From Oscillospiraceae bacterium (lineage in GTDB: Bacteria > Bacillota > Clostridia > Lachnospirales > Lachnospiraceae), in NCBI GenBank assembly GCA_021771715.1, contig JAETOO010000002.1:1-64000 (forward strand): a stretch of 64,000 nt of DNA, written 5' to 3'. A model generated the notes under the pieces. The model was not told where the DNA came from. It saw only the letters and a list, made by a program, of their open reading frames with translations, and did not search any database. Shown piece by piece: positions 1 to 64,000 of the stretch (its first letter is position 1; each line of letters begins with the position of its first letter). A program made the translations under genes and the position numbers.

Positions 1-87
1 TTTAATTTATCACAGCATTTTATCCTTTTCAAGAATAAAACTGTACAAAACGGCGACCCGTTCGCCACGAAGAACAGCACAACTGTC

Positions 88-116
88 TTTACAAAATCCG
101 TGTTCAAATTTATAAT
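88..116 (+). promoter_or_regulatory. Sigma-A type promoter
   Basis: A -35 box TTTACA (88-93) and a perfect -10 box TATAAT (111-116) are separated by 17 bases. They lie just upstream of the lipoprotein gene. A GTG start at 100 would fall inside this promoter, which supports the ATG at 151 as the true start. Confidence 0.75.
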
Positions 117-150
117 GAAAAAAAGAACTTTATATGAGGAGGCTGAAGCT

Positions 151-1119
151 ATGAATACTAGAAAGAAAAGAGCGCAACGCCTTTGGGCTGCTGCCATGAT
201 TGCCCTCTGCACTTTTGGCGCTGTCTCATGTCAGGCCGAGGAGCCGGACTACACAGTGGGCATCTGCCAGTTCGCTGGGCATGCGTCTCTGGACTCTGCC
301 ACGCAGGGCTTTCAGGATGCTCTGACGGAGAAGCTGGGGGATCGCGTGAGCTTTACTGTAAAGAATGCCCAGGGAGATTTCTCCGCCTGTACCATAGCGA
401 TCAATACGCTGGTGTCGGAGAACGTCGACCTGATTCTCGCCAACTCCACCACCGCCCTGCAGACGGCGGTCACAGCCACGGACACCATCCCGATTCTGGG
501 GACCTCCGTCACCGAGTACGGAGCGGCCCTGCAGATCGAGGAGTTCGACGGCCTGCCAGGCACGAATGTGTCCGGCACCTCCGATCTGGCTCCCCTGGAC
601 GGTCTCGCCGACGTTGTGAAGGAGCTGTTTCCGGATGCCGCGCGGGTCGGCCTGCTCTACTGCTCCGCGGAGCCCAATTCCCAGTACCAGATCCATGTGA
701 TGCAGGAAAATCTGGAGGTCCTGGGCTACGAGTGCGGCGTCTACTCCTTCTCGGACTCCAACGAGCTCTCCCCGGTCACGCTCATCGCCGCGTCTGAGTG
801 CGATGTCCTCTACGTCCCCACGGACAATGCGGTCGCCTCCAACACGGAGCTGATCTCCAACATCTGCGATCCGGAACGCGTTCCGGTGATCACCGGGGAC
901 GAGAGCACGTGTCTGCGCTGCGGCGTCGCCACCCTCTCCATCGACTACTATGACCTCGGCTACACCACCGGGAACATGGCCGCGCGCATCCTCGCAGACG
1001 GGGAGGACATCTCCGGGATGCCCATCGAGTTCGCATCCGAGTACACGAAGAAATACAACAAAGAGCGGTGCGACAGCCTCGGCATCGAGGTGCCGGACGA
1101 CTATCTACCGCTCCAGTAA
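151..1119 (+). CDS. TrpX-type ABC substrate-binding lipoprotein
   Basis: This is an extracytoplasmic binding lipoprotein of the ABC_sub_bind (TrpX) family, whose members usually bind amino acids or related small ligands for an ABC importer. The ATG at 151 has GAGGAGG at 136-142 and follows a strong promoter. The N-terminus is a basic region, a hydrophobic stretch and a lipobox-like AVSC, so the mature protein probably begins at that cysteine and is lipid-anchored. The rest shows the two-lobe pattern of the family, with TVGICQFAGHASLDSATQGF near the start. Family members normally sit beside a permease and an ATPase. Here the next gene is convergent, only 4 bases away, and is a symporter, so the protein is an orphan in this window; partners could lie before base 1. 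The ligand cannot be read from the sequence. Confidence 0.85.
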   Translation: MNTRKKRAQRLWAAAMIALCTFGAVSCQAEEPDYTVGICQFAGHASLDSATQGFQDALTEKLGDRVSFTVKNAQGDFSACTIAINTLVSENVDLILANSTTALQTAVTATDTIPILGTSVTEYGAALQIEEFDGLPGTNVSGTSDLAPLDGLADVVKELFPDAARVGLLYCSAEPNSQYQIHVMQENLEVLGYECGVYSFSDSNELSPVTLIAASECDVLYVPTDNAVASNTELISNICDPERVPVITGDESTCLRCGVATLSIDYYDLGYTTGNMAARILADGEDISGMPIEFASEYTKKYNKERCDSLGIEVPDDYLPLQ

Positions 1120-1123
1120 ACAT

Positions 1124-2512
1124 TTATTTCTCATACTCCTGCAGCGCTCCCAACGCCTCCTTCGACAGGGGATAGAGGATGATCAGGTTGAAGATCGTCA
1201 TCAGGCCGACGCCCACGTCGCCCAGGTCCCACACCACCGTGTACTCTGCCAGCCCTCCGATGAAGAGCATCAGCAGCGCCAGCAGCTTGTATGCGGTCTG
1301 GGACACCCAGGAATCGCCGAACAGGTAGGCCACATTGGAGCGGGCGTAGAACAGAATCCCGATGAACGTGGAGAAGCTGAACAGCCACAGGACCACCGCG
1401 ATGAAGATCCCGCCGGCGGAGCCGAGATGCCACGTCATAGCTGTCTGGAGCAGCTCCATCCCCTCGAGGCCATCCAGCAGCTGCTCCGGGGCCAGCAGCA
1501 TGATCATCGCAGTGCAGGTGCAGATCACAATCGTGTCCACCAGAACGCCGAACGCCTGCAGCAGGCCGATCTGGGCCGGATGGCTGCAGACAGCCGCGGC
1601 CGCGGAGCAGGGCGCCGACCCTGACCCGGCCTCGTTGGAAAACAGCCCTCTCTTCACCCCGTTCATCAGCACCGCTCCGAAGCCCCCGGCCGCCACCTGG
1701 CGCAGCCCGAAGGCTTCCGAGAAAATCCGCCCGAAGATCCCGGGAAGCAGCGTGATATTTTTCAAAATCAAAAACAGCGTCAGGAAAAAGTAGCACCCGG
1801 CCATGATCGGCACCAGGACATCCAGCACCTTCACCGTCGCGTTTTTCCGCAGCACGATGACCGCCGCCAGTGTGACCAGGATCACCGTGGTCACCAGAGG
1901 CGGTATGTGGAATGCATTCTCAAACGCGGAGGAGACCGAATTTCCGATCACCTGACTGATCCCGCACCAGCAGATCAGCCCTGAGACGGCAAACAGAACC
2001 GCGAGCAGCGAGCGCTTCCTGGCGTGTTTCTTTCTCTTCCTATTTATATACGCATGGATGTAGTAGGCGGGGCCGCCCCGGTAGCCCCCGTAGAGCGGAT
2101 CCGGCTCCTTGTAGAGCTGTGCCAGCACCGCCTCGATGTAGGCGGTAGAGGCCCCGATCAAGGCCGTGACCCACATCCAGAAGATAGCGCCCGCGCCTCC
2201 GACCGAGATCGCCGCCACCACGCCCACCAGGTTTCCCATACCCACCCTGGTAGCCGTCGAGACGACCAGCGACTGGAAGCCGGAGATCGCGCCTCCGGTC
2301 CGCTCCTGGCTCGTGACCGTCAGCCGGAGCATTTCCCTGAACTTCCGCACCGGGAGCACACGCGTCCGGACCGTAAAATAAAGCCCGGTAGGCAGCAACA
2401 GCAGCACCAGAAGCGAGATCCCCAGTTCCCTTCCGCCTCCGAGCGGCACAAAAAAGAGATCGCCCCACAAAAACCGATACACCGACTCAATGATCGAGAC
2501 ACACAACTCCAT
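1124..2512 (-). CDS. Sodium:alanine/glycine symporter (AGCS family)
   Basis: This is an integral membrane sodium- or proton-coupled amino-acid symporter of the alanine/glycine:cation (AGCS, AlsT/DagA) family. The 462 residues are the usual family length. Hydrophobic segments alternate throughout, and the family-typical stretches RVGMGNLVGVVAAISVGGAG (around residue 90) and NGVKRGLFSNEAGSGSAP (around residue 285) are intact. The ATG has GGGGGAAG just upstream. The gene converges on the preceding lipoprotein gene with a 4-base gap and no room for an intervening terminator. Alanine, glycine or glutamine are all plausible substrates. Confidence 0.9.
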   Translation of the reverse strand: MELCVSIIESVYRFLWGDLFFVPLGGGRELGISLLVLLLLPTGLYFTVRTRVLPVRKFREMLRLTVTSQERTGGAISGFQSLVVSTATRVGMGNLVGVVAAISVGGAGAIFWMWVTALIGASTAYIEAVLAQLYKEPDPLYGGYRGGPAYYIHAYINRKRKKHARKRSLLAVLFAVSGLICWCGISQVIGNSVSSAFENAFHIPPLVTTVILVTLAAVIVLRKNATVKVLDVLVPIMAGCYFFLTLFLILKNITLLPGIFGRIFSEAFGLRQVAAGGFGAVLMNGVKRGLFSNEAGSGSAPCSAAAAVCSHPAQIGLLQAFGVLVDTIVICTCTAMIMLLAPEQLLDGLEGMELLQTAMTWHLGSAGGIFIAVVLWLFSFSTFIGILFYARSNVAYLFGDSWVSQTAYKLLALLMLFIGGLAEYTVVWDLGDVGVGLMTIFNLIILYPLSKEALGALQEYEK

Positions 2513-2594
2513 CTGTACTTCCCCCTATATCACAACACATTCTGTCTGTTCTTGCCCTTAACCTTATCATGAACCCTCCTATTTCGCAAGCGAA

Positions 2595-2640
2595 AATACA
2601 AAAATCAGCGGCCTCCGACTTCTCGCCAAAAACCGCTGAT
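2595..2640 (-). terminator. Rho-independent terminator after the TPR gene
   Basis: ATCAGCGG (2604-2611) pairs perfectly with CCGCTGAT (2633-2640) around a 21-base loop. On the minus strand the stem is followed by TTTTGTATTTT. It lies downstream of the TPR gene and upstream of the symporter start, so it separates the two transcripts. Confidence 0.7.
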
Positions 2641-2715
2641 CTCACTCCTATAAAAATCTACATTTTGTACGCTCCGGGCGCTCCGTTTCCTTCAAACCTG
2701 CCTTCCATCCGACGC

Positions 2716-3462
2716 TCAGACGTTCAGCCGCTCCTGCTCCCTTTTCAGGTACTCCAGCCGCTCGGGATGCGCTTCGCTGTGGTTTCTCGCCTCGAAATTT
2801 TCCAGCGCCTTGAGGGTACGTCTTCGCAGCAGGGCCGTTCCGCTCTGTCCGGCCGGCATTTTCTTTGCCAGCTCGTACAGCAGCTGCAGCATCTCGTAAA
2901 ACACATCCAGCAGCTCCTCGCTGCAGCCCGTCGGCACCGCCAGATCCGCTCCCACGACATCGTACACCCAGGTCGTATAGTTTTCTTCAAACAGCGGGAG
3001 GATCCAGCGCCTCTGCTCCTGGGTTTCGGGCAGCGTGCGCTCCAGCTCTGTAAGCTCCCGCAGCACATCCCGCAGCTTCGTGATCGTGTCAAGATTGTAG
3101 TAGCTGCTCCAGAAACGGAAGCCGAGCATCACCGGGGTCTCTGTCATCACGGCAAACGCGTACCGGATCGCTCCTAACAGCTCCACGCGCTGCTCTCCTC
3201 GCACCCGCTCCATCAGCGGAATCCAGACCGCAAAGGCCTGGCGAATATGCAGCTCTCCCGGCCTGGAGGAACGGCCGATGGTAGCTCCTTTCAGAAACAA
3301 TGCGTTCACATCCTCCGGATCATAGACCAGAATCCTCTGCGCGCAGCGCGCCGCCTCAGCCAGCTTCCCGGACTGGTAGGCTGCCAGGGCCTTCTCCGTA
3401 TACAATTCGATCAGCTCCTGCTCGGCATCTTCCATCCTGCTCCCCATGACACGTTCCTCCAT
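2716..3462 (-). CDS. TPR-containing hypothetical protein
   Basis: This is a 248-residue soluble protein of unknown function. Residues about 15-55 (ALAAYQSGKLAEAARCAQRI followed by YDPEDVNALFLKG) form a recognisable tetratricopeptide-like helical pair; the remainder is predicted mostly helical by eye, with no membrane segment or signal peptide. It starts 12 bases after the flavoprotein stop on the same strand, so the two are probably co-transcribed. The start is ambiguous: the ATG at 3462 has AGAGGA six bases upstream, and the ATG at 3447 has an equally good GGAGGA formed inside the first codons. A chaperone or adaptor role for the exported flavoprotein is conceivable from position only. Confidence 0.7.
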   Translation of the reverse strand: MEERVMGSRMEDAEQELIELYTEKALAAYQSGKLAEAARCAQRILVYDPEDVNALFLKGATIGRSSRPGELHIRQAFAVWIPLMERVRGEQRVELLGAIRYAFAVMTETPVMLGFRFWSSYYNLDTITKLRDVLRELTELERTLPETQEQRRWILPLFEENYTTWVYDVVGADLAVPTGCSEELLDVFYEMLQLLYELAKKMPAGQSGTALLRRRTLKALENFEARNHSEAHPERLEYLKREQERLNV

Positions 3463-3474
3463 CCTTTTTCCTCT

Positions 3475-5607
3475 TTACAGCTTTGCGCAGTGCTTTCCTG
3501 CCACGCGGCCTGTCGTCATCGCATTGCCCATGTTGTTGCCTGCGGACGGGCAGTTGTATGCATTGCCAAAGCGCTGGCCCATGCAGTTTCCTACCGCGTA
3601 CAGCCCCGGAATCACCGCGTCTCTCTTGCAGTTGAGCACCTGCATGTCGCCGTTTACCACGAGTCCGGTGATCGTATTCAGGCCGCAGTTGTACAGGCCC
3701 TTGCTGTTCTGCATGGCCACGTAGAACGGGCCGTTCTCGATGGCTCTCATGCAGTCCGGATTCTTGCAGTAATCCTCGTCATCCCCGTTTGCGCACAGTG
3801 CATTGTAGCGCTCCAGAGACGCCAGCGCGTTCGCAACCACCTCGTCGGAGAGCCCCGCATTGCGCAGCGCCTCCTCGGCGGTGTTGCCCACGTACACGGT
3901 GCTCATCATCTTCATCGCCTTGTTCGCGATCTCCAGGCCCGTCACCTCGCCGGAGCCTACCGCCGGATCAAGCGCTTCCATATCTCCCTGGAAGATCTCC
4001 ATCCCCTCCATGAAGCCCCAGTTCGGCGCGCCATGATCCAGACCCGCCCGCTGAATGTACTCCATATAATTTTTGTCCATGATGGCGAAATTGCAGCTGT
4101 CGACTGTCGGCATCGGCTGGTGCAGGCACTGTACCAGCGCAAGACCCGCCATCGCCTCATTCATAAAGCGCTTGCCCTGGCAGTTCAGCCACAGGCACGG
4201 CGTTGTTCCCCAGGGGCCAAAGCCCAGATTCGGGCAGTTGACCGCGATTGGGCGCGGATGCGTCTCAATCATGCCGCCGGCCCAGCAGCCCAGCTTGTGG
4301 CCTGCGCCTGCGCAGTCCGTCATGCCGCCTACGCTCTCGCGGGTGATGCCGATCCGCTCCGCATACTCGCCGACCTCAGAGCACAGCTCCCAGACCATAT
4401 CCACGTTTGCGCCGAAATCGCCCGTCGCCAGGATGACGCCCTTGTTCGCTGCAAACTCGATATAGTTTCCGTCTGCGTCCTGCCCGATCATGCCGGTCAC
4501 CTTTCCGTCCGCGTCCTGAGTCAGAACGACCGCACTGGTGCTGCAGAACCACTGCGCGCCCAGCTCCTCCGCCGCATCCCGGCAATACGTCTCCAGCTCC
4601 GTCAGGCGGCTGACACCTGTGAGTCCTGCCTTTCCTACCGGCTTCGCATTCTGGGTGCCGATCGACTGGAACGTGGAGGCCCACATCTTGTACCCCTCGC
4701 TCTCCGCCGGATAATAGCTGCCGTCCGGCATATTATAGCCGATCTGCACGATGCACTGGCCGCCTTTGTAGTCAAACACGTCGGAAGTCTCCGGCACCTG
4801 CGCCGCCAGATTGTCCATCATCTCGCCGGAGTTGTACACGAAGCTGCGGATCACATCCGTATCGCAGCGGCCGTTTGCACGGCGCACGTACTCGTTGACG
4901 ATCTCCTCCAGATCGTACGGCCCGAAGCCCCAGCTCTCCAGAAGCTTGGAATTGTAGGAGCAGATGTCGTCTCCTCTGTACACGATCTCGCCGTCCGCGT
5001 GGCTCTCGATCACCGCCACGGAGGCTCCCTCCTGAGCCGCTGCCAGCGCCGCCTGCGTGCCCGCATGTCCGCCGCCGATCACGACCACGTCGAAGGTCTT
5101 CGTCTCCTTGATCTCGGAGGCGTCGATCACCGGGGCCTCTCCCAGCCAGTCCTCATCGCACATGTAGCCAAAGGGCCGTGCCGTCTGCGCCGCTGGCTTC
5201 TCTCCTCCTGCCACCTCAACGGCTTCTCCCTTTGCCTGCGCGATACAAACCGCCGCTGCCTCCTTGACCGCATTGCTGGTCATCGTAGCGCCTGCGACCG
5301 CGTCGATCTCGCTGCTCTGCGCATCCAGAATCGCCTGGCGAAGGACATCCCCCGCCGCACCTCCGATATCCGGAGTCTCGCCGGATACGTCCAGCTGTAC
5401 ATCCGTGATGTGCTCTGCATCAAAGGTCATCGTCACGGTCACCTGGCTGCTGATGCCCTGCGCGGTGGCGGAGTAGGTGCCTGGCGTGTAGGTACCGCCC
5501 TCCGATGCGAAGCTGCCAAATCCAGGCAGCATGCTCATCGCTGCCAGCCCAAGGCCGCTGGCCGCCGCACTTTTCAGGAAACTGCGTCTTGAAATTTTCT
5601 CACTCAT
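3475..5607 (-). CDS. Tat-exported FMN-binding/FAD-dependent reductase (FrdA/UrdA-like)
   Basis: This is an exported flavoprotein of the fumarate/urocanate reductase group, using flavins to pass electrons to an organic acceptor outside the membrane. The ATG at 5607 follows GGAGGGAAG, giving 710 residues. The N-terminus has a perfect twin-arginine motif, SRRSFLK. Residues about 40-125 form an FMN_bind domain ending in DAVAGATMTS, which resembles the motif that receives covalent FMN from an ApbE-type transferase. Residues about 160-700 are the FAD domain, with dinucleotide-binding VVIGGGHAGTQAALAAAQEG, the active-site region LNCQGKRFMNEA and C-terminal GNAYNCPSAGNNMGNAMTTG. There is no heme-binding CXXCH and no lipobox. 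The TPR gene follows and a LysR gene is divergent. The acceptor (fumarate, urocanate, an acrylate or other) cannot be named. Confidence 0.9.
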   Translation of the reverse strand: MSEKISRRSFLKSAAASGLGLAAMSMLPGFGSFASEGGTYTPGTYSATAQGISSQVTVTMTFDAEHITDVQLDVSGETPDIGGAAGDVLRQAILDAQSSEIDAVAGATMTSNAVKEAAAVCIAQAKGEAVEVAGGEKPAAQTARPFGYMCDEDWLGEAPVIDASEIKETKTFDVVVIGGGHAGTQAALAAAQEGASVAVIESHADGEIVYRGDDICSYNSKLLESWGFGPYDLEEIVNEYVRRANGRCDTDVIRSFVYNSGEMMDNLAAQVPETSDVFDYKGGQCIVQIGYNMPDGSYYPAESEGYKMWASTFQSIGTQNAKPVGKAGLTGVSRLTELETYCRDAAEELGAQWFCSTSAVVLTQDADGKVTGMIGQDADGNYIEFAANKGVILATGDFGANVDMVWELCSEVGEYAERIGITRESVGGMTDCAGAGHKLGCWAGGMIETHPRPIAVNCPNLGFGPWGTTPCLWLNCQGKRFMNEAMAGLALVQCLHQPMPTVDSCNFAIMDKNYMEYIQRAGLDHGAPNWGFMEGMEIFQGDMEALDPAVGSGEVTGLEIANKAMKMMSTVYVGNTAEEALRNAGLSDEVVANALASLERYNALCANGDDEDYCKNPDCMRAIENGPFYVAMQNSKGLYNCGLNTITGLVVNGDMQVLNCKRDAVIPGLYAVGNCMGQRFGNAYNCPSAGNNMGNAMTTGRVAGKHCAKL

Positions 5608-5720
5608 CGTCTTCCCTCCATACGTTTTCTTTTCGCCCGTCCCGGACGGATTCGCCCAGCCGCGCAAAGCGCTGTGCTCTGTCTGCCCGGAGACACCAGG
5701 CCAGGCGGCATCCCTGCGCG

Positions 5721-5912
5721 GGCACGCTGTGTACCCTGCGCTTCTGCACGGCCACGCTGTGTACCGCTATGCTTCTGCACGGGCACGCTGTGTACCGCTA
5801 TGCTTCTGCACAGGCACGCTGTGTTCCGCTACGCTTCTGCATAGCAGCTGCTCTTCTACATGGCACGCTGTGTATCGCGGCCTATCTGCATGGCGCGCTG
5901 TGTACTGCGACC
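5721..5912. repeat. Imperfect 30/31-bp tandem repeats in the flavoprotein leader
   Basis: A unit containing GCACGCTGTGTACCG and GCTTCTGCAC recurs with starts near 5722, 5752, 5783, 5814, 5863 and 5893. The spacing is 30 or 31 bases, with one 49-base gap where the unit is degenerate. The tract lies about 115 bases upstream of the flavoprotein start. The 31-base spacings break any reading frame, and there are no unique spacers between units. Confidence 0.8.
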
Positions 5913-6031
5913 TTTCCGCCGCTGTCTGGTGGCTTGTCTTTACTTTATCATTCCTTTCCGAAATTGTGAAATAGGAAAAGTTATTAAGGTAATGAGAAAA
6001 ATACATAAGTATATGCAAAAACCGTCCGGTG

Positions 6032-6040
6032 TGGTATAAT
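6032..6040 (+). promoter_or_regulatory. Extended -10 promoter for the LysR gene
   Basis: TGGTATAAT (6032-6040) is an extended -10 box with a perfect TATAAT; no good -35 is visible. It implies a leader of about 170 bases before the LysR start. Confidence 0.5.
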
Positions 6041-6218
6041 CAGGCTCAGATATACCGCTCACTGCCCGCTTCGGCGCTGCATATGGGAATCGAATATCCT
6101 GCTGCAGAGCAGCGGGGCATTTGACCCTCGCGGCAGTCGCCAAATATCCATGCAAGCATGGCTACTTGGCTCATCGCTCGCGGGAATAGACTGTGAAATC
6201 AAAGGGAGAATGACCGAT
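6041..6218 (+). other. Palindrome-rich leader of the LysR gene
   Basis: This untranslated stretch contains CCATGC-AA-GCATGG flanked by GCCAA and TTGGC, which together form a nested hairpin (about 6139-6171), and a CTGC/GCAG-rich palindrome at about 6090-6106. No reading frame with a ribosome binding site is present. Its function is unknown. Confidence 0.4.
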
Positions 6219-7118
6219 ATGACCTTAAAACAGCTGACTTATTTTCGAAGTGTCGCGGACAGCCTGAGCTTTACGAAGGCCTCCCGGGAGTGCTTTATCT
6301 CCCAGACCGCCATCAGCCGCCAGATCCAGGCGCTGGAGGAGGAGCTCGGGGTCCCGCTTTTTGTGAGAAATACCGTGCGCGTGCGATTGACGCCCGCCGG
6401 AGAATATCTGTTCCGGCAGAGCAAAAAAATACTGGGGCTCGTGGAAGAGACCGCCATTCAGACCAGAAAGATCGATTTCGAACGGAATCCCCACCTGTCG
6501 GTCGGACTGCCCAGCCTCATGGAACGGCAGGCTGTCATGACACCGCTGCGCCGCTTCCGCGCAGCGCACACCGCCATCCAGTTTTCCTTTCTGCACGGGG
6601 TCCCGCACACTATGATCAATGCGGTGGTGGAGGGCCAACTGGATGTTCTGATCAGCATGTCTCTCGACCTGCCGGATCTCTCCGGGCTGAGAGTGCAGAC
6701 GCTCCTCTCCTCCCCCTGCGTGCTGATGACCGCCGCCGACCATCCCCTCGCCGCCCTCTCCTGTGTGCAGCCCCATCAGCTTGCCGGGGAGACCTTCGCC
6801 TTCGCGCACGCCGCCGGCATCGCGCCGACCATCGAGCGGAGCGCCGACTATTACCGGCAGCTGCACCTCTCAAATGTCCACACCCGGTACGCGGAGAGTC
6901 TCACCGACGTCCTCATGCTGGTGGAGAGCGGCGGCGCGGTGGCCATCGTCCCGTCTCTGGTACAGGACCGCCTCGCAGGGACCCTGCACTTCGCACAAAT
7001 CGAGGGCTCCGGGCTCAGCGCGGATCTGCTCGCCATCGCACTCCCAGACAGCCTCAATCCGGATACGGACCTGTTCCTCACGTTTCTGGCTGATTATTTC
7101 TCCGTTGAGGGGGGCTGA
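6219..7118 (+). CDS. LysR-family transcriptional regulator
   Basis: This is a LysR-type transcriptional regulator of 299 residues, the normal family length. Residues 1-60 are the winged helix-turn-helix (MTLKQLTYFRSVADSLSFTK, then ISQTAISRQIQALEEELG), and the rest is the periplasmic-binding-like effector domain. The ATG at 6219 is preferred because AAAGGGAG at 6201-6208 is ten bases upstream; the ATG at 6210 would be too close to it. The gene is divergent from the flavoprotein/TPR operon, so it probably controls that operon in response to the acceptor or its precursor. That link is inference from arrangement. Confidence 0.9.
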   Translation: MTLKQLTYFRSVADSLSFTKASRECFISQTAISRQIQALEEELGVPLFVRNTVRVRLTPAGEYLFRQSKKILGLVEETAIQTRKIDFERNPHLSVGLPSLMERQAVMTPLRRFRAAHTAIQFSFLHGVPHTMINAVVEGQLDVLISMSLDLPDLSGLRVQTLLSSPCVLMTAADHPLAALSCVQPHQLAGETFAFAHAAGIAPTIERSADYYRQLHLSNVHTRYAESLTDVLMLVESGGAVAIVPSLVQDRLAGTLHFAQIEGSGLSADLLAIALPDSLNPDTDLFLTFLADYFSVEGG

Positions 7119-7213
7119 CGCAGCCGCAGCATATCCGCGCTACCTCAGATCAGCCGCAGGGCATTCCGCGCTGATGCCGGCTCGTCCGCGGCGCATCCGA
7201 CGACGCTCTCATC

Positions 7214-10200
7214 TCAGCCGCGGCGCACCCAGCGCCGCAGCGTCTCCATGACCTTCGCGATATCCACCGGCTTCGAGAGGTAGCCGTCCATCCCGACTGC
7301 CGCCGCTTTGTCCATGTCCTCCAGGAACGCGTTCGCGCTCAGCGCCACGATCGGGATATGGCCGTTGTGCTGCTGCTCATATCTGCGGATCGCAGCCGAC
7401 GCTTCATAGCCGTTCATCACCGGCATCTGGACATCCATGAGGATCAGCTGATAATACTCCAATGGGTGCGACGTGACACAGTCCACCGCCTCTTTCCCGT
7501 TCTCCGCCTCGTCGATCCAAATGCCTGTGGGTGCCAGCAGTTCCCGTATAATCTCCCGGTTTAGCTCGTTATCCTCCACCAGCAGGATTCTGGAATCTTC
7601 ATAGCTTCCCTCGTCCGACTCCTCCGGCGCCAAGAGCTCCGGCTCTCTGCACTCTTCCTGCTCTTCCTGCCCCTCCAACTCGCGCAGCCGCAGCGTGACC
7701 GTAAAGCACGAGCCCACTCCCGGCGTACTCTCCACCTCCACATCCCCACGCATCAGGTTCGCCAGCGTCTTTGTGATCGAGAGGCCCAGCCCGGTTCCCT
7801 GAATTTTCGCCGACTGTTCCCGCTCCTCCCGGGTGAACGGCTCAAAAATCCGCTCCAGAAATTCCGGCTCCATCCCGATGCCGCTGTCGCGGAACATAAA
7901 CTGGTAGACATAAAATCTGCCGTCCTTCTCCGGCAGCGTCCTGGCCGTGAACCAGATCCTGCCGCCCTCCGGCGTATATTTGACCGCGTTCGACATCAGA
8001 TTCAGGAAGATCTGCTGGATTCTGCCGACATCCCCGTATACTCTGACATGGTGCAGCTCATCCGTCTGCAGTTCCACCTGCAGCGATTTTTTCTGCGCCT
8101 CTGTCTGCGTCATCATCTTCATATCCCGGATCAGCTCGGAAAGATTCATCGGCTTTTCCTCCAGCTCCACCTTTCCGCTCTCGATCCGCGACATATCCAG
8201 CACCTGATTGATCAGCTCCAGCAAATGGGCGGACGCCGAATTGATTTTGTTCAGACAGTCCTCCACCCGCTCCCGGTTGTCCAGATGCATGGCGGCGATC
8301 TGCGACATGCCCATGATCGCGTTCATCGGCGTGCGGATGTCGTGCGACATGTTCGAGAGGAACCGGCTCTTCGCCTGGTTGGCGCGTCTGGCCTGCTGGT
8401 ATGCCAGCTCCAGCGCGGTCTTCATCTGATCCCGCCTCCGCCTCGACTCGTCAATATCCTGAATCGCCAGCGTCACGTTCACCGGGATGCTGTACTTTTC
8501 CTCCGCGATGAGGAACTGCACGCGCGCCCAGCACGTCCGCCCCGCGCGCTCCAGCAGAATCTCCTGCTCGAACATCCCGTCCGACTCCAGAAGCCGGTCC
8601 GTCAGCGTCCCGTAGGAGAGCAGCCCCTTTAGCTTCTCCCAGCTGTCCTTCTGCACTTTCCCGCGCAGGTATTCTCCGATAAAGCTCCGGAAACTGTCAG
8701 TGTCCAGATCGTCAAACCAGCCGCCTTTTCCCCGGTAGACGAGCTTGATCTGATCCATTCTCGGGAAGACCTGCAGAATCAGCATGGACGCTCTCGCCAG
8801 CGACATCAGCGTCCGCTCCGTCTCCTCGCCCCGCTCCTGCAGCTCTCCCAGGATATCACTCGGGCTCTCCAGAAGCTTTTCTAAATCAGGCTCTTGTCCG
8901 GACGCACTTCCCGCGCCGGACGCCTCCTGGCTCTCCTCGAGGAAGTCGCTGTACGCCTCATAGTACACGCGGTTGCGCCCGAACGTGCAGATATAGCCGA
9001 GCGTCTCCCACAGCTCGGGGTTCTCCTGCAGGAACTGCACCAGTCTGGGATTGTACAACTGACCTGCCCCGGCCACGAGCTCCTCCATGAGTTCATCCAT
9101 CCGCTTCCCGTGCTTGTAGCCGCGCCCGATATTGTCCGTGGCCGCCTCCATGCAGTCGCACACCTGGATCAGTTCTGTCAGAATGCGCACCGGCGATCCG
9201 GCATTCTCGTAATCCGCCGGGTAGCCGCACTTGTCGTCGTAGCTCTTGTGGTGTCCCAGTATCACATCCCGGTACTTGCGCAGACACGCAGCCCGGTCCG
9301 CCAGCCTGCAACCGATGTCGGTATGTCTGCGCAGCCGCTCCCACTCCCGGCCGTTCAGCTTCCGGATCTGGCGGCTCACGATGTTCGTCAGCCCGATCTT
9401 TCCGATGTCGTGAATCAGCGCCGCCTCGCTGACAAAGTCCTCAAACCTGCCCCGCTGTTCCAGCACCTCCACCACATTTTCCGTCCCGAACACTCCGACC
9501 AGAAGCTCCGGCTTCTTTTTTAGGATCTCGTGGAGCCAGGCCGTGGCCAGATGCTGCACAATCGCAGAGTGAATCATGGTGGCGGCATCCCGGTTCACCG
9601 TGATATCCATCAGAAACCGGAAGTCAAACAGCTCCTCGAGAAGGTACGGGAGGATCTGGCAGAGCGTGTCGATGAGCGACACATTGACGTACGATGCGCT
9701 GCGCGCCTTCGGGAGCTCTCTGACAAATCTCCGGAACACGGCAAAGCAGTAGTCGAACACCTGCTTCTGCTCCTCCGCCTCCAGTTTCTCTGTCTGGTCC
9801 AGCACGTTCGGGATATCGTACATACAGACGCGGTAATAGTTGCTGTTGACAAAATCCTCCGCATCCAGCGTCTCATGCTCCTCGATGTATTTGCAGTAGC
9901 CGAGATACTCTCTCAAAAACTCCCGCAGCGTGATCTTTCCGCAGACGTACTGGCACTTCCAATAATTGCAGTAGATGACGTCGCCCATAGCGAAGGGATC
10001 CGGATTCTCCGCGAGGCTCTGCTGATACAGCTCCGTGAGCGCCGCATCCGCCTCCCGGGCGAAGTCTCCCTCCAGCCGCTCCTCTCCTTCCATGCCGCAG
10101 ACCCAGTTGCCGTACACGTCGTGGATCAGCTCTTTTTTCAGGCCGTCCAGATTGTAGCGCGCACCGTCCAGCGCCCGGATCCTCGGATCGTCGTACACTG

Positions 10201-10819
10201 CGATCGCGCGCGCCATCTCCTGCCCAAGCTGCCTCTGCAGCCGCCGGTTTCCCTCGTCGTCGCCCACCTTGTGACAATTCACGATCACGATCGGATAGTT
10301 GTAAAATGCGAACAGAATACTCCGGCGCACCTCCCAGTCCTCTATAGAAAAATAGTCCTCAAGCCCTGCGCGCACGAGATCGAAATACTCCAGACTCGTC
10401 TGATAGTCCTCGAGCGTGTTGTACGTATTGTAGACATTGCCAAGGTAGTGTGCCGTCCGCAGAAGGCTGTCCCGGTTCCCGGTTCGCCTGAAATAGCCCT
10501 CCAGCAGATGGGCCACATCCACGCAGACCACCTCGTCCGCATAGCCGTCGGCGTGGTAGCTTCGGATCTGTCTCGAAAACTCCTCTGCCAGGTCATCGGT
10601 CAGCCGCACCTTTCCGGAGAGGAAGGGCCGGATGTACAGATTGAGCAGGGCCTCATTTTCCACGTAGAGATGCCGCAGGATCTGGGTGTTCTGCGTGAGC
10701 CTCTCGACCCAGCCTTCCTGATCCGGCGCGCGCAGAGCGTTCTCCTGAAGATGCTCCTCCCGCTCCATATTCTCTCTGTACTTCCGATAGCATTCCGCGA
10801 TATTGGCCCGTGTGATCAT
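7214..10819 (-). CDS. HD-domain hybrid sensor histidine kinase with receiver
   Basis: This is a cytoplasmic multi-domain signalling protein of about 1201 residues. The start at 10819 has AGGGGAG eight bases upstream; the reading frame is open to 10861. The first 400 residues or so are helical and unassigned. An HD phosphohydrolase-like domain follows, with HDIGKIG near residue 468 and GHHKSYDDKCGYP near 520, resembling HD-GYP proteins. A poorly defined PAS-like region (about 640-800) leads to a kinase core: H-box MSHDIRTPMNA near 826, N-box NLMSNAVKYTPEGG, G-boxes DSGIGM and GTGLGLSIT. A C-terminal receiver has LILMDVQMP with the phospho-acceptor aspartate near 1128. No transmembrane segment or separate output domain is seen. 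Partners are not adjacent. Confidence 0.88.
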   Translation of the reverse strand: MITRANIAECYRKYRENMEREEHLQENALRAPDQEGWVERLTQNTQILRHLYVENEALLNLYIRPFLSGKVRLTDDLAEEFSRQIRSYHADGYADEVVCVDVAHLLEGYFRRTGNRDSLLRTAHYLGNVYNTYNTLEDYQTSLEYFDLVRAGLEDYFSIEDWEVRRSILFAFYNYPIVIVNCHKVGDDEGNRRLQRQLGQEMARAIAVYDDPRIRALDGARYNLDGLKKELIHDVYGNWVCGMEGEERLEGDFAREADAALTELYQQSLAENPDPFAMGDVIYCNYWKCQYVCGKITLREFLREYLGYCKYIEEHETLDAEDFVNSNYYRVCMYDIPNVLDQTEKLEAEEQKQVFDYCFAVFRRFVRELPKARSASYVNVSLIDTLCQILPYLLEELFDFRFLMDITVNRDAATMIHSAIVQHLATAWLHEILKKKPELLVGVFGTENVVEVLEQRGRFEDFVSEAALIHDIGKIGLTNIVSRQIRKLNGREWERLRRHTDIGCRLADRAACLRKYRDVILGHHKSYDDKCGYPADYENAGSPVRILTELIQVCDCMEAATDNIGRGYKHGKRMDELMEELVAGAGQLYNPRLVQFLQENPELWETLGYICTFGRNRVYYEAYSDFLEESQEASGAGSASGQEPDLEKLLESPSDILGELQERGEETERTLMSLARASMLILQVFPRMDQIKLVYRGKGGWFDDLDTDSFRSFIGEYLRGKVQKDSWEKLKGLLSYGTLTDRLLESDGMFEQEILLERAGRTCWARVQFLIAEEKYSIPVNVTLAIQDIDESRRRRDQMKTALELAYQQARRANQAKSRFLSNMSHDIRTPMNAIMGMSQIAAMHLDNRERVEDCLNKINSASAHLLELINQVLDMSRIESGKVELEEKPMNLSELIRDMKMMTQTEAQKKSLQVELQTDELHHVRVYGDVGRIQQIFLNLMSNAVKYTPEGGRIWFTARTLPEKDGRFYVYQFMFRDSGIGMEPEFLERIFEPFTREEREQSAKIQGTGLGLSITKTLANLMRGDVEVESTPGVGSCFTVTLRLRELEGQEEQEECREPELLAPEESDEGSYEDSRILLVEDNELNREIIRELLAPTGIWIDEAENGKEAVDCVTSHPLEYYQLILMDVQMPVMNGYEASAAIRRYEQQHNGHIPIVALSANAFLEDMDKAAAVGMDGYLSKPVDIAKVMETLRRWVRRG

Positions 10820-10961
10820 GATATGCGCTCCCCTGCCTGAACTGTTCTGTCTTTGCCTCATGTAACATTATAGCGGATAAACATGATTTTGTACACCCGG
10901 TTTCCGCGGAAGAAGTCGCGGGAGCTTTGGACGGGCATGTTGCGGAGCGGGAGCGCCGGAC

Positions 10962-11203
10962 GAGAAGATTGCGGGGGCGCCCGGAAGCTCCGAATCGCTC
11001 GTCTACAAGTACTAAGGTCTCAAAAGGCCTGCGCATCTGCCGCTGGCAACTCACAAAATGTGCCGGATGCACATTTTGCTCAGACAGGGCCAGCTAAAAA
11101 TCCTGCAGGAATGCAGGATTTTTACAGATGCTCCGACCTTCTGAGACCTAAGTACTTGTAAAGACTCGCTATAGTCGCTTTCGGGTGCCCCCGCAATCTT
11201 CTC
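10962..11203. repeat. 242-bp foldback element with internal hairpins
   Basis: The left arm (10962-about 11039) and the right arm (about 11126-11203) are inverted copies at roughly 80 percent identity by eye. The outermost 16 bases, GAGAAGATTGCGGGGG, are a perfect match to the complement of the other end. The centre holds two further hairpins: CAAAATGTGC/GCACATTTTG (11054-11063 with 11069-11078), enclosed by GCTGGC/GCCAGC, and AAAAATCCTGCA/TGCAGGATTTTT (11096-11107 with 11112-11123). No convincing open reading frame or target duplication is seen. It lies between the hybrid kinase start and the 3' end of the ABC exporter operon. Confidence 0.8.
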
Positions 11204-11213
11204 TGACAGTGGC

Positions 11214-11295
11214 TGGCTCGGCGCGAGCTGGCTTCTGATTCGCTTCACAGGGGATGGCTCGGCGGGAGCTGGTTTCTTATCCGCTTCACAGGGGA
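11214..11295. repeat. 41-bp tandem duplication over an ABC gene stop codon
   Basis: Two consecutive 41-base copies (11214-11254 and 11255-11295) share GGCTCGGCG, GAGCTGG and CGCTTCACAGGGGAT with a few substitutions. The second copy contains the TGA stop (11286-11288) of the upstream ABC exporter gene, so the duplicated copy lies entirely 3' of the gene. Confidence 0.75.
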
Positions 11296-13184
11296 TTGCG
11301 GATATCTGGCTGGGTTGTGTAATATTGAGCCTGTGCGGTCCACAGTTCGTGGTACTTTCCGGCAGGGTCGGATAGCAGGTTGTCGTGGGTGCCGCGCTGG
11401 ACGATCTGGCCTCCGTCAAATACCAGGATTTCATCGCAGAATCTACAGGAGGACAGGCGGTGGCTGATGTAGATTGCTGTCTTGTCGCCGGAGATCTCGT
11501 TGAACTGGGCGTAAATCTCTGCCTCCGCGATGGGGTCGAGCGCTGCGGTCGGCTCGTCCAGGATGATAAAGGGCGCGTCCTTGTAGAGTGCCCGGGCGAT
11601 CGCGACTTTCTGGGCCTCGCCGCCCGAGAGCAGCACGCCGCCGTCCTCAAATTCCCGGTAGAGCTGTGTGTCCAGTCCCTCCGGCAGTGAGGCCAGGCGC
11701 TCTCCGAAGCCGGCATCCGCAAGGCTTTGGAGAACGCGGGCACGGTCATAGTCGGCGGCGCCCGCTACATTGTCGCCCAGCGGATTGCTGAACAGCTGAA
11801 AGTCCTGGAAGACCACCGAGAACACGTCCATGTAGTCCCGGTAGTTGTACTTGCGGATGTCGATTCCGTTCAGCAGGATCAGCCCTTCCTGCGGGTCGTA
11901 CAGGCGGCAGAGGAGCTTGATAAAGGTCGTCTTTCCGCTGCCGTTCTCTCCCACCACGGCCAGCCGCTCCCCCACCCGGAACTTCACCGACACGTGGCGC
12001 AGCGCCCAGTTCTCCGATCCCGGATACCGGAAGGAGACATCCCGGAATTCCACGTCGTACTCCCGGTCCGCCCGCTTTTCGGTCGTCAAGGTGCCGCGGT
12101 ACATCCCGTTCGGCAGATCCAGAAACGCAAACGCGCTACGAAGATACGGCATACAGTGCCGCAGCTCCGAGACAGCCGACAGAAAATCCCGCACATTCCC
12201 GGTCAGGGCCGTGACCGCGCCGATGTACTGCGCTGCCGCACCCACGCCGAACGCCCCAGCCCAGGCTTTCAGGCAGACGTAGAGATACACGGCCCCCGTC
12301 GTCAGCGCGGACAATCCGGCGGACATTGCCTCCATCAGGCCGCCCATCCCGACATTGATCCTGGCCAGAGGGCCATCCGCCGAGAACACCCGGCAATCCT
12401 CCATGCAGCGGTGGGTGATGGTCTGCTGCTCATACATCCGGATATCCAGCGCCCGGGACGACTCAAAGCACCAGTAGCCGAACACACTGAACATCCGGTT
12501 GCCGAGCCGCGCCTGGTCCGCCATCGCCGCCCCCTGCTTTTGTTCCAGGGCCCGCCCCCACAGCCAGGAGCCAAGAGCGGACGGGAGGACGACTGCCGCC
12601 AGAAGAATCAGAAGCCCCGCCGGGCCGTCCAGCACGTCAAACGCGCCTCCCTTAGCAGGCACGCGCGACGAGAACAGACCGGCCACCAGGACGATGGCGC
12701 TGATGATCCCGGCCGCATGCTGCAGCAGCTCCTCAAAAAGGGCAGGAATCTTGTAGATTCCAAGGCTGGTCCAGCCCTCGTTCTGCCGGATCTGCGAGAG
12801 CTGATCGCAGGTCTCCTGCTTCTCCAGGTCCGCGAAATCGAGGTCCAGCATTTTGTCGGTGTAGATCCGCTGGTGGTTCACCTCACGCACACTGACGCGG
12901 CCATCTCTCCACCGCCTGGCCACAGCCGTGACCAGCGCCAGAGCTCCGGTCACCGTCACCGCCGCGATCACCCAGCGCCACAATTGCTCCGGTCTGCGCG
13001 CTCCCGCCAGCTCCTCAAGCACCCGGGCGGAGAAGAACACCGTCACATAGGGCGTTACAGCAGACAGCACCGCGCACGCTGTCATCGACAGCCAGAGGCC
13101 GGGCGCATAATGATTGATCAGAAAAAACACCCGCACAAGCAGCTGCCGGCTCTCCCTCAGACTGCCTCTGTCTTTTTGCTCCAT
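11286..13184 (-). CDS. ABC exporter, fused permease/ATPase (subunit 2)
   Basis: This is a half-transporter of the ABC exporter type, 632 residues, with a membrane domain (about 1-330) and a nucleotide-binding domain. The latter has Walker A GENGSGKTT, signature LSGGEAQKVAIAR and Walker B FIILDEPTAALDP. The ATG at 13184 has GGAGGGA six bases upstream and overlaps the TGA of the preceding gene by one base (TGATG), so translation is probably coupled and the two products form a heterodimer. The same pair follows a GHKL/LytTR regulatory gene set on the same strand, a layout common for peptide or antimicrobial-compound export. The cargo is unknown. Confidence 0.88.
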   Translation of the reverse strand: MEQKDRGSLRESRQLLVRVFFLINHYAPGLWLSMTACAVLSAVTPYVTVFFSARVLEELAGARRPEQLWRWVIAAVTVTGALALVTAVARRWRDGRVSVREVNHQRIYTDKMLDLDFADLEKQETCDQLSQIRQNEGWTSLGIYKIPALFEELLQHAAGIISAIVLVAGLFSSRVPAKGGAFDVLDGPAGLLILLAAVVLPSALGSWLWGRALEQKQGAAMADQARLGNRMFSVFGYWCFESSRALDIRMYEQQTITHRCMEDCRVFSADGPLARINVGMGGLMEAMSAGLSALTTGAVYLYVCLKAWAGAFGVGAAAQYIGAVTALTGNVRDFLSAVSELRHCMPYLRSAFAFLDLPNGMYRGTLTTEKRADREYDVEFRDVSFRYPGSENWALRHVSVKFRVGERLAVVGENGSGKTTFIKLLCRLYDPQEGLILLNGIDIRKYNYRDYMDVFSVVFQDFQLFSNPLGDNVAGAADYDRARVLQSLADAGFGERLASLPEGLDTQLYREFEDGGVLLSGGEAQKVAIARALYKDAPFIILDEPTAALDPIAEAEIYAQFNEISGDKTAIYISHRLSSCRFCDEILVFDGGQIVQRGTHDNLLSDPAGKYHELWTAQAQYYTTQPDIRNPL

Positions 13185-15142
13185 CAAAATTCCCTCCCTT
13201 CCTGGTAGTACCGGCTCTGCACCTCGAACAGCGCGGCATAGCCGCCGCCCAGGGACAGCAGCTCCTCGTGCGTGCCCATCTCGGCGATGCGCCCCTTCTC
13301 CAGAAACAGGACGCGGTCACAGAACCGGGTCGAAGCCAGCCTGTGCGATATGAAGACAGCCGTTCTCCCCGCCGTCATCTCGCTGTACCGCTCATACAGC
13401 TCGCTCTCCGCGATGGGATCCAGCGCCGCAGTGGGCTCGTCGAGCAGCAGCACCGCGCCGTCCTTGTAGAGAGAGCGTGCCAGCATCAGACGCTGCAGCT
13501 GCCCTCCCGAGAACTGCGCGCCGTCCAGATACACCCTCCGGCCCACGTGCGTGTCCATCCCCTGCGCGAGCTTTGCGACCGCCTCCGTCAGTCCGGCCTT
13601 CTCCAGGCAGGCCGCCACGCGCTTCCGGTCAACATGTTTTTCACAGGAGGCCGGGGGCTCCTGATCCGCGCCGCTCGCCTGTCTCCTGCCTGCATGTTTC
13701 CCGCAGGAGGCCGGGCACTCCCGATCCGCACCGCTCGCCTTCCGCCTGTCCACATGTTTCCCGCAAGAAGCTGAGCGCTCCACGGCCTGCGCCACATTTT
13801 CCGCCACAGTCACATCCAGCTCGGCATACTCCTGGAAGATTGCCGAGAACAGGCGGTAATACTCCCGTCGGTCGAACTCCCGCACATCCACACCGTTGAA
13901 CAGCACGCGCCCGTCGGTGGGGTCAAACAGGCCGCACAGCAGCTTGACCAGCGTCGTCTTGCCCGCCCCGTTCAGCCCTACAATGGCGAGTTTCTCCCCG
14001 GGACGAATCGTGAGATCCAGCTCATGGATCGTGTCAGCGTCCGCCCCCGGATAGCGGAATGATACGTGCTCCAGCACCAGCTCGCAGCCGTCCTCCGGGC
14101 ACGGAATCGGTCTGCCGCTCCCGAACCGGAAGGGCTCGGGCCAGTTCAGGTACTCCAATACACCGGAGATGTCGAGGCATTCCCGGTGCAGCTGCGCGCA
14201 CTGCTGCAAGATGCCGGTGATCCACGCGGTGAACCCGGAAACGGCCGTGAAGTAGAGCAAAAACTCCGAGGCCGAAAGCGCTCCCTCCAGCGCCATGCCG
14301 ATCAGCACTACGTACGCGATCGCGTTGCGCGCCACAGACAGCGCCACATCCACTGCATTGCCGATCAGATAAATCCGCTCCCGCCGGACCACATAGCCCT
14401 CGTACAACGCGAGGACACGGTCGTACACGCCGTCGAGCCATTCCCGCAGTCCGAACATCCGGATGTCCTTCGCCGCCTTCAGCGACTCCTCCTGCTCCAG
14501 CAGATAGATCAGTTTCTTCTGATATCCCGCTGCTTCCCCGCGATGACTGTGATTCCAGCGCTGTGTCTGCAGCGTGACAAAGAAGCCGACCACAGAGGTC
14601 GCTGTCGTCACCAGAATGAGCCACACGTTCAGGTTTCTGAGGAGGAACAGGTAGCAGACAAACCCCAGCAGTTGATTGACGAGATCCGTCAGCGTCGTCC
14701 AGATGTGCTCTGTGGCTTCAGAGTTGCCGCAGGTCGCATCCTGCGCTTCCTTCAGCAGCTTCTGCATCGCAGGATCCAGCGTGTTCATATAGGAGGTCGC
14801 GCCGGCCTTGTCGCTGATATCGCCGAGGACCCGCACGCGCACGTCGACGCGGCTAAACAGCGTGTTGATATGTACGTAGCGGATCGCCCCCGCAAACAAC
14901 ACCAGCAGCACGGTAAATGTCCCCACAACCGCCAGCAGCTGCCCAAGCGGCACGCCCGTCTCCACCTGCCGCAGGACCTCAGGCGCAAAGAACAGCTCGA
15001 CCAGACTCTGCCCGGTGCGCAGCAAGGCCAAAACCAGGCAGACAACCGGCACCCGTCGCCTCCCGCACCTCGCTGCCGAGCCAAGCATGTAGCCAAGACA
15101 CTGCGTTATACTGTAGCTTGGTTTTTGTCGTCTCTCCTCCAA
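13184..15142 (-). CDS. ABC exporter, fused permease/ATPase (subunit 1) with repeat insertion
   Basis: This is the first half-transporter of the pair, 652 residues. The start is TTG at 15142 with GGAGGAG six bases upstream. A membrane domain (about 1-330) is followed by an ATPase domain with Walker A GLNGAGKTT, signature FSGGQLQRLMLAR and Walker B VLLLDEPTAALDP. Between NVAQAVERS and the normal helical-domain text EKAGLTEAVAKL lies an in-frame insertion of about 45 residues made of 20-residue tandem repeats carrying ASCGKH. It sits in a variable surface loop between Walker A and the signature, and all catalytic motifs remain, so function may survive. Confidence 0.87.
   Translation of the reverse strand: MEERRQKPSYSITQCLGYMLGSAARCGRRRVPVVCLVLALLRTGQSLVELFFAPEVLRQVETGVPLGQLLAVVGTFTVLLVLFAGAIRYVHINTLFSRVDVRVRVLGDISDKAGATSYMNTLDPAMQKLLKEAQDATCGNSEATEHIWTTLTDLVNQLLGFVCYLFLLRNLNVWLILVTTATSVVGFFVTLQTQRWNHSHRGEAAGYQKKLIYLLEQEESLKAAKDIRMFGLREWLDGVYDRVLALYEGYVVRRERIYLIGNAVDVALSVARNAIAYVVLIGMALEGALSASEFLLYFTAVSGFTAWITGILQQCAQLHRECLDISGVLEYLNWPEPFRFGSGRPIPCPEDGCELVLEHVSFRYPGADADTIHELDLTIRPGEKLAIVGLNGAGKTTLVKLLCGLFDPTDGRVLFNGVDVREFDRREYYRLFSAIFQEYAELDVTVAENVAQAVERSASCGKHVDRRKASGADRECPASCGKHAGRRQASGADQEPPASCEKHVDRKRVAACLEKAGLTEAVAKLAQGMDTHVGRRVYLDGAQFSGGQLQRLMLARSLYKDGAVLLLDEPTAALDPIAESELYERYSEMTAGRTAVFISHRLASTRFCDRVLFLEKGRIAEMGTHEELLSLGGGYAALFEVQSRYYQEGREF
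13621..13790 (-). repeat. 60-bp intragenic tandem repeats in the ABC ATPase domain
   Basis: The sequence repeats with an exact 60-base period for about 2.7 units. Each unit carries a CATGTTT core and a downstream GATCCGC...CGCTCGCCT. Because 60 is a multiple of three, the insertion keeps the frame and encodes the units ASCGKHVDRR, ASCGKHAGRR and ASCEKHVDRK, each followed by about ten further residues. Confidence 0.85.
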
Positions 15143-15193
15143 ATCAAACTCCTCCCTTCATCCCTTGTTCCATCGTCCCGGACAGCATACCAC

Positions 15194-15221
15194 AAAAAAG
15201 CCCCCGATGCGCAATCGGGGG
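15194..15221 (-). terminator. Rho-independent terminator after the GHKL kinase
   Basis: CCCCCGAT (15201-15208) pairs with ATCGGGGG (15214-15221), and on the minus strand the stem is followed by CTTTTTTG. It separates the regulator/kinase transcript from the ABC exporter pair 50 bases downstream. The exporter promoter must lie in or just after this hairpin; TGGTATGCT on the minus strand at 15184-15192 is a weak extended -10 candidate. Confidence 0.8.
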
Positions 15222-15341
15222 ATGAATTGTTCTTTTGAGAGGACGAACTGTATCACTGCTCCCTGCGAAATCGAATAGGAGCCTCCTATTGTACCAGCCG
15301 TCTGTCTCCGGAGCGGAATCGCCGGCGAAATCCCGGCAGTG

Positions 15342-16037
15342 CTACACCTGCGGCAGCAGAATCTCCGTCGTAAACGCACCATCCTCACTGTTTCTGCTGA
15401 TATAGCCGTTTTGCCGCTCCACAATCGAGTCCATGCGGATGAGGCCCAGACCGTGCCCCTCTCCCTTCGTGCTCCGGAACAGCCCGCGCACCTTCGGGAG
15501 CTTTTTCCCGGCCGTGAAGTTGGTAAAGGAGATGTAGAGCTGCGTCCCCTTCATGTCCATGTACACGCGGATCATGCGCTGCTCCCGGGGCAGCTTCACG
15601 CTCGCCTCGATCGCGTTGTCGAACAGGTTCCCGATGATGCAGCACAGGTCGATCTCCGAGGATTTCAGCTTCACCGGGATATGCGCGTCCACCTTGACCG
15701 GAATCTCCCTGGCCCTGGCGAGTGAGATCTTCGAATTTAGAATCGCATCCGTCATGGGATTGCCCGTCTTGATCACCGTATCGACGGTGGTCAGATCCTC
15801 GTCCAGAAGATCGAGATACTCCCGGATCGCCTCCCAGTCGCCGGCCGCCGCATACGCCTTCATCGTCTGGATATGATTCCGGTAGTCATGCCGCCAGCCC
15901 CGGATCTGCCGGTACATATTGTCCACCTCCCGGTAATGGGTCTCGATCAGTTCCCTCTGGTATCCGGCGATCTGGCGGTCCAGTTTTCTCGTAAAAAAGC
16001 CCAAGTTTTTCTCACATCCTCCCTGAAAAGTCCACAT
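15342..16037 (-). CDS. GHKL-domain histidine kinase lacking membrane segments
   Basis: This is an AgrC/SpoOB-type sensor kinase catalytic part. It has WRHDYRNH around residue 50 carrying the phospho-accepting histidine, the N-box NLFDNAIEA and the G-box GHGLGL. The frame gives 231 residues and no hydrophobic segment, whereas relatives usually have five to seven membrane helices before the histidine. An in-frame TGA lies directly upstream of the ATG at 16037, so the missing sensor part is not simply an unnoticed upstream start. An internal TTG near 16004 is another possible start. It may be a soluble kinase, or the 3' part of a decayed gene whose membrane part was lost. The LytTR regulator is upstream on the same strand. 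Confidence 0.75.
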   Translation of the reverse strand: MWTFQGGCEKNLGFFTRKLDRQIAGYQRELIETHYREVDNMYRQIRGWRHDYRNHIQTMKAYAAAGDWEAIREYLDLLDEDLTTVDTVIKTGNPMTDAILNSKISLARAREIPVKVDAHIPVKLKSSEIDLCCIIGNLFDNAIEASVKLPREQRMIRVYMDMKGTQLYISFTNFTAGKKLPKVRGLFRSTKGEGHGLGLIRMDSIVERQNGYISRNSEDGAFTTEILLPQV

Positions 16038-16077
16038 CGGACATCATTGCTCAGTCCGCTTTTCGCTTCCTTCCCTA

Positions 16078-16191
16078 CTATTCCTGCAATGGTTTTCTGC
16101 AGCTTTTGATCTGAACCCTTGTTTCACCCCACATCAAAACCATTTTCAACGCCAATAGTGCCAGCGCTGCAAGAATTTTTTCTATGCTCAC
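16078..16191 (-). CDS. Candidate 37-residue hydrophobic peptide between regulator and kinase
   Basis: A GTG at 16191-16189 overlaps the TGA stop of the LytTR gene (GTGA) and opens a 37-codon frame ending in TAG at 16078. The peptide has an acidic/basic start (MSIEKI), one hydrophobic stretch (LAALALLALKMVLMWG) and a polar tail with a single cysteine (KSCRKPLQE). No independent ribosome binding site is evident, so translation would depend on coupling. It could be a signal or membrane peptide, or the vestige of the kinase's lost membrane domain. It does not match a typical AgrD precursor tail. Confidence 0.35.
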   Translation of the reverse strand: MSIEKILAALALLALKMVLMWGETRVQIKSCRKPLQE

Positions 16192-16886
16192 GTCAGATTA
16201 ATGATCGCCCGGTTCACTCTCTCGTACGCGCCGCGGGGGAGCGGAATCGTGCTGCCGTCGTACAGCCGGATCTCCGACTTCGTCACCCGGCTAATCTGCG
16301 TCAGGTTCACGATCGCGGACCTTCCCACCCGGTAAAAGCGGCCATCCAGCTGCTCCTCGAGATACCCGAGCGTCATCTTCACCGTGTACGCCTCTCGCCC
16401 GTGCACAGTCACATAGTTCCCGAACACCTCGGCGTACCGGATCTGGCAGACGGGCACGCGAACCATCTCCCCGCCGACGTCAAGGCACAGGACCCGCTCG
16501 TCCCGCTTCACCTTCTCCGCCGCCCGGTCCAGCACCTCAAAGAGCTTCTCCTCGCGCACCGGCTTCATCAGGTAGTGGAGCGCCGCCACATCGTAGCCCT
16601 CGGAAATATAGTCCGAGTACCCCGTGATGAACACGATCTGCACCGTATCGTTTTCTGCCCGCAGCTTTCTCGCCATCGTCACGCCGTCCATGTCGCCCAT
16701 CTCGATGTCCAGCAGCAGAATATCGCAATCGCTCTCCTGCGCATAGCAGAACAGAAAATGCTCCGCACTCGGAAAGCACGAAACCCGCGCCATGTGGCCT
16801 CTGCCCCTGGCCCAGCGCCCGACCAGCCCGGCCAGATACTGCCTGTCCACCTCCGCATCATCACAAATCGCAATCCCCAGCTCCAT
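16188..16886 (-). CDS. LytTR-family response regulator
   Basis: This is a two-component response regulator of 232 residues. The receiver (about 1-120) begins LGIAICDDAEVDRQYL and carries the phospho-acceptor aspartate in ILLLDIEMGDMDG. The LytTR DNA-binding domain (about 135-232) has RIRYAEVFGNYVTVHGRE-like strands and FYRVGRSAIVNLTQI. The ATG at 16886 has AGGAGG eight bases upstream. The partner is presumably the GHKL kinase downstream. AgrA/LytTR regulators of this kind often control secreted peptide or exporter genes, and the ABC pair downstream is the obvious candidate target. Confidence 0.88.
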   Translation of the reverse strand: MELGIAICDDAEVDRQYLAGLVGRWARGRGHMARVSCFPSAEHFLFCYAQESDCDILLLDIEMGDMDGVTMARKLRAENDTVQIVFITGYSDYISEGYDVAALHYLMKPVREEKLFEVLDRAAEKVKRDERVLCLDVGGEMVRVPVCQIRYAEVFGNYVTVHGREAYTVKMTLGYLEEQLDGRFYRVGRSAIVNLTQISRVTKSEIRLYDGSTIPLPRGAYERVNRAIINLT

Positions 16887-17020
16887 GCGCTCTGCCTCCT
16901 GTCCACTCCTCACACCGTGATATTTTTTTCATCTTACCATGAATCCCGGCGCGAGACAAGCGGTCAACACAAACCAGATCTCCTCCGTTTTTATAACGAA
17001 CGTAAAATGTCACAAAACAC

Positions 17021-17080
17021 CAGCAGCCACAGTTACCGGCCTTGACCCGATTGGTCCTGTACCGGTAACTGCAGCTGCCG
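17021..17080. terminator. Long hairpin downstream of a MATE gene
   Basis: CAGCAGCCACAGTTACCGG (17021-17039) pairs with the complementary block ending at 17080, with one internal mismatch, around a 22-base loop. On the minus strand it is followed by TGTTTTGTGACATTTT, so it could terminate the MATE/arabinoside operon, but the U-run is not ideal. Confidence 0.5.
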
Positions 17081-17153
17081 ATGGTTTCGCAACACCACAT
17101 TCTTAATTGCCCTGCCAATCTCTGTATGTATCCGCTTTGGCCCGGGCCGATGG

Positions 17154-18497
17154 TCAGCTCTCTCTCTTTACTATCACAGAAGCGACCCACTTCTTTTTCA
17201 GCCATAGCATCATCGCACACAACCCTCTGAACCACTCATCTGCGGACTGCGCTGCCCACAGGCCGACAATGCCAAATCCAAGCGGCACCGTCAGCACATA
17301 GCCCATCCCCACGCTGACGATCCATATGGACGTATTCGCAATCACCATCGGCCAGAATACGTACCCTGCGCTGCGCAGGCCGTAGTTGAAGGAATGGTTC
17401 AGCGAGCGCCCGGCGCAGATAAAGATGTCAATAAAGAACAGCATGCGCGCGATGTCCCTGATCTCTGCAGAGTCCGTAAACAACCCGACGAGTCTGGAGG
17501 AGCACAGGAAGAATCCTCCGCTGAAGGCCAGATTGCACAGGAAAATGTACAGCCAGCTCTTTCGGATGAAGCGGTATACCTCCTCCGTCTTGCCCGCCCC
17601 GATCATGTGGCCGGCAAGAATCTGCGCCGCCTGTCCGATGGACAAGCCGGCCATATACGTATAGTTGTTGATGGTCTGTGTATACACCTTGGCGGACAGC
17701 ACTGCGGTAGGCAGCGCCGTGATAAACCGCGTTGTCACAAGCTGCGCCAGGGTAAAGGAGACCCCTTCCATCCCTGACATGAAGCCAAGGCTGACAATCT
17801 GCTTCAGATACTCTCCCTTGATGTGGAGCAAGTCTCCTCTGCGCAGGTCCCACTCCTGTCTGGCGAACAAACCGCCGATCAGCAGCAAGCCCATCGCCTC
17901 GCTGAACAGGCGGACACAGGCGATCCCCGCCACTCCCGTGACCGGAAGTTTCCCCTCTATTACCAGAAAAGAGCCCAGAAGGTTCACCGCGTTGTTGAAC
18001 GCGATCACCAGCATAGACACCTGCGCCTTGCCGCGGCACCGGAAATGAGTGGCGATCATGGCGGAGACAAATTGAATCACGCAGGATACCCCCACGATCC
18101 GCAGATACACCGCGGCGTCCCCGATCAGATTCTCCTCCAGGCCCATCATTCTCACGAGCCGCCCGGAAAGGCTCACCGTAAACAGACTCAGTGCAAAGCC
18201 GATCACCGCGCTGACTGAGATGCTGTTCATGGTAATCTGCGCTGCCTCCCGCTTTTTTCCGGCTCCTAAATTCTGATTGACCACCACAGCCGCCCCGGAG
18301 GCCAGCATCGTCGAGGCGATAATGACTACGTTTAAAATCTGATTCGCCACTCCGACCGCCGCAGATGCCTCATCCGAAAACCGGCTCAGCATAAAGGTGT
18401 TCACCGTCCCCATCAGCGACCGCAGAATCTGTTCCAGCAGGATCGGGATTGCGAGCGTCAGCAGGGTCATGCGTTTTTTCTCTTTTTCCATTTTCAC
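17154..18497 (-). CDS. MATE-family efflux transporter
   Basis: This is a multidrug/toxic-compound extrusion family membrane protein of about 447 residues with twelve hydrophobic segments. The N-terminal PILLEQILRSLMGTVNTFML is typical of the family. The GTG at 18497 is seven bases from GGAGG; the ATG at 18491 is an alternative start. It begins about 25 bases after the arabinofuranosidase stop on the same strand, so it is probably the last gene of that operon. A role in exporting a sugar derivative or an inhibitor is possible from context only. Two other MATE genes occur in the window. Confidence 0.85.
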   Translation of the reverse strand: MKMEKEKKRMTLLTLAIPILLEQILRSLMGTVNTFMLSRFSDEASAAVGVANQILNVVIIASTMLASGAAVVVNQNLGAGKKREAAQITMNSISVSAVIGFALSLFTVSLSGRLVRMMGLEENLIGDAAVYLRIVGVSCVIQFVSAMIATHFRCRGKAQVSMLVIAFNNAVNLLGSFLVIEGKLPVTGVAGIACVRLFSEAMGLLLIGGLFARQEWDLRRGDLLHIKGEYLKQIVSLGFMSGMEGVSFTLAQLVTTRFITALPTAVLSAKVYTQTINNYTYMAGLSIGQAAQILAGHMIGAGKTEEVYRFIRKSWLYIFLCNLAFSGGFFLCSSRLVGLFTDSAEIRDIARMLFFIDIFICAGRSLNHSFNYGLRSAGYVFWPMVIANTSIWIVSVGMGYVLTVPLGFGIVGLWAAQSADEWFRGLCAMMLWLKKKWVASVIVKRES

Positions 18498-18521
18498 ACA
18501 GAATCCTCCCATCAGAGCTGC

Positions 18522-20090
18522 TTAAAAGGAGCCTATTATCGGGGAAATGTACGGCGTCGGTCTTCCCGCCTCCTGAAGCTTCCCGTAGTCCGCTCCATCC
18601 TTCGCCGCCTGCCCGACATGGATGACGATCGCGTGGAAGGACAGCGGCTCCAAAATCACCGTCGTGCCGGATGACGGCGCCTTCTCCTCCCGCGGCACCA
18701 CCTGCCACGGATCCTCCACCGTGTTTACCGCCTCAGGATTCTCATGCTGCATCACGATATGTCTCGCAATCTCCAGCTCCGTCCCGAAATCGCTCAGGGC
18801 AATCTCCAGCTCCATGCTCTCATCCGTATCCCGGTTCACGGCAAACACCGTAATATCTCCGTTCTCATTTAAAATGGAGGCCGTCTCCACCATCGGGACA
18901 GACGCATAATATTTGCTTGCATAGTATTCTGTCTGCAGCGTCTGGCGCAGCGCGTACCCATCCGACAGCGCATTCATAATCTGGAACGGATAGTAGACCG
19001 CTGTCTTCAACGCATGGTACTCCGTTGTCCGATCCCACACCAGACTGGTAATCAGCGACAGGCAGGCTATTTTTACCCTGTCACAGTGGTTGATCATCGT
19101 CATGAGCTGCTGCGCCACCATCAGCACGTCCAGCATGCTGTACGGAGGGAAGATCGCCAGCCGCTCCTCATTGTACGTATGGTAAGGGAAGTTATACGTC
19201 GCATGGCGGGACACGTTCCACTCGTCCACGGACACGTAAAACTTCTTGTCCAGGCGCATCTTCGCCTCCACTGACTCAAACACACCCACCACGCCGCGGA
19301 TAAAGAAATCCAGGTCTATGGTCTGGGAGAGAAAATCCTGCGGTGCGTCATCATGATTCCCATAATACGTGTGAATCGCCACATAGTCAAACAATTCCGG
19401 CGCCTGCATTAAGGTCCGGTACTCCCACTCTATAAAGGTAGGCATTCCGCTCGTGGAACTGCCCACAGCCACCAGCTTTGCCTCCGGATCAATGACCTTC
19501 ATCATTCTGGCCGCCTGCTCCGCCTTCAGCGGATAACACTCAATCGGCTGATACCCCATCTGCCAATGTCCGTCCAGCTCATTTCCCAGACACCACAGCT
19601 TGTAGTTGTATGGCTCAGGGTGTCCGTGCTGAATCCTCAGATTGCTGTAGCGGCTTCCGCCCGGATGGTTGGTATACTCCATCATATCGCGGGCATCCGA
19701 GGGAGTCCCCGTCCCCAGATTCACACACGGCATTACTTCGGCTCCGATCGCCTTCGCCCACCGGTCATACTCATCCAATCCCACTTTATTGTGATCGAGC
19801 CTTCCCCACGCACAGTCCAGACGCGGGACACGCTCCTCTCTCGGTCCGATGCCGTCCTTCCAGTCGTAGCTGGAATTGTGATTGCCGCTGACACGCAGCA
19901 TCGGGATATGCAGCTCCTTCAGCAAATCAATCACGTCCTGCCTCATCCCGTCCTCGTTTGCCGACGGATGATCCGGAGCGTACATCAGCCCGTCTACCAT
20001 CTCCCCGTTTTCCAGAAAGGAGCTGAAGAGACGACGGTCCACTCTGTCAATGATAAAATTCCGGTTCAGATACAGCTTACTTTTTTTCAT
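18522..20090 (-). CDS. GH51 alpha-L-arabinofuranosidase
   Basis: This is a glycoside hydrolase of family 51, which releases terminal arabinofuranose from arabinan or arabinoxylan oligosaccharides. It has 522 residues, the usual length for intracellular members, and no signal peptide, so imported oligosaccharides are the expected substrate. The acid/base glutamate lies in WCLGNELDGHWQMG (near residue 170) and the nucleophile in SVDEWNVSRH (near 288). The C-terminal beta domain includes FAVNRDTDESMELEIALSDF. The ATG at 20090 has GGGAGG nine bases upstream, and a GTG one codon earlier is possible. It is co-directional with the ABC permeases upstream. Confidence 0.92.
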   Translation of the reverse strand: MKKSKLYLNRNFIIDRVDRRLFSSFLENGEMVDGLMYAPDHPSANEDGMRQDVIDLLKELHIPMLRVSGNHNSSYDWKDGIGPREERVPRLDCAWGRLDHNKVGLDEYDRWAKAIGAEVMPCVNLGTGTPSDARDMMEYTNHPGGSRYSNLRIQHGHPEPYNYKLWCLGNELDGHWQMGYQPIECYPLKAEQAARMMKVIDPEAKLVAVGSSTSGMPTFIEWEYRTLMQAPELFDYVAIHTYYGNHDDAPQDFLSQTIDLDFFIRGVVGVFESVEAKMRLDKKFYVSVDEWNVSRHATYNFPYHTYNEERLAIFPPYSMLDVLMVAQQLMTMINHCDRVKIACLSLITSLVWDRTTEYHALKTAVYYPFQIMNALSDGYALRQTLQTEYYASKYYASVPMVETASILNENGDITVFAVNRDTDESMELEIALSDFGTELEIARHIVMQHENPEAVNTVEDPWQVVPREEKAPSSGTTVILEPLSFHAIVIHVGQAAKDGADYGKLQEAGRPTPYISPIIGSF

Positions 20091-20114
20091 CACATAATTC
20101 CTCCCATTCGTTCA

Positions 20115-20948
20115 TTATCCTTTTAATCCACTGGTGGCAATTCCCTCGATAAAATATCTCTGCGCAAACAGAAAGATGAAAAATACAGGAATCAGGGAGA
20201 TGACACACCCTGTCATAATCATGGCATAATCCGCGCTAAACGTCGTTATGAACAGCTTCAGCCCTGTCTGTATCAGCTTCTTGGTATCCGAGCTGATGTA
20301 GATCAGCGATCCCAGATAATCATTCCACGTACTCACAAAGGAAAAAATGACGAGGGTCGCCACGACCGGCTTGGAGAGCGGCAGCATGATCCTGCTGTAG
20401 ATGCCGTACTCGCTCATCCCGTCAATCCGGGCCGCCTCGCACAGTTCGTCCGGAATCTGTGTATAAAACTGGCGCACCAAAAACACACCGAACGGCGCAA
20501 AGCCAAAGAGAATCACCAGCCCCAGGTGGGAATTGGTCAGGTGCAGCATCCTCATAATCATGTACTGCGGGATCATCCGCGCATGCCACGGAATCGCAAT
20601 CGTCGCGATATAGGCGAAGAAGATCGCATTCCGCCCCGGAAACTCCATCTTAGAAAATCCGTACGCCGCAAACGTGCTGGTCAGCACAAGGACAAACACA
20701 GTCGCCGCAGTTACCTTCACCGTGTTTCCAATATAGAGCGCAAACGGAATTTTCTTGAAAATCTGGGAATAATTCTCCAGAATGAAGGTCTCAGGGAACC
20801 ACCTCATGGGATAAGTAAACACCTGGTTCGTTTCCTTGAAGGAGGAGGTCAGCATCCATGCAAAGGGAAGCAGCGCGACTACACAGCACAGAAGCAAAAA
20901 TCCGTAGGTCAGAAAACTAAAGATCCATCTCTTTCCTTTTTTCCCCAT
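20115..20948 (-). CDS. Carbohydrate ABC transporter permease (MalG-type)
   Basis: This is an inner-membrane permease subunit of a CUT1-type carbohydrate importer, 277 residues with six hydrophobic segments. The cytoplasmic EAA loop that contacts the ATPase is visible as CEAARIDGMSEYGIYSRIML (around residue 190). It ends with IEGIATSGLKG, the usual MalG-type tail. It follows the MalF-type permease by 18 bases. No ATPase is encoded here; CUT1 systems of Firmicutes often share a general MsmK-type ATPase encoded elsewhere. Confidence 0.92.
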   Translation of the reverse strand: MGKKGKRWIFSFLTYGFLLLCCVVALLPFAWMLTSSFKETNQVFTYPMRWFPETFILENYSQIFKKIPFALYIGNTVKVTAATVFVLVLTSTFAAYGFSKMEFPGRNAIFFAYIATIAIPWHARMIPQYMIMRMLHLTNSHLGLVILFGFAPFGVFLVRQFYTQIPDELCEAARIDGMSEYGIYSRIMLPLSKPVVATLVIFSFVSTWNDYLGSLIYISSDTKKLIQTGLKLFITTFSADYAMIMTGCVISLIPVFFIFLFAQRYFIEGIATSGLKG

Positions 20949-20966
20949 TTTACAGACGCTCCTTTC

Positions 20967-21890
20967 CTAATAATTTACCCATTTTTTCTCACAGCGGAAC
21001 TGAATCAGCGTAATCAGCGCCACCACAAGGAAGAGAATCATAGACACCGCTGAGGCATAGCCAAACTTATTCTCCACAAACGCAGAGTCATAAATGTGCA
21101 TGGCCAATACGGTAGAGGAGCGTCCCGGTCCTCCGTCTGTCATAACCGCTACGATCTCATAGACCTGAAATGCGTCGATCGAGAGCATGATCAGCACATA
21201 AAAGATGGTCGGGGTCAGCAGCGGCACCGTAATATGAAAGAAACAGTCTCTCCCGTTTGCCCCGTCCACCCTCGCCGCCTCATAATACTCACCCGGAATG
21301 CTCTGAAGCCCTGCCAGGAAAATGACCATATAATAGCCCAGCCCTTTCCAGATCTGCGCCAAGATCACCGTCGGCAGAGACCACGTGGTCGACGCGGTCC
21401 AGCGCGGAATCAGCTCCAGCGGAACTCCGATGGCCGCTAAGGTCGAGTTGACCAGGCCCATATTCGGGTTAAACAGCATATTCCACACCGCAGCCAGCGC
21501 TACCACCGGGGTCACATACGGCCAGAAGCACACCGCTCTGAAGATTCCCCTCGCCCTTATTTTCCGGTTTAAAACGGATGCAATCAACAGAGCGCCGCTC
21601 AGTATAACCGGCACGGTAATCACCGCATACAGGAGCGTATTTTTCAACGCAATTCGGAAATTGCTGCTGTGTATCATTTTTGTATAGTTTTTCAGGCCGA
21701 CAAACTCCTGAAATCCGGCTCCCGTCCAATTACAGAAGGACATAATGACCGTAAACACAGAAGGCAAAAACACCAGAAGGCAGAAGCCAAGAAAATTCGG
21801 CAGCAGGAACGAATATCCCACCAGCCATTTTTTGTATTTGCGCGGAATTCTCCGCCGTCCTTCTCTCAACCCGTTTGAGGTCTGCACCAT
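20967..21890 (-). CDS. Carbohydrate ABC transporter permease (MalF/UgpA-type)
   Basis: This is the partner permease of the CUT1-type importer, 307 residues with six hydrophobic segments after a basic N-terminus. The EAA loop is present as YEAARVDGANGRDCFFHITV (around residue 220). The ATG at 21890 follows GGTGGAG. A perfect 12-bp hairpin separates it from the binding protein gene upstream. Substrate specificity is inferred from the linked GH51 enzyme to be arabinose-containing oligosaccharides. Confidence 0.92.
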   Translation of the reverse strand: MVQTSNGLREGRRRIPRKYKKWLVGYSFLLPNFLGFCLLVFLPSVFTVIMSFCNWTGAGFQEFVGLKNYTKMIHSSNFRIALKNTLLYAVITVPVILSGALLIASVLNRKIRARGIFRAVCFWPYVTPVVALAAVWNMLFNPNMGLVNSTLAAIGVPLELIPRWTASTTWSLPTVILAQIWKGLGYYMVIFLAGLQSIPGEYYEAARVDGANGRDCFFHITVPLLTPTIFYVLIMLSIDAFQVYEIVAVMTDGGPGRSSTVLAMHIYDSAFVENKFGYASAVSMILFLVVALITLIQFRCEKKWVNY

Positions 21891-21922
21891 CTACTCCACC
21901 ACGCTTTCCTTTCGATAGAAAA

Positions 21923-21961
21923 GAATCCTGTCAGCAGATCGTTCTCGCACTGACAGGATTC
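21923..21961 (-). terminator. Intercistronic attenuator hairpin after the binding protein
   Basis: GAATCCTGTCAG (21923-21934) pairs perfectly with CTGACAGGATTC (21950-21961), and on the minus strand it is followed by TTTTCT. Placed between the binding protein and permease genes, it probably lowers permease expression relative to the abundant binding protein or stabilises the upstream mRNA. Confidence 0.8.
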
Positions 21962-21973
21962 CAAACCTTCACT

Positions 21974-23275
21974 CTACTCCGCTCTCACCTCTGCCATCCG
22001 ATCCGTAGCTTCCGCCAGACCCTCCTCGACGGAGAGATTGCCTGTCATAATCAAAGAATGCTCCTCATTCAAAATCGTCTCCGCATCCTGCGCTGCGTCA
22101 TCCATCGGCGTCTCCAGAACAAACGTCGTCTTCTCAAAGATCTGGCCGATCTCCTCAGGGACACCCGGACTCTTCATCAGCGTGCTTACAACCTCATCCG
22201 TTACATTTACCGGCGCATTTCCGGCTTCTACGGCAATCTTAGCCGCCTCGTCACTCGTCGCCACCCACTTCAGGAAATCATACGCTTCCTGCGGATACTT
22301 CGTGTTCGCGTTCATGCAGACCAGCTCTGCAGTACCGACACAGTTGCCCGGTTTGCCGCCCTCCTGCGCATTGTACGGGGCGTTGCAGACTCCCCACTCA
22401 AAATCCAGCCCGCCTTTTTCCGCCGTCCCGATCAGGTTGGCCGTCTCCCAGGTGCCCATGTACATGGTCGCGATATTCTGATTCACAAACAGACTGTGAT
22501 AGCTCAGGTTATTGGAATTAATCGTGGCATAATCCATGACATACCCTTGATCCTGCCAGCCCAGCACCATATCGTACGCGTACTTCAGGAACGCGTAGTC
22601 CACGTCCGGCTCCACCACTGTGTGGACTGTGCTGGCTATGCCGATATTCTGCACGCAGGCAGGCCAATCCTGGAAATGTCCCCCGTACACCTTGGAAGCG
22701 CCTTCCCCGTACGTCACCTTCTCCATCAGTTCGCCGTACTCTTCCCACGTCATATCATTGTGCGGATACTCCACGCCCAGCTCATCAAAAATATCCTTGT
22801 TGTAATAGATTCCCCACACATGCTGCGCAAACGGATACGCGTAAATCTTCCCGTCATCGTAGGTGATCGCCTCTTCCATCCCGTCAAACGCTTCGTGCAG
22901 ATCCATCCCTTCTGCCTCCGCAAATGAATTCAGCTCGTGCACGTATCCATTCTTGATGAAATTCACATAATTCGGGATCGTGTGCGGCCAGAAGATGTCC
23001 ACCTGATCTCCGCCCGCCAGCATCGTCAGCACCTTGTCGTTATAAGAATCGGAATCGGTCGTAAAAATCTCAAACGTGACATTCGGGTGAAGCTCCGTGT
23101 ACTTCTGAGAAAACTTGTACCAGATATTTGTCTCCAGCCCGTCAGACTCCGTCAGGTACGTCGCCACCACCAGCTTGGCCGGCTCCTCATCCGCTGCTTT
23201 TGCCATCTGACCGGTCCCGATCAGCGCCATCATGCTGCAAAGACAAGCTCCCATGATCTTCGTTGCTTTTTTCAT
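21974..23275 (-). CDS. Extracellular sugar-binding protein of ABC importer
   Basis: This is the solute-binding protein (SBP family 1, MalE-like) of the arabinoside importer, 434 residues. The ATG at 23275 has AGGAGG nine bases upstream; the frame upstream of it is only a basic extension. An N-terminal signal sequence ends around GQMAKA-AD, which looks like a signal peptidase I site. The early cysteines are too near the N-terminus to form a normal lipobox, so how the protein stays at the cell surface is unclear. The family-typical KVYGGHFQDWPACVQN and MYMGTWETANL regions are present. Confidence 0.88.
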   Translation of the reverse strand: MKKATKIMGACLCSMMALIGTGQMAKAADEEPAKLVVATYLTESDGLETNIWYKFSQKYTELHPNVTFEIFTTDSDSYNDKVLTMLAGGDQVDIFWPHTIPNYVNFIKNGYVHELNSFAEAEGMDLHEAFDGMEEAITYDDGKIYAYPFAQHVWGIYYNKDIFDELGVEYPHNDMTWEEYGELMEKVTYGEGASKVYGGHFQDWPACVQNIGIASTVHTVVEPDVDYAFLKYAYDMVLGWQDQGYVMDYATINSNNLSYHSLFVNQNIATMYMGTWETANLIGTAEKGGLDFEWGVCNAPYNAQEGGKPGNCVGTAELVCMNANTKYPQEAYDFLKWVATSDEAAKIAVEAGNAPVNVTDEVVSTLMKSPGVPEEIGQIFEKTTFVLETPMDDAAQDAETILNEEHSLIMTGNLSVEEGLAEATDRMAEVRAE

Positions 23276-23421
23276 ACGTTTTTTCCTCCTTTTGTTAATT
23301 TTTACCAATATCTGTTTGCTTTTCTTTATCTGATGTGATAATTTTACAAAAAATCATTTACTTTTGGAATGTTTTATATTACTATATTCAGGAAATAATT
23401 TTCATTCTATTTTGAAAAATT

Positions 23422-23449
23422 TTGTGTTTTAGGAAATATTTTATATGAT
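23422..23449 (+). promoter_or_regulatory. Promoter of the YesM/YesN genes
   Basis: TTGTGT (23422-23427) and TATGAT (23444-23449) are 16 bases apart in an AT-rich divergent region, about 30 bases before the kinase start. On the minus strand, TTCCAA and TAAAAT with a 17-base spacer are a weaker candidate promoter for the binding protein operon. Confidence 0.5.
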
Positions 23450-23481
23450 TTGAACGGTCGCTTTAAGGAGGCAGATTATTT

Positions 23482-25242
23482 ATGAAATTCTGGCATACAT
23501 TAAAATTTCGTCTCATCTCTGTATGCTTCTTTTTGATTTTTACGCTCTCTTTTCTCTTATTTGTCATTCTATACCGGGATTCCAGGAGCATCTTTATGAA
23601 AGAGCAGACGGAAATGATTTCCCATGAACTGGAGCAGGTTTCCGATCAACTGGATCTGGACATTTGCTCTATTAAGAAAATTCTGTACTTTATTTCAAAC
23701 GAAACCTCCATAAAGAAGCTCCTCGCAAGCGATCACCCCGTCGGGGCGGCCTCCATTGAACTGAATAAGACGCTGCACAATCAGCTTCAGCTTGCCTCTC
23801 TGCACCCGTATGTGAACAAGCTGATGCTCGCCTCCGCAGAAACGGCGATTGTCACCACAGGGACTCTGAACGGTATGCCTGACGACAACATCCGTCTCCG
23901 GGCATTGCCGTATCTCGATACGCTTCTTTGCAGCACCGCCCTTGGCGCATCCGGCATCGTGGATGAGCCGCTGTGCTATTATGATACCCCGGTGCAGGCG
24001 ATTCCGCTTGCGCGTTCTGTCTCTGATTCCCGGAGAAATTCTGCCGGACTCCTGTATCTGTCCATCAGTCCTTCTCTGATCTCAGAAAAGACCGAGCGTT
24101 TTTCCTCCCTAGATGACCGGTTTCTCTATTTCAGGATAAACGATTTTTATTACCAGCTCGTTGACCATACTTTTGTGCCTGTCGCCGCTCCGCCCGTTGT
24201 GCCGGAGGAAACGCTTGTCATGGGAACCACCGGGAAGACCACTGCTTCGCTGGGACACAAAACCTACGATGCTGTTGTCTCCACGCTGTCCACCGAGCGC
24301 TGGAGCCTCATCCGCCTCATGGATTCCTCACAGATGCCGCTTGGCATCCTGATGCCCTCTTATCTGCTGATTTTATGTAGTCTGGCCGTCACCTTTCTGC
24401 TTCTTGTGCTGCTGATCCACTCCTGGGTCAACAAGCCGATACACAGAATTTCACGGCAGATGGAGCAGATCGCGGAGGATCTCTCCACTCCTTCCACGGT
24501 GGAAGCTTCCTCAGAAGAGTTCACTCAAATCAGCTCCGGGATTGAGAGCCTGCGCGAAAAGCTCCACACCTCCTTTGCGGAAAGCCTCCTGGCAGAGCGG
24601 GCAAAAAAAGATCTGGAATTCAAGGTGCTGCAATACCAGATCAATCCGCATTTTATCAGCAACAGTCTCAACACAATCAAGTGGATGGCTGATATCCAGA
24701 ATTCCCACGGGATCAGCACGATGGCGGTCGCGCTGTCGAACCTGTTCCGCAACGTAATCCGAACCGAGGTATTCATCACGCTCCGCCAGGAGCTCCTGGT
24801 GCTCAACGACTACATTACCATCCAGCGATACCGCTACAAGGATATCTTCACCTACGAAGAACACATTGCGGATCCTGCCCTGTACGACGCCTGTATGATG
24901 AAATTTACCTTCCAGCCGATCATTGAGAACGCAATCTTTCACGGAATTGCATCCAGCGGCAAATTCGGTGTCATCCGTCTCTCGATTCACTCAGAAAACG
25001 GCGCCGTCATCGCACAGATCTATGATAACGGCACAGGAATGACGCCGGAACAGATTGAGGCGCTTTTTACCCGCGATGAAACCCAGACGCATGCTCTGAA
25101 TAAAATCGGAATCAAGAACATCGACCAGCGCCTGAAACTGGAGTACGGCAATGATTACGGCCTCTCCATCGAAAGCGAGCCGGGCGAATACACCCTGGTG
25201 ACAATCAAATTTCCGGATCAAAGGAGGACACAACGTGTATAA
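23482..25242 (+). CDS. YesM-type sensor histidine kinase
   Basis: This is a membrane sensor kinase of the YesM (His_kinase) family, 586 residues. One membrane segment (about residues 10-30) and another (about 292-318) bracket an extracellular sensing domain. A HAMP-like linker, the H-box with QYQINPHFISNSLNTIKWM (about 390-408) and an ATPase domain with DNGTGMTPEQIEALF follow. The ATG at 23482 has AAGGAGG upstream. The end overlaps the AraC-type regulator gene by eight bases. Such pairs usually control an adjacent CUT1 importer and glycosidases, here the divergent arabinoside operon. Confidence 0.93.
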   Translation: MKFWHTLKFRLISVCFFLIFTLSFLLFVILYRDSRSIFMKEQTEMISHELEQVSDQLDLDICSIKKILYFISNETSIKKLLASDHPVGAASIELNKTLHNQLQLASLHPYVNKLMLASAETAIVTTGTLNGMPDDNIRLRALPYLDTLLCSTALGASGIVDEPLCYYDTPVQAIPLARSVSDSRRNSAGLLYLSISPSLISEKTERFSSLDDRFLYFRINDFYYQLVDHTFVPVAAPPVVPEETLVMGTTGKTTASLGHKTYDAVVSTLSTERWSLIRLMDSSQMPLGILMPSYLLILCSLAVTFLLLVLLIHSWVNKPIHRISRQMEQIAEDLSTPSTVEASSEEFTQISSGIESLREKLHTSFAESLLAERAKKDLEFKVLQYQINPHFISNSLNTIKWMADIQNSHGISTMAVALSNLFRNVIRTEVFITLRQELLVLNDYITIQRYRYKDIFTYEEHIADPALYDACMMKFTFQPIIENAIFHGIASSGKFGVIRLSIHSENGAVIAQIYDNGTGMTPEQIEALFTRDETQTHALNKIGIKNIDQRLKLEYGNDYGLSIESEPGEYTLVTIKFPDQRRTQRV

Positions 25243-26854
25243 GTTAGCCATTATCGACGATGAACCGCTCATTCAGCTGGGACTGCACTCTCTCGTCCAT
25301 TACAAGGAGCTGTCCCTCGTTCCCTGTGACTTTGTGAACACCGGAAATGATGCCCTCGCCCTGATCAAAGAACAGACGCCTGACATTGTTCTCCTGGACA
25401 TCTCGATGCCCAACATCGACGGACTTGACCTCATCTCGCGTATCCGCCAGGAGGGCGGCCACCTGCCTGTCTTTATCATTCTGACGAATTATGATGACTT
25501 TTCCTATGCCCAGGCTGCCATCCGACTGGACGTATCAGACTTTATCACAAAAATCGAGGTGAACGAGGAGATTCTGAACACGGCGCTCCAAAAGGCCATC
25601 CTGAAGGTGCAGGAAAAGACGCTGCCCTTCTCGGAAAAATCCTCCGCTCTGAACGTCCGCTCTGACCATTGGAACGCAAAGGCGTTGTTTTTTGACAAAT
25701 TGCTCAACCATTTTTTCTCAGAGCAGGCGGAGATAGACCTGAAAGCGGAGCTGGCGGCAAACGGAATCTCCGGTTCTCTGTACGGGGCTGTGTACGTTCG
25801 GCTGACCGGTCTTTGCAGAGAAGAAAATACCATCCGCATCACCCTCTGTTCTGCCGAGCTGATCGAGGACTGCATGAAAAAATATGTTCCCTGCTACGTG
25901 ACTCTCTGGGAAGCAGACGGCATTGTCTGTCTGTTTGGCTCTTCCGGCTCCCCCTCCGAGATTCGCTCTACGCTCGACCAGGCCCTGCGGTACACCTCCC
26001 ATATGCTGCACCGCTACACCAACCAGAAGGCCCGCATCGGTGTGGGACCTCTCTGCGCTGACCCCGCCGAGCTCCCGGACGCCTTCTCCAAAAGCCGTGA
26101 TCTCTGCCGGCACTCCCAGCAGGACGCCTCCCCTCTGTATTTCTCCGATTTCGCGCAGAAGGATGTTCCTGTCGCGGATCCGGGGGAATTCCATCTGTGC
26201 GAGTACCGGGAGACCCTGACAAATGCCTTTACTGCATATGATTCCCAGGCCATCACTCACGTTTTTGACCAGATTCTCCAGCGGTATGTCCACCCCGAAT
26301 GCCCGCTTTGCAGTATTCTGTCCATCTGCTTCAGTTTGTTCTACTTTACCAGCATTCTGCTTCCGAACACGGACGGGTTCGCCCCCGAGCTGTTCGGAGA
26401 GTACCTCGATCCCGTGGAGTCCATCCGCAGCATCAAGAATCTGGAGGATGCTGCCGGCTGGATCACGGCGCTGCGGGATGCGCTCGCCAACCGCGCCGAC
26501 GAAAATCTGCTGCACAGCAAAAACTGGCTGGTTCCCAGCATCATGGACTACATCAACAACCACTCAAACCAGACGCTGTCCCTGCAGGAGGTCGCCGACG
26601 CGTTCGACAAATCCCCTGCCTACATCAGTACGCTGTTCAAAAAACACTGTGCCATGAGCTTCTCCGAATACGTGAGAAGCGCAAAGCTGACCAGGGCAAA
26701 GCAGCTGCTGGCAGACGGCTGCAAAATCAAGGAAGTCGCCGATCTGCTTGGCTACAGCGACCCCTACTATTTCAGCAAGCTCTTCAAGAAGGCGGAAAAC
26801 ATGTCGCCCTCTGAATACATTTATTCTCTGGGCCGCAATTCTCTGAACCGCTGA
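25235..26854 (+). CDS. YesN-type AraC-family response regulator
   Basis: This is a response regulator of 539 residues with an N-terminal receiver (aspartate in IVLLDISMPNIDGLDL, near residue 54), a long middle region and a C-terminal AraC-type double helix-turn-helix (LSLQEVADAFDKSPAYISTL then KEVADLLGYSDPYYFSKLF). The start is GTG at 25235 with AAGGAGG upstream, overlapping the kinase gene. Together the two should sense an extracellular sugar and activate the divergent transporter/GH51 operon. Confidence 0.93.
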   Translation: MYKLAIIDDEPLIQLGLHSLVHYKELSLVPCDFVNTGNDALALIKEQTPDIVLLDISMPNIDGLDLISRIRQEGGHLPVFIILTNYDDFSYAQAAIRLDVSDFITKIEVNEEILNTALQKAILKVQEKTLPFSEKSSALNVRSDHWNAKALFFDKLLNHFFSEQAEIDLKAELAANGISGSLYGAVYVRLTGLCREENTIRITLCSAELIEDCMKKYVPCYVTLWEADGIVCLFGSSGSPSEIRSTLDQALRYTSHMLHRYTNQKARIGVGPLCADPAELPDAFSKSRDLCRHSQQDASPLYFSDFAQKDVPVADPGEFHLCEYRETLTNAFTAYDSQAITHVFDQILQRYVHPECPLCSILSICFSLFYFTSILLPNTDGFAPELFGEYLDPVESIRSIKNLEDAAGWITALRDALANRADENLLHSKNWLVPSIMDYINNHSNQTLSLQEVADAFDKSPAYISTLFKKHCAMSFSEYVRSAKLTRAKQLLADGCKIKEVADLLGYSDPYYFSKLFKKAENMSPSEYIYSLGRNSLNR

Positions 26855-26863
26855 AGAATTTCC

Positions 26864-26892
26864 TTGAAATTCCCCCATCCGCGGTATATAAT
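26864..26892 (+). promoter_or_regulatory. Strong promoter of the thiC transcript
   Basis: TTGAAA (26864-26869) and TATAAT (26887-26892) are separated by 17 bases, and the TPP riboswitch begins about 12 bases downstream. It starts ten bases after the stop codon of the AraC-type regulator. Confidence 0.85.
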
Positions 26893-26902
26893 GGGGTGGA
26901 AT

Positions 26903-26990
26903 CAACAGGGGAGCTTGTAGGACAGGCTGAGAGGAAGGTGGGACCTTCGACCCTTATACCTGATGCGGATAATGCCGTCGTAGGAAATCA
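26903..26990 (+). ncRNA. TPP riboswitch (thi box)
   Basis: The conserved TPP aptamer elements occur in order: ACAGGGGAGC, then GGCTGAGAGG, then a variable P3 hairpin (AAGGTGGGACCTT), then GACCCTTATACCTGATGCGGAT and AATGCCGTCGTAGGAA. (This pyrimidine/pyrophosphate core is split here by position.) A terminator follows at 27006-27035 and thiC is the downstream gene, so TPP binding should favour termination. Confidence 0.95.
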
Positions 26991-27005
26991 TAGTTCGACT
27001 TTCGT

Positions 27006-27035
27006 GGAGGTATCGTATTCGATGCCTCCTTTTTT
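27006..27035 (+). terminator. Riboswitch expression-platform terminator
   Basis: GGAGGTATCG (27006-27015) pairs fully with CGATGCCTCC (27020-27029) around TATT and is followed by six T. It ends about 310 bases before thiC, so the coding region is reached only by transcripts that read through. Confidence 0.9.
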
Positions 27036-27152
27036 CGGCCGAAGCGCTGAGGTTCTGTGACAGCCACTTTATCCGCCGCAGAGGGAGGGCAGAGCGGCCG
27101 CCGTGGCTCTATCACCGGCACGGTATGAACGGGTCGGGGCTGCCCTGAAAAC

Positions 27153-27308
27153 GGCTCATGGCCGCAGACCGGCTCGCAGCCATAGACCGATTCGCAGCCG
27201 TAGATCGGCTCGCAGCCACAGACCGGCTCGCAGCCGCGAACCGGCTCACAGCTGCAGACCGACTCGCAGCCGCAGACTGACTCACGTCCACAGACCGGCT
27301 CGCAGCGC
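27153..27308. repeat. 18-bp tandem repeats in the thiC leader
   Basis: Eight units and a partial ninth follow each other with an exact 18-base period starting at 27153. The consensus is GGCTCGCAGCCGCAGACC with one to four changes per copy. The tract lies between the riboswitch terminator and the thiC ribosome binding site. It is open in several frames on both strands, but no frame has a credible start with a ribosome binding site. Confidence 0.9.
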
Positions 27309-27344
27309 CTGCAACGCAACTGCTATCAGAAAGGAGAACATACT

Positions 27345-28649
27345 ATGAGAACGTACACAACCCAGATGGACGCCGCGAGGCGCGGCATCATCACCCCTGA
27401 AATGAAGGCTGTCGCGGCAAAGGAATCCCGCACAGAAGAGGAGATCCGCGATCTTGTCGCCCGGGGGCAGGTCGTCATCTGCGCCAACCGCCTGCACACC
27501 TGCCTTGACCCCAACGGCGTGGGCTCCATGCTCCGCACCAAGATCAACGTCAACCTCGGCGTGTCCAGGGACTGCAAGGACTACGACGTCGAGCTGCAGA
27601 AGGTCCTCGCCGCCGTCGACATGGGCGCGGAGGCGATCATGGATCTCTCCTCGCACGGGGACACGCAGCCTTTCCGCCGGAAGCTGACGAGCGAATGCCC
27701 CGCCATGATCGGGACCGTCCCGGTCTACGACAGCGTGATCCACTACCAGCGGGACCTCGCGACGCTCACGGCAAAAGATTTCATCGACGTGATCCGGCTC
27801 CACGCCGAGGACGGTGTGGACTTTGTCACGCTCCACTGCGGCATCACGCGCAAGACGATCGAGCAGATCCGGCTGCACAAGCGAAAGATGAACATCGTCT
27901 CCCGCGGCGGTTCGCTCGTGTTCGCGTGGATGAGCATGACCGGCGAGGAGAACCCCTTCTACGAATACTTTGACGAGATCCTCGACATCTGCCGTGCGTA
28001 CGATGTGACCATCTCGCTCGGCGACGCCTGCCGTCCCGGCTGTCTCGCCGACGCAAGCGATGTCTGCCAAATCGAGGAGCTCGTCCGCCTAGGCGAGCTG
28101 ACCAAGCGGGCCTGGGCGAAGGATGTGCAGGTCATGGTCGAGGGCCCGGGGCATATGCCGATGGATCAGATTGAAGCCAACATGAAGCTGCAGCAGACGC
28201 TGTGCATGGGTGCGCCCTTCTACGTGCTCGGCCCCATCGTCACCGACATCGCGCCCGGCTACGACCACATCACCGCGGCGATCGGCGGCGCCATCGCGGC
28301 CGCCTCGGGTGCGGCCTTCCTCTGCTACGTGACCCCGGCCGAGCACCTGGCGCTCCCGAACGTCGATGACGTCAAGCAGGGCATCATCGCCTCCCGGATC
28401 GCAGCGCATGCGGCGGACATCGCAAAGAAAGTCCCCCACGCGCGCGACCTCGACGACGCGATGGCCGACGCCAGGAGGACCTTCGACTGGGAGAAGCAGT
28501 GGGAGTGCTCCATCGACCCCGAAACCGCCAGACACATCCGCGAGGACCGCGCCCCCGAGCACGAGGACAGCTGCTCCATGTGCGGCAAGTTCTGCGCGGT
28601 GCGCAGCATGAACAAGGCGCTGAGCGGCGAGTACATCGATATTCTGTGA
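27345..28649 (+). CDS. thiC: Phosphomethylpyrimidine synthase ThiC
   Basis: This radical-SAM enzyme converts aminoimidazole ribotide to hydroxymethylpyrimidine phosphate in thiamine synthesis. It has 434 residues, the short form lacking the N-terminal extension of proteobacterial ThiC. The C-terminal CSMCGKFC (near residue 410) supplies the CX2CX4C cluster ligands characteristic of the family. Conserved segments such as [15 protein letters not shown] and [13 protein letters not shown] are intact. The ATG at 27345 has AAAGGAG upstream. Regulation is by the TPP riboswitch. No other thiamine genes are adjacent. Confidence 0.97.
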
Positions 28650-28705
28650 TGAGATCTAACTTTGTCTGAGAGAAATTCTCTCAACCCAGTGTTTACCGGA
28701 ATCGT

Positions 28706-28802
28706 AAAAAAGCCTGAGAGGGCATTGTTAAACTGCAGACAGCTACAACTGATATCAGCACTTGTACCTGCCTTGCAGTTCTCGGCATCCCTCCCAGGCT
28801 TA
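28706..28802. repeat. Nested foldback element downstream of thiC
   Basis: AGCCTG near 28711 pairs with CAGGCT ending at 28800, with adjoining AGGG/CCCT. Inside, AACTGCA (28731-28737) pairs with TGCAGTT (28774-28780), and CTGATATCAG is palindromic at the centre. No open reading frame is credible here. A separate small palindrome TGAGAGAAATTCTCTCA lies at about 28668-28684. The rest of 28650-28935 shows nothing recognisable. Confidence 0.5.
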
Positions 28803-28935
28803 GCATATGATTCTTTCCTGTAATTCAGTGCCTCCGCCAGTTCTGCACATACGCATTCCGCATTCTTCAGCACTCTTCCGGCTCTGCGCACAGTCATTCC
28901 ATAGTCCACAATGCCTCTTTCCGTTCTGCATATGC

Positions 28936-29025
28936 TCACTCCATATTCTTCAGTGCTTCCTCCATCGAAATCTTCCGGATGCGCCGGAAGTCGATACACG
29001 CTACGATCAGATACTCGCACAGCAT
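28936..29025 (-). CDS. Possible 29-residue peptide or gene remnant
   Basis: An ATG 12 bases after the GyrI-like gene's stop opens a 29-codon frame (MLCEYLIVACIDFRRIRKIS, then MEEALKNME). It looks like real protein text, but only a weak GTGGAA precedes the start. It may be the remnant of a longer gene; no family was recognised. Confidence 0.2.
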   Translation of the reverse strand: MLCEYLIVACIDFRRIRKISMEEALKNME

Positions 29026-29037
29026 TTCCACGAACTG

Positions 29038-29928
29038 CTACTCCGGTCTCTTTACGGGGTGCCGAATCACCGTCTTGCGCCTCTCCGGCGCCACGCGCCT
29101 CGCATCCGAGAGGTAGATCTCGTGGTGCAGCCGCTCCGCGGAAAAATCATTCTCGTATCCGTTTTCCTGAAGAAATTTATCCATCAGCGCCACCGTGGCC
29201 GGCTCTGCATCGTAGGATCCTATGTGCATACACTGGACACACAGGCCCTCCTTTATCGTCAGATACTCTACCTTGGAGTAATCCTGCTGCTTCTTCCGCT
29301 CTGCCTCCGCGACCGCCCACCGGAAGTCCTCCTCCGTCACAAAGTCCGGCAGACGGATCACCGAAATCCAGCAGAAGTCCTGCTTCCGGCTGTAATCAAT
29401 TCCCCACGCGCGCTGCTCTCCGATGCCCGGCTGCACCGCCCCCGTCTGTGCGGCGTCGGACTGCTCCACGCTCGCCTGTGCAGTGCTATCCTGTGTGACG
29501 CCGAACCGCTCCACGCTCGCCTGCGCAGCGCTATCCTGTGTGATGCCGGACCGCTCCACGCTCGCCTGCGCAGCGCTCTCCTGCGCGATGCCGGACTGCA
29601 CCACGCTCGCCTGCGCAGCACTCACCTGCGCCGCGCCGGACCGCTCTACGCTCGCCTGCATCTTGTCCTCCTGCCACCAGAATCCCTCCAGCGGCGGCAC
29701 CACGTAGTCAAAGTAGCCGTCAATCCTGTGGCTCCCCTTTTTACTCATCTTGATCGTAAAAGCGATTCCGTAAAGCAGCCCTATAGCCTCCTTATACGCT
29801 CCGCCTTCCTCGTTGGGATCGCCCTTGCCCCGCACTGCGATAAAGTTCATCTCCGGAATCTCCACAATCTCCGGGTGATTCTTCGGCAGGTAAAATTCTT
29901 TGTACTCCTTCTTATAGTCAAATGCCAT
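29038..29928 (-). CDS. GyrI-like small-molecule-binding protein with repeat insertion
   Basis: This is a stand-alone GyrI-like (SOUL/AraC effector-binding fold) protein, a family that binds or hydrolyses small hydrophobic ligands. The ATG at 29928 has AAGGAG upstream, giving 296 residues. The family text runs from KKEYKEFYLPKNHPEIVEIP through YVVPPLEGFWWQED, is interrupted by five 15-residue tandem repeats (about residues 93-167), and resumes at WGIDYSRKQDFCWISVIRLP to the end. Homologues normally join these two parts directly, so the repeats form an insertion in a loop of otherwise intact protein. Confidence 0.82.
   Translation of the reverse strand: MAFDYKKEYKEFYLPKNHPEIVEIPEMNFIAVRGKGDPNEEGGAYKEAIGLLYGIAFTIKMSKKGSHRIDGYFDYVVPPLEGFWWQEDKMQASVERSGAAQVSAAQASVVQSGIAQESAAQASVERSGITQDSAAQASVERFGVTQDSTAQASVEQSDAAQTGAVQPGIGEQRAWGIDYSRKQDFCWISVIRLPDFVTEEDFRWAVAEAERKKQQDYSKVEYLTIKEGLCVQCMHIGSYDAEPATVALMDKFLQENGYENDFSAERLHHEIYLSDARRVAPERRKTVIRHPVKRPE
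29426..29660 (-). repeat. 45-bp intragenic tandem repeats in the GyrI-like gene
   Basis: Five units with an exact 45-base period (the CTCGCCTGCGCAGCGCT block starts at 29471, 29516, 29561, 29606 and 29651) encode 15-residue repeats beginning ASVERSG and ending SAAQ. Units differ by a few substitutions, and all keep the frame. Confidence 0.9.
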
Positions 29929-30033
29929 CTTCCGGACTCCTTTCAAACTCAATGCTATCAGAGTCATCTTACCACAGCGGACACGACAGCTAGATGTCAT
30001 GTTCGCTGTGATTATCCTTCTTTTTTCCGCGCG

Positions 30034-31185
30034 TCAGCCAAATACTTTTTTCTGGCAGAAACGATATTTCCCTTTTCCATGTCCAAAAACCGGCTCAATA
30101 ACCCCGCGCGCTGCCATCTCCCGCAGAAGCTCAGACGCCCTGGACGGCTTTATATCAATTACTTCCATCACATCCGAACGCCCAAAGATTGCTTGTTTCG
30201 AAAATGTCTCACGCAATCTGAGAATATGACCTGCCGTTTTCGGTTGAAACATTTTTTCAATATCCGCTTTCGCAGAGTCAATGTTCGATTTCGCCGTTTC
30301 AATGTCCGGTTTTGCCATTTCAATGTCCGGTTTTGCCGTCCCAATATCCGTTTTTCCAGTTTCCTTGAATGTACCGCTGATGTGCAATGTCCGGTTATGA
30401 AGCGGATGATTCTCATTCAACAGCAGATTGCGCAAAAACAATTCCAGGTACTCCGTCGTCTCATGAATCCCGTTTTTCAGATCATTGTAATTCGCCCTGA
30501 CAAGAGAATTCCGAAAGTACCACGCATTCTCAGCAAAACTGTCATTTGTCACATCAAATCCCAATGTGTGCAGATACTTGATAAAAAACACGGCTGTCGT
30601 TCTGGTATTGCCCTCACCGAACATGTGAATCTGCCACAGCCTTGAAACGAACAGCGCAAGGTGATGAATAATCTCATCCATTGAGAGATTTCGATAGGAG
30701 AACTTTTTCTCTTCGGAAAAATCGTAGTCCAGAGTCGCCCGCAGCTCTGTTGCGCTGCCATAAAGCACTGTCGCCCCGCCGAGCACCCATTCCTTCTTCG
30801 TAATATTATAATCCCGAATACAGCCTGCATGGGAGTAGATGCCGGTGAACAACTTTCTGTGAATGGAAAGATACTCATTCGGCGTAAAGCTGAAGGCTCG
30901 CTCCGACAAAAGTGCAGCGATTCTGGCAGAGACCTTGTCAGCCTCCTCGGTGCGATCTTTCGTATCGCGAGCAGGATTTTCCTCGTAATAGGTCTGCAAA
31001 AGCGCATTTACCTCCTCAAAGGATATCTCGCCCTCGATATTACGAACAGCAGTATGCACCAGATATTCTGACGTCTTCAGCCCATCGACCGCCTGCAGAC
31101 CAATGGCCGTATGCCATGCATACCATTTGTCCCGCTTTGTCGGTTCGGACCCTTTTATATATTCCTGAAATGGGTCTTTCCTCAC
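30034..31185 (-). CDS. Fic-family protein
   Basis: This is a Fic/DOC-fold protein of 383 residues; such enzymes usually transfer AMP to target proteins. The core motif is HMFGEGNTRTTAVF (near residue 187), which keeps the catalytic histidine and the acidic and glycine residues but has GNTR where the canonical form is GNGR. An N-terminal NIEGEIS (near residue 50) resembles the inhibitory-helix motif of self-inhibited Fic proteins. A linker of five seven-residue repeats (around 276-310) joins a C-terminal winged helix-turn-helix (SDVMEVIDIKPSRASELLRE). The start is GTG at 31185 with GAGGTG seven bases upstream. Confidence 0.85.
   Translation of the reverse strand: MRKDPFQEYIKGSEPTKRDKWYAWHTAIGLQAVDGLKTSEYLVHTAVRNIEGEISFEEVNALLQTYYEENPARDTKDRTEEADKVSARIAALLSERAFSFTPNEYLSIHRKLFTGIYSHAGCIRDYNITKKEWVLGGATVLYGSATELRATLDYDFSEEKKFSYRNLSMDEIIHHLALFVSRLWQIHMFGEGNTRTTAVFFIKYLHTLGFDVTNDSFAENAWYFRNSLVRANYNDLKNGIHETTEYLELFLRNLLLNENHPLHNRTLHISGTFKETGKTDIGTAKPDIEMAKPDIETAKSNIDSAKADIEKMFQPKTAGHILRLRETFSKQAIFGRSDVMEVIDIKPSRASELLREMAARGVIEPVFGHGKGKYRFCQKKVFG
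30257..30361 (-). repeat. 21-bp intragenic tandem repeats in the Fic linker
   Basis: Five units with an exact 21-base period (TCAATGTCCGGTTTTGCC core, starts at 30257, 30278, 30299, 30320 and 30341) encode the heptads DIGTAKP, DIEMAKP, DIETAKS, NIDSAKA and DIEKMF. The heptad spacing would suit a helical or coiled-coil linker. Confidence 0.85.
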
Positions 31186-31247
31186 TCTATATCACCTCGC
31201 TGCTCTCTTTTTTTCTGCAGGAAATCCACCGCCTCCGCAGGTGTCAT
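31182..31247 (-). CDS. Possible 21-residue leader peptide coupled to fic
   Basis: ATG at 31247 opens a 21-codon frame (MTPAEAVDFLQKKREQRGDI, then E) whose TGA overlaps the GTG start of fic. It begins 3 bases after the GNAT gene stop and has no clear ribosome binding site. It could be a coupling peptide or the tail of a lost small antitoxin gene. Confidence 0.25.
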   Translation of the reverse strand: MTPAEAVDFLQKKREQRGDIE

Positions 31248-31250
31248 CTC

Positions 31251-31715
31251 TCAGGATCGCAAACCCTCAATTTCCCGTTCCAGCAGTACCAGATACTCTG
31301 TAGTCCCCTCCTCGAATTCTCTCCTGCCCGTTCTGTGAAAGCCGTGTGCCTCATAGAAGCGAATCGCGGCGGTATTCTTTTCTACCGCCCACAAAAACCT
31401 CGCGGAAGCGTTGGTCTTCGCAAATTCAATCAACTCTGCTCCGATGCCCTGATTCTGGAAAAAACAATCCACATACAGTTTCTTGATCTCCTCATCCTCC
31501 ACATGGATCAGCCCCTTGACAATCCCATCGTCATAAACCCAGATATGCTCCAGCATCCCCGGCGCTGCATACTCCTCGGCCACAGACAGTACCTGCAGCT
31601 CGCCAAAGGAATACGCATCGTTTTTGAAGATGGGCCGGAACGTGATCCGTCTCACAAATACCAAAATCTCTGCAATTCTGGAAAGATCCTGTGTCGTTGC
31701 CTTTCGTATATGCAT
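31251..31715 (-). CDS. GNAT-family N-acetyltransferase
   Basis: This is an acetyl-CoA-dependent N-acetyltransferase of 154 residues, the usual single-domain GNAT length. The acetyl-CoA-binding loop appears as LYVDCFFQNQGIGAELIEFA (around residue 86), where QNQGIG is the QxxGxG/A motif. The C-terminal NTAAIRFYEAHGFHRTGRRE is the standard motif-B region. The ATG at 31715 has GGAGGA upstream. The substrate is unknown. It lies in a run of small minus-strand genes with fic downstream. Confidence 0.9.
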   Translation of the reverse strand: MHIRKATTQDLSRIAEILVFVRRITFRPIFKNDAYSFGELQVLSVAEEYAAPGMLEHIWVYDDGIVKGLIHVEDEEIKKLYVDCFFQNQGIGAELIEFAKTNASARFLWAVEKNTAAIRFYEAHGFHRTGRREFEEGTTEYLVLLEREIEGLRS

Positions 31716-31786
31716 TTGTCTCCTCCATTTTTACACGGTCTCAGGCAATCTGCCCGCGCAGGCATCACCTGCCATATTCCATATCC

Positions 31787-32344
31787 CTACTTGAGCTTCG
31801 CTCCGTCCCGGAACGCATTGCCCACCTTCTCGCCGATCACATGGTAAGCATTCCCCACCGGATCAAAGGTAATCGGGGCCAGCTTCCTCACGTCAATTTT
31901 CCCGTCCGTGAGAATGCGCTCATCGGCGCTCACATTGACGATCTCGCCGAAGAGGTGACAGCTTTCCGGATCGTAGCTGATCAGCCTGCACTCCAGCGTC
32001 ATCGGCAGCTCCTCGATGAGCGGCGCGTCCACATATTCAGCCTTTGTGGTATGGAAGCCCGCCTTTTCCATCTTGTCCTGCGCGTTGTTGCCGGATACGA
32101 TGCCGACGTAATCACAGGCAGCCATCTGCTCTGCCGTAGCCATGCTCACGGTGAACGCTTTCCTCGCCAGAATATTCTTCGTCGTCTTATGGCCGGCGCT
32201 GATGCACATGCACAGCTCCGTATCACAGCTGATGCCGCCCCAGGCCGCATTCATCGCATTGGCCCTGTCATCCTCGTCGTAGCTCCCGATTATAAAGACC
32301 GGCTGCGGATACGTCCACGGTTTTGCTCCAAAATTCTTTCTCAT
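31787..32344 (-). CDS. Flavin reductase-like FMN-binding split-barrel protein
   Basis: This is a flavoprotein of the flavin reductase/FMN-binding split-barrel family, 185 residues. The ATG at 32344 has GGAGG eight bases upstream. NAMNAAWGGISCDTELCMCI and HKTTKNILARKAFTVSMATA are family-typical FMN-contacting stretches. Members reduce flavins or act as NAD(P)H-dependent oxidoreductases; the substrate cannot be inferred. It follows the MmcQ/YjbR gene by 17 bases and is probably co-transcribed with it. Confidence 0.88.
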   Translation of the reverse strand: MRKNFGAKPWTYPQPVFIIGSYDEDDRANAMNAAWGGISCDTELCMCISAGHKTTKNILARKAFTVSMATAEQMAACDYVGIVSGNNAQDKMEKAGFHTTKAEYVDAPLIEELPMTLECRLISYDPESCHLFGEIVNVSADERILTDGKIDVRKLAPITFDPVGNAYHVIGEKVGNAFRDGAKLK

Positions 32345-32361
32345 TGTCAAATCCTCCTCGT

Positions 32362-32832
32362 CTATTTTTTCTTGCTTTTCTTTTTTGCTGCTGTCAGATC
32401 ATAGCTGAAATCAATCAGCTTTTTTATCTCCTCACCCGGCACGCTGCCATCCAGCCGAATGGTGAGCCACTGCTCCTTGTTCATGTGATACGCCGGGTGA
32501 AATCCTTCCCGCATCCGCAGCATGCCGCCCAGCATCGGATCACATTTCACAGTGACGGCATCCACCATGCCATCGCCCAGAAGCCCCAGCTTGCCGCGCC
32601 CGACTTCCATCACCAGGCCGTACCACTTGCTGTTGCTCTTGTGCCGCAGGACGGCGTTCGCGTCGAACCAGGGATAGTCCGGATCCGTGCCGTATTTTGT
32701 TTTCACATAGTCAAATACATCCTGTCGATTCATAGGCCTCCCATCTTCTGTTTTTGCTGCCTCCCATTCTTCTCTCAGCCATCGGATAGACTGCTGCCTT
32801 CCGTTTCTGTCATCGCTCACCGCCTTTTTCAC
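32362..32832 (-). CDS. MmcQ/YjbR-family protein
   Basis: This is a CyaY-like-fold protein of the MmcQ/YjbR family (often annotated DNA-binding; function uncertain). The family domain runs from MNRQDVFDYVKTKYGTDPDY to the lysine-rich end. The start is uncertain. The outer GTG at 32832 gives 156 residues with a 33-residue extension, whereas the ATG at 32733 gives the usual family start but has GGGAGG only three bases away. The frame continues open upstream into the end of the APH gene with protein-like text (DKWQLGDKLFEVVKK), which suggests a fused fragment of another gene. Confidence 0.8.
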   Translation of the reverse strand: MKKAVSDDRNGRQQSIRWLREEWEAAKTEDGRPMNRQDVFDYVKTKYGTDPDYPWFDANAVLRHKSNSKWYGLVMEVGRGKLGLLGDGMVDAVTVKCDPMLGGMLRMREGFHPAYHMNKEQWLTIRLDGSVPGEEIKKLIDFSYDLTAAKKKSKKK

Positions 32833-32887
32833 AACTTCAAAGAGCTTGTCGCCAAGCTGCCACTTGTCCCGCGTGCGGTGTCGCAGA

Positions 32888-33799
32888 TCACTTCAGCTTG
32901 AAAGGCACCCCGTCAATCGATTGCGGATCATATCCTTTGAAATACCATGTCGGCACGGGATTCCGCATACGATCATACCAGGACAGCACCTCTTTTGCCT
33001 GGTCCAGCATGGTGTTCACTTCCTCTTGCCCGAACGGAATCGCCCAAGATACGGATCCGAGCGTATTGCTCGAAATATAAAGCGCGAGCAGCCTCCAAAA
33101 TTCCATCGGCACTTCACCGTCAAAGTACCCGTTTACCATACCGGATGCAAAGAGAGGCGATTTCTGGGCGCACCATACAATGCGGTTAAATTCCTCCCAC
33201 GGATCACCGTAATCATTACGGTTGAAGTCGATGATGTGAAGCTGACCGTTGCGGTCGATCATCATATTCCCGATATGGTAGTCGCCGTGCTGATAGACCT
33301 GCGGCCTGTGTCTCAGCAGATGACGGTTCTCGTTTATGTAGTCGATGAACGCCTGGCCGTTCTCGTACTTGATGGGGCATTCACTGTACTTTTTGATTTT
33401 ATCGTCCAGCTTCCGATTAAAACGCGGTCCCCACTCTTCCTGTGATGCAGGGGCTGGTATGGAATGGATCCTGCGAAGAATGCGTCCCGCTTCAAGACCG
33501 TAGACATACTGTTCTGTGTCGGAATAGCCGGAGATAACCTGCTCGGCATCTTCGCCGTCAATCCAACTCTGGATCGAATAAACGCCGTCCTCACAGATGC
33601 CAAACTCGATTGGCTCACACATCGGTACCCCAGAAGCGGCGAGCTGTTTCATTCTATTGAATTCAGACCGTTTTCTATCATACTGCGCAATATCAGAAAC
33701 ACGCAAAAGATACCGCGTGCCGTTTTCGTCGGTAACGCAGTATTTTTTATCACTGGACCAGCCTTTGTCAATGGGCTCCTTTGAAATGTAATCTCGCAT
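32888..33799 (-). CDS. Aminoglycoside phosphotransferase (APH)-family kinase
   Basis: This is a protein of the APH/choline-kinase fold, 303 residues. The catalytic loop is YQHGDYHIGNMMID (near residue 172) and the metal-binding aspartate is in HIIDFNRNDYGDPWEEFNR. The N-lobe includes a nucleotide-binding lysine region (YLLRVSDI). It contains all kinase motifs, but nothing shows that it acts on aminoglycosides; many gut members phosphorylate other small molecules. The ATG at 33799 has AGGAGA six bases upstream. Confidence 0.88.
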   Translation of the reverse strand: MRDYISKEPIDKGWSSDKKYCVTDENGTRYLLRVSDIAQYDRKRSEFNRMKQLAASGVPMCEPIEFGICEDGVYSIQSWIDGEDAEQVISGYSDTEQYVYGLEAGRILRRIHSIPAPASQEEWGPRFNRKLDDKIKKYSECPIKYENGQAFIDYINENRHLLRHRPQVYQHGDYHIGNMMIDRNGQLHIIDFNRNDYGDPWEEFNRIVWCAQKSPLFASGMVNGYFDGEVPMEFWRLLALYISSNTLGSVSWAIPFGQEEVNTMLDQAKEVLSWYDRMRNPVPTWYFKGYDPQSIDGVPFKLK

Positions 33800-33868
33800 C
33801 CATGTTCTCCTGTGCGTCTTCTTGGCATATTGTTGCTGATTTATTTGTGGGAAAGCATTGCGACAGTG

Positions 33869-34207
33869 TCAACCTTGAATTGCCGCTGTCCGAACTCCAT
33901 CTAAACCCACCAAATTCGATAGGGTTTGTTCATGAATTTTCCAACGACCGTAACGCTTGCCACCAATGCGTTCAAGCTTATTCTTTTCTCTTAATCGCCT
34001 AATAACACGCTCCACGGTTCGCTTTGTTACATTTAACTTTTCTGCTATAGCGCTCATGGTAGCTGAAGAATCTTCCGCTATAATAGCAAGAATTTTCTTT
34101 GGAACGCATTAAATTTCACCATGCTGTCCTCGCCATGAACAATATACTCCGGCTCATCCGCACCGAGATTATCCTCTTTTACAACCGACAAATTCTCATC
34201 AGCCATT
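33869..34207 (-). pseudogene. Frameshifted C-terminal part of an AlbA_2/divergent-AAA DNA-binding protein
   Basis: An initial frame from 34207 (MADENLSVVKEDNLGADEPE, then YIVHGEDSMVKFNAFQR) runs into a stop at 34078. The following winged-helix text (KILAIIAEDSSATMSAIAEK, then LNVTKRTVERVIRRLREK) is in another frame. Together they match the tail of COG2865-type regulators (a divergent AAA domain followed by wHTH). The catalytic N-terminal part is absent, so this is a remnant. Confidence 0.7.
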
Positions 34208-34285
34208 TTTATACTCTCTTCCTCAATCTGAATACAGATATTGTACCACATCCACCTACATTTTACTATCCGGAAAAAGAGTAAG

Positions 34286-34322
34286 AAAAAAAGCCGATCA
34301 GGAATCGCACCTCCCAATCGGC
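34286..34322 (-). terminator. Terminator of the recombinase remnant
   Basis: On the minus strand, GCCGAT pairs with ATCGGC around a 19-base loop, followed by seven T. It begins ten bases after the recombinase stop codon. Confidence 0.75.
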
Positions 34323-34330
34323 GTCTTTTC

Positions 34331-34650
34331 TTACTCCTTTTCATTTTTACATTCAATCTCCGTTCCATCCAGGAACACCACCAGCAGCGTCCCATCCTCA
34401 AAAACCTTGATGTGATCCAGCATCTTCAGCATGAAATCTGTATCCATCTCCGTCAGATGTGATTTTTTTCAAAGATAATCCCAATGCCCAGGTTCTTCAG
34501 CTCTCGTACATAGTTCAGGCAGTCCAATGTATTCCTTGCGAATCGGGAAATGGACTTGATAATGATCATGTCAATCTCTCCTACTCTTGCCCGCTCCAGC
34601 ATTTTCTGAAACTGCGGTCGGTTTTCGCAATAACCGGAGATGCCCTGGTC
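34331..34650 (-). pseudogene. Large serine recombinase, middle and C-terminal remnant
   Basis: On the minus strand from 34650 the text reads [20 protein letters not shown], then [19 protein letters not shown] and [20 protein letters not shown]. This is the part of the resolvase domain that follows the catalytic serine. It then joins, after a frame change, the extreme C-terminus of the same family (MDTDFMLKMLDHIKVFEDG to a TAA at 34331). The large central domain is deleted. The fragment begins exactly at the codon before GISG, where a foreign-looking end sequence takes over. Confidence 0.8.
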
Positions 34651-34804
34651 TATCTAATCGCCTATTTTGATACAATTCTATTTTCCCCATACTTTTTTAT
34701 TTTGCCTCCAAGGGGGTTCAAATGTGAAAACCGCCAGTAGAATTATTGCTATTATTATGGTATGATGAATTTGGAAAATCGTAATCAGCATAGGACGAGC
34801 ACTG

Positions 34805-35410
34805 ATGTTTGATATTAAAAAATTGAAATGGACAAGAGAACCAAACAGTTATGATATTACAGACAACAAGATTGAAATCATAACAAAACCATATACAGAT
34901 TTATGTCAGAGAACATATTATCATTTCAGGAACGATAATGCACCCGTATTACAGATGAGGACATTGGAAAAGTATTTTTCTTTCGTCGTCAAAACCGAGT
35001 TTGAAAGTAAGCACAGGTTTGATCAGTGCGGAGTTGTGATGTATCTTAACAGCGATAATTGGCTGAAAGGCTCTATTGAATATGAAAATAGCAAATTTCA
35101 GCACTTAGGCAGTGTTGTAACCAATCACGGATATTCCGACTGGGCTACTACAGCGATTCAGGCGTCCGTTAAATCCATGTGGTATCGCTTAAGCCGGAGA
35201 GAGGATGATTTCTGTATCGAATGTTCTGACGACGGTATTCATTTTTCCCAGATGCGTGTATGCCATATGTGGGATGCCGTTGAAGAAATTTCCTTTGGAG
35301 TATATGCGTGCAGTCCGGAAGATTCATCATTTAAGGCAGTGTTCTCGCATATGGACGTAACAGAGTGTAAATGGCTGGCACATGATGGACAGCAGCCGGA
35401 TTTCCCGTAA
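34805..35410 (+). CDS. DUF1349 domain-containing protein
   Basis: This is a soluble protein of 201 residues of the DUF1349 (concanavalin-like beta-sandwich) family, of unknown function. Recognisable segments are GVVMYLNSDNWLKGSIEYEN and YSDWATTAIQASVKSMWYRL, with GVYACSPEDSSFKAVFS near the end. The ATG at 34805 is preceded by AGGACGAG. It is AT-rich like its surroundings and stands alone on the plus strand inside the putative insertion. Confidence 0.85.
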   Translation: MFDIKKLKWTREPNSYDITDNKIEIITKPYTDLCQRTYYHFRNDNAPVLQMRTLEKYFSFVVKTEFESKHRFDQCGVVMYLNSDNWLKGSIEYENSKFQHLGSVVTNHGYSDWATTAIQASVKSMWYRLSRREDDFCIECSDDGIHFSQMRVCHMWDAVEEISFGVYACSPEDSSFKAVFSHMDVTECKWLAHDGQQPDFP

Positions 35411-35480
35411 GCCATAAGAAATCCCTCCTTCAAAAATAACAGGTACAGAAACTTTTTGCACTCTGCTACTGGATATGCTA

Positions 35481-35489
35481 TGTTATAAT
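35481..35489 (+). promoter_or_regulatory. Extended -10 promoter of the 47-residue protein gene
   Basis: TGTTATAAT (35481-35489) is an extended -10 box 27 bases before the start codon; no consensus -35 is present at the right spacing. Confidence 0.5.
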
Positions 35490-35515
35490 TTCGGAATATA
35501 CAAGGAGGATTCACA

Positions 35516-35659
35516 ATGAAAAAAATCGGATTAGGTATCGCAATACTGCTCTTTGCTATCGTTATTTCTCTCTGTTCATCAGGAATGGAACTACTCACTA
35601 TCGGAATTGGAGTTGTAGGATTGATTTTTTCAATCATAGGATTTATGGAGCGCAACTAA
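35516..35659 (+). CDS. Small membrane protein, 47 residues
   Basis: The frame opens with ATG at 35516, seven bases after AAGGAGG, and ends with TAA at 35657-35659. Two hydrophobic segments (IGLGIAILLFAIVISLC and LTIGIGVVGLIFSIIGF) are joined by SSGME, giving a probable helical hairpin. Similar short proteins occur widely in Firmicutes without a known function. The good ribosome binding site and promoter make it credible despite its size. Confidence 0.65.
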   Translation: MKKIGLGIAILLFAIVISLCSSGMELLTIGIGVVGLIFSIIGFMERN

Positions 35660-35777
35660 AATAAAGTTAGATTTATCGAGCCAATACAGGTAACAAAAGA
35701 ATTTATATAAGCTGCTATTATTTTATTAACATAGCTGAATATGTGAAATTGAGAGCGAAGGAGTTTGTCAAGTACAT

Positions 35778-36214
35778 TCATAGCATCTTCTTTTCAAAAC
35801 GCTCGCCACAGTCACAACCTTGCCCCCCGAATCTGTCCCGGATATAGCATTCGTGGGAGCAGTATTTCCGATTGCGGTTCCCATAGGCCGTGAATGGTTT
35901 CCCACACCCGGCGCAAATGAATTCATAGACCGCCTTCTGCCTGATCTGGCCGGGATGCTCCGTCCACCATTTCTCCCGGCAGGCTTTACAGCAGAATATC
36001 CTTTTTTCCTTTTGGGCCGCTGTTCTATTTCCGCACCGCATTCCCGGCAGCGGTCAGTATCATCAATAACCAGAAGTTCCGCAGAAGTGAGTTTATTCCT
36101 GCGGCAGAAACTTTTAACAGTGTCTTTGGAAACACCGATTTCTTTTCCGATCTCAGCATAGCTCCGCCCCATCCTGCGGAAACGGACTATTTTTTCTTTC
36201 TGTTCGCCAGTCAC
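35778..36214 (-). pseudogene. HTH/zinc-ribbon protein of recombinase modules, frameshifted (copy A)
   Basis: GTG at 36214 has AGGAGG eight bases upstream. The helix-turn-helix part reads KIVRFRRMGRSYAEIGKEIG, then VSKDTVKSFCRRNKL, followed by the zinc-binding CRECGAEIEQRPKRK. At a run of six A (about 36000) the frame changes; the rest (FCCKACREKWWTEHPG, then CAGCGKPFTAYGNRNRKYCS and HECYIRDRF) is in the -1 frame. Such proteins accompany large serine recombinases in conjugative-transposon remnants. Slippage on the A-run could in principle restore the product. Confidence 0.65.
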
Positions 36215-36312
36215 TTTCTGCACCTCCTCACCACACGGAAATTTGGGGCCGTTTTGAGAGGGTATAAAAGAATTCTGCCCCACAGTACAAACTATGCTCT
36301 GCAGGCCGTCCA

Positions 36313-37668
36313 TTATAACTTCAATACTTTCCCGGACTCTTTTCTCCAGAAGAACAAACCAAACGGGATTACCACTGCTTCTGCCAGTACAAATGCCATC
36401 CAGATCAATGACAGCTTTCCGAATCTGGATAAAACCGCAATGAATACAACTGGTAAAACCACCTGCCTGCTGAGTGTCAACAACATACTCTGTACGCCCA
36501 TACTTAATCCCTGAAATGCTGCCGAATAGGTGAGACAGACATTAGAGAGAAGATAGCTCACCGCCATGATCCGAAGTGCCATGACACCAATGGCAAGCAT
36601 TTCTTCGGAAGCATCAAATAAAAGCAGCACCTGCTCCGGTGCAATCTCCATGATCAGAAAGAATATACTGTAAAAGGCAACAGAATACAGCATTGCCCAT
36701 CGGCAGCTCTGATAGATTCTTCTGGGTTTCTTTGCTCCATAATTATATGCAACAATGGGAATCAAACCACTTCCCATACCATTTACTCCTACCGTTACAA
36801 GGCCCTGAATTTTTACACAGGCTCCATAGACGGCGACCGCCGTAGGCGTAACAGCCATCAGAACAGAATTTACATAGACTGCCAATACCGAAGAAACCGC
36901 CTGTACCAATGTGCTCGGTACTCCTACTTTCAAAATAGCCGCGATACAGTGTTTATCTGCCTTAGTGGTAAAATGAATCGGGATTTCCCTGTTCCAGCGG
37001 CGATTGATGAAATATCCTGCAAAACATCCTGCCCATTGTCCGATTACCGTGGCAAGAGCTGCACCCGCTGTTCCCATTTCCGGAAACCCAAAGTATCCAA
37101 AAATAAGGATCGGATCTAAAATCAAATTCGTGATGGATGCGGCTGATAAGGTGAACAAAAATAATGAGGACTTTCCGCTTGCCATGACAAAGCGGTCAAA
37201 CACCCATTGCCCCATCATACCCAGGGAACCAATCATACAGATACGCAGATAAGGAATCCCATAATCCATAATGATCTCATTTCCGCCAGACTGCCATCTG
37301 AAATATATCCTCAAAACCAGAACTTCCAAAACAACGACCAGTACCCACGCCAGAAATGCCAGCACCAATGCGGCCGAAGCCGTCCTCTTTACTTTCTCTC
37401 TGTCCTGCTCACCCAGAGCCTTAGAAATCACGGCATTTAAACCTACCGCAATTCCAAGCCCCATCGCAGACATCAATATCTGTACGGGCGCGGCCAAAGA
37501 CAGGGCAGTTAAGGCATCCTCTGAAATTCTCGCCACAAACATACTATCCACAAAATTGTAAAGGGAATTGATCAGCAGTGAAATCATCAGGGGGATTCCT
37601 GTTTTCAGCACCAGGCCCGGTATCCCCGCTGTACCCATGTTATTACTTGTCTGTCGTGTTTCTGTCAC
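36313..37668 (-). CDS. MATE-family efflux transporter (MepA-like)
   Basis: This is a multidrug and toxin extrusion protein of 451 residues with twelve hydrophobic segments. SLLINSLYNFVDSMFVARI near the start and GAAKPRR-type loops resemble the MepA branch (exporters of cationic dyes and disinfectants). The start is GTG at 37668 with GGGGGAATGG upstream. It is divergent from a truncated LysR gene, which suggests the regulator once controlled it. All segments appear intact, unlike the genes around it. Confidence 0.85.
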   Translation of the reverse strand: MTETRQTSNNMGTAGIPGLVLKTGIPLMISLLINSLYNFVDSMFVARISEDALTALSLAAPVQILMSAMGLGIAVGLNAVISKALGEQDREKVKRTASAALVLAFLAWVLVVVLEVLVLRIYFRWQSGGNEIIMDYGIPYLRICMIGSLGMMGQWVFDRFVMASGKSSLFLFTLSAASITNLILDPILIFGYFGFPEMGTAGAALATVIGQWAGCFAGYFINRRWNREIPIHFTTKADKHCIAAILKVGVPSTLVQAVSSVLAVYVNSVLMAVTPTAVAVYGACVKIQGLVTVGVNGMGSGLIPIVAYNYGAKKPRRIYQSCRWAMLYSVAFYSIFFLIMEIAPEQVLLLFDASEEMLAIGVMALRIMAVSYLLSNVCLTYSAAFQGLSMGVQSMLLTLSRQVVLPVVFIAVLSRFGKLSLIWMAFVLAEAVVIPFGLFFWRKESGKVLKL

Positions 37669-37827
37669 TTACCATTCCCCCTTCACAACTCCTATTCTAC
37701 AATTTAATCATAGCAACCTGTAAATAATATTACAAATACTTATATTTTATTAAGCTCAATAGTTAAATCCTATTCAAATGTATGCTATACTGGATATATA
37801 AACTTCAGAGAAGAAAGGATGCTGCCT

Positions 37828-38640
37828 ATGGAATTGCGTGTACTCCAATATTTCCTTGCCGTTGCAAGAGAACAAAGCATTGTAAGAGCAGCAGAATCAC
37901 TGCATTTATCGCAGCCCACACTTTCCACGCAGATCAAAGCGATGGAAAAGGAGTTGGGAAAGCAGTTCTTAATTCGTGGAACAAAAGGCTCCAGAAAAGT
38001 TACGCTCACAGAAGAAGGGATGATCCTGAGAAAGCGGGCAGAAGAAATTTTGAATCTTGTGCAAAAAACAGAGAGAGAAATTTCCCTCTCCGACCAGGTC
38101 ATTGTTGGTGATGTCTATATTGGCACAGGTGAGACAGATGCAGTCCGTTTTATTGCCAAAACCGCAAGAGAGCTGTACAAAACTTACCCCGGTATCCATT
38201 ATCATATCTCCAGCGGAAATTCCGAATTTGTACTGGAACAATTAGAGAAAGGTCTGATCGATTTCGGAATTGTGTTCGGTTCTGTGGATCATGCAAAATA
38301 TAATTCAATCCCCCTCCCCTATAAAGATATCTGGGGTGTACTGATGCGGAAGGATTCTCCGCTGGCAGAAAAAAGTGAAATTCTCCCGGAGGATTTATGG
38401 GACAAGCCATTGATTATCTCAAGACAATATTCTGCCGAATCGTGGTTAAAACGGGAATTATCTGAATTGGAAATTGTTGCAACCTATAACCTGCTTTTCA
38501 ACACCTCGCTGATGGTGGAAGAAGGTTTAGGTTGCCGGCACAAATATAAACTTTTTTATTTTCCCCTAAGTAGGGGGTTCAAATCGGCGGGAAGGGTTCA
38601 AATCAGATTTCAACGGCTGGCTGCTGTTTCTGTAACGTAA
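37828..38640 (+). pseudogene. LysR-family regulator truncated at its 3' end
   Basis: MELRVLQYFLAVAREQSIVR begins a normal LysR helix-turn-helix, with AGAAAGGA suitably placed before the ATG at 37828. Homology continues to NLLFNTSLMVEEGLG (about 38530), roughly residue 235 of an expected 290-300. It then changes to unrelated codons running through the GGGGGTTCAAAT repeat region to a chance stop at 38640. The effector domain is incomplete, so function is doubtful. Confidence 0.75.
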
Positions 38641-38743
38641 AAAAATGACCTCCGGCAGAGTGCCAAATCTGCCGAAAGCCACTATTTAAGGCTGTTTCTA
38701 CTCTTAACATGAAATTGTTTTGTATCAAAATACAGTTTTACAT
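38576..38743 (+). other. Right-end sequence 1 of the putative element
   Basis: The order is two GGGTTCAAATC motifs (38577 and 38596 region), a hairpin CGGCAGA/TCTGCCG (38653-38659 with 38668-38674) followed by AAAGCC, and the terminal TTGTATCAAAATACAGTTTT and ACAT ending at 38743. The same order recurs at 43742-43942 with different stem bases. Confidence 0.55.
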
Positions 38744-38929
38744 ATCCGCATATACGTCCGCATATTCCCATTCGGGATTCTTCTGGATCAGGGTGCTGTA
38801 ATAGCTTACCTGCACGGAAACGGAATGCATCAGCCGCTCGGTGTCCCTTGACACCCTTGCGTAGGCAGCGACCTTTTTCCTTGCCTGAAAAACCGGCAGC
38901 TTCGGCTCAATTTTGCTGATTTTCCGCAT
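38744..38929 (-). pseudogene. Large serine recombinase, N-terminal remnant 2
   Basis: ATG at 38929 with AAAGGAG upstream begins MRKISKIEPKLPVFQARKKV, then AAYARVSRDTERLMHSVSVQ with the catalytic serine in YARVS, and ends EWEYADVYAD before the shared end sequence supplies ATG TAA. Only the first 62 residues of a protein normally of about 500 remain. Confidence 0.85.
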
Positions 38930-38973
38930 GAAACCAACTCCTTTCCGCTACTATACATCACTCTGAAAGGGCA

Positions 38974-39150
38974 TTAAGTCAACGGTTTTCCCGATAATAA
39001 TGTACCCAAAGTCGGGCGGTATTTCTTCAGCAGGATTGTATCAATCTGCATAAATTCCCCCTCGGAAATGACGCCCTTTTTCAGTATGGATTTTGCCACG
39101 GAAAGGGACATGAGATAACGCCGCTCCGCCCTGAATTCCTCCTTACTCAC
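38974..39150 (-). CDS. SHOCT-like small protein of recombinase module
   Basis: GTG at 39150 overlaps the stop of the HTH/zinc-ribbon remnant (GTGA) and opens 58 codons. The text (MSKEEFRAERRYLMSLSVAK, then SILKKGVISEGEFMQIDTIL and KKYRPTLGTLL) is the SHOCT-type short protein that commonly precedes large serine recombinases in conjugative-transposon modules. It is 44 bases upstream of recombinase remnant 2, in operon order. Confidence 0.7.
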   Translation of the reverse strand: MSKEEFRAERRYLMSLSVAKSILKKGVISEGEFMQIDTILLKKYRPTLGTLLSGKPLT

Positions 39151-39441
39151 CCCCCGTCACCGCCTTTGAAACGGTCTCTGATATAGCATTCGTGGGAACA
39201 GTATTTCCGTTTGGAATTGCCATAAGCTGTGAATGCTTTTCCGCACCCGGCACAAGTGAAGGAATAGACCGCCCTGTGGCTGGCATTCCTGTCCCCGCAC
39301 CGCCATTTCCCCGGTCAGCCCGTTCCTTCTGCAGAAGCTCTTGACCGTGTCCTTTGAAATCCCTATTCTTTTTGCCACAGCCGTATATCCAAGCCCCTCC
39401 CGCCGCAGGGATATTATTTTTGTTTTCTGTTCGTCCGTCAT
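39147..39441 (-). pseudogene. HTH/zinc-ribbon protein, internally deleted and frameshifted (copy B)
   Basis: ATG at 39441 has GGGAGG eight bases upstream. The HTH part (TKIISLRREGLGYTAVAKRI, then GISKDTVKSFCRRNGL) is followed by a deletion of the first zinc-binding segment and a frame change. The second zinc part (YSFTCAGCGKAFTAYGNSKR and YCSHECYIRDRF) continues to TGA at 39147. It is a paralogue of copy A at 35778-36214. Confidence 0.65.
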
Positions 39442-39450
39442 GAAAAGCAC

Positions 39451-40296
39451 CTCCCTATTAAGTCAAGTCCTTTTTCCTTGAAAATCAAGGATTTTTTGAT
39501 ATACTACCAATAAATATCTCAGAAGAAAGAGCCATTGGTATGGGCATTTCTCTGTATCTGGTACGAAAATAGCTGGTTCTGGGTACACGAAGTAAAACGT
39601 CTTGTTTTTCCGTTCTACATGGCCCTGTGTATACCCATCCATCTACGGCAGCGAACCTCCCGTGTCTACCTGGATCTCCCGCATTTCTGCAGGGTCCTAA
39701 CTTCCTTCGTCCCGCCTGTCCATAACCAGGGTGTCAGCTTAGCTCCTCGTCAGGGTTATGCCCTATGGTGATGATTCCTGCCGACTACTGGCTCATTCTT
39801 TGTTTTAAGTCTTACTGACCTGTTCTGTATGTTCCACAAGCCAGCACCTTGCGGTGGACGTTTCCCGGCTTATTCCTCATACCTTTCAGCTTTCCTGCCA
39901 CAGCTGAATTCAACTCTCGGAATTATTTTCTAAAAGCTCAATTCAACTGTAGCAGGGGCATTACCTGTTTTGTCTCTGGTTGTTATGCTGCCTGCGTCTG
40001 CGGCCTCCTAATGTCTCTCACCAGCTTCTCCTCGTACTATCAGAACGGATTTACCACATCCTAACCAGAAAAGATTCAGAAAAAATCCAAAAAATCTGTG
40101 GCAAGCAGATGTGTACTACGCTGATTAAACTGAAAGCATACTGGAAACCTCAGCATAAAGCAAAAATGAGCCATTCCGCACAAGGCAGACGGCCCATTTT
40201 GAAATAAACTCAAACTATCTTAATTCATAATGGATTACCTCTTTTTTAGGAAGAACAGCTACCATTATTCACATCATGCTCTTTGAGATAGATCAC
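39451..40296. other. Gene-free block with a possible structured RNA or element remnant
   Basis: About 850 bases carry no credible gene. 39470-39500 contains a CCTTGATTTTCAAGG palindrome. 39560-40075 has the character of a structured noncoding sequence (short GC-rich paired segments, no long frame on either strand). I suspected a group II intron 5' domain, but saw no domain V-like hairpin and no reverse transcriptase, so it is left unassigned. 40080-40296 shows nothing recognisable. Confidence 0.35.
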
Positions 40297-41010
40297 TTAT
40301 AATAGATAGTTCAAGAAACTCATAAGTCTCTTGTCCTCCATGTTTAACACCAATTCTTCAGGAAAGTTTTCCATATTGAGAAGATTTATGGCCTGATCAA
40401 ATTTACCTACAGCATCAGGAAAATGTGCATCTGAACTAATCACAATAGGGACACAATATTCCTTACAAAGCTTCAGCATCTTTCTATAATTCTCTACACA
40501 ATTTAATCTGCGGTCTTGTTTGAGTAAAGAACTATTATTAATCTCCAATGCCACCTGATGCTTTTTTGCAGCTGTAACAAGCAATTCATAATCCAGTGGA
40601 TTGTGGTCATCATCAGGATGGGAGATAAGCTTTATCTTCGGATTTTCCATACACTTTATTAAATTTTGCGTGTTTTTTATTTTCCCTTGATCAGTATAAC
40701 ACTGTGAATGGATTCCAACGATTCCATAATCCAATTTATCAATATATGTTTGTTCAAGAGAAAGTGTGCCGTCATTTAATACATTTATCTCGCTTCCATG
40801 AATAAGTGTAACACCAAATAATGTTCTGGGAACCACTTCAAAATTCATATAATAGAACGGGTCTACTGTTCCAGGAATTCCTGGTGCATGTTCTGTAATA
40901 CCAAGAATGTGAAGTCCTCTTTTTGACGCCGAATAAGCCATCTCTGACATCGTTCCATAAGCATGTCCGCTGGCTAGTGTATGTGTATGAATATCTGCAA
41001 TCAGTCGCAT
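40297..41010 (-). CDS. PHP-domain phosphatase (YcdX-like)
   Basis: This is a metal-dependent phosphoesterase of the PHP family, 237 residues. The N-terminal metal-binding motif is DIHTHTLASGHAYGT, with further ligands in ITEHAPG, GIHSQCY, LISHPDDDHNP and VISSDAHFPD. It resembles YcdX-type phosphatases acting on small phosphorylated substrates. The ATG at 41010 has GAGGTG upstream. It is the last gene of the hxlA-hxlB-dehydrogenase order on the minus strand, so a sugar phosphate is a plausible substrate. Confidence 0.88.
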   Translation of the reverse strand: MRLIADIHTHTLASGHAYGTMSEMAYSASKRGLHILGITEHAPGIPGTVDPFYYMNFEVVPRTLFGVTLIHGSEINVLNDGTLSLEQTYIDKLDYGIVGIHSQCYTDQGKIKNTQNLIKCMENPKIKLISHPDDDHNPLDYELLVTAAKKHQVALEINNSSLLKQDRRLNCVENYRKMLKLCKEYCVPIVISSDAHFPDAVGKFDQAINLLNMENFPEELVLNMEDKRLMSFLNYLL

Positions 41011-41031
41011 ATTGTTTCACCTCTCAATACC

Positions 41032-41332
41032 TTAAATTATGCATTTGTCATCCTTACCTGTTACTAACTCAACCTTTCCTTTATAATTGCCAATCATCTC
41101 AAAAAATTTATTGATATCTTTTATATTCGATACTATTTCTCTGCAAACTCATGCCCTAAAATCATCAGAACATTCGGCTGGGATGCCCCCGGAATTCCAT
41201 AAAAAATATGTATATCAGTCCAGCAGATTCCACTGGCTATCACTTTTACAAGGACATCATCCTCCTTAATCTATGGCACTCCGATTCCCTGGATTTCAAT
41301 TTTTCTTTTTCAAGATATTCTGTTGCTTTCAT
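41032..41332 (-). pseudogene. Zinc-dependent alcohol dehydrogenase remnant
   Basis: ATG at 41332 begins MKATEYLEKEKLKSRE, then shifts frame and passes an in-frame stop. IKEDDVLVKVIASGIC, TDIHIFYGIPGASQ and LMILGHEFA are the N-terminal catalytic-domain signatures of medium-chain zinc alcohol dehydrogenases, including the cysteine and histidine ligands. After another frame change a short tail (DINKFFEMIGNYKGKVELVT) leads to TAA at 41032, 21 bases before the PHP gene start. The coenzyme-binding domain is deleted. Its position shows that it was the third gene of the hexulose-phosphate operon. Confidence 0.75.
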
Positions 41333-41394
41333 AATTTTTCTTTTCCTTTTATATATTTGTAATTTATTTTTATGTTTTAGTAAAAACAATGTAT

Positions 41395-41958
41395 TTATTC
41401 CAAATCTGCATGTCTGCAAAACATGGTGTCTGAAGTTTCGTTCATGCGATCCATCAATTCCAGGATTATGCCGTCATATACCAAAAAAGAAATCTGCTCA
41501 AATGCAGAACCCATTGGCTGAACAGACGTAATTTCCATACTCTTGTTTTTTAACTTCGGAGAAACTCCTGGCAGAACTACAACTGCCTCAGCCAACCCCG
41601 CAATAGACGATTTTTCATCCATTGTAATCAATGCAATTTTAACATTGTTTTTCTTTGCCCTTTTCGCCATCGCCACCAAACTTTCCGTCTCACCGGAACC
41701 TGACCCGAGAATCAGCAAATCGCCTTTCTGTGTATGTGGATTGGATATCTCTCCCACGCTGCTGACAGAAAGTCCCAAATGCATCAGCCGATTCGTAAAT
41801 GCTTTCATCGCCACTCCACTTCGACCTGCACCCGCTGTAAAAATGTGATTTGCACTGAGAATGACATCTGCCAGTTGGCCAAGCTGTTCATCATTCACAT
41901 AGTTCAGATTATTGATAAGCTCCCCTAATATTTTTCCTGTATACTCTTTGACACTCAT
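41395..41958 (-). CDS. hxlB: 6-phospho-3-hexuloisomerase (SIS domain)
   Basis: This SIS-domain isomerase interconverts hexulose 6-phosphate and fructose 6-phosphate in the ribulose monophosphate pathway. Its 187 residues match the family length. The sugar-phosphate-binding AGAGRSGVAMKAFTNRLMHL and GSGSGETESLVAMAKRAKK are typical, and the C-terminal SVQPMGSAFEQISFLVYDG is the HxlB signature region. The start overlaps the hxlA stop by four bases, so the two are translationally coupled. Related SIS proteins can act on other hexuloses, so the pathway is inferred mainly from hxlA. Confidence 0.9.
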   Translation of the reverse strand: MSVKEYTGKILGELINNLNYVNDEQLGQLADVILSANHIFTAGAGRSGVAMKAFTNRLMHLGLSVSSVGEISNPHTQKGDLLILGSGSGETESLVAMAKRAKKNNVKIALITMDEKSSIAGLAEAVVVLPGVSPKLKNKSMEITSVQPMGSAFEQISFLVYDGIILELMDRMNETSDTMFCRHADLE

Positions 41959-42599
41959 TTTTCTCTTTCTGCAATCTGTTCCGCCAGTGTTTTCGCTTCT
42001 TTTATCGGGTCTTTTGCATGGGCAATCCCACTCCCCACGATGACAATCTCCGGTTGATATGCTAGGTAGTCATTCAGCGTTGTAACATTGATTCCTCCTG
42101 CAACAGCAATCGCTGTATGCTTCACACAGGAATGCATTTCCCTCAGGTCGTCCAGAGCAGTTCTCCCTGCCGCCTGCTGGTCTACTCCTGTATGCACAGC
42201 AATCACATCGACACCTAATTCTTCAACTCTTTCAATTCTCGATTCTGCATCAGAAACGCAGATCATATCCACCATTACTTTTTTTCCATATCTTTTTGCT
42301 ACAGATACAACATCGGAAATGGTAAGGTCATCTGTCACGGCAAGGACTGTCACATAATCAGCCCCTGCTTTGTACATCAGTTCCGCTTCATATTCCCCGG
42401 CATCCATAATTTTTCCGTCACAAAGGATTTCCAAATCAGGAAATAGCTTTCGGAAACTTCGTACTGCCTCCATACCGTATTCCATCATGAATGGTGTTCC
42501 CACCTCCACAATGTCGATGCTCCGCTGCATCTTGTCTACTAGCTGCAGCGCATCTTCTAATCTCATGTCATCAAGTGCGATTTACAATTTAGTTCTCAT
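41955..42599 (-). pseudogene. hxlA: 3-hexulose-6-phosphate synthase with in-frame stop at codon 6
   Basis: The enzyme (an OMP-decarboxylase-fold aldolase joining formaldehyde and ribulose 5-phosphate, or the reverse) has a natural start at 42599, five bases from AAGGAG, reading MRTKL, then TAA (42584-42582), then IALDDMRLEDALQLVDK. Family members have a glutamine codon here, so CAA to TAA is the likely change. The remaining frame from ATG at 42566 (203 residues) keeps EILCDGKIMDAGEYEAELMY and VAVAGGINVTTL, but lacks the first beta strand with its active-site aspartate. Restart at 42566, stop readthrough or loss of function are the options. Confidence 0.8.
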
Positions 42600-42681
42600 T
42601 CCTTCTCCTTTCCCAGTATTTTTTAATTCCAAATTTGCAATCAAATACATTTTATTATTCTATACTTCATGATTAATGCCA

Positions 42682-42710
42682 ATTATAAACTTGCTTTTTA
42701 TTGTTGTCAA
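42682..42710 (-). promoter_or_regulatory. Perfect consensus promoter of the hxl operon
   Basis: On the minus strand TTGACA (42710-42705) and TATAAT (42687-42682) are exactly 17 bases apart, a fully consensus vegetative promoter. It lies about 80 bases before the original hxlA start. Confidence 0.9.
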
Positions 42711-42726
42711 GATAAAATATTGCGAT

Positions 42727-42741
42727 TTCATGCGATATGAA
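42727..42741. promoter_or_regulatory. Candidate operator between divergent promoters
   Basis: TTCAT-GCGAT-ATGAA is an inverted repeat centred between the hxl promoter and the DeoR-family gene promoter. It is a plausible binding site for the DeoR-type regulator, controlling both directions. Confidence 0.4.
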
Positions 42742-42761
42742 TATTTTTTTATTGGAATTAG

Positions 42762-42789
42762 TTGATTTGTTTTTCGATAGTGGTATAAT
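42762..42789 (+). promoter_or_regulatory. Promoter of the DeoR-family gene
   Basis: TTGATT (42762-42767) and TATAAT (42784-42789) are 16 bases apart, and TGG immediately before the -10 makes it an extended -10 box. Confidence 0.75.
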
Positions 42790-42862
42790 ATAATTAATAA
42801 CATGTTCGCTGGAACTCTATAATTATCAATAGAAAATACTACTTTCAAGAGGAGAATTCAAA

Positions 42863-43636
42863 TTGAAAAAAAGGTTGACAGCAGAAAGAAGAAATGAAAT
42901 CGCACAGTTATTGCTACGGGATGGGAATATAAAAGCCAGTGCCCTTGCCAAACAGTTTGATGTTTCCACGGAAACTATCCGCAAAGACCTGATCTATCTT
43001 GAAGAACAGGGAATAGCGCAGAAAAGCTACGGAGGTGCAATGGCCCGCACAGAATTAATCGAACGTCCTGTTGCATTAAAACAGATGGAAGATATGGATA
43101 TCAAAACAGCAATCGCCCAGAAAGCGATACAGTTTATTCCCGAGAATGGCGTAATCATTTTGGATGCCGGAAGCACTACTTATGCCCTTGCCAAACTTCT
43201 GACACTCAGGAATGACCTTACAATATTTACGAATTCCCTTATAGCGTTGAACATTTTATCCGATTCCTCCAATCGGGTATTTGCACTTGGCGGACTTATC
43301 CGTGGAAGCAGTAAAGGGATGATTGGCGCATGGGCAATTCATGCTTTAAAATCTCTTCATGCCAATATTGCTTTTCTTGGCACTGATGGATTTAAAAATT
43401 TATCCGGTCCTTCTTCCGCATCTTATGATGAATCGGAACTGAAACAAGTCATAGTATCCTGCTGCGAACAGACAATTATACTATGTGACAACACCAAAAT
43501 GAATTCGAATTCTCTTTTCCAATTTTGTGACTGGAAAGATATCTATGCTTTGATTACTAACCAAACAGGCAAAAACGAATCAAAAACTCTAATTGAAAAT
43601 ATCAGCAAAAAGACAAATGTATTTTTCTCCGAATAA
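42863..43636 (+). CDS. DeoR-family transcriptional regulator
   Basis: This is a sugar-phosphate-responsive repressor of the DeoR family, 257 residues. The N-terminal helix-turn-helix reads RRNEIAQLLLRDGNIKASAL, then AKQFDVSTETIRKDLIYLEE, the family signature. The C-terminal DeoRC sensor has GVIILDAGSTTYALAKLL and FTNSLIALNIL. The start is TTG at 42863 with AGAGGAG eight bases upstream. It is divergent from hxlAB and is therefore its likely regulator, sensing a phosphorylated sugar. Confidence 0.9.
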   Translation: MKKRLTAERRNEIAQLLLRDGNIKASALAKQFDVSTETIRKDLIYLEEQGIAQKSYGGAMARTELIERPVALKQMEDMDIKTAIAQKAIQFIPENGVIILDAGSTTYALAKLLTLRNDLTIFTNSLIALNILSDSSNRVFALGGLIRGSSKGMIGAWAIHALKSLHANIAFLGTDGFKNLSGPSSASYDESELKQVIVSCCEQTIILCDNTKMNSNSLFQFCDWKDIYALITNQTGKNESKTLIENISKKTNVFFSE

Positions 43637-43741
43637 ACTATTCTAACAGATGTATTTTGACTTTTTCGGTTCCAAAACTGAATGTGATTTTAATCTGTAT
43701 CCTTCTCCACTCCACGCTGCCAACATTTTGATTTTGTCTTG

Positions 43742-43942
43742 TGGGGGTTCAAATTGGACATACCGAGAGGGTTCACTCTCACATATGAGGGTTCAAATCT
43801 AAGCGCATCCTTACTCTCTGCCTACTACAATCCACAAAACAATAAGAGCTTTCGGTTACACCCAATGTGCCGAAAGCCCTTTATTTCTGCGGTTTCTCCG
43901 ATATTCTATTCCTGCCCTTTGTATCAATTAAGCGATTTTCAT
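43742..43942 (+). other. Right-end sequence 2 of the putative element family
   Basis: GGGGGTTCAAAT, AGGGTTCACTC and GAGGGTTCAAATC (43742-43800) are followed by the hairpin GCTTTCGG/CCGAAAGC (43848-43855 with 43870-43877) and the terminal TTTGTATCAATTAAGCGATT, then TTCAT, ending at 43942. The arrangement copies that at 38576-38743, although most bases between the landmarks differ. Confidence 0.55.
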
Positions 43943-44120
43943 TTCTGCATATACACCAGCAAATTCATATTTCGGATTTCCTTTGATTAACCTTTCATAG
44001 GTTTCTGCCTGATTTTCCAGTGAATCTTCCTGTCTCCGACTATCGTTCGAAACTCTGGCATAAACACATACCCTCTGGATACACAGATACCAAGAAAAGC
44101 CCGGATTTCTCCGAGTCCTT
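43943..44120 (-). pseudogene. Large serine recombinase, N-terminal remnant 3
   Basis: The minus strand encodes QRVCVYARVSNDSRRQEDSL, then ENQAETYERLIKGNPKYEFA and GVYAE before the shared end sequence adds MKIA and a stop. The catalytic serine lies in YARVS. The start codon region is degraded. The break is at the same codon as in remnant 2, although the two recombinases are clearly different sequences. Confidence 0.75.
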
Positions 44121-44198
44121 AAACAATCTGTGGATATTTTTGTGTTTTTTACATATACTGCATTATGGAATGAAATCTGCCGGACTGTGAAAAAGCCG

Positions 44199-44227
44199 TT
44201 GACTTTCAGCCGTCCGTATGGTAGACT
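44199..44227 (+). promoter_or_regulatory. Promoter of the RNA upstream of the Abi gene
   Basis: TTGACT (44199-44204) and TAGACT (44222-44227) are separated by 17 bases. Transcription would start near 44234. Confidence 0.65.
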
Positions 44228-44233
44228 TTACTC

Positions 44234-44300
44234 CAGTGATCAGGTTTCAGATACTCGCGAGGACTGAGACCGGGGGAGGACCTGAGGGCCCTCCTTTTTT
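44234..44300 (+). ncRNA. Candidate structured RNA linked to the Abi_2 gene
   Basis: Directly after the promoter, GGTTTCAG (44243-44250) can pair with CTGAGACC (44264-44271) around the palindrome CTCGCGAG. A second stem, GGAGG with CCTCC (44275-44279 with 44289-44293), is followed by TTTTTT (44295-44300), so the transcript looks self-terminated 27 bases before the Abi gene start. I recall that a structured RNA motif has been reported next to abiF-type genes, but I cannot test whether this is that motif. Confidence 0.5.
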
Positions 44301-44327
44301 ATTTTGCCGGGAAGGTGGGAAACAACT

Positions 44328-45263
44328 GTGGCGAAGCCATTTCTAACATACGATGAGCAGATCGACAAACTGGTGGGTGAAAAGCAATTACAGATCGCCG
44401 ATACAGAATACGCAAAAACGGTTCTCAAAAATATCGGTTATTTTTCCCTGATCGGCGGATATAAAACGCCTTTCATCAATCCAATGACCCGGATCTACCA
44501 AAACAATGCTTCTTTTGAAGATGTGCTCGCCCTATATCAGTTTGACCTTTCCCTGCGGGAACTTGTGTTTCAGTATCTATGCCAGATAGAATGCAAAATC
44601 CGCCAGCTGATTTCTTATTCTTTCTGCAGCAAGCACGGAGAACAGCAAAGCGCATACCTGAATCCCAATAACTACAACAATAACCGGAAGAACGCTTCCG
44701 ATATTGCTTATCTGATACAGCTGCTGACATACCATGCTACCCGCAACAAAGAACATAAATATTTGGTACACCAAAGGAACGTGTATCACAATGTTCCTCT
44801 CTGGGTTCTGGTCAATGCCCTTACATTCGGACAAATATCAAAATTTTACGCATTGCTTCCATTCCAGATGCAGAGCGATATCAGCAAGGAATTTCCAGGT
44901 GTGAATGAAAAGGACCTGGAGAAGTATTTAAAAATCCTCACATTGTTCCGCAATGTTTGCGCCCATAATGAACGGTTGTATTCTTTCCGGATACAGATTG
45001 ATTTTCCGGATACCGTACTGCATGCACAACTTGGAATCGCCAAAAAAGGAAATCAGTACCTGCTCGGCAAACGTGACCTGTTTGGGTTAGTGATTGCCTT
45101 CCGTTACCTTCTTCCGAAGCAGGATTTCCTGGAATTCAAACGTGCGATGATCCACATCCTGCGTAAATACACCAAAAGCAGCAGCCAGATCAGCGAAATT
45201 TCGCTTCTTTCCATGATGGGTTTCCCTTCCAATTGGAAAAACATAACCAAATACCGTATATAA
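44328..45263 (+). CDS. Abi_2-family (AbiD/AbiF-type) HEPN protein
   Basis: This is a phage-defence-type protein of the Abi_2 family, 311 residues. KPFLTYDEQIDKLVGEKQLQ opens the family domain, and YEFDLSLRELVF-like text (YQFDLSLRELVFQYLCQIEC) follows. FRNVCAHNERLYSFR (about residues 213-227) is the RX4H motif of HEPN ribonucleases, so an RNA-cleaving toxin activity is likely. The start is GTG at 44328 after GGGAAGGTGGGA. The short promoter-RNA-terminator unit immediately upstream suggests either an RNA antitoxin or attenuated expression. It sits at the border between the AT-rich island and the core gene rlmD. Confidence 0.88.
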   Translation: MAKPFLTYDEQIDKLVGEKQLQIADTEYAKTVLKNIGYFSLIGGYKTPFINPMTRIYQNNASFEDVLALYQFDLSLRELVFQYLCQIECKIRQLISYSFCSKHGEQQSAYLNPNNYNNNRKNASDIAYLIQLLTYHATRNKEHKYLVHQRNVYHNVPLWVLVNALTFGQISKFYALLPFQMQSDISKEFPGVNEKDLEKYLKILTLFRNVCAHNERLYSFRIQIDFPDTVLHAQLGIAKKGNQYLLGKRDLFGLVIAFRYLLPKQDFLEFKRAMIHILRKYTKSSSQISEISLLSMMGFPSNWKNITKYRI

Positions 45264-45284
45264 TCCCACAGGCCCCGTGGGATT
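45262..45284. terminator. Terminator-like hairpin after the Abi gene
   Basis: AATCCCAC (45262-45269) pairs perfectly with GTGGGATT (45277-45284) and is followed by ATTTG on the plus strand. It begins at the Abi gene stop codon; rlmD converges from the right, so it may serve both strands. Confidence 0.6.
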
Positions 45285-45345
45285 ATTTGCATCAGAAGGC
45301 ATCGAATCGTCACAACTAAAAGCAAATCTACACCCTTTAAACCGC

Positions 45346-46707
45346 TTATTTCCGCACTAATTTCACGATAGTTTCTACATGTACCGAATTTCCAAACATA
45401 TCCGCCGGACAGCACTTCGTGAGTTCATACCCGTTGTCACACAAATACCGCAGATCCCGCGCCAGGGTCGCGGAGTCGCAGCTGACGTAGACGATGCGCT
45501 TTGGTGCCATGCGGAGCATGGTGGCGAGGACGCTCTCCTCGCAGCCCTTGCGGGGAGGGTCGACGACGATGACATCGGCGGTGATGCCTTCTGTTTTATA
45601 TTTTTCCGGGAGGACCTCCTCGGCCTTTCCGACAAAGAACTCCGCGTTTGTGATGTGGTTGAGTGCAGCGTTCTCGCGCGCGTCGCGGATCGCGTCGGGG
45701 ACAATCTCGACTCCGCAGACCTTCTTTGCCCGCTTCGCCAGGAAAAGCGAGATCGTGCCGATTCCGCAGTACAGATCCCACACGGTCTCCGTGCCGGTCA
45801 GCGCTGCGTACTCCAGCGCCTTCGCATAGAGCTTTTCCGTCTGGAGCGGATTGACCTGGTAGAAAGACAGCGGAGAGATCCGAAAACGAATGTCGCCGAT
45901 CGTATCCTCGATGTACGTCTGTCCCCACAGCAGCTTGATTTGGCGGCCCAGGATCACGTTGGTCGCGTCCTTATTGATGTTCAGCGTGATGCTGGTCATG
46001 CCCGGAAGCTGCAAAAGATTCCCGACAAGCTCTTCGCTCTTCGGCAGCGAATCGCCGTTGATGACAATACAGACCATGATCTGTCCGGTCGCAAAACCGA
46101 CGCGCGTCATGACATGGCGGACGAGACCACTGGCGTTCTGCTCCTGATACGGCGGTATTTTGTATGTTTCCATATGAGCCAGCACAATCGAGAGAATCCG
46201 CTGGTTCACCTCTGCCCCCAGCAGACAGTCCGCACACTCGATAATTGAGTGCGTGCGCCCCGCGTAAAATCCGGCAATGAGGCGGCCATCCCTGTCCGTT
46301 CCGACCGGAAACTGCGCTTTGTTGCGGTAACGGTACGGGCGCTCCATGCGAAGGATCGGCTCCATCGGCGGATTCTCAAATTTGCCGATGCGGATCAGGT
46401 TGTTCCTCACCTTCTCCTCCTTAAAGCGAAGCTGCGCCTCATAGCTCATGGCCTGGATCTGGCAGCCTCCGCACTGACGCGAGACAGGGCAGAGCGGCTC
46501 CACGCGGTCCGCACTCGGAACAAGCAGCCTCACGAGACGGGCATAGCCGTAGGTCTTTTTCAGCTTCATGATCTTCGCCTCGGCCACATCGCCGATCACC
46601 GTGTCCTTGACAAAAAATGCCATCCCGTCACAGCGCCCTACGCCGAGCCCTTCGCTGCTCATGTCTTCAATTTTTATCGTAATCAGATCATCCTTTTTCA
46701 TACCCAT
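45346..46707 (-). CDS. rlmD: 23S rRNA (uracil-5-)-methyltransferase, RlmD/RumA family
   Basis: This is an SAM-dependent tRNA/rRNA m5U methyltransferase of the TrmA/RumA family, 453 residues. An N-terminal TRAM domain (about 1-60) precedes the iron-sulfur cysteines in CPVSRQCGGCQ (about 73-83). The SAM-binding motif is DLYCGIGTISLFLA, with VDPPRKGCEESVL and the catalytic nucleophile in YVSCDSATLARDL (near 407). The ATG at 46707 has AAGGAA five bases upstream. Firmicutes often carry several paralogues (RlmCD-type), so the exact uridine cannot be assigned. Confidence 0.92.
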   Translation of the reverse strand: MGMKKDDLITIKIEDMSSEGLGVGRCDGMAFFVKDTVIGDVAEAKIMKLKKTYGYARLVRLLVPSADRVEPLCPVSRQCGGCQIQAMSYEAQLRFKEEKVRNNLIRIGKFENPPMEPILRMERPYRYRNKAQFPVGTDRDGRLIAGFYAGRTHSIIECADCLLGAEVNQRILSIVLAHMETYKIPPYQEQNASGLVRHVMTRVGFATGQIMVCIVINGDSLPKSEELVGNLLQLPGMTSITLNINKDATNVILGRQIKLLWGQTYIEDTIGDIRFRISPLSFYQVNPLQTEKLYAKALEYAALTGTETVWDLYCGIGTISLFLAKRAKKVCGVEIVPDAIRDARENAALNHITNAEFFVGKAEEVLPEKYKTEGITADVIVVDPPRKGCEESVLATMLRMAPKRIVYVSCDSATLARDLRYLCDNGYELTKCCPADMFGNSVHVETIVKLVRK

Positions 46708-47014
46708 TCGCTTTCCTTACCGTTTTCTTCCCATGTGCACCGATCAAAAGTAGCCATACAAAATCCCCCTGTCAGCATACACCGATATTGCATCTCAAAA
46801 CAGTTATCACATCACAACTCCAGGCCTTTCCCAAGCTTCAACTCCAAGAGAATCATCATAACTTCTGATACTTTCCGAAGTTTGATCCCAGCAGTCTCAT
46901 CAATCCCTCTCAGCTGAACCACGTCTGCCAAGACTTCCAACGCTTCCAGGATCTCAACTCGCCCCCTGCATCATACCTCGAACACTTCCAGATACGCAAC
47001 GTAAAGCACTCGCA
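46708..47014. other. Pyrimidine-biased intergenic region
   Basis: No frame with a start signal, hairpin or promoter is evident. The plus strand is poor in G, with loosely recurring CTTCCA and CTTCNGA words about every 25-30 bases. It may be an eroded repeat tract. Confidence 0.3.
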
Positions 47015-47962
47015 TCAGAATTCCGAACTCTTCCGGAGATTCGACTCAAACAGCCGGTTATACCCCAGCCACTCATTGTTCGTCCCGGCGTTTTTCAGGA
47101 TCTCGCGCATCGTCTCGAGCTTTGCATCCGTGTTGTCCGCGTAGTACAGTGCCATCGCCTCCGCGAGCGCCGGTTTCTTCGGGGAGCCGAACTCGAGCTC
47201 GCCGTGGTGCGCCAGGATGCAGTGCTGCAGCTCGCTCATCAGCCGCTTCGGAAAACCTTTGATGTGGCGGCAGCCAAAGCCGACCAGCTCGCATCCCATC
47301 ATGATGTGGCCGAGCAGCTGTCCGTCGTCCGTGTAGTCATTCTCCGGGAAATTGGAAATCTCCTTGAGCTTTCCGACATCGTGAAACACCGCGGCTGTCA
47401 GCAGCAGATCCCTTTTCAGGAACGGATAATGATCCACATAGTAATCGCAGAGCTTCACAACGCCCAGCGTGTGCTCGAGCAGGCCGCCGACAAACGCGTG
47501 GTGCACCGTCTTTGCAGCCGAGTGATTTTTAAAGGCCGTGATGAAGGACTCATTGTCGACAAAGTACATCTGGATCAGCTTCTGCAGATACGGGTTTTCG
47601 ACCTTTTTCATGTAGCCCATCAGTTCCTCGTACATCTTGTCGATATCCTTCTCGCTGACCGGAAGATAATCGCCCGCCACGTACTCCGACTCATCCGCCC
47701 TGCGCGCGCGCCGGATGCTCATCTGCAGCGTCCCCTGAAAGTTCGTCACGTCACCCGTGATAAACACATAGTCCATCACATCAAATTCCCCGATTCCCGA
47801 GGAGTTGGGATCCCAGATCTTCGCGTCGATCGTTCCCGTCTTATCCTGAAGAATCACGTTCTCGTACAGCTTCCCGTTCTTGGCCGTCGCTGACTGTCTG
47901 TATTTACAGAGGTATACCTCACTGATCTTGTCGCCTTCCCGAAATGTCTCAATATATTTCAT
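47015..47962 (-). CDS. yhaM: YhaM-family 3'-5' exoribonuclease
   Basis: This HD-domain exoribonuclease of 315 residues is of the YhaM/CvfD type. An N-terminal OB-fold (about 1-95, including LYENVILQDKTGTIDAKIWD) binds nucleic acid. The HD domain (about 155-300) has HHAFVGGLLEHTLGVVKLCD, the metal-binding AVFHDVGKLKE and CILAHHGELEFGSPKKPALA. The ATG at 47962 has AAAGGAAG upstream. No operon partner is close. Confidence 0.92.
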   Translation of the reverse strand: MKYIETFREGDKISEVYLCKYRQSATAKNGKLYENVILQDKTGTIDAKIWDPNSSGIGEFDVMDYVFITGDVTNFQGTLQMSIRRARRADESEYVAGDYLPVSEKDIDKMYEELMGYMKKVENPYLQKLIQMYFVDNESFITAFKNHSAAKTVHHAFVGGLLEHTLGVVKLCDYYVDHYPFLKRDLLLTAAVFHDVGKLKEISNFPENDYTDDGQLLGHIMMGCELVGFGCRHIKGFPKRLMSELQHCILAHHGELEFGSPKKPALAEAMALYYADNTDAKLETMREILKNAGTNNEWLGYNRLFESNLRKSSEF

Positions 47963-48193
47963 GCTGCTTCCTTTCTTTTTTCCGCACTACATCGCCAGAT
48001 GCCATGCTGCGGTTGTGATTATTTGATTGCAATACCATAATCCCGCCAGTCGCAAAAACGGGATGCGGCCCTTTCGAACCGTCATCCCGCAGTCGTCGGC
48101 TAGTTCACATTATAGAGGAAAAACCACCGTTCCGCAATCCCGAAATCACGGATTTAACAGGCAGCTGCACCGTACAAAAAAATCTTTCTTCCT

Positions 48194-49492
48194 CTATTTC
48201 GTCTCATTTCCCGACAGATAATCCAGGTACTCCTCCCAGGTCATGGCCGGTGTAAATTCGTCACAGATCTGATTCGCCAGCTCCGGCTGTGCAATCAGAT
48301 CATACGCGGTGGCGGCGAGCACCTTCGCCGTCTCCAGGTAGACCCGGCCTTCATCTGCGACCGCCATATCCTTCCCGTGGATCACCCCTGTGATTCCGCC
48401 GTAGCCAAACTGGATGCACGGATAGAACACGCCGAGATCGCCGATATCACCGGCCGCGACACTCCGCTCATCCGTCAGAATCTCCTTCTCGGACGCGAAA
48501 CGCAGCATGTTGCACTTCGCCACCTCTGAGAGCGCATGGCACGGCACAAACGGCAGATAGCCCGGTGTGTCCTCCACGATACACTCGGCCCCGAGCGCCT
48601 GCGCGCAGTGTCTGGCCGCTCTCGTGTACTGCTCACTCAGCTCCCGCATCTTCTCCACATTGAACGAGCGGATATACCCCTCATAGACGACGCGCTCCGG
48701 AATCGAGTTGACCGTCTGCCCGCCCTCCGTCACAATCCCGTGGAACCGGTTCTTGTCCTCATCCACAAACGTCTCCCGCAGCATCCCGGCTGCGCACTGG
48801 AACAGCGCAAACGCGTTCAGCGCATTGATCCCCATGTGGGGCAACACCGCCGCGTGCGCACCGCGCCCCTGGAAGGTAAATTTTTTGTAGATAAAACCGG
48901 CAAGGGCGGAATCCACCGCAAAGTGATACTTCGACTCGCCCATCGCATGCATGTGCAGGCAGAGATCCACATCCCCCAGCACTCCCTCCGCGAGCATATT
49001 GATCTTTCCGGACAGATAGTGCAGCTTTCCCTGCGCGACCAGACCGCGGCGGTACTCCATATCCGTGAACTCCTCCGCCGGCGTAAAAAACAGGCTGACC
49101 TTTCCGCCCTTCTCCGCGGTGATGCCGCACGCGCGAAGCGCCTCGAGCGCGGCGACGGCGATCGCGCACTGGGTACTGTGCCCGCAGCTGTGCGCCGCCT
49201 CCTGATCCGCATGATTCGCCGCCGGATGGCCCGGCGTCGGGATCGCGTCCAGCTCCGCGATCAGCGCGATGTGCGGATGACCAGCCCCGATCGAGACCTG
49301 AAAGCCGGTGAGCGCGTACTCCTGCTCCACCGCAAAGCCCGCCCGCATCAGATACTCGGTCAGGATCCGTTTTGTCTCAAACTCCTTAAATCCCATCTCC
49401 GGGTGTACGAAGAGCGCACGCCCCAACTCCACAATCGCATCCGCATGCCGGTCAATATACTGAAAGCACTGCTCTTTTCTGGACTGTTCCAT
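48194..49492 (-). CDS. M20-family amidohydrolase (AbgB-like)
   Basis: This is a dizinc amidohydrolase of the M20 family, 432 residues, closest in layout to AbgB-type p-aminobenzoyl-glutamate or indole-acyl hydrolases. Visible motifs are ALIAELDAIPTPGHPAAN, SCGHSTQCAIAVAA (first metal region) and VSLFFTPAEEFTD (catalytic glutamate pair). The lid/dimer domain includes FTFQGRGAHAAVLPHMGINA. The ATG at 49492 has AAGGAG six bases upstream. It begins 52 bases after the nucleoside hydrolase stop on the same strand, so it is probably co-expressed. The substrate is unknown. Confidence 0.88.
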   Translation of the reverse strand: MEQSRKEQCFQYIDRHADAIVELGRALFVHPEMGFKEFETKRILTEYLMRAGFAVEQEYALTGFQVSIGAGHPHIALIAELDAIPTPGHPAANHADQEAAHSCGHSTQCAIAVAALEALRACGITAEKGGKVSLFFTPAEEFTDMEYRRGLVAQGKLHYLSGKINMLAEGVLGDVDLCLHMHAMGESKYHFAVDSALAGFIYKKFTFQGRGAHAAVLPHMGINALNAFALFQCAAGMLRETFVDEDKNRFHGIVTEGGQTVNSIPERVVYEGYIRSFNVEKMRELSEQYTRAARHCAQALGAECIVEDTPGYLPFVPCHALSEVAKCNMLRFASEKEILTDERSVAAGDIGDLGVFYPCIQFGYGGITGVIHGKDMAVADEGRVYLETAKVLAATAYDLIAQPELANQICDEFTPAMTWEEYLDYLSGNETK

Positions 49493-49544
49493 CTCGGACT
49501 CCTTTCTCCTATGGTTAAAGTCTCTCTGCGCTGCGGCGGCAAAC

Positions 49545-50507
49545 CTACCGCTTCTCCTTCACCATCTCATCCAGCACCTTCAGATTCTCCATAAAGTACC
49601 GATTATACGCCTCGTTGTCCACGCAGTGCTCCACCAGCGTCACGTTTGCCTCGGCCTCCTCCTTCGCCTCCTCGACGATGGTCATGCCCCGCGTGTACGC
49701 TCCTTCTGTCTCGATCAGCACGCGGCACTTCTTTTCGGTAAACAGCTCCGGGTGCATCATATGCATCACCGGCACCAGGTCAAAGACCGGGGAGTACGAC
49801 AGTCCCCTGCGGCGGCCGTACTGACTGAAAAACTGCAGAATATCGTGCGCGAGGTCCTGCACCTTGCCCTGCCCCTTCAGCCCGTCGATCAGCGCATGCT
49901 CCGTGCCACACTCCACACAGATCTCGATGTCGCTCATCACGATCGGCACGCCGGATGCGAACACAAGCTTCGCCGCGTGCGGATCCGCGTAGAGGTTGAA
50001 CTCCGCACGCGGCAGAATGTTCCCCTTGCCGCGGCTGCCGCCCATCAGCGTGATCTCCTCGATCGCGCCGGCAAGCTCCGGCCACGTCTTCAAAAACAGT
50101 GCGATGTTCGTCAGCGGAGCCAGCGCGACGATCGTAATTTTCTCGCCCTTCGCCGCTGCCTGGCTGCACACGTCGTGCAGAAATTCCACCGCGTGCTCCG
50201 CAACCGGGCGCACCTTCGCCTCCGGCAGTACCGGCCCGTCCAGCCCGCTCTCCCCGTGCGCCGCAGGCTGCGGGTCCGGCGCCAGCACCATCGGCGCATC
50301 ATACCCGACCGCCACCGTGCCGTCCACGCCGATCGCCGTCAACACCTTGCACAGATTCGAAGTCACCTTATCCACATAATTGTTCCCGCACACCGTCGTG
50401 TAGCCCAGAATCTCAAACAGCTCCGGATGCGCCAGCGCGTTCATAATCGCCATAATATCATCATGTCCCGGATCACAGTCGATCACGAGTTTTCTCCTCT
50501 TATCCAT
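49545..50507 (-). CDS. Inosine/uridine-preferring nucleoside hydrolase
   Basis: This is a nucleoside N-ribohydrolase (IunH/Rih family), 320 residues, which splits nucleosides into base and ribose. The calcium-binding signature DCDPGHDDIMAIMNA lies at residues 10-24, and LMGGSRGKGNILPRAEFNLY and VFDLVPVMHMMHPELF are family regions. The ATG at 50507 has GGAGG five bases upstream, and the apparent earlier ATG overlaps that site. It lies downstream of a complete Bmp-type nucleoside importer but beyond a strong terminator, so it has its own promoter or depends on readthrough. The context supports scavenging of imported nucleosides. Confidence 0.93.
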   Translation of the reverse strand: MDKRRKLVIDCDPGHDDIMAIMNALAHPELFEILGYTTVCGNNYVDKVTSNLCKVLTAIGVDGTVAVGYDAPMVLAPDPQPAAHGESGLDGPVLPEAKVRPVAEHAVEFLHDVCSQAAAKGEKITIVALAPLTNIALFLKTWPELAGAIEEITLMGGSRGKGNILPRAEFNLYADPHAAKLVFASGVPIVMSDIEICVECGTEHALIDGLKGQGKVQDLAHDILQFFSQYGRRRGLSYSPVFDLVPVMHMMHPELFTEKKCRVLIETEGAYTRGMTIVEEAKEEAEANVTLVEHCVDNEAYNRYFMENLKVLDEMVKEKR

Positions 50508-50549
50508 CTCTACCTCCATATTTCACATAGCTCCACTACAAATTATTAG

Positions 50550-50594
50550 AAAAGAGGTGCCTGATCCCCGGTATTCCGGGAACCAGGCACCTCC
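50550..50594 (-). terminator. Strong terminator after the nucleoside permease operon
   Basis: GAGGTGCCTG (50554-50563) pairs with CAGGCACCTC (50584-50593), with an inner CCCGG/CCGGG stem. The minus strand continues TTTTCTAATAATTT. It separates the transporter operon from the nucleoside hydrolase gene. Confidence 0.88.
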
Positions 50595-50609
50595 AAAAAG
50601 CGCATTTTC

Positions 50610-51527
50610 TTACCGCGCTCTTCTCTTCCGATACTCCTTCACCGACAGCCCGATCAGTCCGATCAGCACGCACACATACGGAATCGTGTTGATCAGATCC
50701 GACGGCAGCGAGGTGAGCGCCAGCTTGCTGACGATGCCCTGCGCGATCGCGAACACACCGGTCGTCAACGTGACGATCAGGAAGTTGCCGCCGCCTACCG
50801 CCTGCGCTGCGATGCCGATCCAGCCTCTCGACGCCGTCATGTTGTTCGAGAAGATCGACAGGTAGCCCATCGACAGGTACGCGCCGCCCAGCGCCGCAAA
50901 GATACCGGACATGATCACTGCGATCAGCCGCACCCGGTTCACCTTGATTCCGACGGAATCCGCCGCGTGCTCGTCGAGTCCACACGCCTGCATGTGCAGT
51001 CCGAACGGCGTCTTGTAGACGAGGATCGCGAGCAGAATCGCCATCACGATGCACACGTATGTCAGGAAATAATGCCCGGAAATAATCGTCCCGATGATCG
51101 GGATATTTTCAATAAACGGAATGTTCACCGTAGGCAATACCTTCGACGGAAGATTCGCCGTAGTGCCCTTCGAGCCGGTCCACACCAGCAGCAGCCACAC
51201 GCTGAAGTCCGTCGCAAACAGGTTCAGCGCGATACCGATCATGATCGGATCCGCCTTCATTTTCATGGTGAAGAACGCGAGCACGAGCGCCAGCACGACG
51301 CCGACCGCGAGCACGCCGAGCAGCCCGATCCACGCGCTGCCGGAAATTGCGCTGAAGTAGACGCCGAACAGAGCGCCAAACAACATGATACCCTCAACTG
51401 CGATGTTCGGGATCCCCGCAAGAGAGGCCACGTAGGCTGACATCGACGCAAACAAAAGCGGCGTGCCCACGCGGATCACCAGCGCGACAAAGGATGGGGT
51501 AAAGAAAGAACTGATCATATCACTCAT
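50610..51527 (-). CDS. Nucleoside ABC transporter permease (NupQ/YufQ-type)
   Basis: This is an integral membrane permease of a Bmp-type nucleoside importer, 305 residues with eight to nine hydrophobic segments. ASLAGIPNIAVEGIMLFGAL near the N-terminus is the signature of this permease class, and QACGLDEHAADSVGIKVNRV is the loop contacting the ATPase. Its start overlaps the end of the partner permease gene by eight bases, so translation is coupled. Confidence 0.93.
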   Translation of the reverse strand: MSDMISSFFTPSFVALVIRVGTPLLFASMSAYVASLAGIPNIAVEGIMLFGALFGVYFSAISGSAWIGLLGVLAVGVVLALVLAFFTMKMKADPIMIGIALNLFATDFSVWLLLVWTGSKGTTANLPSKVLPTVNIPFIENIPIIGTIISGHYFLTYVCIVMAILLAILVYKTPFGLHMQACGLDEHAADSVGIKVNRVRLIAVIMSGIFAALGGAYLSMGYLSIFSNNMTASRGWIGIAAQAVGGGNFLIVTLTTGVFAIAQGIVSKLALTSLPSDLINTIPYVCVLIGLIGLSVKEYRKRRAR

Positions 51528-52641
51528 TGCACTGTTCCTCCTTCAGCAACTGTTTTTCTCTCCAGCTTCTCAGGAAATACTGAGAAGAAATCAGCAGGGT
51601 CAGAATGACCTCGACCACCGATACCAGCTTGATGTCGATGACCGGGGAGCTGTTCGCGAGCAGCTGTGCCGATGCGCGCAGATAGCTGATGCCAAACGCC
51701 GCGACCGTCACGCCGATCGGATGGTTCTTTCCGAGCATCGCCATCAGAGCGCCGGTAAAGCCAAGGCCCGGGAGCTGCGACCAGGTAAAGCTCTGGTAAA
51801 CGCCGAGCAGCTCGACCGCGGAGCCCATGCCGCCGATAAAGCCCGCGAGGAAATGCACCGACATGAACAGTCCGAACGCGCCCATTCCGGAGTACCGCGC
51901 AAAGTTCTGGTTCAGTCCCGTGATGCGGATCGCGTAGCCCAGCTTCGTCTTAAACAGAAGAATATACACCAGCACGACCATCACCAGCACGATGATGATA
52001 CCGCTGTGCACCTGCGTCTTCGGAATGATGGTCGTCAGGCGCGCGCTCGCCACGAACGGAGCGGACGAGGTACCCGTCACACCGCTGATCGCGAGGAAGG
52101 TCTTGATCATCCAGAAACCGATGCCGAACAGGATGCTGTTCATCATCAGCGAGATGACCATCTCGTTTGCCTGGAACTTCGCCTTCAGGTAGCCCGGCAG
52201 AAGCGCGATGATACCGCCGCAGAGCCCTGCCGCGACAATGCAGATCGCGGAGTCGATGAACGGGTTGCCGGTCAGGCGCGCTTCCGACACCGCAAAATAC
52301 GTACAGGCCACGCCTGCGATGTAGAAAACACCCTCCGTACTCAGGTTGAACAGGCCCGTGCGGAAGTACAGCAGCGTCGCGAGTCCCGCGAACGTCAGCG
52401 GCACCATCTTTACGAGCACGTAGCCAAAGTAAAACATGTTTTTGCACGGGTACGTCAGAAGCTTGATGAACGTCGCCCCTGCATTTCCCAGTCTCGCCGG
52501 GATGGAATCTCCCTCGATAACGAAACACAGTACCACAAATGTAACGGCCAGGGCTATCAGGATAGATACCAGGATCCGCAGCACCTCGAAGGGTCCCTCA
52601 TCCGTGATCCTGAACCGCTTTTTCGCTTTCTCAGTCGTCAT
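51520..52641 (-). CDS. Nucleoside ABC transporter permease (NupP/YufP-type)
   Basis: This is the partner permease, 373 residues from the ATG at 52641, which has GGGAGG six bases upstream (the frame is open upstream to 52683). FRTGLFNLSTEGVFYIAGVA is the class signature, and IRITGLNQNFARYSGM is the ATPase-contact loop. The start overlaps the ATPase gene end by 11 bases. Confidence 0.93.
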   Translation of the reverse strand: MTTEKAKKRFRITDEGPFEVLRILVSILIALAVTFVVLCFVIEGDSIPARLGNAGATFIKLLTYPCKNMFYFGYVLVKMVPLTFAGLATLLYFRTGLFNLSTEGVFYIAGVACTYFAVSEARLTGNPFIDSAICIVAAGLCGGIIALLPGYLKAKFQANEMVISLMMNSILFGIGFWMIKTFLAISGVTGTSSAPFVASARLTTIIPKTQVHSGIIIVLVMVVLVYILLFKTKLGYAIRITGLNQNFARYSGMGAFGLFMSVHFLAGFIGGMGSAVELLGVYQSFTWSQLPGLGFTGALMAMLGKNHPIGVTVAAFGISYLRASAQLLANSSPVIDIKLVSVVEVILTLLISSQYFLRSWREKQLLKEEQCNE

Positions 52642-54190
52642 AGCTTGCCTCCCTGATCTCTTTCTCACTCTGATGCTCCACACCCAGCATGTACAGTCCG
52701 AGCTGGCTCTCGGTCACGCCCTTCAAGGAAGCAAAGTGCGCGACGATCTCGCCCTCGTACATGACAATCAACCGGTCGGAGAGCTTCAGGACCTCGTTCA
52801 GATCCGCGCTGACCAGAAGGACAGCCGCTCCGTTGTTCCGCATGTCGATCAGCTGATGGTGGATGTAGGCCGCGCTTCCGATATCAATTCCGCGCGTGGG
52901 CTGCTCCGCGATCATCAGCTTCGGCTGCGTGTTCCACTCGCGCGCCACGACGACCTTCTGGATGTTTCCTCCGGAGAGTGCGCTCACCTTCTCCTTCTCC
53001 GACTGGGTCTTGACGCTGAACCGGTCGATCAGCATCTTCGACTCCTCCCTGATCACGCCGTCCTTCGTAAAGATCTTTCCGGCGTACTTCGGCTTCTGGT
53101 AGTAGGTGGAAATCAGGTTGTCGCGGATGCTCGCGCCCGGCGCGGTGCCGTCCACCATACGGTCCTCCGGGATGTAGGACATGCCCGCGTCGCGCTTCTG
53201 CGCAATGTTCATGCCCTGGATCTCCGTGCCGTCCACCTTCACGACGCCGTCCTGGAACGGAAGCAGCCCCGTGATCGCCTTGATCAGCTGCTCCTGGCCG
53301 TTGCCCTGCACACCCGCGATGCCCAGGATCTCGCCGCCGCGGATCGAGAAACTGACGTCATTTACCTTGCCGACTCCGTGCTCACTGTACTTCAGGTGCT
53401 GCACATCCAGCAGCATTTTTGCATCCTTCACCGGATGCTTGAACTCGTCGTACGAATCCTCGAGCTTCGCGCCGATGATCAGCTCGGTCAGCTTGTCCAT
53501 CGTGATATCGGCTGCGGCGTAGGTTCCCTTCGTCTCTCCGTTCCGGATGACGGTGATCCGGTCGCTGATCTGCATGACCTCGTTCAGCTTGTGGGAGATA
53601 AACACGATCGTGTGCCCCGTCTCCTTGAACTTCTCGAGCTGCTCGAACAGCGCCTCTGTCTCCTGCGGCGTCAGCACGGCCGTCGGCTCGTCGAGGATGA
53701 TGACCTCCGCATTGCGGTACAGCGTCTTCAGGATCTCGACCTTCTGCTTCTCGCTGACCGTCAGGCTGCCGACCTTCTGCGTCACGTCGATGTCAAAATT
53801 GTACTTGTGCGCCAGCTCCTGCGTCCTTCTGACCGCTTCCTTCATATCTATGAATGCGGATTTGCTCGGCTCCGCGCCGAGGACGATGTTCTGCGCCACC
53901 GTAAAGGACGGGATCAGCATAAAGTGCTGGTGCACCATGCCGATGCCGTTCTCGATTGCCTCCATTGAGCCCTGATAATTGATCTCCTGGCCCTTGTAGT
54001 AGATCTTGCCCGAGGTCTGTTTCTCAATCGCAAAAATGATCTTCATCAGCGTCGACTTGCCTGCGCCGTTCTCACCCACGATTGAGTGAATCTCGCCCTT
54101 GCGCAGCTCGATGTTGATATTGCGGTTGGCAACCGTACCATTCGGATAGATCTTTGTGATATCCTCAAGTTTTAAAATGGTATCGCTCAT
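52631..54190 (-). CDS. Nucleoside/sugar ABC transporter ATPase, tandem domains (NupO/YufO-type)
   Basis: This ATPase of 519 residues has two nucleotide-binding domains, as in ribose/nucleoside importers. Domain 1 has Walker A GENGAGKST, the divergent signature LTVSEKQKVEIL and Walker B VIILDEPTAVLTP. Domain 2 has the degenerate Walker A GVQGNGQEQL, signature LSGGNIQKVVVARE and LMIAEQPTRGID. This asymmetry is normal for the family. The ATG at 54190 has GAGGT upstream. A hairpin and repeat element separate it from the binding protein gene. Confidence 0.94.
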   Translation of the reverse strand: MSDTILKLEDITKIYPNGTVANRNINIELRKGEIHSIVGENGAGKSTLMKIIFAIEKQTSGKIYYKGQEINYQGSMEAIENGIGMVHQHFMLIPSFTVAQNIVLGAEPSKSAFIDMKEAVRRTQELAHKYNFDIDVTQKVGSLTVSEKQKVEILKTLYRNAEVIILDEPTAVLTPQETEALFEQLEKFKETGHTIVFISHKLNEVMQISDRITVIRNGETKGTYAAADITMDKLTELIIGAKLEDSYDEFKHPVKDAKMLLDVQHLKYSEHGVGKVNDVSFSIRGGEILGIAGVQGNGQEQLIKAITGLLPFQDGVVKVDGTEIQGMNIAQKRDAGMSYIPEDRMVDGTAPGASIRDNLISTYYQKPKYAGKIFTKDGVIREESKMLIDRFSVKTQSEKEKVSALSGGNIQKVVVAREWNTQPKLMIAEQPTRGIDIGSAAYIHHQLIDMRNNGAAVLLVSADLNEVLKLSDRLIVMYEGEIVAHFASLKGVTESQLGLYMLGVEHQSEKEIREASYDD

Positions 54191-54217
54191 CTGCTTACCT
54201 CACGAATGAATATAATT

Positions 54218-54360
54218 CGACCGGAACGCCATTCAAAAATGAAAACACAGGTCTCCGCTTCGCTCCGGTCGGCGCTAAACGCGTGCCGCTGGCACGCAGC
54301 GCCCTTAGCAAGCGAGCTTGCACGGTCTGTCTTTCCATTTTTTTAACATGGCTGAACTGG
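54218..54360 (-). repeat. Dispersed multi-hairpin element, copy 1 (reverse orientation)
   Basis: Read on the minus strand it begins CCAGTTCAGCCATG and contains the hairpins GCAAGC-TC-GCTTGC and GCGTGCC-AGC-GGCACGC, then TTTAGCGCCGACCGGAGCGA and GACCTGTG. Outer AAAAATG...ACAG and CTGT...CATTTTT blocks can close the whole element. It lies between the binding protein and ATPase genes of the nucleoside importer. It shares blocks with copies at 55609 and 63708 but lacks the middle hairpins present in those. Confidence 0.85.
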
Positions 54361-54369
54361 CGATGCAAA

Positions 54370-54401
54370 GAATGCTCCGTCTTACGAAAGACAGAGCATC
54401 C
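54370..54401. terminator. Hairpin after the nucleoside-binding protein gene
   Basis: ATGCTCCGTCTT and AAGACAGAGCAT pair, with one mismatch, around ACGA. The plus side continues CCTTTTTCTT and the minus side CTTTG. It could attenuate transcription between the binding protein and ATPase genes or stop antisense transcription. Confidence 0.65.
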
Positions 54402-54425
54402 TTTTTCTTACGGTATGATCAGTAA

Positions 54426-55484
54426 TTATTTGGTTGTCTTCTCAAGGTAGGTCTCGAATGCTGTGTTGTCAACGAGCTGATCCACAACCTTCGTCTCGCC
54501 GGTTCTTACCTTCTCGGCGAACTCAGTTACCTTCGCCATCTCTTCCTCGGTCATGTTCGCTTTGTAGTAGTCGTTCTCTGCGAGGCCGACACCGCCGTCT
54601 GCGTACGTCAGAACCTTCTGCGTGCCGTACTCTGCCGTGCCGTCGAGCATCTTGGTGATGCAGTTCAGGATCGCCGTGTCACAGTTCTTGACCGCGGAGG
54701 TCAGGATCGTGTTCGCCAGATCCGGCTGCTCGCTCAGGGAAACATACTGGTCCGTATCTACGCCGACTGCCCACACGCCGTCTGCCGCTGCAACTGCCTC
54801 AAACACGCCGTTGCCCGCGCCGCCTGCTGCGTGGTAGATCACGTCTGCGCCCTGGTCGATCATGTTGGTCGCCAGCTCCTTCGCAACACCGGTATCCTGG
54901 AAGTTGCCCACGAAGCCGATGATGCACTGTACATCCGGGTTCACGTCGCTCGCGCCCTGCATAAAGCCTGCCAGGAACTGACGGATACCGTCGTTGTCCA
55001 TGCCGCCGACTGCGCCCACGATGCCGCTCTGAGACTTCACCGCTGCCACTACGCCTGCGAGATATCCGATCTCGTTGGAAGCGTACGTCACCGCGTAGAC
55101 ATTGTCCTTCGAGTTTGCCTCCACGTCGGAGTAGTCGAAGTTCAGGAACTTGATCTCCGGATAATCTGCAGCTACGGTCAGCATTGCGCCCTCGTACTGG
55201 AAGTTACCGGAAATGATGATGTCGTACCCCTCAGCCGCTGCCTGACGGTTTGCCGCCTCCCAGCCTGCAGCATCGATACCCATCTCGATCAGCTGCGTCT
55301 CTACCTTGTCGCCGAACTCCTCGTTTACCAGATCCAGGCCGCGTGCTGTCACGTCGAAATAGGACTGGTCGCCGATGTACGGAAGCAGAAGCGCAATCCT
55401 CGTCGGATCCTCCTCCGCAAACGCCGTCGCGCAAAGAGACATCGTCATCCCTGCAGCCAGAAGAAATGCAAGTGCTTTTTTCAT
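54426..55484 (-). CDS. BMP-family nucleoside-binding protein
   Basis: This is the extracytoplasmic substrate-binding protein of the PnrA/BmpA (basic membrane protein) family, 352 residues; characterised members bind purine nucleosides. The signal sequence ends about ATAFA-EED, and the cysteine in MSLCA is not in a good lipobox, so lipid anchoring is uncertain. RIALLLPYIGDQSYFDVTAR and the ligand-loop region AVGGMDNDGIRQFLAGFMQG are typical. The ATG at 55484 has AAGGAGG upstream and a very good promoter at 55544-55572. It heads the importer operon. Confidence 0.93.
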   Translation of the reverse strand: MKKALAFLLAAGMTMSLCATAFAEEDPTRIALLLPYIGDQSYFDVTARGLDLVNEEFGDKVETQLIEMGIDAAGWEAANRQAAAEGYDIIISGNFQYEGAMLTVAADYPEIKFLNFDYSDVEANSKDNVYAVTYASNEIGYLAGVVAAVKSQSGIVGAVGGMDNDGIRQFLAGFMQGASDVNPDVQCIIGFVGNFQDTGVAKELATNMIDQGADVIYHAAGGAGNGVFEAVAAADGVWAVGVDTDQYVSLSEQPDLANTILTSAVKNCDTAILNCITKMLDGTAEYGTQKVLTYADGGVGLAENDYYKANMTEEEMAKVTEFAEKVRTGETKVVDQLVDNTAFETYLEKTTK

Positions 55485-55543
55485 TGAAATGCTCCTCCTT
55501 ATGATGTGTGTAATTTGAGTAAATATTAAGAAAATCTAAATTT

Positions 55544-55572
55544 ATTAAAGCATAATTTATAGTCAAAGTCAA
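55544..55572 (-). promoter_or_regulatory. Promoter of the nucleoside importer operon
   Basis: On the minus strand TTGACT (55572-55567) and TTTAAT (55549-55544) are 17 bases apart, with TGC before the -10 (extended). It lies 60 bases upstream of the binding protein start. Confidence 0.85.
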
Positions 55573-55608
55573 TGCGGTTTTGTCGCCAAAACGCGAAAAA
55601 TGTGGTAA

Positions 55609-55770
55609 CAGTTCAGCCATGCAAAAAAAATGGGAAGACAGGCCGTGCAAGCTTGCTTGCTAAGGGCTGTATTCCCATTTTTGAATGGGCGGAACGCCCA
55701 TTCAGCCACAGACAGGAGCCGCGTAGCGGCGGATAGCTTGCGTAGCAAGCGCGTCTGTGGCTTGCATGGC
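55609..55770 (+). repeat. Dispersed multi-hairpin element, copy 2
   Basis: It begins CAGTTCAGCCATGC. An outer stem, AATGGGAA with TTCCCATT, encloses ACAG/CTGT, CC/GG and the inner GCAAGC-TT-GCTTGC. Then follow GAATGGGCG-GAA-CGCCCATTC, GCCACAGACAGGAGC, GCCGC-GTA-GCGGC and GCTTGC-GTA-GCAAGC. The outer ends GCCATGCA and TTGCATGGC are inverted copies, so the whole unit can fold back. It sits between two minus-strand genes, read on the plus strand. Confidence 0.88.
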
Positions 55771-55775
55771 GTCCT

Positions 55776-57134
55776 CTACACTGCTTCCCGCGTAATATTT
55801 TTCAGCCATTTTTTGCTGTGGTAGCGGCGGAAGACCCACGGCCACTTCACGAACTCGTCCGTGCACAGCAAAAAGTAGACGACCATCGGCGGGAGCTTCA
55901 GCACGAACGCGGAAAAGAATCCGAGGGGCACCGCATAGCACCACATGTCGATCACATCGCAGATGCAGCCGAACCTGCTGTCCCCGCCTGCGCGGAACAG
56001 CCCGGCAATCAGCGTCGTGTTCACCGCCGTGCCCATGATGTAGTACGTGTTAATCATGAGCATGACCTTCAGATACCCGGCGGCCGTCTCGTTGAGCGAC
56101 GCATACCGCAGCACGAAGGGCGAGACAAGCGCCACCAGAAGCCCTCCGACCGCTCCCGTCGCCACGGTCAGCTTCAGCGCCCGCGCGCCGTCGACCTCCG
56201 CCTCGCGGATCTGGTTCGCGCCGATCTCCTTGCCGACGTAGATGCCGCTCGCGTTCGCGACCGCAAAGCACATCACCGTGCCGAAATTCCGCACCACGAC
56301 CACGAGGGAGTTGGCCGCGACCACATCGCTGCCCATATGCCCCATGATCACAGAGTACATCGAGAACGCGACGCTCCAGATGATGTCATTGAGCAGCGCC
56401 GGAAGCGACAAACGCAGGAAATCCTGCATGAGCACGCCGCCCTTCCCGAACATCTCCGACAGCCGCAGATGCACGTCCTTCGACACCGCCGACACCACAA
56501 AGCATGCGACCAATTCCACCGCGCGGGAGATCGACGTCGCGAGCGCCACGCCCTGGATTCCGAGCTTCGGCGCGCCGAACAGGCCGAAGACGAACACCGC
56601 ATTCAGGATAATGTTCAGCATCAGCGCCATGATGTTCAGAGCCGTGCTCGTCTTCACGCGCTCAATGCTGCGCAGCACAGCCAGGTACGCTTCGGAAATT
56701 CCCCAGCACACGTAGCTGACGCTGATCGCCTGCAGGTACGACGCGCCCAGGCGAATCAGCTCTTCATCGTTTGTGAACACCTTCATCATCAGCTCCGGGA
56801 CTGTCGCCGCAGGGAGCGCGAACAGCAGCGAGATCAGGATGGAGAAGCGCAGAGCGAAGCCCTCCACCCGCTCGATCACGCGCAGCTCGCCCTTTCCCCA
56901 GTACTGCGCACAGAGCATGGTCACACCCGTCCCAAGCCCGTAATAAACCATGTGCAGAATATTGGTGTACTGCACCGCCAGGGACGCCGCCGATATCGAC
57001 GACTGTCCCACCGTGTTCAGCATGATCACATCCGCAGAGCTGATCGCCGCGCTGAACAGGTTCTGAATCACAATCGGGAGCGTCAGCCGCAGGATCCTGC
57101 CGTACGCGGCGCGCTCATTTCTGTCAAACCTCAT
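55776..57134 (-). CDS. MATE-family efflux transporter (NorM-like)
   Basis: This is the third MATE protein of the window, 452 residues from the ATG at 57134, which has GGAGG ten bases upstream. Twelve hydrophobic segments are visible, with PIVIQNLFSAAISSADVIML near the start and the internal repeat typical of the family. The frame extends upstream to 57191 without a ribosome binding site. It is monocistronic: the SNF2 gene upstream is separated by a repeat-like tract and element copy 2 lies just after its stop. Confidence 0.86.
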   Translation of the reverse strand: MRFDRNERAAYGRILRLTLPIVIQNLFSAAISSADVIMLNTVGQSSISAASLAVQYTNILHMVYYGLGTGVTMLCAQYWGKGELRVIERVEGFALRFSILISLLFALPAATVPELMMKVFTNDEELIRLGASYLQAISVSYVCWGISEAYLAVLRSIERVKTSTALNIMALMLNIILNAVFVFGLFGAPKLGIQGVALATSISRAVELVACFVVSAVSKDVHLRLSEMFGKGGVLMQDFLRLSLPALLNDIIWSVAFSMYSVIMGHMGSDVVAANSLVVVVRNFGTVMCFAVANASGIYVGKEIGANQIREAEVDGARALKLTVATGAVGGLLVALVSPFVLRYASLNETAAGYLKVMLMINTYYIMGTAVNTTLIAGLFRAGGDSRFGCICDVIDMWCYAVPLGFFSAFVLKLPPMVVYFLLCTDEFVKWPWVFRRYHSKKWLKNITREAV

Positions 57135-57191
57135 CTTGTCCGTTCCTCCGTGTATTCCCATATCCTTCCGTGTATTTCTGCGCAGGCTCAT

Positions 57192-57437
57192 TCTTCCTGC
57201 CCAGCTTCATATACTTCCATCATTTTCTGCACCGTTTCGTATCCCTCTGTGCACGTTTAATTTCCGTATATTTCTATACCTCTCCGCACACGTTTGCATC
57301 GTTCTATGCTATCTGTATACTTTCCTATTATTTCTATGCTTCTCTGCACAATTTCATATCGTTCTATGTTTTTCCGCCCTCATCATGTATCTCTTTTGCG
57401 TGTTTAGGAACTCATGTCCTCTCTCCCCAGCAGCACT
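57192..57437. repeat. Degenerate pyrimidine-rich repeats
   Basis: TTTCTAT, CCTCTSYGCACA and CATCGTTCTATG words recur. The clearest pair is at about 57261-57309 and 57337-57374. The tract fills the space between the SNF2 gene stop and the MATE start, and carries no credible gene. Confidence 0.5.
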
Positions 57438-60400
57438 TCAGCTCCCCAGAATCGCGAGCAGTTCCTCCTTCGAGAGCGCCGTGATCGGGACGGTATCTCC
57501 GGAGAGGAGACGTCCGGCCAGCTCCTGCTTTTTCTCCTGCAGCCCGACAATTTTCTCCTCGATCGTATCCTGCGCGATCAGCTTGAAGACCACGACCTGG
57601 CTGCGCTGCCCGATCCGGTGTGCACGGTCGGTCGCCTGATTCTGCGCCGCCAGGTTCCACCACGGGTCAAAGTGGATCACGATGCTCGCCGCGGTCAGGT
57701 TCAGCCCGGTGCCTCCCGCCTTCAGCGAGATGAGAAAGACCGGAACGTTATCCGCGTTGAATGCTTCGGTCAGCCGCTGCCGCTCCTTCTTCGGCGTCTC
57801 ACCGGTCAGCTCATAGCAGGCGATCCCCTCCTCCTCGAACCGTCTTCTCAGGATCGGGAACATGCTCGTGAACTGCGAGAAAATCAGGACCTTGTGTCTG
57901 CCCCAGACCGCCTCCCGCACCAGCTCCACGCACGTCTCCACCTTGCACGCGCCCGCCGCGTAGTCCTCGTAGAGCAGCGACGGATCGCAGCAGATCTGCC
58001 GCAGCCGCGTCAGCCCGGCCAAAAGCTGCAGCTGCTCCCGCGAGAGCTCCTCGCTGCTCTTTGCGGCGATCTGGCCCGCGAGCTGCACGGCGTGCGCCTC
58101 GTAGAGCCTGCGCTGCTCCTCCTCCATCTGCGCGTAGACGATCTGCTCCAGCTTCTCCGGGAGCTCTTTGAGCACCTCCTGCTTCAGACGCCTCAGGATG
58201 AACGGCGCCACCAGCCTCCTCAGCCGCGCCGTCGCCCGGCCATCGCCGTCCTGCACGATCGGCTGCTCATACGCCGCGCGGAAGCTCTGGTACGTGCCGA
58301 GCATCCCCGGCATCAGGTAATCGAAAATGCTCCACAGCTCGCCGAGCCGGTTCTCGATCGGCGTGCCGGTCAGCGCGAACCGCGATGCCGCGCAAATCTT
58401 CTTTACCGACCGCGCCGCCTGCGTGCCCTGATTCTTGATGTTCTGCGCCTCGTCGATAATCTCCGTGTCGAACTCCAGCCCCTCATAAAGCGCGATGTCG
58501 CGCTTCAGCAGGTCGTACGACGTCACCCAGACATCGCCAAACATTACCTGCGCTGCTTCTCCGTCTGACGGCAGGCACTGCTGCGCCATCTCTTTGGCAG
58601 CCGCCTCTTCCCTCTCACATCCCGTCCGCAGACCGCTCTGCTCTTTCCCCGTCACGCCCTGCCACTGCCGCGCCGCCTCCAGAAACGCCTCCCGTGACGC
58701 TGCGCCCCCTGCGATCAATCGCACGTCGAGCGAGGGCGCGAACCGCTCAAGCTCGCGCTTCCAGTTGTAGACGAGCGAGGCCGGACAGACGATCAGCCCC
58801 GGCCTGCGGCTGATTCCCTCCTCCTTGCGCGCCAGCAGGTACGCGATCGTCTGCAGCGTCTTGCCAAGTCCCATCTCATCCGCGAGGATTCCGCCGAAGC
58901 CGAGCTGTGCCATGAGCCGCAGCCACCGGTAGCCGGTCCGCTGATACTCTCTCAGCGTCCCCGCGAGCGCTCCCGGCACCCGGTATTCACACACCTCCGC
59001 CTCTCTAAGTTCCCGCAGCAGCGCCTGGCAGCGCGCGTCCCGGCTCACCTCCAACGCTCCGTCCGCCTCCCGCAGAGACTCATCGACATAGCACGCGCGA
59101 TACCCCGGCAGGACGATGGTCTCCTTCTGCAGCTCCTTTTTTGAGAGGCCGAGACCATCCAGCAGCTCCGCCACCGCCGCGACGGAATTGTGCTCCAGCT
59201 CCAGGAAATCGCCGCTGCGCAAACGGTGATACTTTTTCCGTTTCCGGTAGCTCTCCAGAATCTCCTCCAGCTCTCCCGGTGAAAACACGTCCGAGGAAAC
59301 CGACAGCTCCAACAGCCCGCTCTCCAGCGAGATGCCCACCTGTGTCCGCGGGGACCGGATCACGGAGTGCGCACGGATGCGGTCTGTCGCGTAGACCTTC
59401 CCCTCCTGCTCCAGCTGGCTGATTCCGGTGTCCAGCAGCCGGTACATCAGATCGTGCTCAGACGACGCAAAGCACAGCACGCCCGCCTTCGCGTCTGTCC
59501 GCGGAAAATACGCGCGCGCGGCGGCAAGCGCCCTCCGCTCCCGGTCGACGTCGCGGTAACCCTCCCGGATTTTCCTGCGCACACTCTTTTGCCCGCTCCC
59601 GTCCGCACTGCCTCCTCCGAACGGCGTCTGCCCCTCGCCTGCCGGGATCCAACCGTTCTCCTGCAGTGCCCTGGCCTCCGGCCGCGCCCCAAGGGCGGTG
59701 CACGGCTCCTCCCGCTCCAGCAGATTGAACAGCGCGGCTCCGTAGGCGCACTCCGCCTTCAGCGTCACCCGCCCGTCCTCCTCGTCGAGATAATAGCGGA
59801 TCTCCGCCTTACCCGGCCGGTATGCTTCCAGCTCCGCTGCCCCGGCGTCCACCGCGCGCTGGCTCTCCAGCTCCGGCAGCACCGCCGCGCAGAATGCCCG
59901 CATATCCTCCGGCGCAATCCGGTAAAGCACCTCTTTTTCCGGATTCGCGCACTCCAGAATGCACTCCATCGCGCTCCGGTAGTCCTTTGTGCACCGGTAG
60001 ATCTCATCCTCCACTCGCACAAACAGGTACGCTTCGCCCTTCCAGATCGAGAGCGGCGGGATCGCGATCCGGTAGCCACCCTGCTCCTGTGTGAGATTAA
60101 GCCGCACAGGCGGATTTCCATCGACGATCCGAAGCGTGTCGTACCGGTACCCGATGCAGTCGTACTGGATCTTTTTTCCGATATTCAGACTCAGGAAGCG
60201 CTCCATCGTCGCAAGATTCAGCTGCAGCTCCTTGTCCGCCCTGTCTCTGTGCTCGCTGCACATTTCTTCCGCCGCGAGGATCAGCCTGACGTACTCCCAG
60301 CCCTGCGCGCTGAACGCGCTCTTGCTGTGCACGAACGAGAGGCGCTTCCCGTAGGTGTAGGCCGTCTCCGTCACCACCGCGCGCACGAAATCCGTCAGGC

Positions 60401-61007
60401 TCTTCAGCACGTACTTCCGGCCCTTCACCGTCCCTATCTGGAACGTCAGCGCGTAGCTCTTTCTGCCGAAATAGTAGTTCCAGCCGGTCTCGTGCAGCGT
60501 CGGGATCAGCTCGATCTCCCCGTCGGCCTCCTGCTCCCGCATCCGCTTGCGCATCACGTAATCCTGGATGATCCCGACCATCTCCCGGTCTGAGCGGACC
60601 CGCCGCGCCTCCGAGAGCATCCCGCGGTACGCGTGCATTCTCGCCCTGCTCCTGCTCTTCTCCAGATACGCAAGCGCAACCGCCGCACAGTGCGCACACA
60701 TGCCCGGGGACTCCTGAAACTCCGCGCACTCGCACGCATAGTCCTCGATCACGTCCTCGGACTTGTTGTAGCGCACCCAGACATAGAACGAATTCTCAGA
60801 AACCACCGTCTTCTGAGAATTCTCCTTGTCCCCCGCATCCTTGCGCCGCGGGTTTGCCGCGACGTTTCCTTCTATATAAATGGTCCCGGAAACCTCTGCC
60901 TCCTCCTCCCGCAGCGCCCCGACGGCGCCCGAGACCTGCAGCCGCTGCCCCTTCAAAAAGGTCAGCTCCCGCAGACAGAGCTTCTCTATCTCATTTTCGT
61001 CGAACAT
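57438..61007 (-). CDS. SNF2-family helicase with SWIM zinc finger
   Basis: This is a large DNA-translocating ATPase of the bacterial SNF2/Rad54-like type, about 1189 residues. The SWIM zinc-binding motif (CECAEFQESPGMCAHC) lies near residue 92-107. A long middle region (about 150-640) is the family's accessory domain. The helicase core has DEMGLGKTLQTIAYLLA (Walker A), IIDEAQNIKNQGTQ (DEAH-like) and, in the second lobe, LKAGGTGLNLTAASIVIHFD and QATDRAHRIGQ. The ATG at 61007 has AGGAG upstream. A hydrophilic insertion (GKEQSGLRTGCEREEAAAKE region) lies between helicase motifs Ia and II. Confidence 0.92.
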   Translation of the reverse strand: MFDENEIEKLCLRELTFLKGQRLQVSGAVGALREEEAEVSGTIYIEGNVAANPRRKDAGDKENSQKTVVSENSFYVWVRYNKSEDVIEDYACECAEFQESPGMCAHCAAVALAYLEKSRSRARMHAYRGMLSEARRVRSDREMVGIIQDYVMRKRMREQEADGEIELIPTLHETGWNYYFGRKSYALTFQIGTVKGRKYVLKSLTDFVRAVVTETAYTYGKRLSFVHSKSAFSAQGWEYVRLILAAEEMCSEHRDRADKELQLNLATMERFLSLNIGKKIQYDCIGYRYDTLRIVDGNPPVRLNLTQEQGGYRIAIPPLSIWKGEAYLFVRVEDEIYRCTKDYRSAMECILECANPEKEVLYRIAPEDMRAFCAAVLPELESQRAVDAGAAELEAYRPGKAEIRYYLDEEDGRVTLKAECAYGAALFNLLEREEPCTALGARPEARALQENGWIPAGEGQTPFGGGSADGSGQKSVRRKIREGYRDVDRERRALAAARAYFPRTDAKAGVLCFASSEHDLMYRLLDTGISQLEQEGKVYATDRIRAHSVIRSPRTQVGISLESGLLELSVSSDVFSPGELEEILESYRKRKKYHRLRSGDFLELEHNSVAAVAELLDGLGLSKKELQKETIVLPGYRACYVDESLREADGALEVSRDARCQALLRELREAEVCEYRVPGALAGTLREYQRTGYRWLRLMAQLGFGGILADEMGLGKTLQTIAYLLARKEEGISRRPGLIVCPASLVYNWKRELERFAPSLDVRLIAGGAASREAFLEAARQWQGVTGKEQSGLRTGCEREEAAAKEMAQQCLPSDGEAAQVMFGDVWVTSYDLLKRDIALYEGLEFDTEIIDEAQNIKNQGTQAARSVKKICAASRFALTGTPIENRLGELWSIFDYLMPGMLGTYQSFRAAYEQPIVQDGDGRATARLRRLVAPFILRRLKQEVLKELPEKLEQIVYAQMEEEQRRLYEAHAVQLAGQIAAKSSEELSREQLQLLAGLTRLRQICCDPSLLYEDYAAGACKVETCVELVREAVWGRHKVLIFSQFTSMFPILRRRFEEEGIACYELTGETPKKERQRLTEAFNADNVPVFLISLKAGGTGLNLTAASIVIHFDPWWNLAAQNQATDRAHRIGQRSQVVVFKLIAQDTIEEKIVGLQEKKQELAGRLLSGDTVPITALSKEELLAILGS

Positions 61008-61313
61008 ACATCTCTCCTGACTATCCACATCCGATGTCCCATGCAGACTCCAAAGCCAGTATACCTGAAATCGACCGAAAGCTCAAGCGAAAAAGTCCGG
61101 GTCTGCGAAAGAGAACAAGAATCAGCGCTGCAAAATCACCGCCGCCCGCGCGCGATTTTCCTGTTTTCAAATCCTGCCTTTTGCGCTACAATAGGGGCGG
61201 GGATTTTTACCTGTGGAACATCCTCCCGCGGCGGCTCCCACAGCCGGCCGCAACCTACGCTGCATGAATATCCGTGATACACACCGCTTCACAGAAGCCA
61301 TGAGGAATCGATT
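61008..61313. other. Divergent intergenic region between SNF2 and mutS2
   Basis: The only clear signals are a probable mutS2 promoter at 61164-61192 (TTTTCA, 17 bases, TACAAT) and a CTGTGG/CCACAG palindrome around 61211-61253 within the resulting leader. No gene is seen. Confidence 0.5.
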
Positions 61314-63707
61314 ATGAATGAAAAAGCCTTAAAGGTATTGGAATACCCGAAAATCATACAGAAACTCACAGAGTACGCCGCATCCGCGCCCGCAAAGGAG
61401 CTCTGCCGGAACCTCGTCCCGGTCTCTGACCTCTCGCAGATCCGGCGGATGCAGACGGAGACCACCGACGCGGTCAGCCGGCTGCTGCGCAAGGGCAACA
61501 TCTCGTTCTCCGGCCTGACGGACCTGAGGCCGTCACTGCGCCGGCTCGAGATCGGCAGCGCGCTGAACATCGAGGAGCTGCTGCGCGTCTGCCGGCTGCT
61601 CGAGACGACGGGCCGCGTCAAGGCGTGGTCGCGCAGCGCACGCACCGGCGAGGAGGAGCCCCAGGACGACTCCCTCGAGGAGCTGTTCGCCGGACTCTCG
61701 CCGCTCACGCCGCTCGCGCAGGAGATCACACGCTGCATTCTCTCCGAGGAGGAGATCGCCGACGACGCGAGCCCGGGGTTGCGGCAGGTGCGCCGCCAGA
61801 TGCACCAGACAAACGACCGCATCCGCCAGCAGCTGAACGCGCTCGTAAACGGCCAGACGCGCACCTATCTGCAGGACGCCGTGATCACACAGCGGAACGG
61901 CCGTTTCTGCATCCCGGTCAAGGCCGAATACCGCGGCCAGGTGCCCGGCATGATCCACGACCAGTCCTCGACCGGCTCCACGCTCTTCGTCGAGCCGATG
62001 GCCGTCGTGAAGTTGAACAATGACCTGCGCGAGCTCGAGCTGCGCGAGGAGAAGGAGATCGAGATCGTGCTGGCCACCCTGAGCAGCCAGGTTGCCGACC
62101 ACAGCGACGCGATCAACGACAACATCCTGCTCCTGACCGAGCTCGACTTTATCTTCGCCCGCGCACGGCTCTCGCTCTCCTACAAGGGCTCCGAGCCGGA
62201 CTTCAACGAGGACGGGCGCATCCGGATCAAGAAGGGCCGCCACCCGCTGCTCGACGCGAAAAAGGTCGTCCCGGTCGACATCCGGATCGGCGACGATTTC
62301 ACGATGCTCGTCATCTCCGGGCCAAACACAGGCGGAAAGACGGTCTCCCTGAAGACCGTCGGCCTCTTCACGCTGCTCGGCCAGGCCGGGCTGCACATCC
62401 CTGCCTCCGACCACTCGGAGCTCTCCGTCTTTGACGAGGTCTACGCGGACATCGGCGACGAGCAGAGCATTGAGCAGAGCCTGAGCACCTTCTCCTCGCA
62501 CATGACGAACATCGTCTCGTTCTGGGAGCAGGCCGACGAGCGCTCCCTGGTGCTCTTCGACGAGCTCGGCGCGGGCACGGATCCCACGGAGGGCGCGGCG
62601 CTCGCAATCGCGATTCTCTCGAACCTGCACCGCCGGGAGGTCCGCACCATCGCCACGACGCACTACAGCGAGCTGAAGGTCTTCGCCCTCTCGACGCCGG
62701 GCGTCGAGAACGGCTGCTGCGAGTTCAGCGTCGAGACGCTGCGCCCGACCTACCGCCTGCTGATCGGCGTGCCCGGCAAGAGCAACGCCTTCGCCATCTC
62801 GGAGAAGCTCGGCCTGCCCGACTACGTCATCGCGGAGGCAAAGGAGCATCTGTCCCAGGAGGCCGAGAGCTTTGAGGACGTCATCTCCGACCTCGAGTCC
62901 ACCCGGATTCTCGTCGAGCGCGAGCGCGAGGACGCCAACCGCTACCGGCTCGAGATGGAGGAGCTGAAAAAGCGCCTCGAGCGCAAGGAGGACCGGCTCG
63001 AATCCAGCCGCGACGAGATCCTGCGCAAGGCCCGCGAGGAGGCACAATCGATCCTGCGCGACGCGAAGGAGTACGCCGACGAGGCAATCCGCAAGTACAA
63101 CCGGCTGGGCAATGCCTCCGGATCCCAGAAGGAGATGGAGCGCGAGCGCGCGAAGCTGCGCGAGAAGGTCTCCGGCCTGCAGAACGACAACAGTCTCAAG
63201 ACCGCAAAGAGAGCAAAGAAGGAGCTGACCGCCAAGGACCTGCGCGTCGGCGACAGCGTGAAGGTGCTGAGCATGAACCTGCGCGGCACCGTCAGCACAC
63301 TGCCGGACGCAAAGGGCAATCTCTTCGTGCAGATGGGCATCCTCCGCTCTCAGGTTCACATAAAGGATCTCGAAAAGCTCGAAGACGAGCTCCCGGCATA
63401 CGCAAAGGGGCCGTCCTCAAAGGTGTCGGGCAGCGGCAAGATCAAAATGTCCAAATCCGCGACCATCAGCGCCGAGATCAACCTGCTCGGCATGACGACG
63501 GACGAGGCGATCGTCGAGCTCGACAAGTACCTCGACGATGCCTACCTCGCCCACCTCTCCCCGGTGCGCGTCGTCCACGGCAAGGGCACCGGCGCACTGC
63601 GCAAAGCCGTGCACCAGTACCTCCGCCGCCAAAAACACGTCGCCTCCTACCGCCTCGGCGAGTACGGCGAAGGGGACGCAGGGGTCACGATTGTAGAGTT
63701 TAAGTAA
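61314..63707 (+). CDS. mutS2: Endonuclease MutS2
   Basis: This is a MutS-family ATPase of 797 residues with a C-terminal Smr nuclease domain, acting in suppression of recombination and/or rescue of collided ribosomes. The core contains GPNTGGKTVSLKTVGLF (Walker A, near residue 340), LVLFDELGAGTDPTEGAALA (Walker B, near 410) and a long coiled coil (about 520-620). The Smr domain (about 720-797) reads INLLGMTTDEAIVELDKYLD, with VRVVHGKGTGALRKAVHQYL. The ATG at 61314 has GAGGA upstream. Dispersed element copy 3 begins directly after its stop codon. Confidence 0.96.
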   Translation: MNEKALKVLEYPKIIQKLTEYAASAPAKELCRNLVPVSDLSQIRRMQTETTDAVSRLLRKGNISFSGLTDLRPSLRRLEIGSALNIEELLRVCRLLETTGRVKAWSRSARTGEEEPQDDSLEELFAGLSPLTPLAQEITRCILSEEEIADDASPGLRQVRRQMHQTNDRIRQQLNALVNGQTRTYLQDAVITQRNGRFCIPVKAEYRGQVPGMIHDQSSTGSTLFVEPMAVVKLNNDLRELELREEKEIEIVLATLSSQVADHSDAINDNILLLTELDFIFARARLSLSYKGSEPDFNEDGRIRIKKGRHPLLDAKKVVPVDIRIGDDFTMLVISGPNTGGKTVSLKTVGLFTLLGQAGLHIPASDHSELSVFDEVYADIGDEQSIEQSLSTFSSHMTNIVSFWEQADERSLVLFDELGAGTDPTEGAALAIAILSNLHRREVRTIATTHYSELKVFALSTPGVENGCCEFSVETLRPTYRLLIGVPGKSNAFAISEKLGLPDYVIAEAKEHLSQEAESFEDVISDLESTRILVEREREDANRYRLEMEELKKRLERKEDRLESSRDEILRKAREEAQSILRDAKEYADEAIRKYNRLGNASGSQKEMERERAKLREKVSGLQNDNSLKTAKRAKKELTAKDLRVGDSVKVLSMNLRGTVSTLPDAKGNLFVQMGILRSQVHIKDLEKLEDELPAYAKGPSSKVSGSGKIKMSKSATISAEINLLGMTTDEAIVELDKYLDDAYLAHLSPVRVVHGKGTGALRKAVHQYLRRQKHVASYRLGEYGEGDAGVTIVEFK

Positions 63708-63916
63708 CCAGTTCAGCACACACCAAAATGCCAAGGCAGACCGGAACGAGCTTGCTCGTGTAGGGCTGTATTTGCATTGTGAAATGGGCGGGACGCCCAT
63801 TAGCCACAGACAGGAGCTGCGAAGCAGCGAATAGCTTGCGTTAGCAAGCGGCGCTGTGTGCCAGTGGCACACGTTTAGCGCCGACCGAAGCGGAGCGTAG
63901 ACCTGTGGCCTGTGTG
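63708..63916 (+). repeat. Dispersed multi-hairpin element, copy 3 (longest)
   Basis: It starts with CCAGTTCAGC at the base after the mutS2 stop. In order: ACGAGC-TT-GCTCGT within AATGC...GCATT, AATGGGCG-GGA-CGCCCATT, GCCACAGACAGGAGC, GCTGC-GAA-GCAGC, GCTTGC-GTTA-GCAAGC, GTGTGCC-AGT-GGCACAC, TTTAGCGCCGACCGAAGCGG and GACCTGTG. It unites the middle hairpins of copy 2 with the 3' blocks of copy 1, and several stems differ from those copies by paired substitutions. Confidence 0.88.
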
Positions 63917-63964
63917 ATGAACGTCCGGATTACCACATACAGCAAAATGCAAAGAGGAAGGGGA

Positions 63965-64000
63965 TGTCAATCATGGTAGCCAGACAGAAAATCCTGATCG
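63965..64000 (+). CDS. Partial gene at the window edge
   Basis: A frame with ATG at 63965 (AGGAAGGGG just upstream) or 63974 encodes MSIMVARQKILI and runs off the end of the window. KILI followed by a variable residue and acidic residues would suit a response regulator, but 12 residues are not enough to decide. Confidence 0.35.

What the first reader, a model, noticed from the sequence alone, without database searches (positions are those of the whole stretch)
54218..63916. Dispersed multi-hairpin intergenic element with compensatory base changes
Three intergenic copies (54218-54360 minus, 55609-55770 plus, 63708-63916 plus) share an ordered set of blocks and short hairpins. Stems change in pairs: GCAAGC/GCTTGC versus ACGAGC/GCTCGT; GCCGC/GCGGC versus GCTGC/GCAGC; GCGTGCC/GGCACGC versus GTGTGCC/GGCACAC. 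Loops and single-stranded blocks such as GCCACAGACAGGAGC and TTTAGCGCCGACCG are conserved. This pattern fits selection on folding of an RNA or a DNA cruciform rather than decay of a transposon. Copies are modular (1 lacks the middle, 2 lacks the end, 3 has all) and two abut stop codons exactly. I recognise no known family.
Basis: seen in the sequence. Interest (0 to 1): 0.82.

Follow-up and report, generated by a model that had tools for sequence, protein, structure and literature searches.

The report
Nested hairpin mini-transposons in gut bacteria
The three copies belong to a large family of short, gene-less jumping DNA pieces that fold into several hairpins, apparently moved by a borrowed transposase, and smaller two-hairpin pieces have landed inside their hairpins, which is an unusual twist on a known kind of bacterial repeat.

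Summary
The window copies belong to a family with at least 55 matches in this 4.18-Mb genome, found in 38 of 47 genomes of the genus, own included. A covariance model built without the window copies finds all three (E 1e-48, 3e-30, 1.5e-4). Stems covary strongly: 132 double-changed cells against 30 in shuffles and 20-35 with slid arms.

The interpretation needs changing: these are transposable elements. Ends are GTTACAGTTCAGCC or close variants, with 8-bp target duplications (z 12.1 and 9.7). The mutS2 site lacks the element in 16 of 21 relatives compared. An IS66-family insertion sequence in another genus shares the first 18 bases of copy 2. So this is an IS66-type MITE family with a conserved folded core.

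The 'modular' pattern is mostly nested insertion: a 54-bp double-hairpin module (D) sits inside hairpin A in copy 1 and region C in copy 3, elsewhere in B and in D itself. Modules E and F behave alike.

Stems are nearly all Watson-Crick, strand asymmetry is inconclusive and no gene-orientation bias was seen, so an RNA function is not shown. What moves D/E/F is unknown.

The parts
54221..54363 (-). Copy 1: left end remnant, hairpin A interrupted by a D module, half of hairpin B; right part missing
   Evidence: model R1 match 54233-54359 minus, E 1.5e-4
54250..54303 (-). D double-hairpin module inserted inside hairpin A of copy 1
   Evidence: same module in other hosts
55605..55774 (+). Copy 2: left terminal repeat, hairpins A, B and C; right terminal repeat missing
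   Evidence: R1 match 55609-55772, E 1.1e-48; DNA fold z -10.5
55605..55618 (+). Left terminal inverted repeat GTAACAGTTCAGCC of copy 2; with the next four bases (ATGC) identical to the right end of an IS66-family element in another Lachnospiraceae genus
55626..55682 (+). Hairpin A of copy 2
55683..55703 (+). Hairpin B of copy 2
55704..55771 (+). C region of copy 2: closing stem with two inner hairpins, then the outer-stem arm TTGCATGGC
63704..63928 (+). Copy 3: left end (GTAACCAGTTCAGCA; its TAA is the mutS2 stop), hairpins A, B and C with a D module inside C, right end ...GAACGTCCGG
   Evidence: R1 match 63709-63872, E 2.7e-30; no element at this site in 16 of 21 same-genus loci compared
63850..63903 (+). 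D double-hairpin module inserted in the C region of copy 3

Best explanation
The copies are a MITE family: non-autonomous DNA transposons that an IS66-family transposase moves in trans by acting on the 14-bp ends, making 8-bp target duplications. The body between the ends is a set of near-perfect hairpins (A, B, C). Shown: terminal repeats, target duplications, sites without the element, insertion sequences with the same or similar ends and the same duplication length, covarying stems, and double-hairpin modules (D, E, F) nested in the hairpins, D being carried along when the composite transposes. Inferred: that the IS66-type enzyme does the moving; that arms stay complementary in the spreading lineages because the DNA folds (hairpins or cruciforms during replication or transposition) and either copies that fold badly stop spreading or hairpin-templated repair keeps the arms matched; and that D/E/F persist because they sit at loops and junctions, where they leave the host fold intact.
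For: GTTACAGTTCAGCC (up to 2 mismatches) occurs 157 times in the genome against 15 for the reversed control pattern. Flank identity of elements with both ends (all interior classes) peaks only at 8 bp: 0.586 against 0.272 shuffled in 42 own-genome elements, 0.738 against 0.319 in 20 from other genomes. At least 7 of 8 bases match in 14 of 42 and 12 of 20. IS66-type elements in the family Lachnospiraceae: L247, L254 and L256 have GTTAC ends with perfect 8-bp duplications, as does L240. In genome G412 an IS66-type element ends in GTAACAGTTCAGCC; six of its seven exact ends pair by flank into three 8-bp duplications, and its right end shares the first 18 bases of window copy 2. The mutS2 site has no element in 16 of 21 loci compared. 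Covariation. The D-filled element L116 has an 8/8 duplication, so the composite moves as a unit. Orientation relative to genes is balanced in 25 copies (8 co-directional, 9 opposite, 8 mixed).
Against: This genome (97.7% complete) holds only a sub-threshold IS66 fragment and no relative of the G412 transposase at E 1e-5, so enzyme and MITE were not seen together in one genome. 28 of 42 own-genome elements have fewer than 7 of 8 matching flank bases, and many copies, including all three in the window, lack a recognisable right terminal repeat of the GTTAC type. Within the genome most departures break a pair: of 180 departing cells, 43 are compensated, 51 are G-T or A-C and 86 are other mismatches, so individual copies decay. 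Unpaired motifs (CAGACAGGAGC, GGATAG) are conserved across species, which transposition by terminal repeats alone does not require.
Confidence: 0.88

Rival explanations
1. A functional structured RNA (regulatory element or small RNA) that happens to ride on a transposon; stems covary because the RNA fold is selected.
For: Strong covariation with conserved unpaired motifs. The plus strand folds more stably than the minus in 24 of 27, and G-T exceeds A-C, 18 to 8, in the 40 pairs common to both strands.
Against: Within the genome G-T 26 against A-C 25. In model-aligned rows 15 against 6, but six of those 24 rows are the same loci as rows of A1; without them I count 6 against 3. G-U makes up about 1-2% of cells. 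No gene-orientation bias in 25 copies, no Rfam match, and the one site examined is empty in most relatives compared.
Confidence: 0.2
2. The paired changes are mutational, not selected: template switching inside imperfect palindromes during replication rewrites one arm from the other.
For: Near-perfect Watson-Crick stems with little G-U; no strand asymmetry within the genome. One extra segment lies in the 5' arm of C in L129 and, reverse-complemented, in the 3' arm in L155 (my reading).
Against: Does not explain conserved linkers, nor a similar fold across genomes, unless folding is also selected; within the genome unrepaired mismatches outnumber compensated pairs 137 to 43.
Confidence: 0.35
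3. D, E and F are not mobile: they were copied between palindromes by microhomology-mediated template switching or gene conversion.
For: Host sites in this genome mostly carry their own D subfamily, so few events are needed; short matches such as GGGC and CTG flank the A-site junction (my reading). I saw no target duplication around D.
Against: D also lies in sequence that is not this MITE (L098, and a GCAACGAG hairpin in L102, L106, L108), and E and F share the D layout while differing in sequence (my reading).
Confidence: 0.45

Closest known systems
BOX elements of Streptococcus pneumoniae (PMC3049150, passages read)
   Same: Modular intergenic repeat with stable folds; ends resemble an insertion sequence (ISSpn2); repeats found inserted into one another
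   Different: BOX varies by tandem boxB copies; here double-hairpin modules are nested inside hairpins, and the ends are IS66-type. No sequence relation was tested.
IS66-family insertion sequences and their transposase (PF03050, NF033517)
   Same: Same or similar ends (GTAACAGTTCAGCC in G412) and 8-bp duplications; 8-bp repeats for two IS66 elements are tabulated in PMC3281130 (passages read)
   Different: No transposase gene; 30-391 bp in the paired-end elements
bcr1-bcr18 repeats of the Bacillus cereus group (PMC3446304, passages read)
   Same: bcr1-3 are described as MITE-like, and bcr10/bcr18 as having conserved secondary structure
   Different: There the two properties belong to different families; here one family has both
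Double-hairpin elements of fungal mitochondrial DNA and repetitive hairpin elements of sponge mitochondria (PMC2800124, passages read; Allomyces work recalled)
   Same: D, E and F are two-hairpin units, with compensatory stems in D
   Different: Bacterial; nested at loops of a transposon; no sequence relation tested
REP/REPIN elements with RAYT transposases (PMC3733652 passages; PMC3116915 listing only)
   Same: Short palindromic dispersed repeats, often paired
   Different: The two Y1 transposase remnants in this genome have no D, E or F match in their loci; D has no constant GTAG tag (by eye)

Membership tests
MITE | Short, dispersed, several copies, no transposase gene | tested here: met
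   30-391 bp in paired-end own-genome elements; at least 55 matches, 40 of 73 candidates scored
MITE | Terminal inverted repeats | tested here: met
   157 matches against 15 control; many copies have lost one end
MITE | Target-site duplication of fixed length | tested here: met
   8 bp only, z 12.1 and 9.7
MITE | Empty sites in relatives | tested here: met
   mutS2 site: 16 of 21 rows without the element; one site only
MITE | Autonomous partner with the same ends in the same genome | tested here: not met
   Own genome: only a 20.4-bit fragment, none for the G412 protein; partner-like element found in another genus
IS66-derived | 5'-GTAA ends (recalled) and 8-bp duplications | tested here: met
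   GTTA/GTAA ends and 8 bp
IS66-derived | Shown to be moved by an IS66 transposase | not testable with these tools
   needs a transposition assay
Structured RNA family | Covariation above controls | tested here: met
Structured RNA family | Strand-specific constraint (G-U tolerated over A-C) | tested here: inconclusive
   26 to 25 within the genome; 18 to 8 across species; 15 to 6 in model-aligned rows, six of which repeat A1 loci
Structured RNA family | Transcription | not testable with these tools
   no RNA data
Structured RNA family | Match to a described RNA family (Rfam 15) | tested here: not met
REP/REPIN | Associated Y1 (RAYT) transposase flanked by the repeat | tested here: not met
   both own-genome hits are remnants
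BOX | Sequence similarity to boxA/boxB/boxC | not tested
   BOX sequences were not fetched

The most novel reading that the evidence does not exclude
D, E and F are a separate class of bacterial mobile element: two-hairpin units of about 54-80 bp that insert into loops or junctions of already folded DNA (or its RNA), D also into itself, so that folded transposons grow like Russian dolls and the composite is then spread by the IS66-type enzyme. Target choice would be by fold, not by sequence.
Probability: 0.25. Interest if true: 0.75.

Novelty: new variant of a known kind. Interest (0 to 1): 0.52.

Why it matters
Why so many bacterial repeats (ERIC, BOX, bcr and others) keep elaborate folds is an old question. 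Here one family, in many related genomes, offers four things together: a probable mover, target duplications, strong stem covariation, and filled and empty versions of nested inserts. That makes it possible to test whether the fold serves transposition, host RNA or neither. The nested modules give a bacterial case of hairpins landing in hairpins with a readable order of events. For annotation, several copies lie at contig ends of draft assemblies, and the family should be masked as mobile DNA before new RNAs are claimed.

Tried and rejected
Known RNA family: Rfam at gathering score on the window (only a TPP riboswitch at 26897-27003), at E up to 1 on copy 3, and at gathering score on four loci. 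None matched the element.

Transposon with both ends and a gene in the loci then held: three end pairs 0.5-4 kb apart, none with a matching duplication.

RAYT/Y1 as mover of D/E/F: two remnants in the genome, no module in their loci. Intrinsic terminators: none found at the window copies by the simple scan. Gene-orientation bias: none in 25 copies, with flanking genes taken crudely as the longest ORF on each side.

Strand asymmetry as proof of RNA function: rejected as inconclusive. The cross-species excess shrinks when rows that repeat A1 loci are dropped.

Rows dropped: A1 holds 27 sequences, 25 of the 32 representatives (L001, L002, L003 and L022 dropped for a D module, L025 as truncated, L151 and L180 as not matching over A) plus L146 and L155 added by hand; four rows are from this genome and several genomes give more than one row. 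One search dropped duplicate flanks and looked only at end pairs up to 450 bp apart. At mutS2, looked at 22 loci (of 30 fetched); L300 gave no row, leaving 21: 16 without the element, L291, L298 and L301 with element-like remnants, L299 unclassified, L302 badly aligned. L288 was counted as empty but has a CAGTTCAGAC motif.

Caps: one search scored 40 of 73 candidates, and searches list only part of their matches.
Full report
What is there. The window holds three copies of one repeat, beside mutS2, a MATE efflux gene and ABC transporter genes (names). A 301-bp query around copy 3 gives 55 matches in the window's own genome, with 40 of 73 candidates scored. The left end of copy 2, GTAACAGTTCAGCC, is one base from GTTACAGTTCAGCC, which occurs 157 times in the genome with up to 2 mismatches, against 15 for the reversed control. 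Of 47 genomes of the genus, own included, 38 match an element of this type. An exact 19-base motif of the core was found in 71 stretches of the species-level genome collection; all but two record titles are Lachnospiraceae or candidate genera that I take to belong there. The exceptions are a Pontibacter record, where the surrounding sequence does not resemble the element, and an 'uncultured Eubacterium' record, where part of it does.

Structure. In 27 elements from this and other genomes (alignment A1; selection told under Tried and rejected), the consensus has 45 pairs, 28 of them with changes on both sides. Against controls: 96.0% of cells pair, against 83.7% shuffled and 35-42% slid; 132 cells have double changes, against 30.2 shuffled and 20-35 slid. 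Hairpin A, hairpin B and the second inner hairpin of C vary most. The closing stem of C and the unpaired motifs CAGACAGGAGC and GGATAG are nearly invariant. A covariance model from A1, which contains no window copy, finds the three window copies at E 1.1e-48, 2.7e-30 and 1.5e-4, plus two weak opposite-strand matches. Within the genome the picture is one of decay: of 180 departing stem cells, 43 are compensated and 137 are not.

It moves. For 62 elements with both ends, whatever their interior, flank identity peaks only at a length of 8 bp: 0.586 against 0.272 shuffled in 42 own-genome elements (z 12.1), and 0.738 against 0.319 in 20 from other genomes (z 9.7); other lengths give z of 3.0 or less. 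At least 7 of 8 bases match in 14 of 42 and 12 of 20. A further subfamily, with ends GTAACAGTTCAGAAC and GTAACTATTCAGAAC, shows the same 8-bp repeats by eye (for example L186, L190, L193). At the mutS2 site of copy 3, 16 of 21 same-genus loci have 5-84 unaligned bases and no element, and three hold remnants of one. A further locus not in that table, L304, matches the model at E 1e-20 near its mutS2 end, so this site was either hit more than once or is old in one clade.

What moves it. IS66-family transposases (PF03050) match in 21 of 47 genomes of the genus, over the cut-off in 20; in this genome there is only a 20.4-bit fragment. Several IS66-type elements of the family have GTTAC ends with perfect 8-bp duplications (L240, L247, L254, L256). 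The closest is in genome G412, of another genus: a 357-aa transposase, cut at a contig end, whose element ends read GTAACAGTTCAGCCATGCGATTG and GTAACAGTTCAGCCTTGCGACTG. Seven exact ends occur; six of them pair by their 8-bp flanks into three duplications, GAAAGAAC, GATTTCCG and TATTTTTT; the seventh has no partner. The right end shares its first 18 bases, GTAACAGTTCAGCCATGC, with window copy 2 and with elements in Candidatus Paralachnospira sangeri (L127, L139). A MITE and its exact partner were not found in one genome.

Nested modules. A strict search for the first stem-loop of D followed by GACC, with two nested stems required, gives 28 distinct hits in 0.93 Mb of fetched loci against 1 in block-shuffled sequence. 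D lies in hairpin A (copy 1, L006, L022, L085), B (L006, L007, L009, L099, L100), C (copy 3, L004, L008, L011) and inside D itself (L020, L029, L063, L106, L108), plus elsewhere (L098, L102). In another species D sits at the loop of hairpin B: in assembly E08__bin320, elements with both ends include three filled (223 bp: L116, L123, L150) and eight empty (174 bp: L119, L122, L134, L140, L159, L160, L165, L167), and filled L116 has an 8/8 duplication, so the composite transposes. Stem 1 of D changes in pairs between subfamilies: GGCGCT/AGCGCC, GGTGCT/AGCACC, GTTGCT/AGCAAC and GATGCC/GGCATC. Module E lies in loops of C hairpins 1 (L043, L072) and 2 (L117), and F in the loop of B (L168, L169, L188, L304). 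By my reading D, E and F share a layout (a stem-loop, then a second hairpin, then ...ACC) but not sequence. Because the same 54 bp occurs at several unrelated positions, insertion or copying, not deletion, is required. By eye, the sites within this MITE lie at or within about two bases of a predicted loop or junction; no statistic was computed. That may reflect target choice or survival of harmless insertions.

RNA or DNA? For RNA: conserved linkers, greater stability of the plus strand in 24 of 27, and a small excess of G-T over A-C across species (18 to 8; 15 to 6). G-U is only about 1-2% of cells, and elements point equally with and against neighbouring genes (25 copies). I therefore favour constraint at DNA level, by folding in transposition or by palindrome repair, without proof.

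Prior work. In the searched open-access library I found no description of this family and no IS66-derived MITE of this kind; these searches miss most subscription journals, and I saw listings and abstracts' starts except where passages are named. The general kinds are known: MITEs moved by insertion sequences (PMC10969869, PMC2229807, passages), modular BOX elements (PMC3049150, passages), MITE-like and structured bcr repeats (PMC3446304, passages) and mitochondrial double-hairpin elements (PMC2800124, passages). Hence 'new variant of a known kind'.

Noticed in passing
L034, L047, L056, L057, L083, L084, L092, L095 (own genome): 30-31-bp palindromes made of the two ends back to back (GTTACAGTTCAGCC-nn(n)-GGCTGAACTGTAAC); four of these eight have at least 6 of 8 matching flank bases. 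Either the smallest elements that moved or collapsed remnants.
   Followed up: partly
L051, L062, L068, L082, L089 (own genome): A second interior class with the same ends: up to 290 bp, a nested palindrome with no similarity to A/B/C that I could see; shorter forms (L089 110 bp, L082 141 bp) look like successive stages of nesting or of loss.
   Followed up: partly
L035, L044, L076, L094 (own genome): A third arrangement: one terminal repeat followed by a short hairpin of the type AGGACTTTGCA...TGCAAAGTCC, with no second end recognised.
   Followed up: no
L102, L106, L108 (own genome): Another repeated hairpin (GAGCAACGAG...CTCGTTGC) that carries D, twice with D inside D.
   Followed up: no
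window 26897-27003: TPP riboswitch (RF00059, 64.2 bits).
   Followed up: no
L129 and L155: The same extra segment lies in the 5' arm of the C closing stem in one copy and, reverse-complemented, in the 3' arm in the other, as if the arms were swapped through a hairpin.
   Followed up: no
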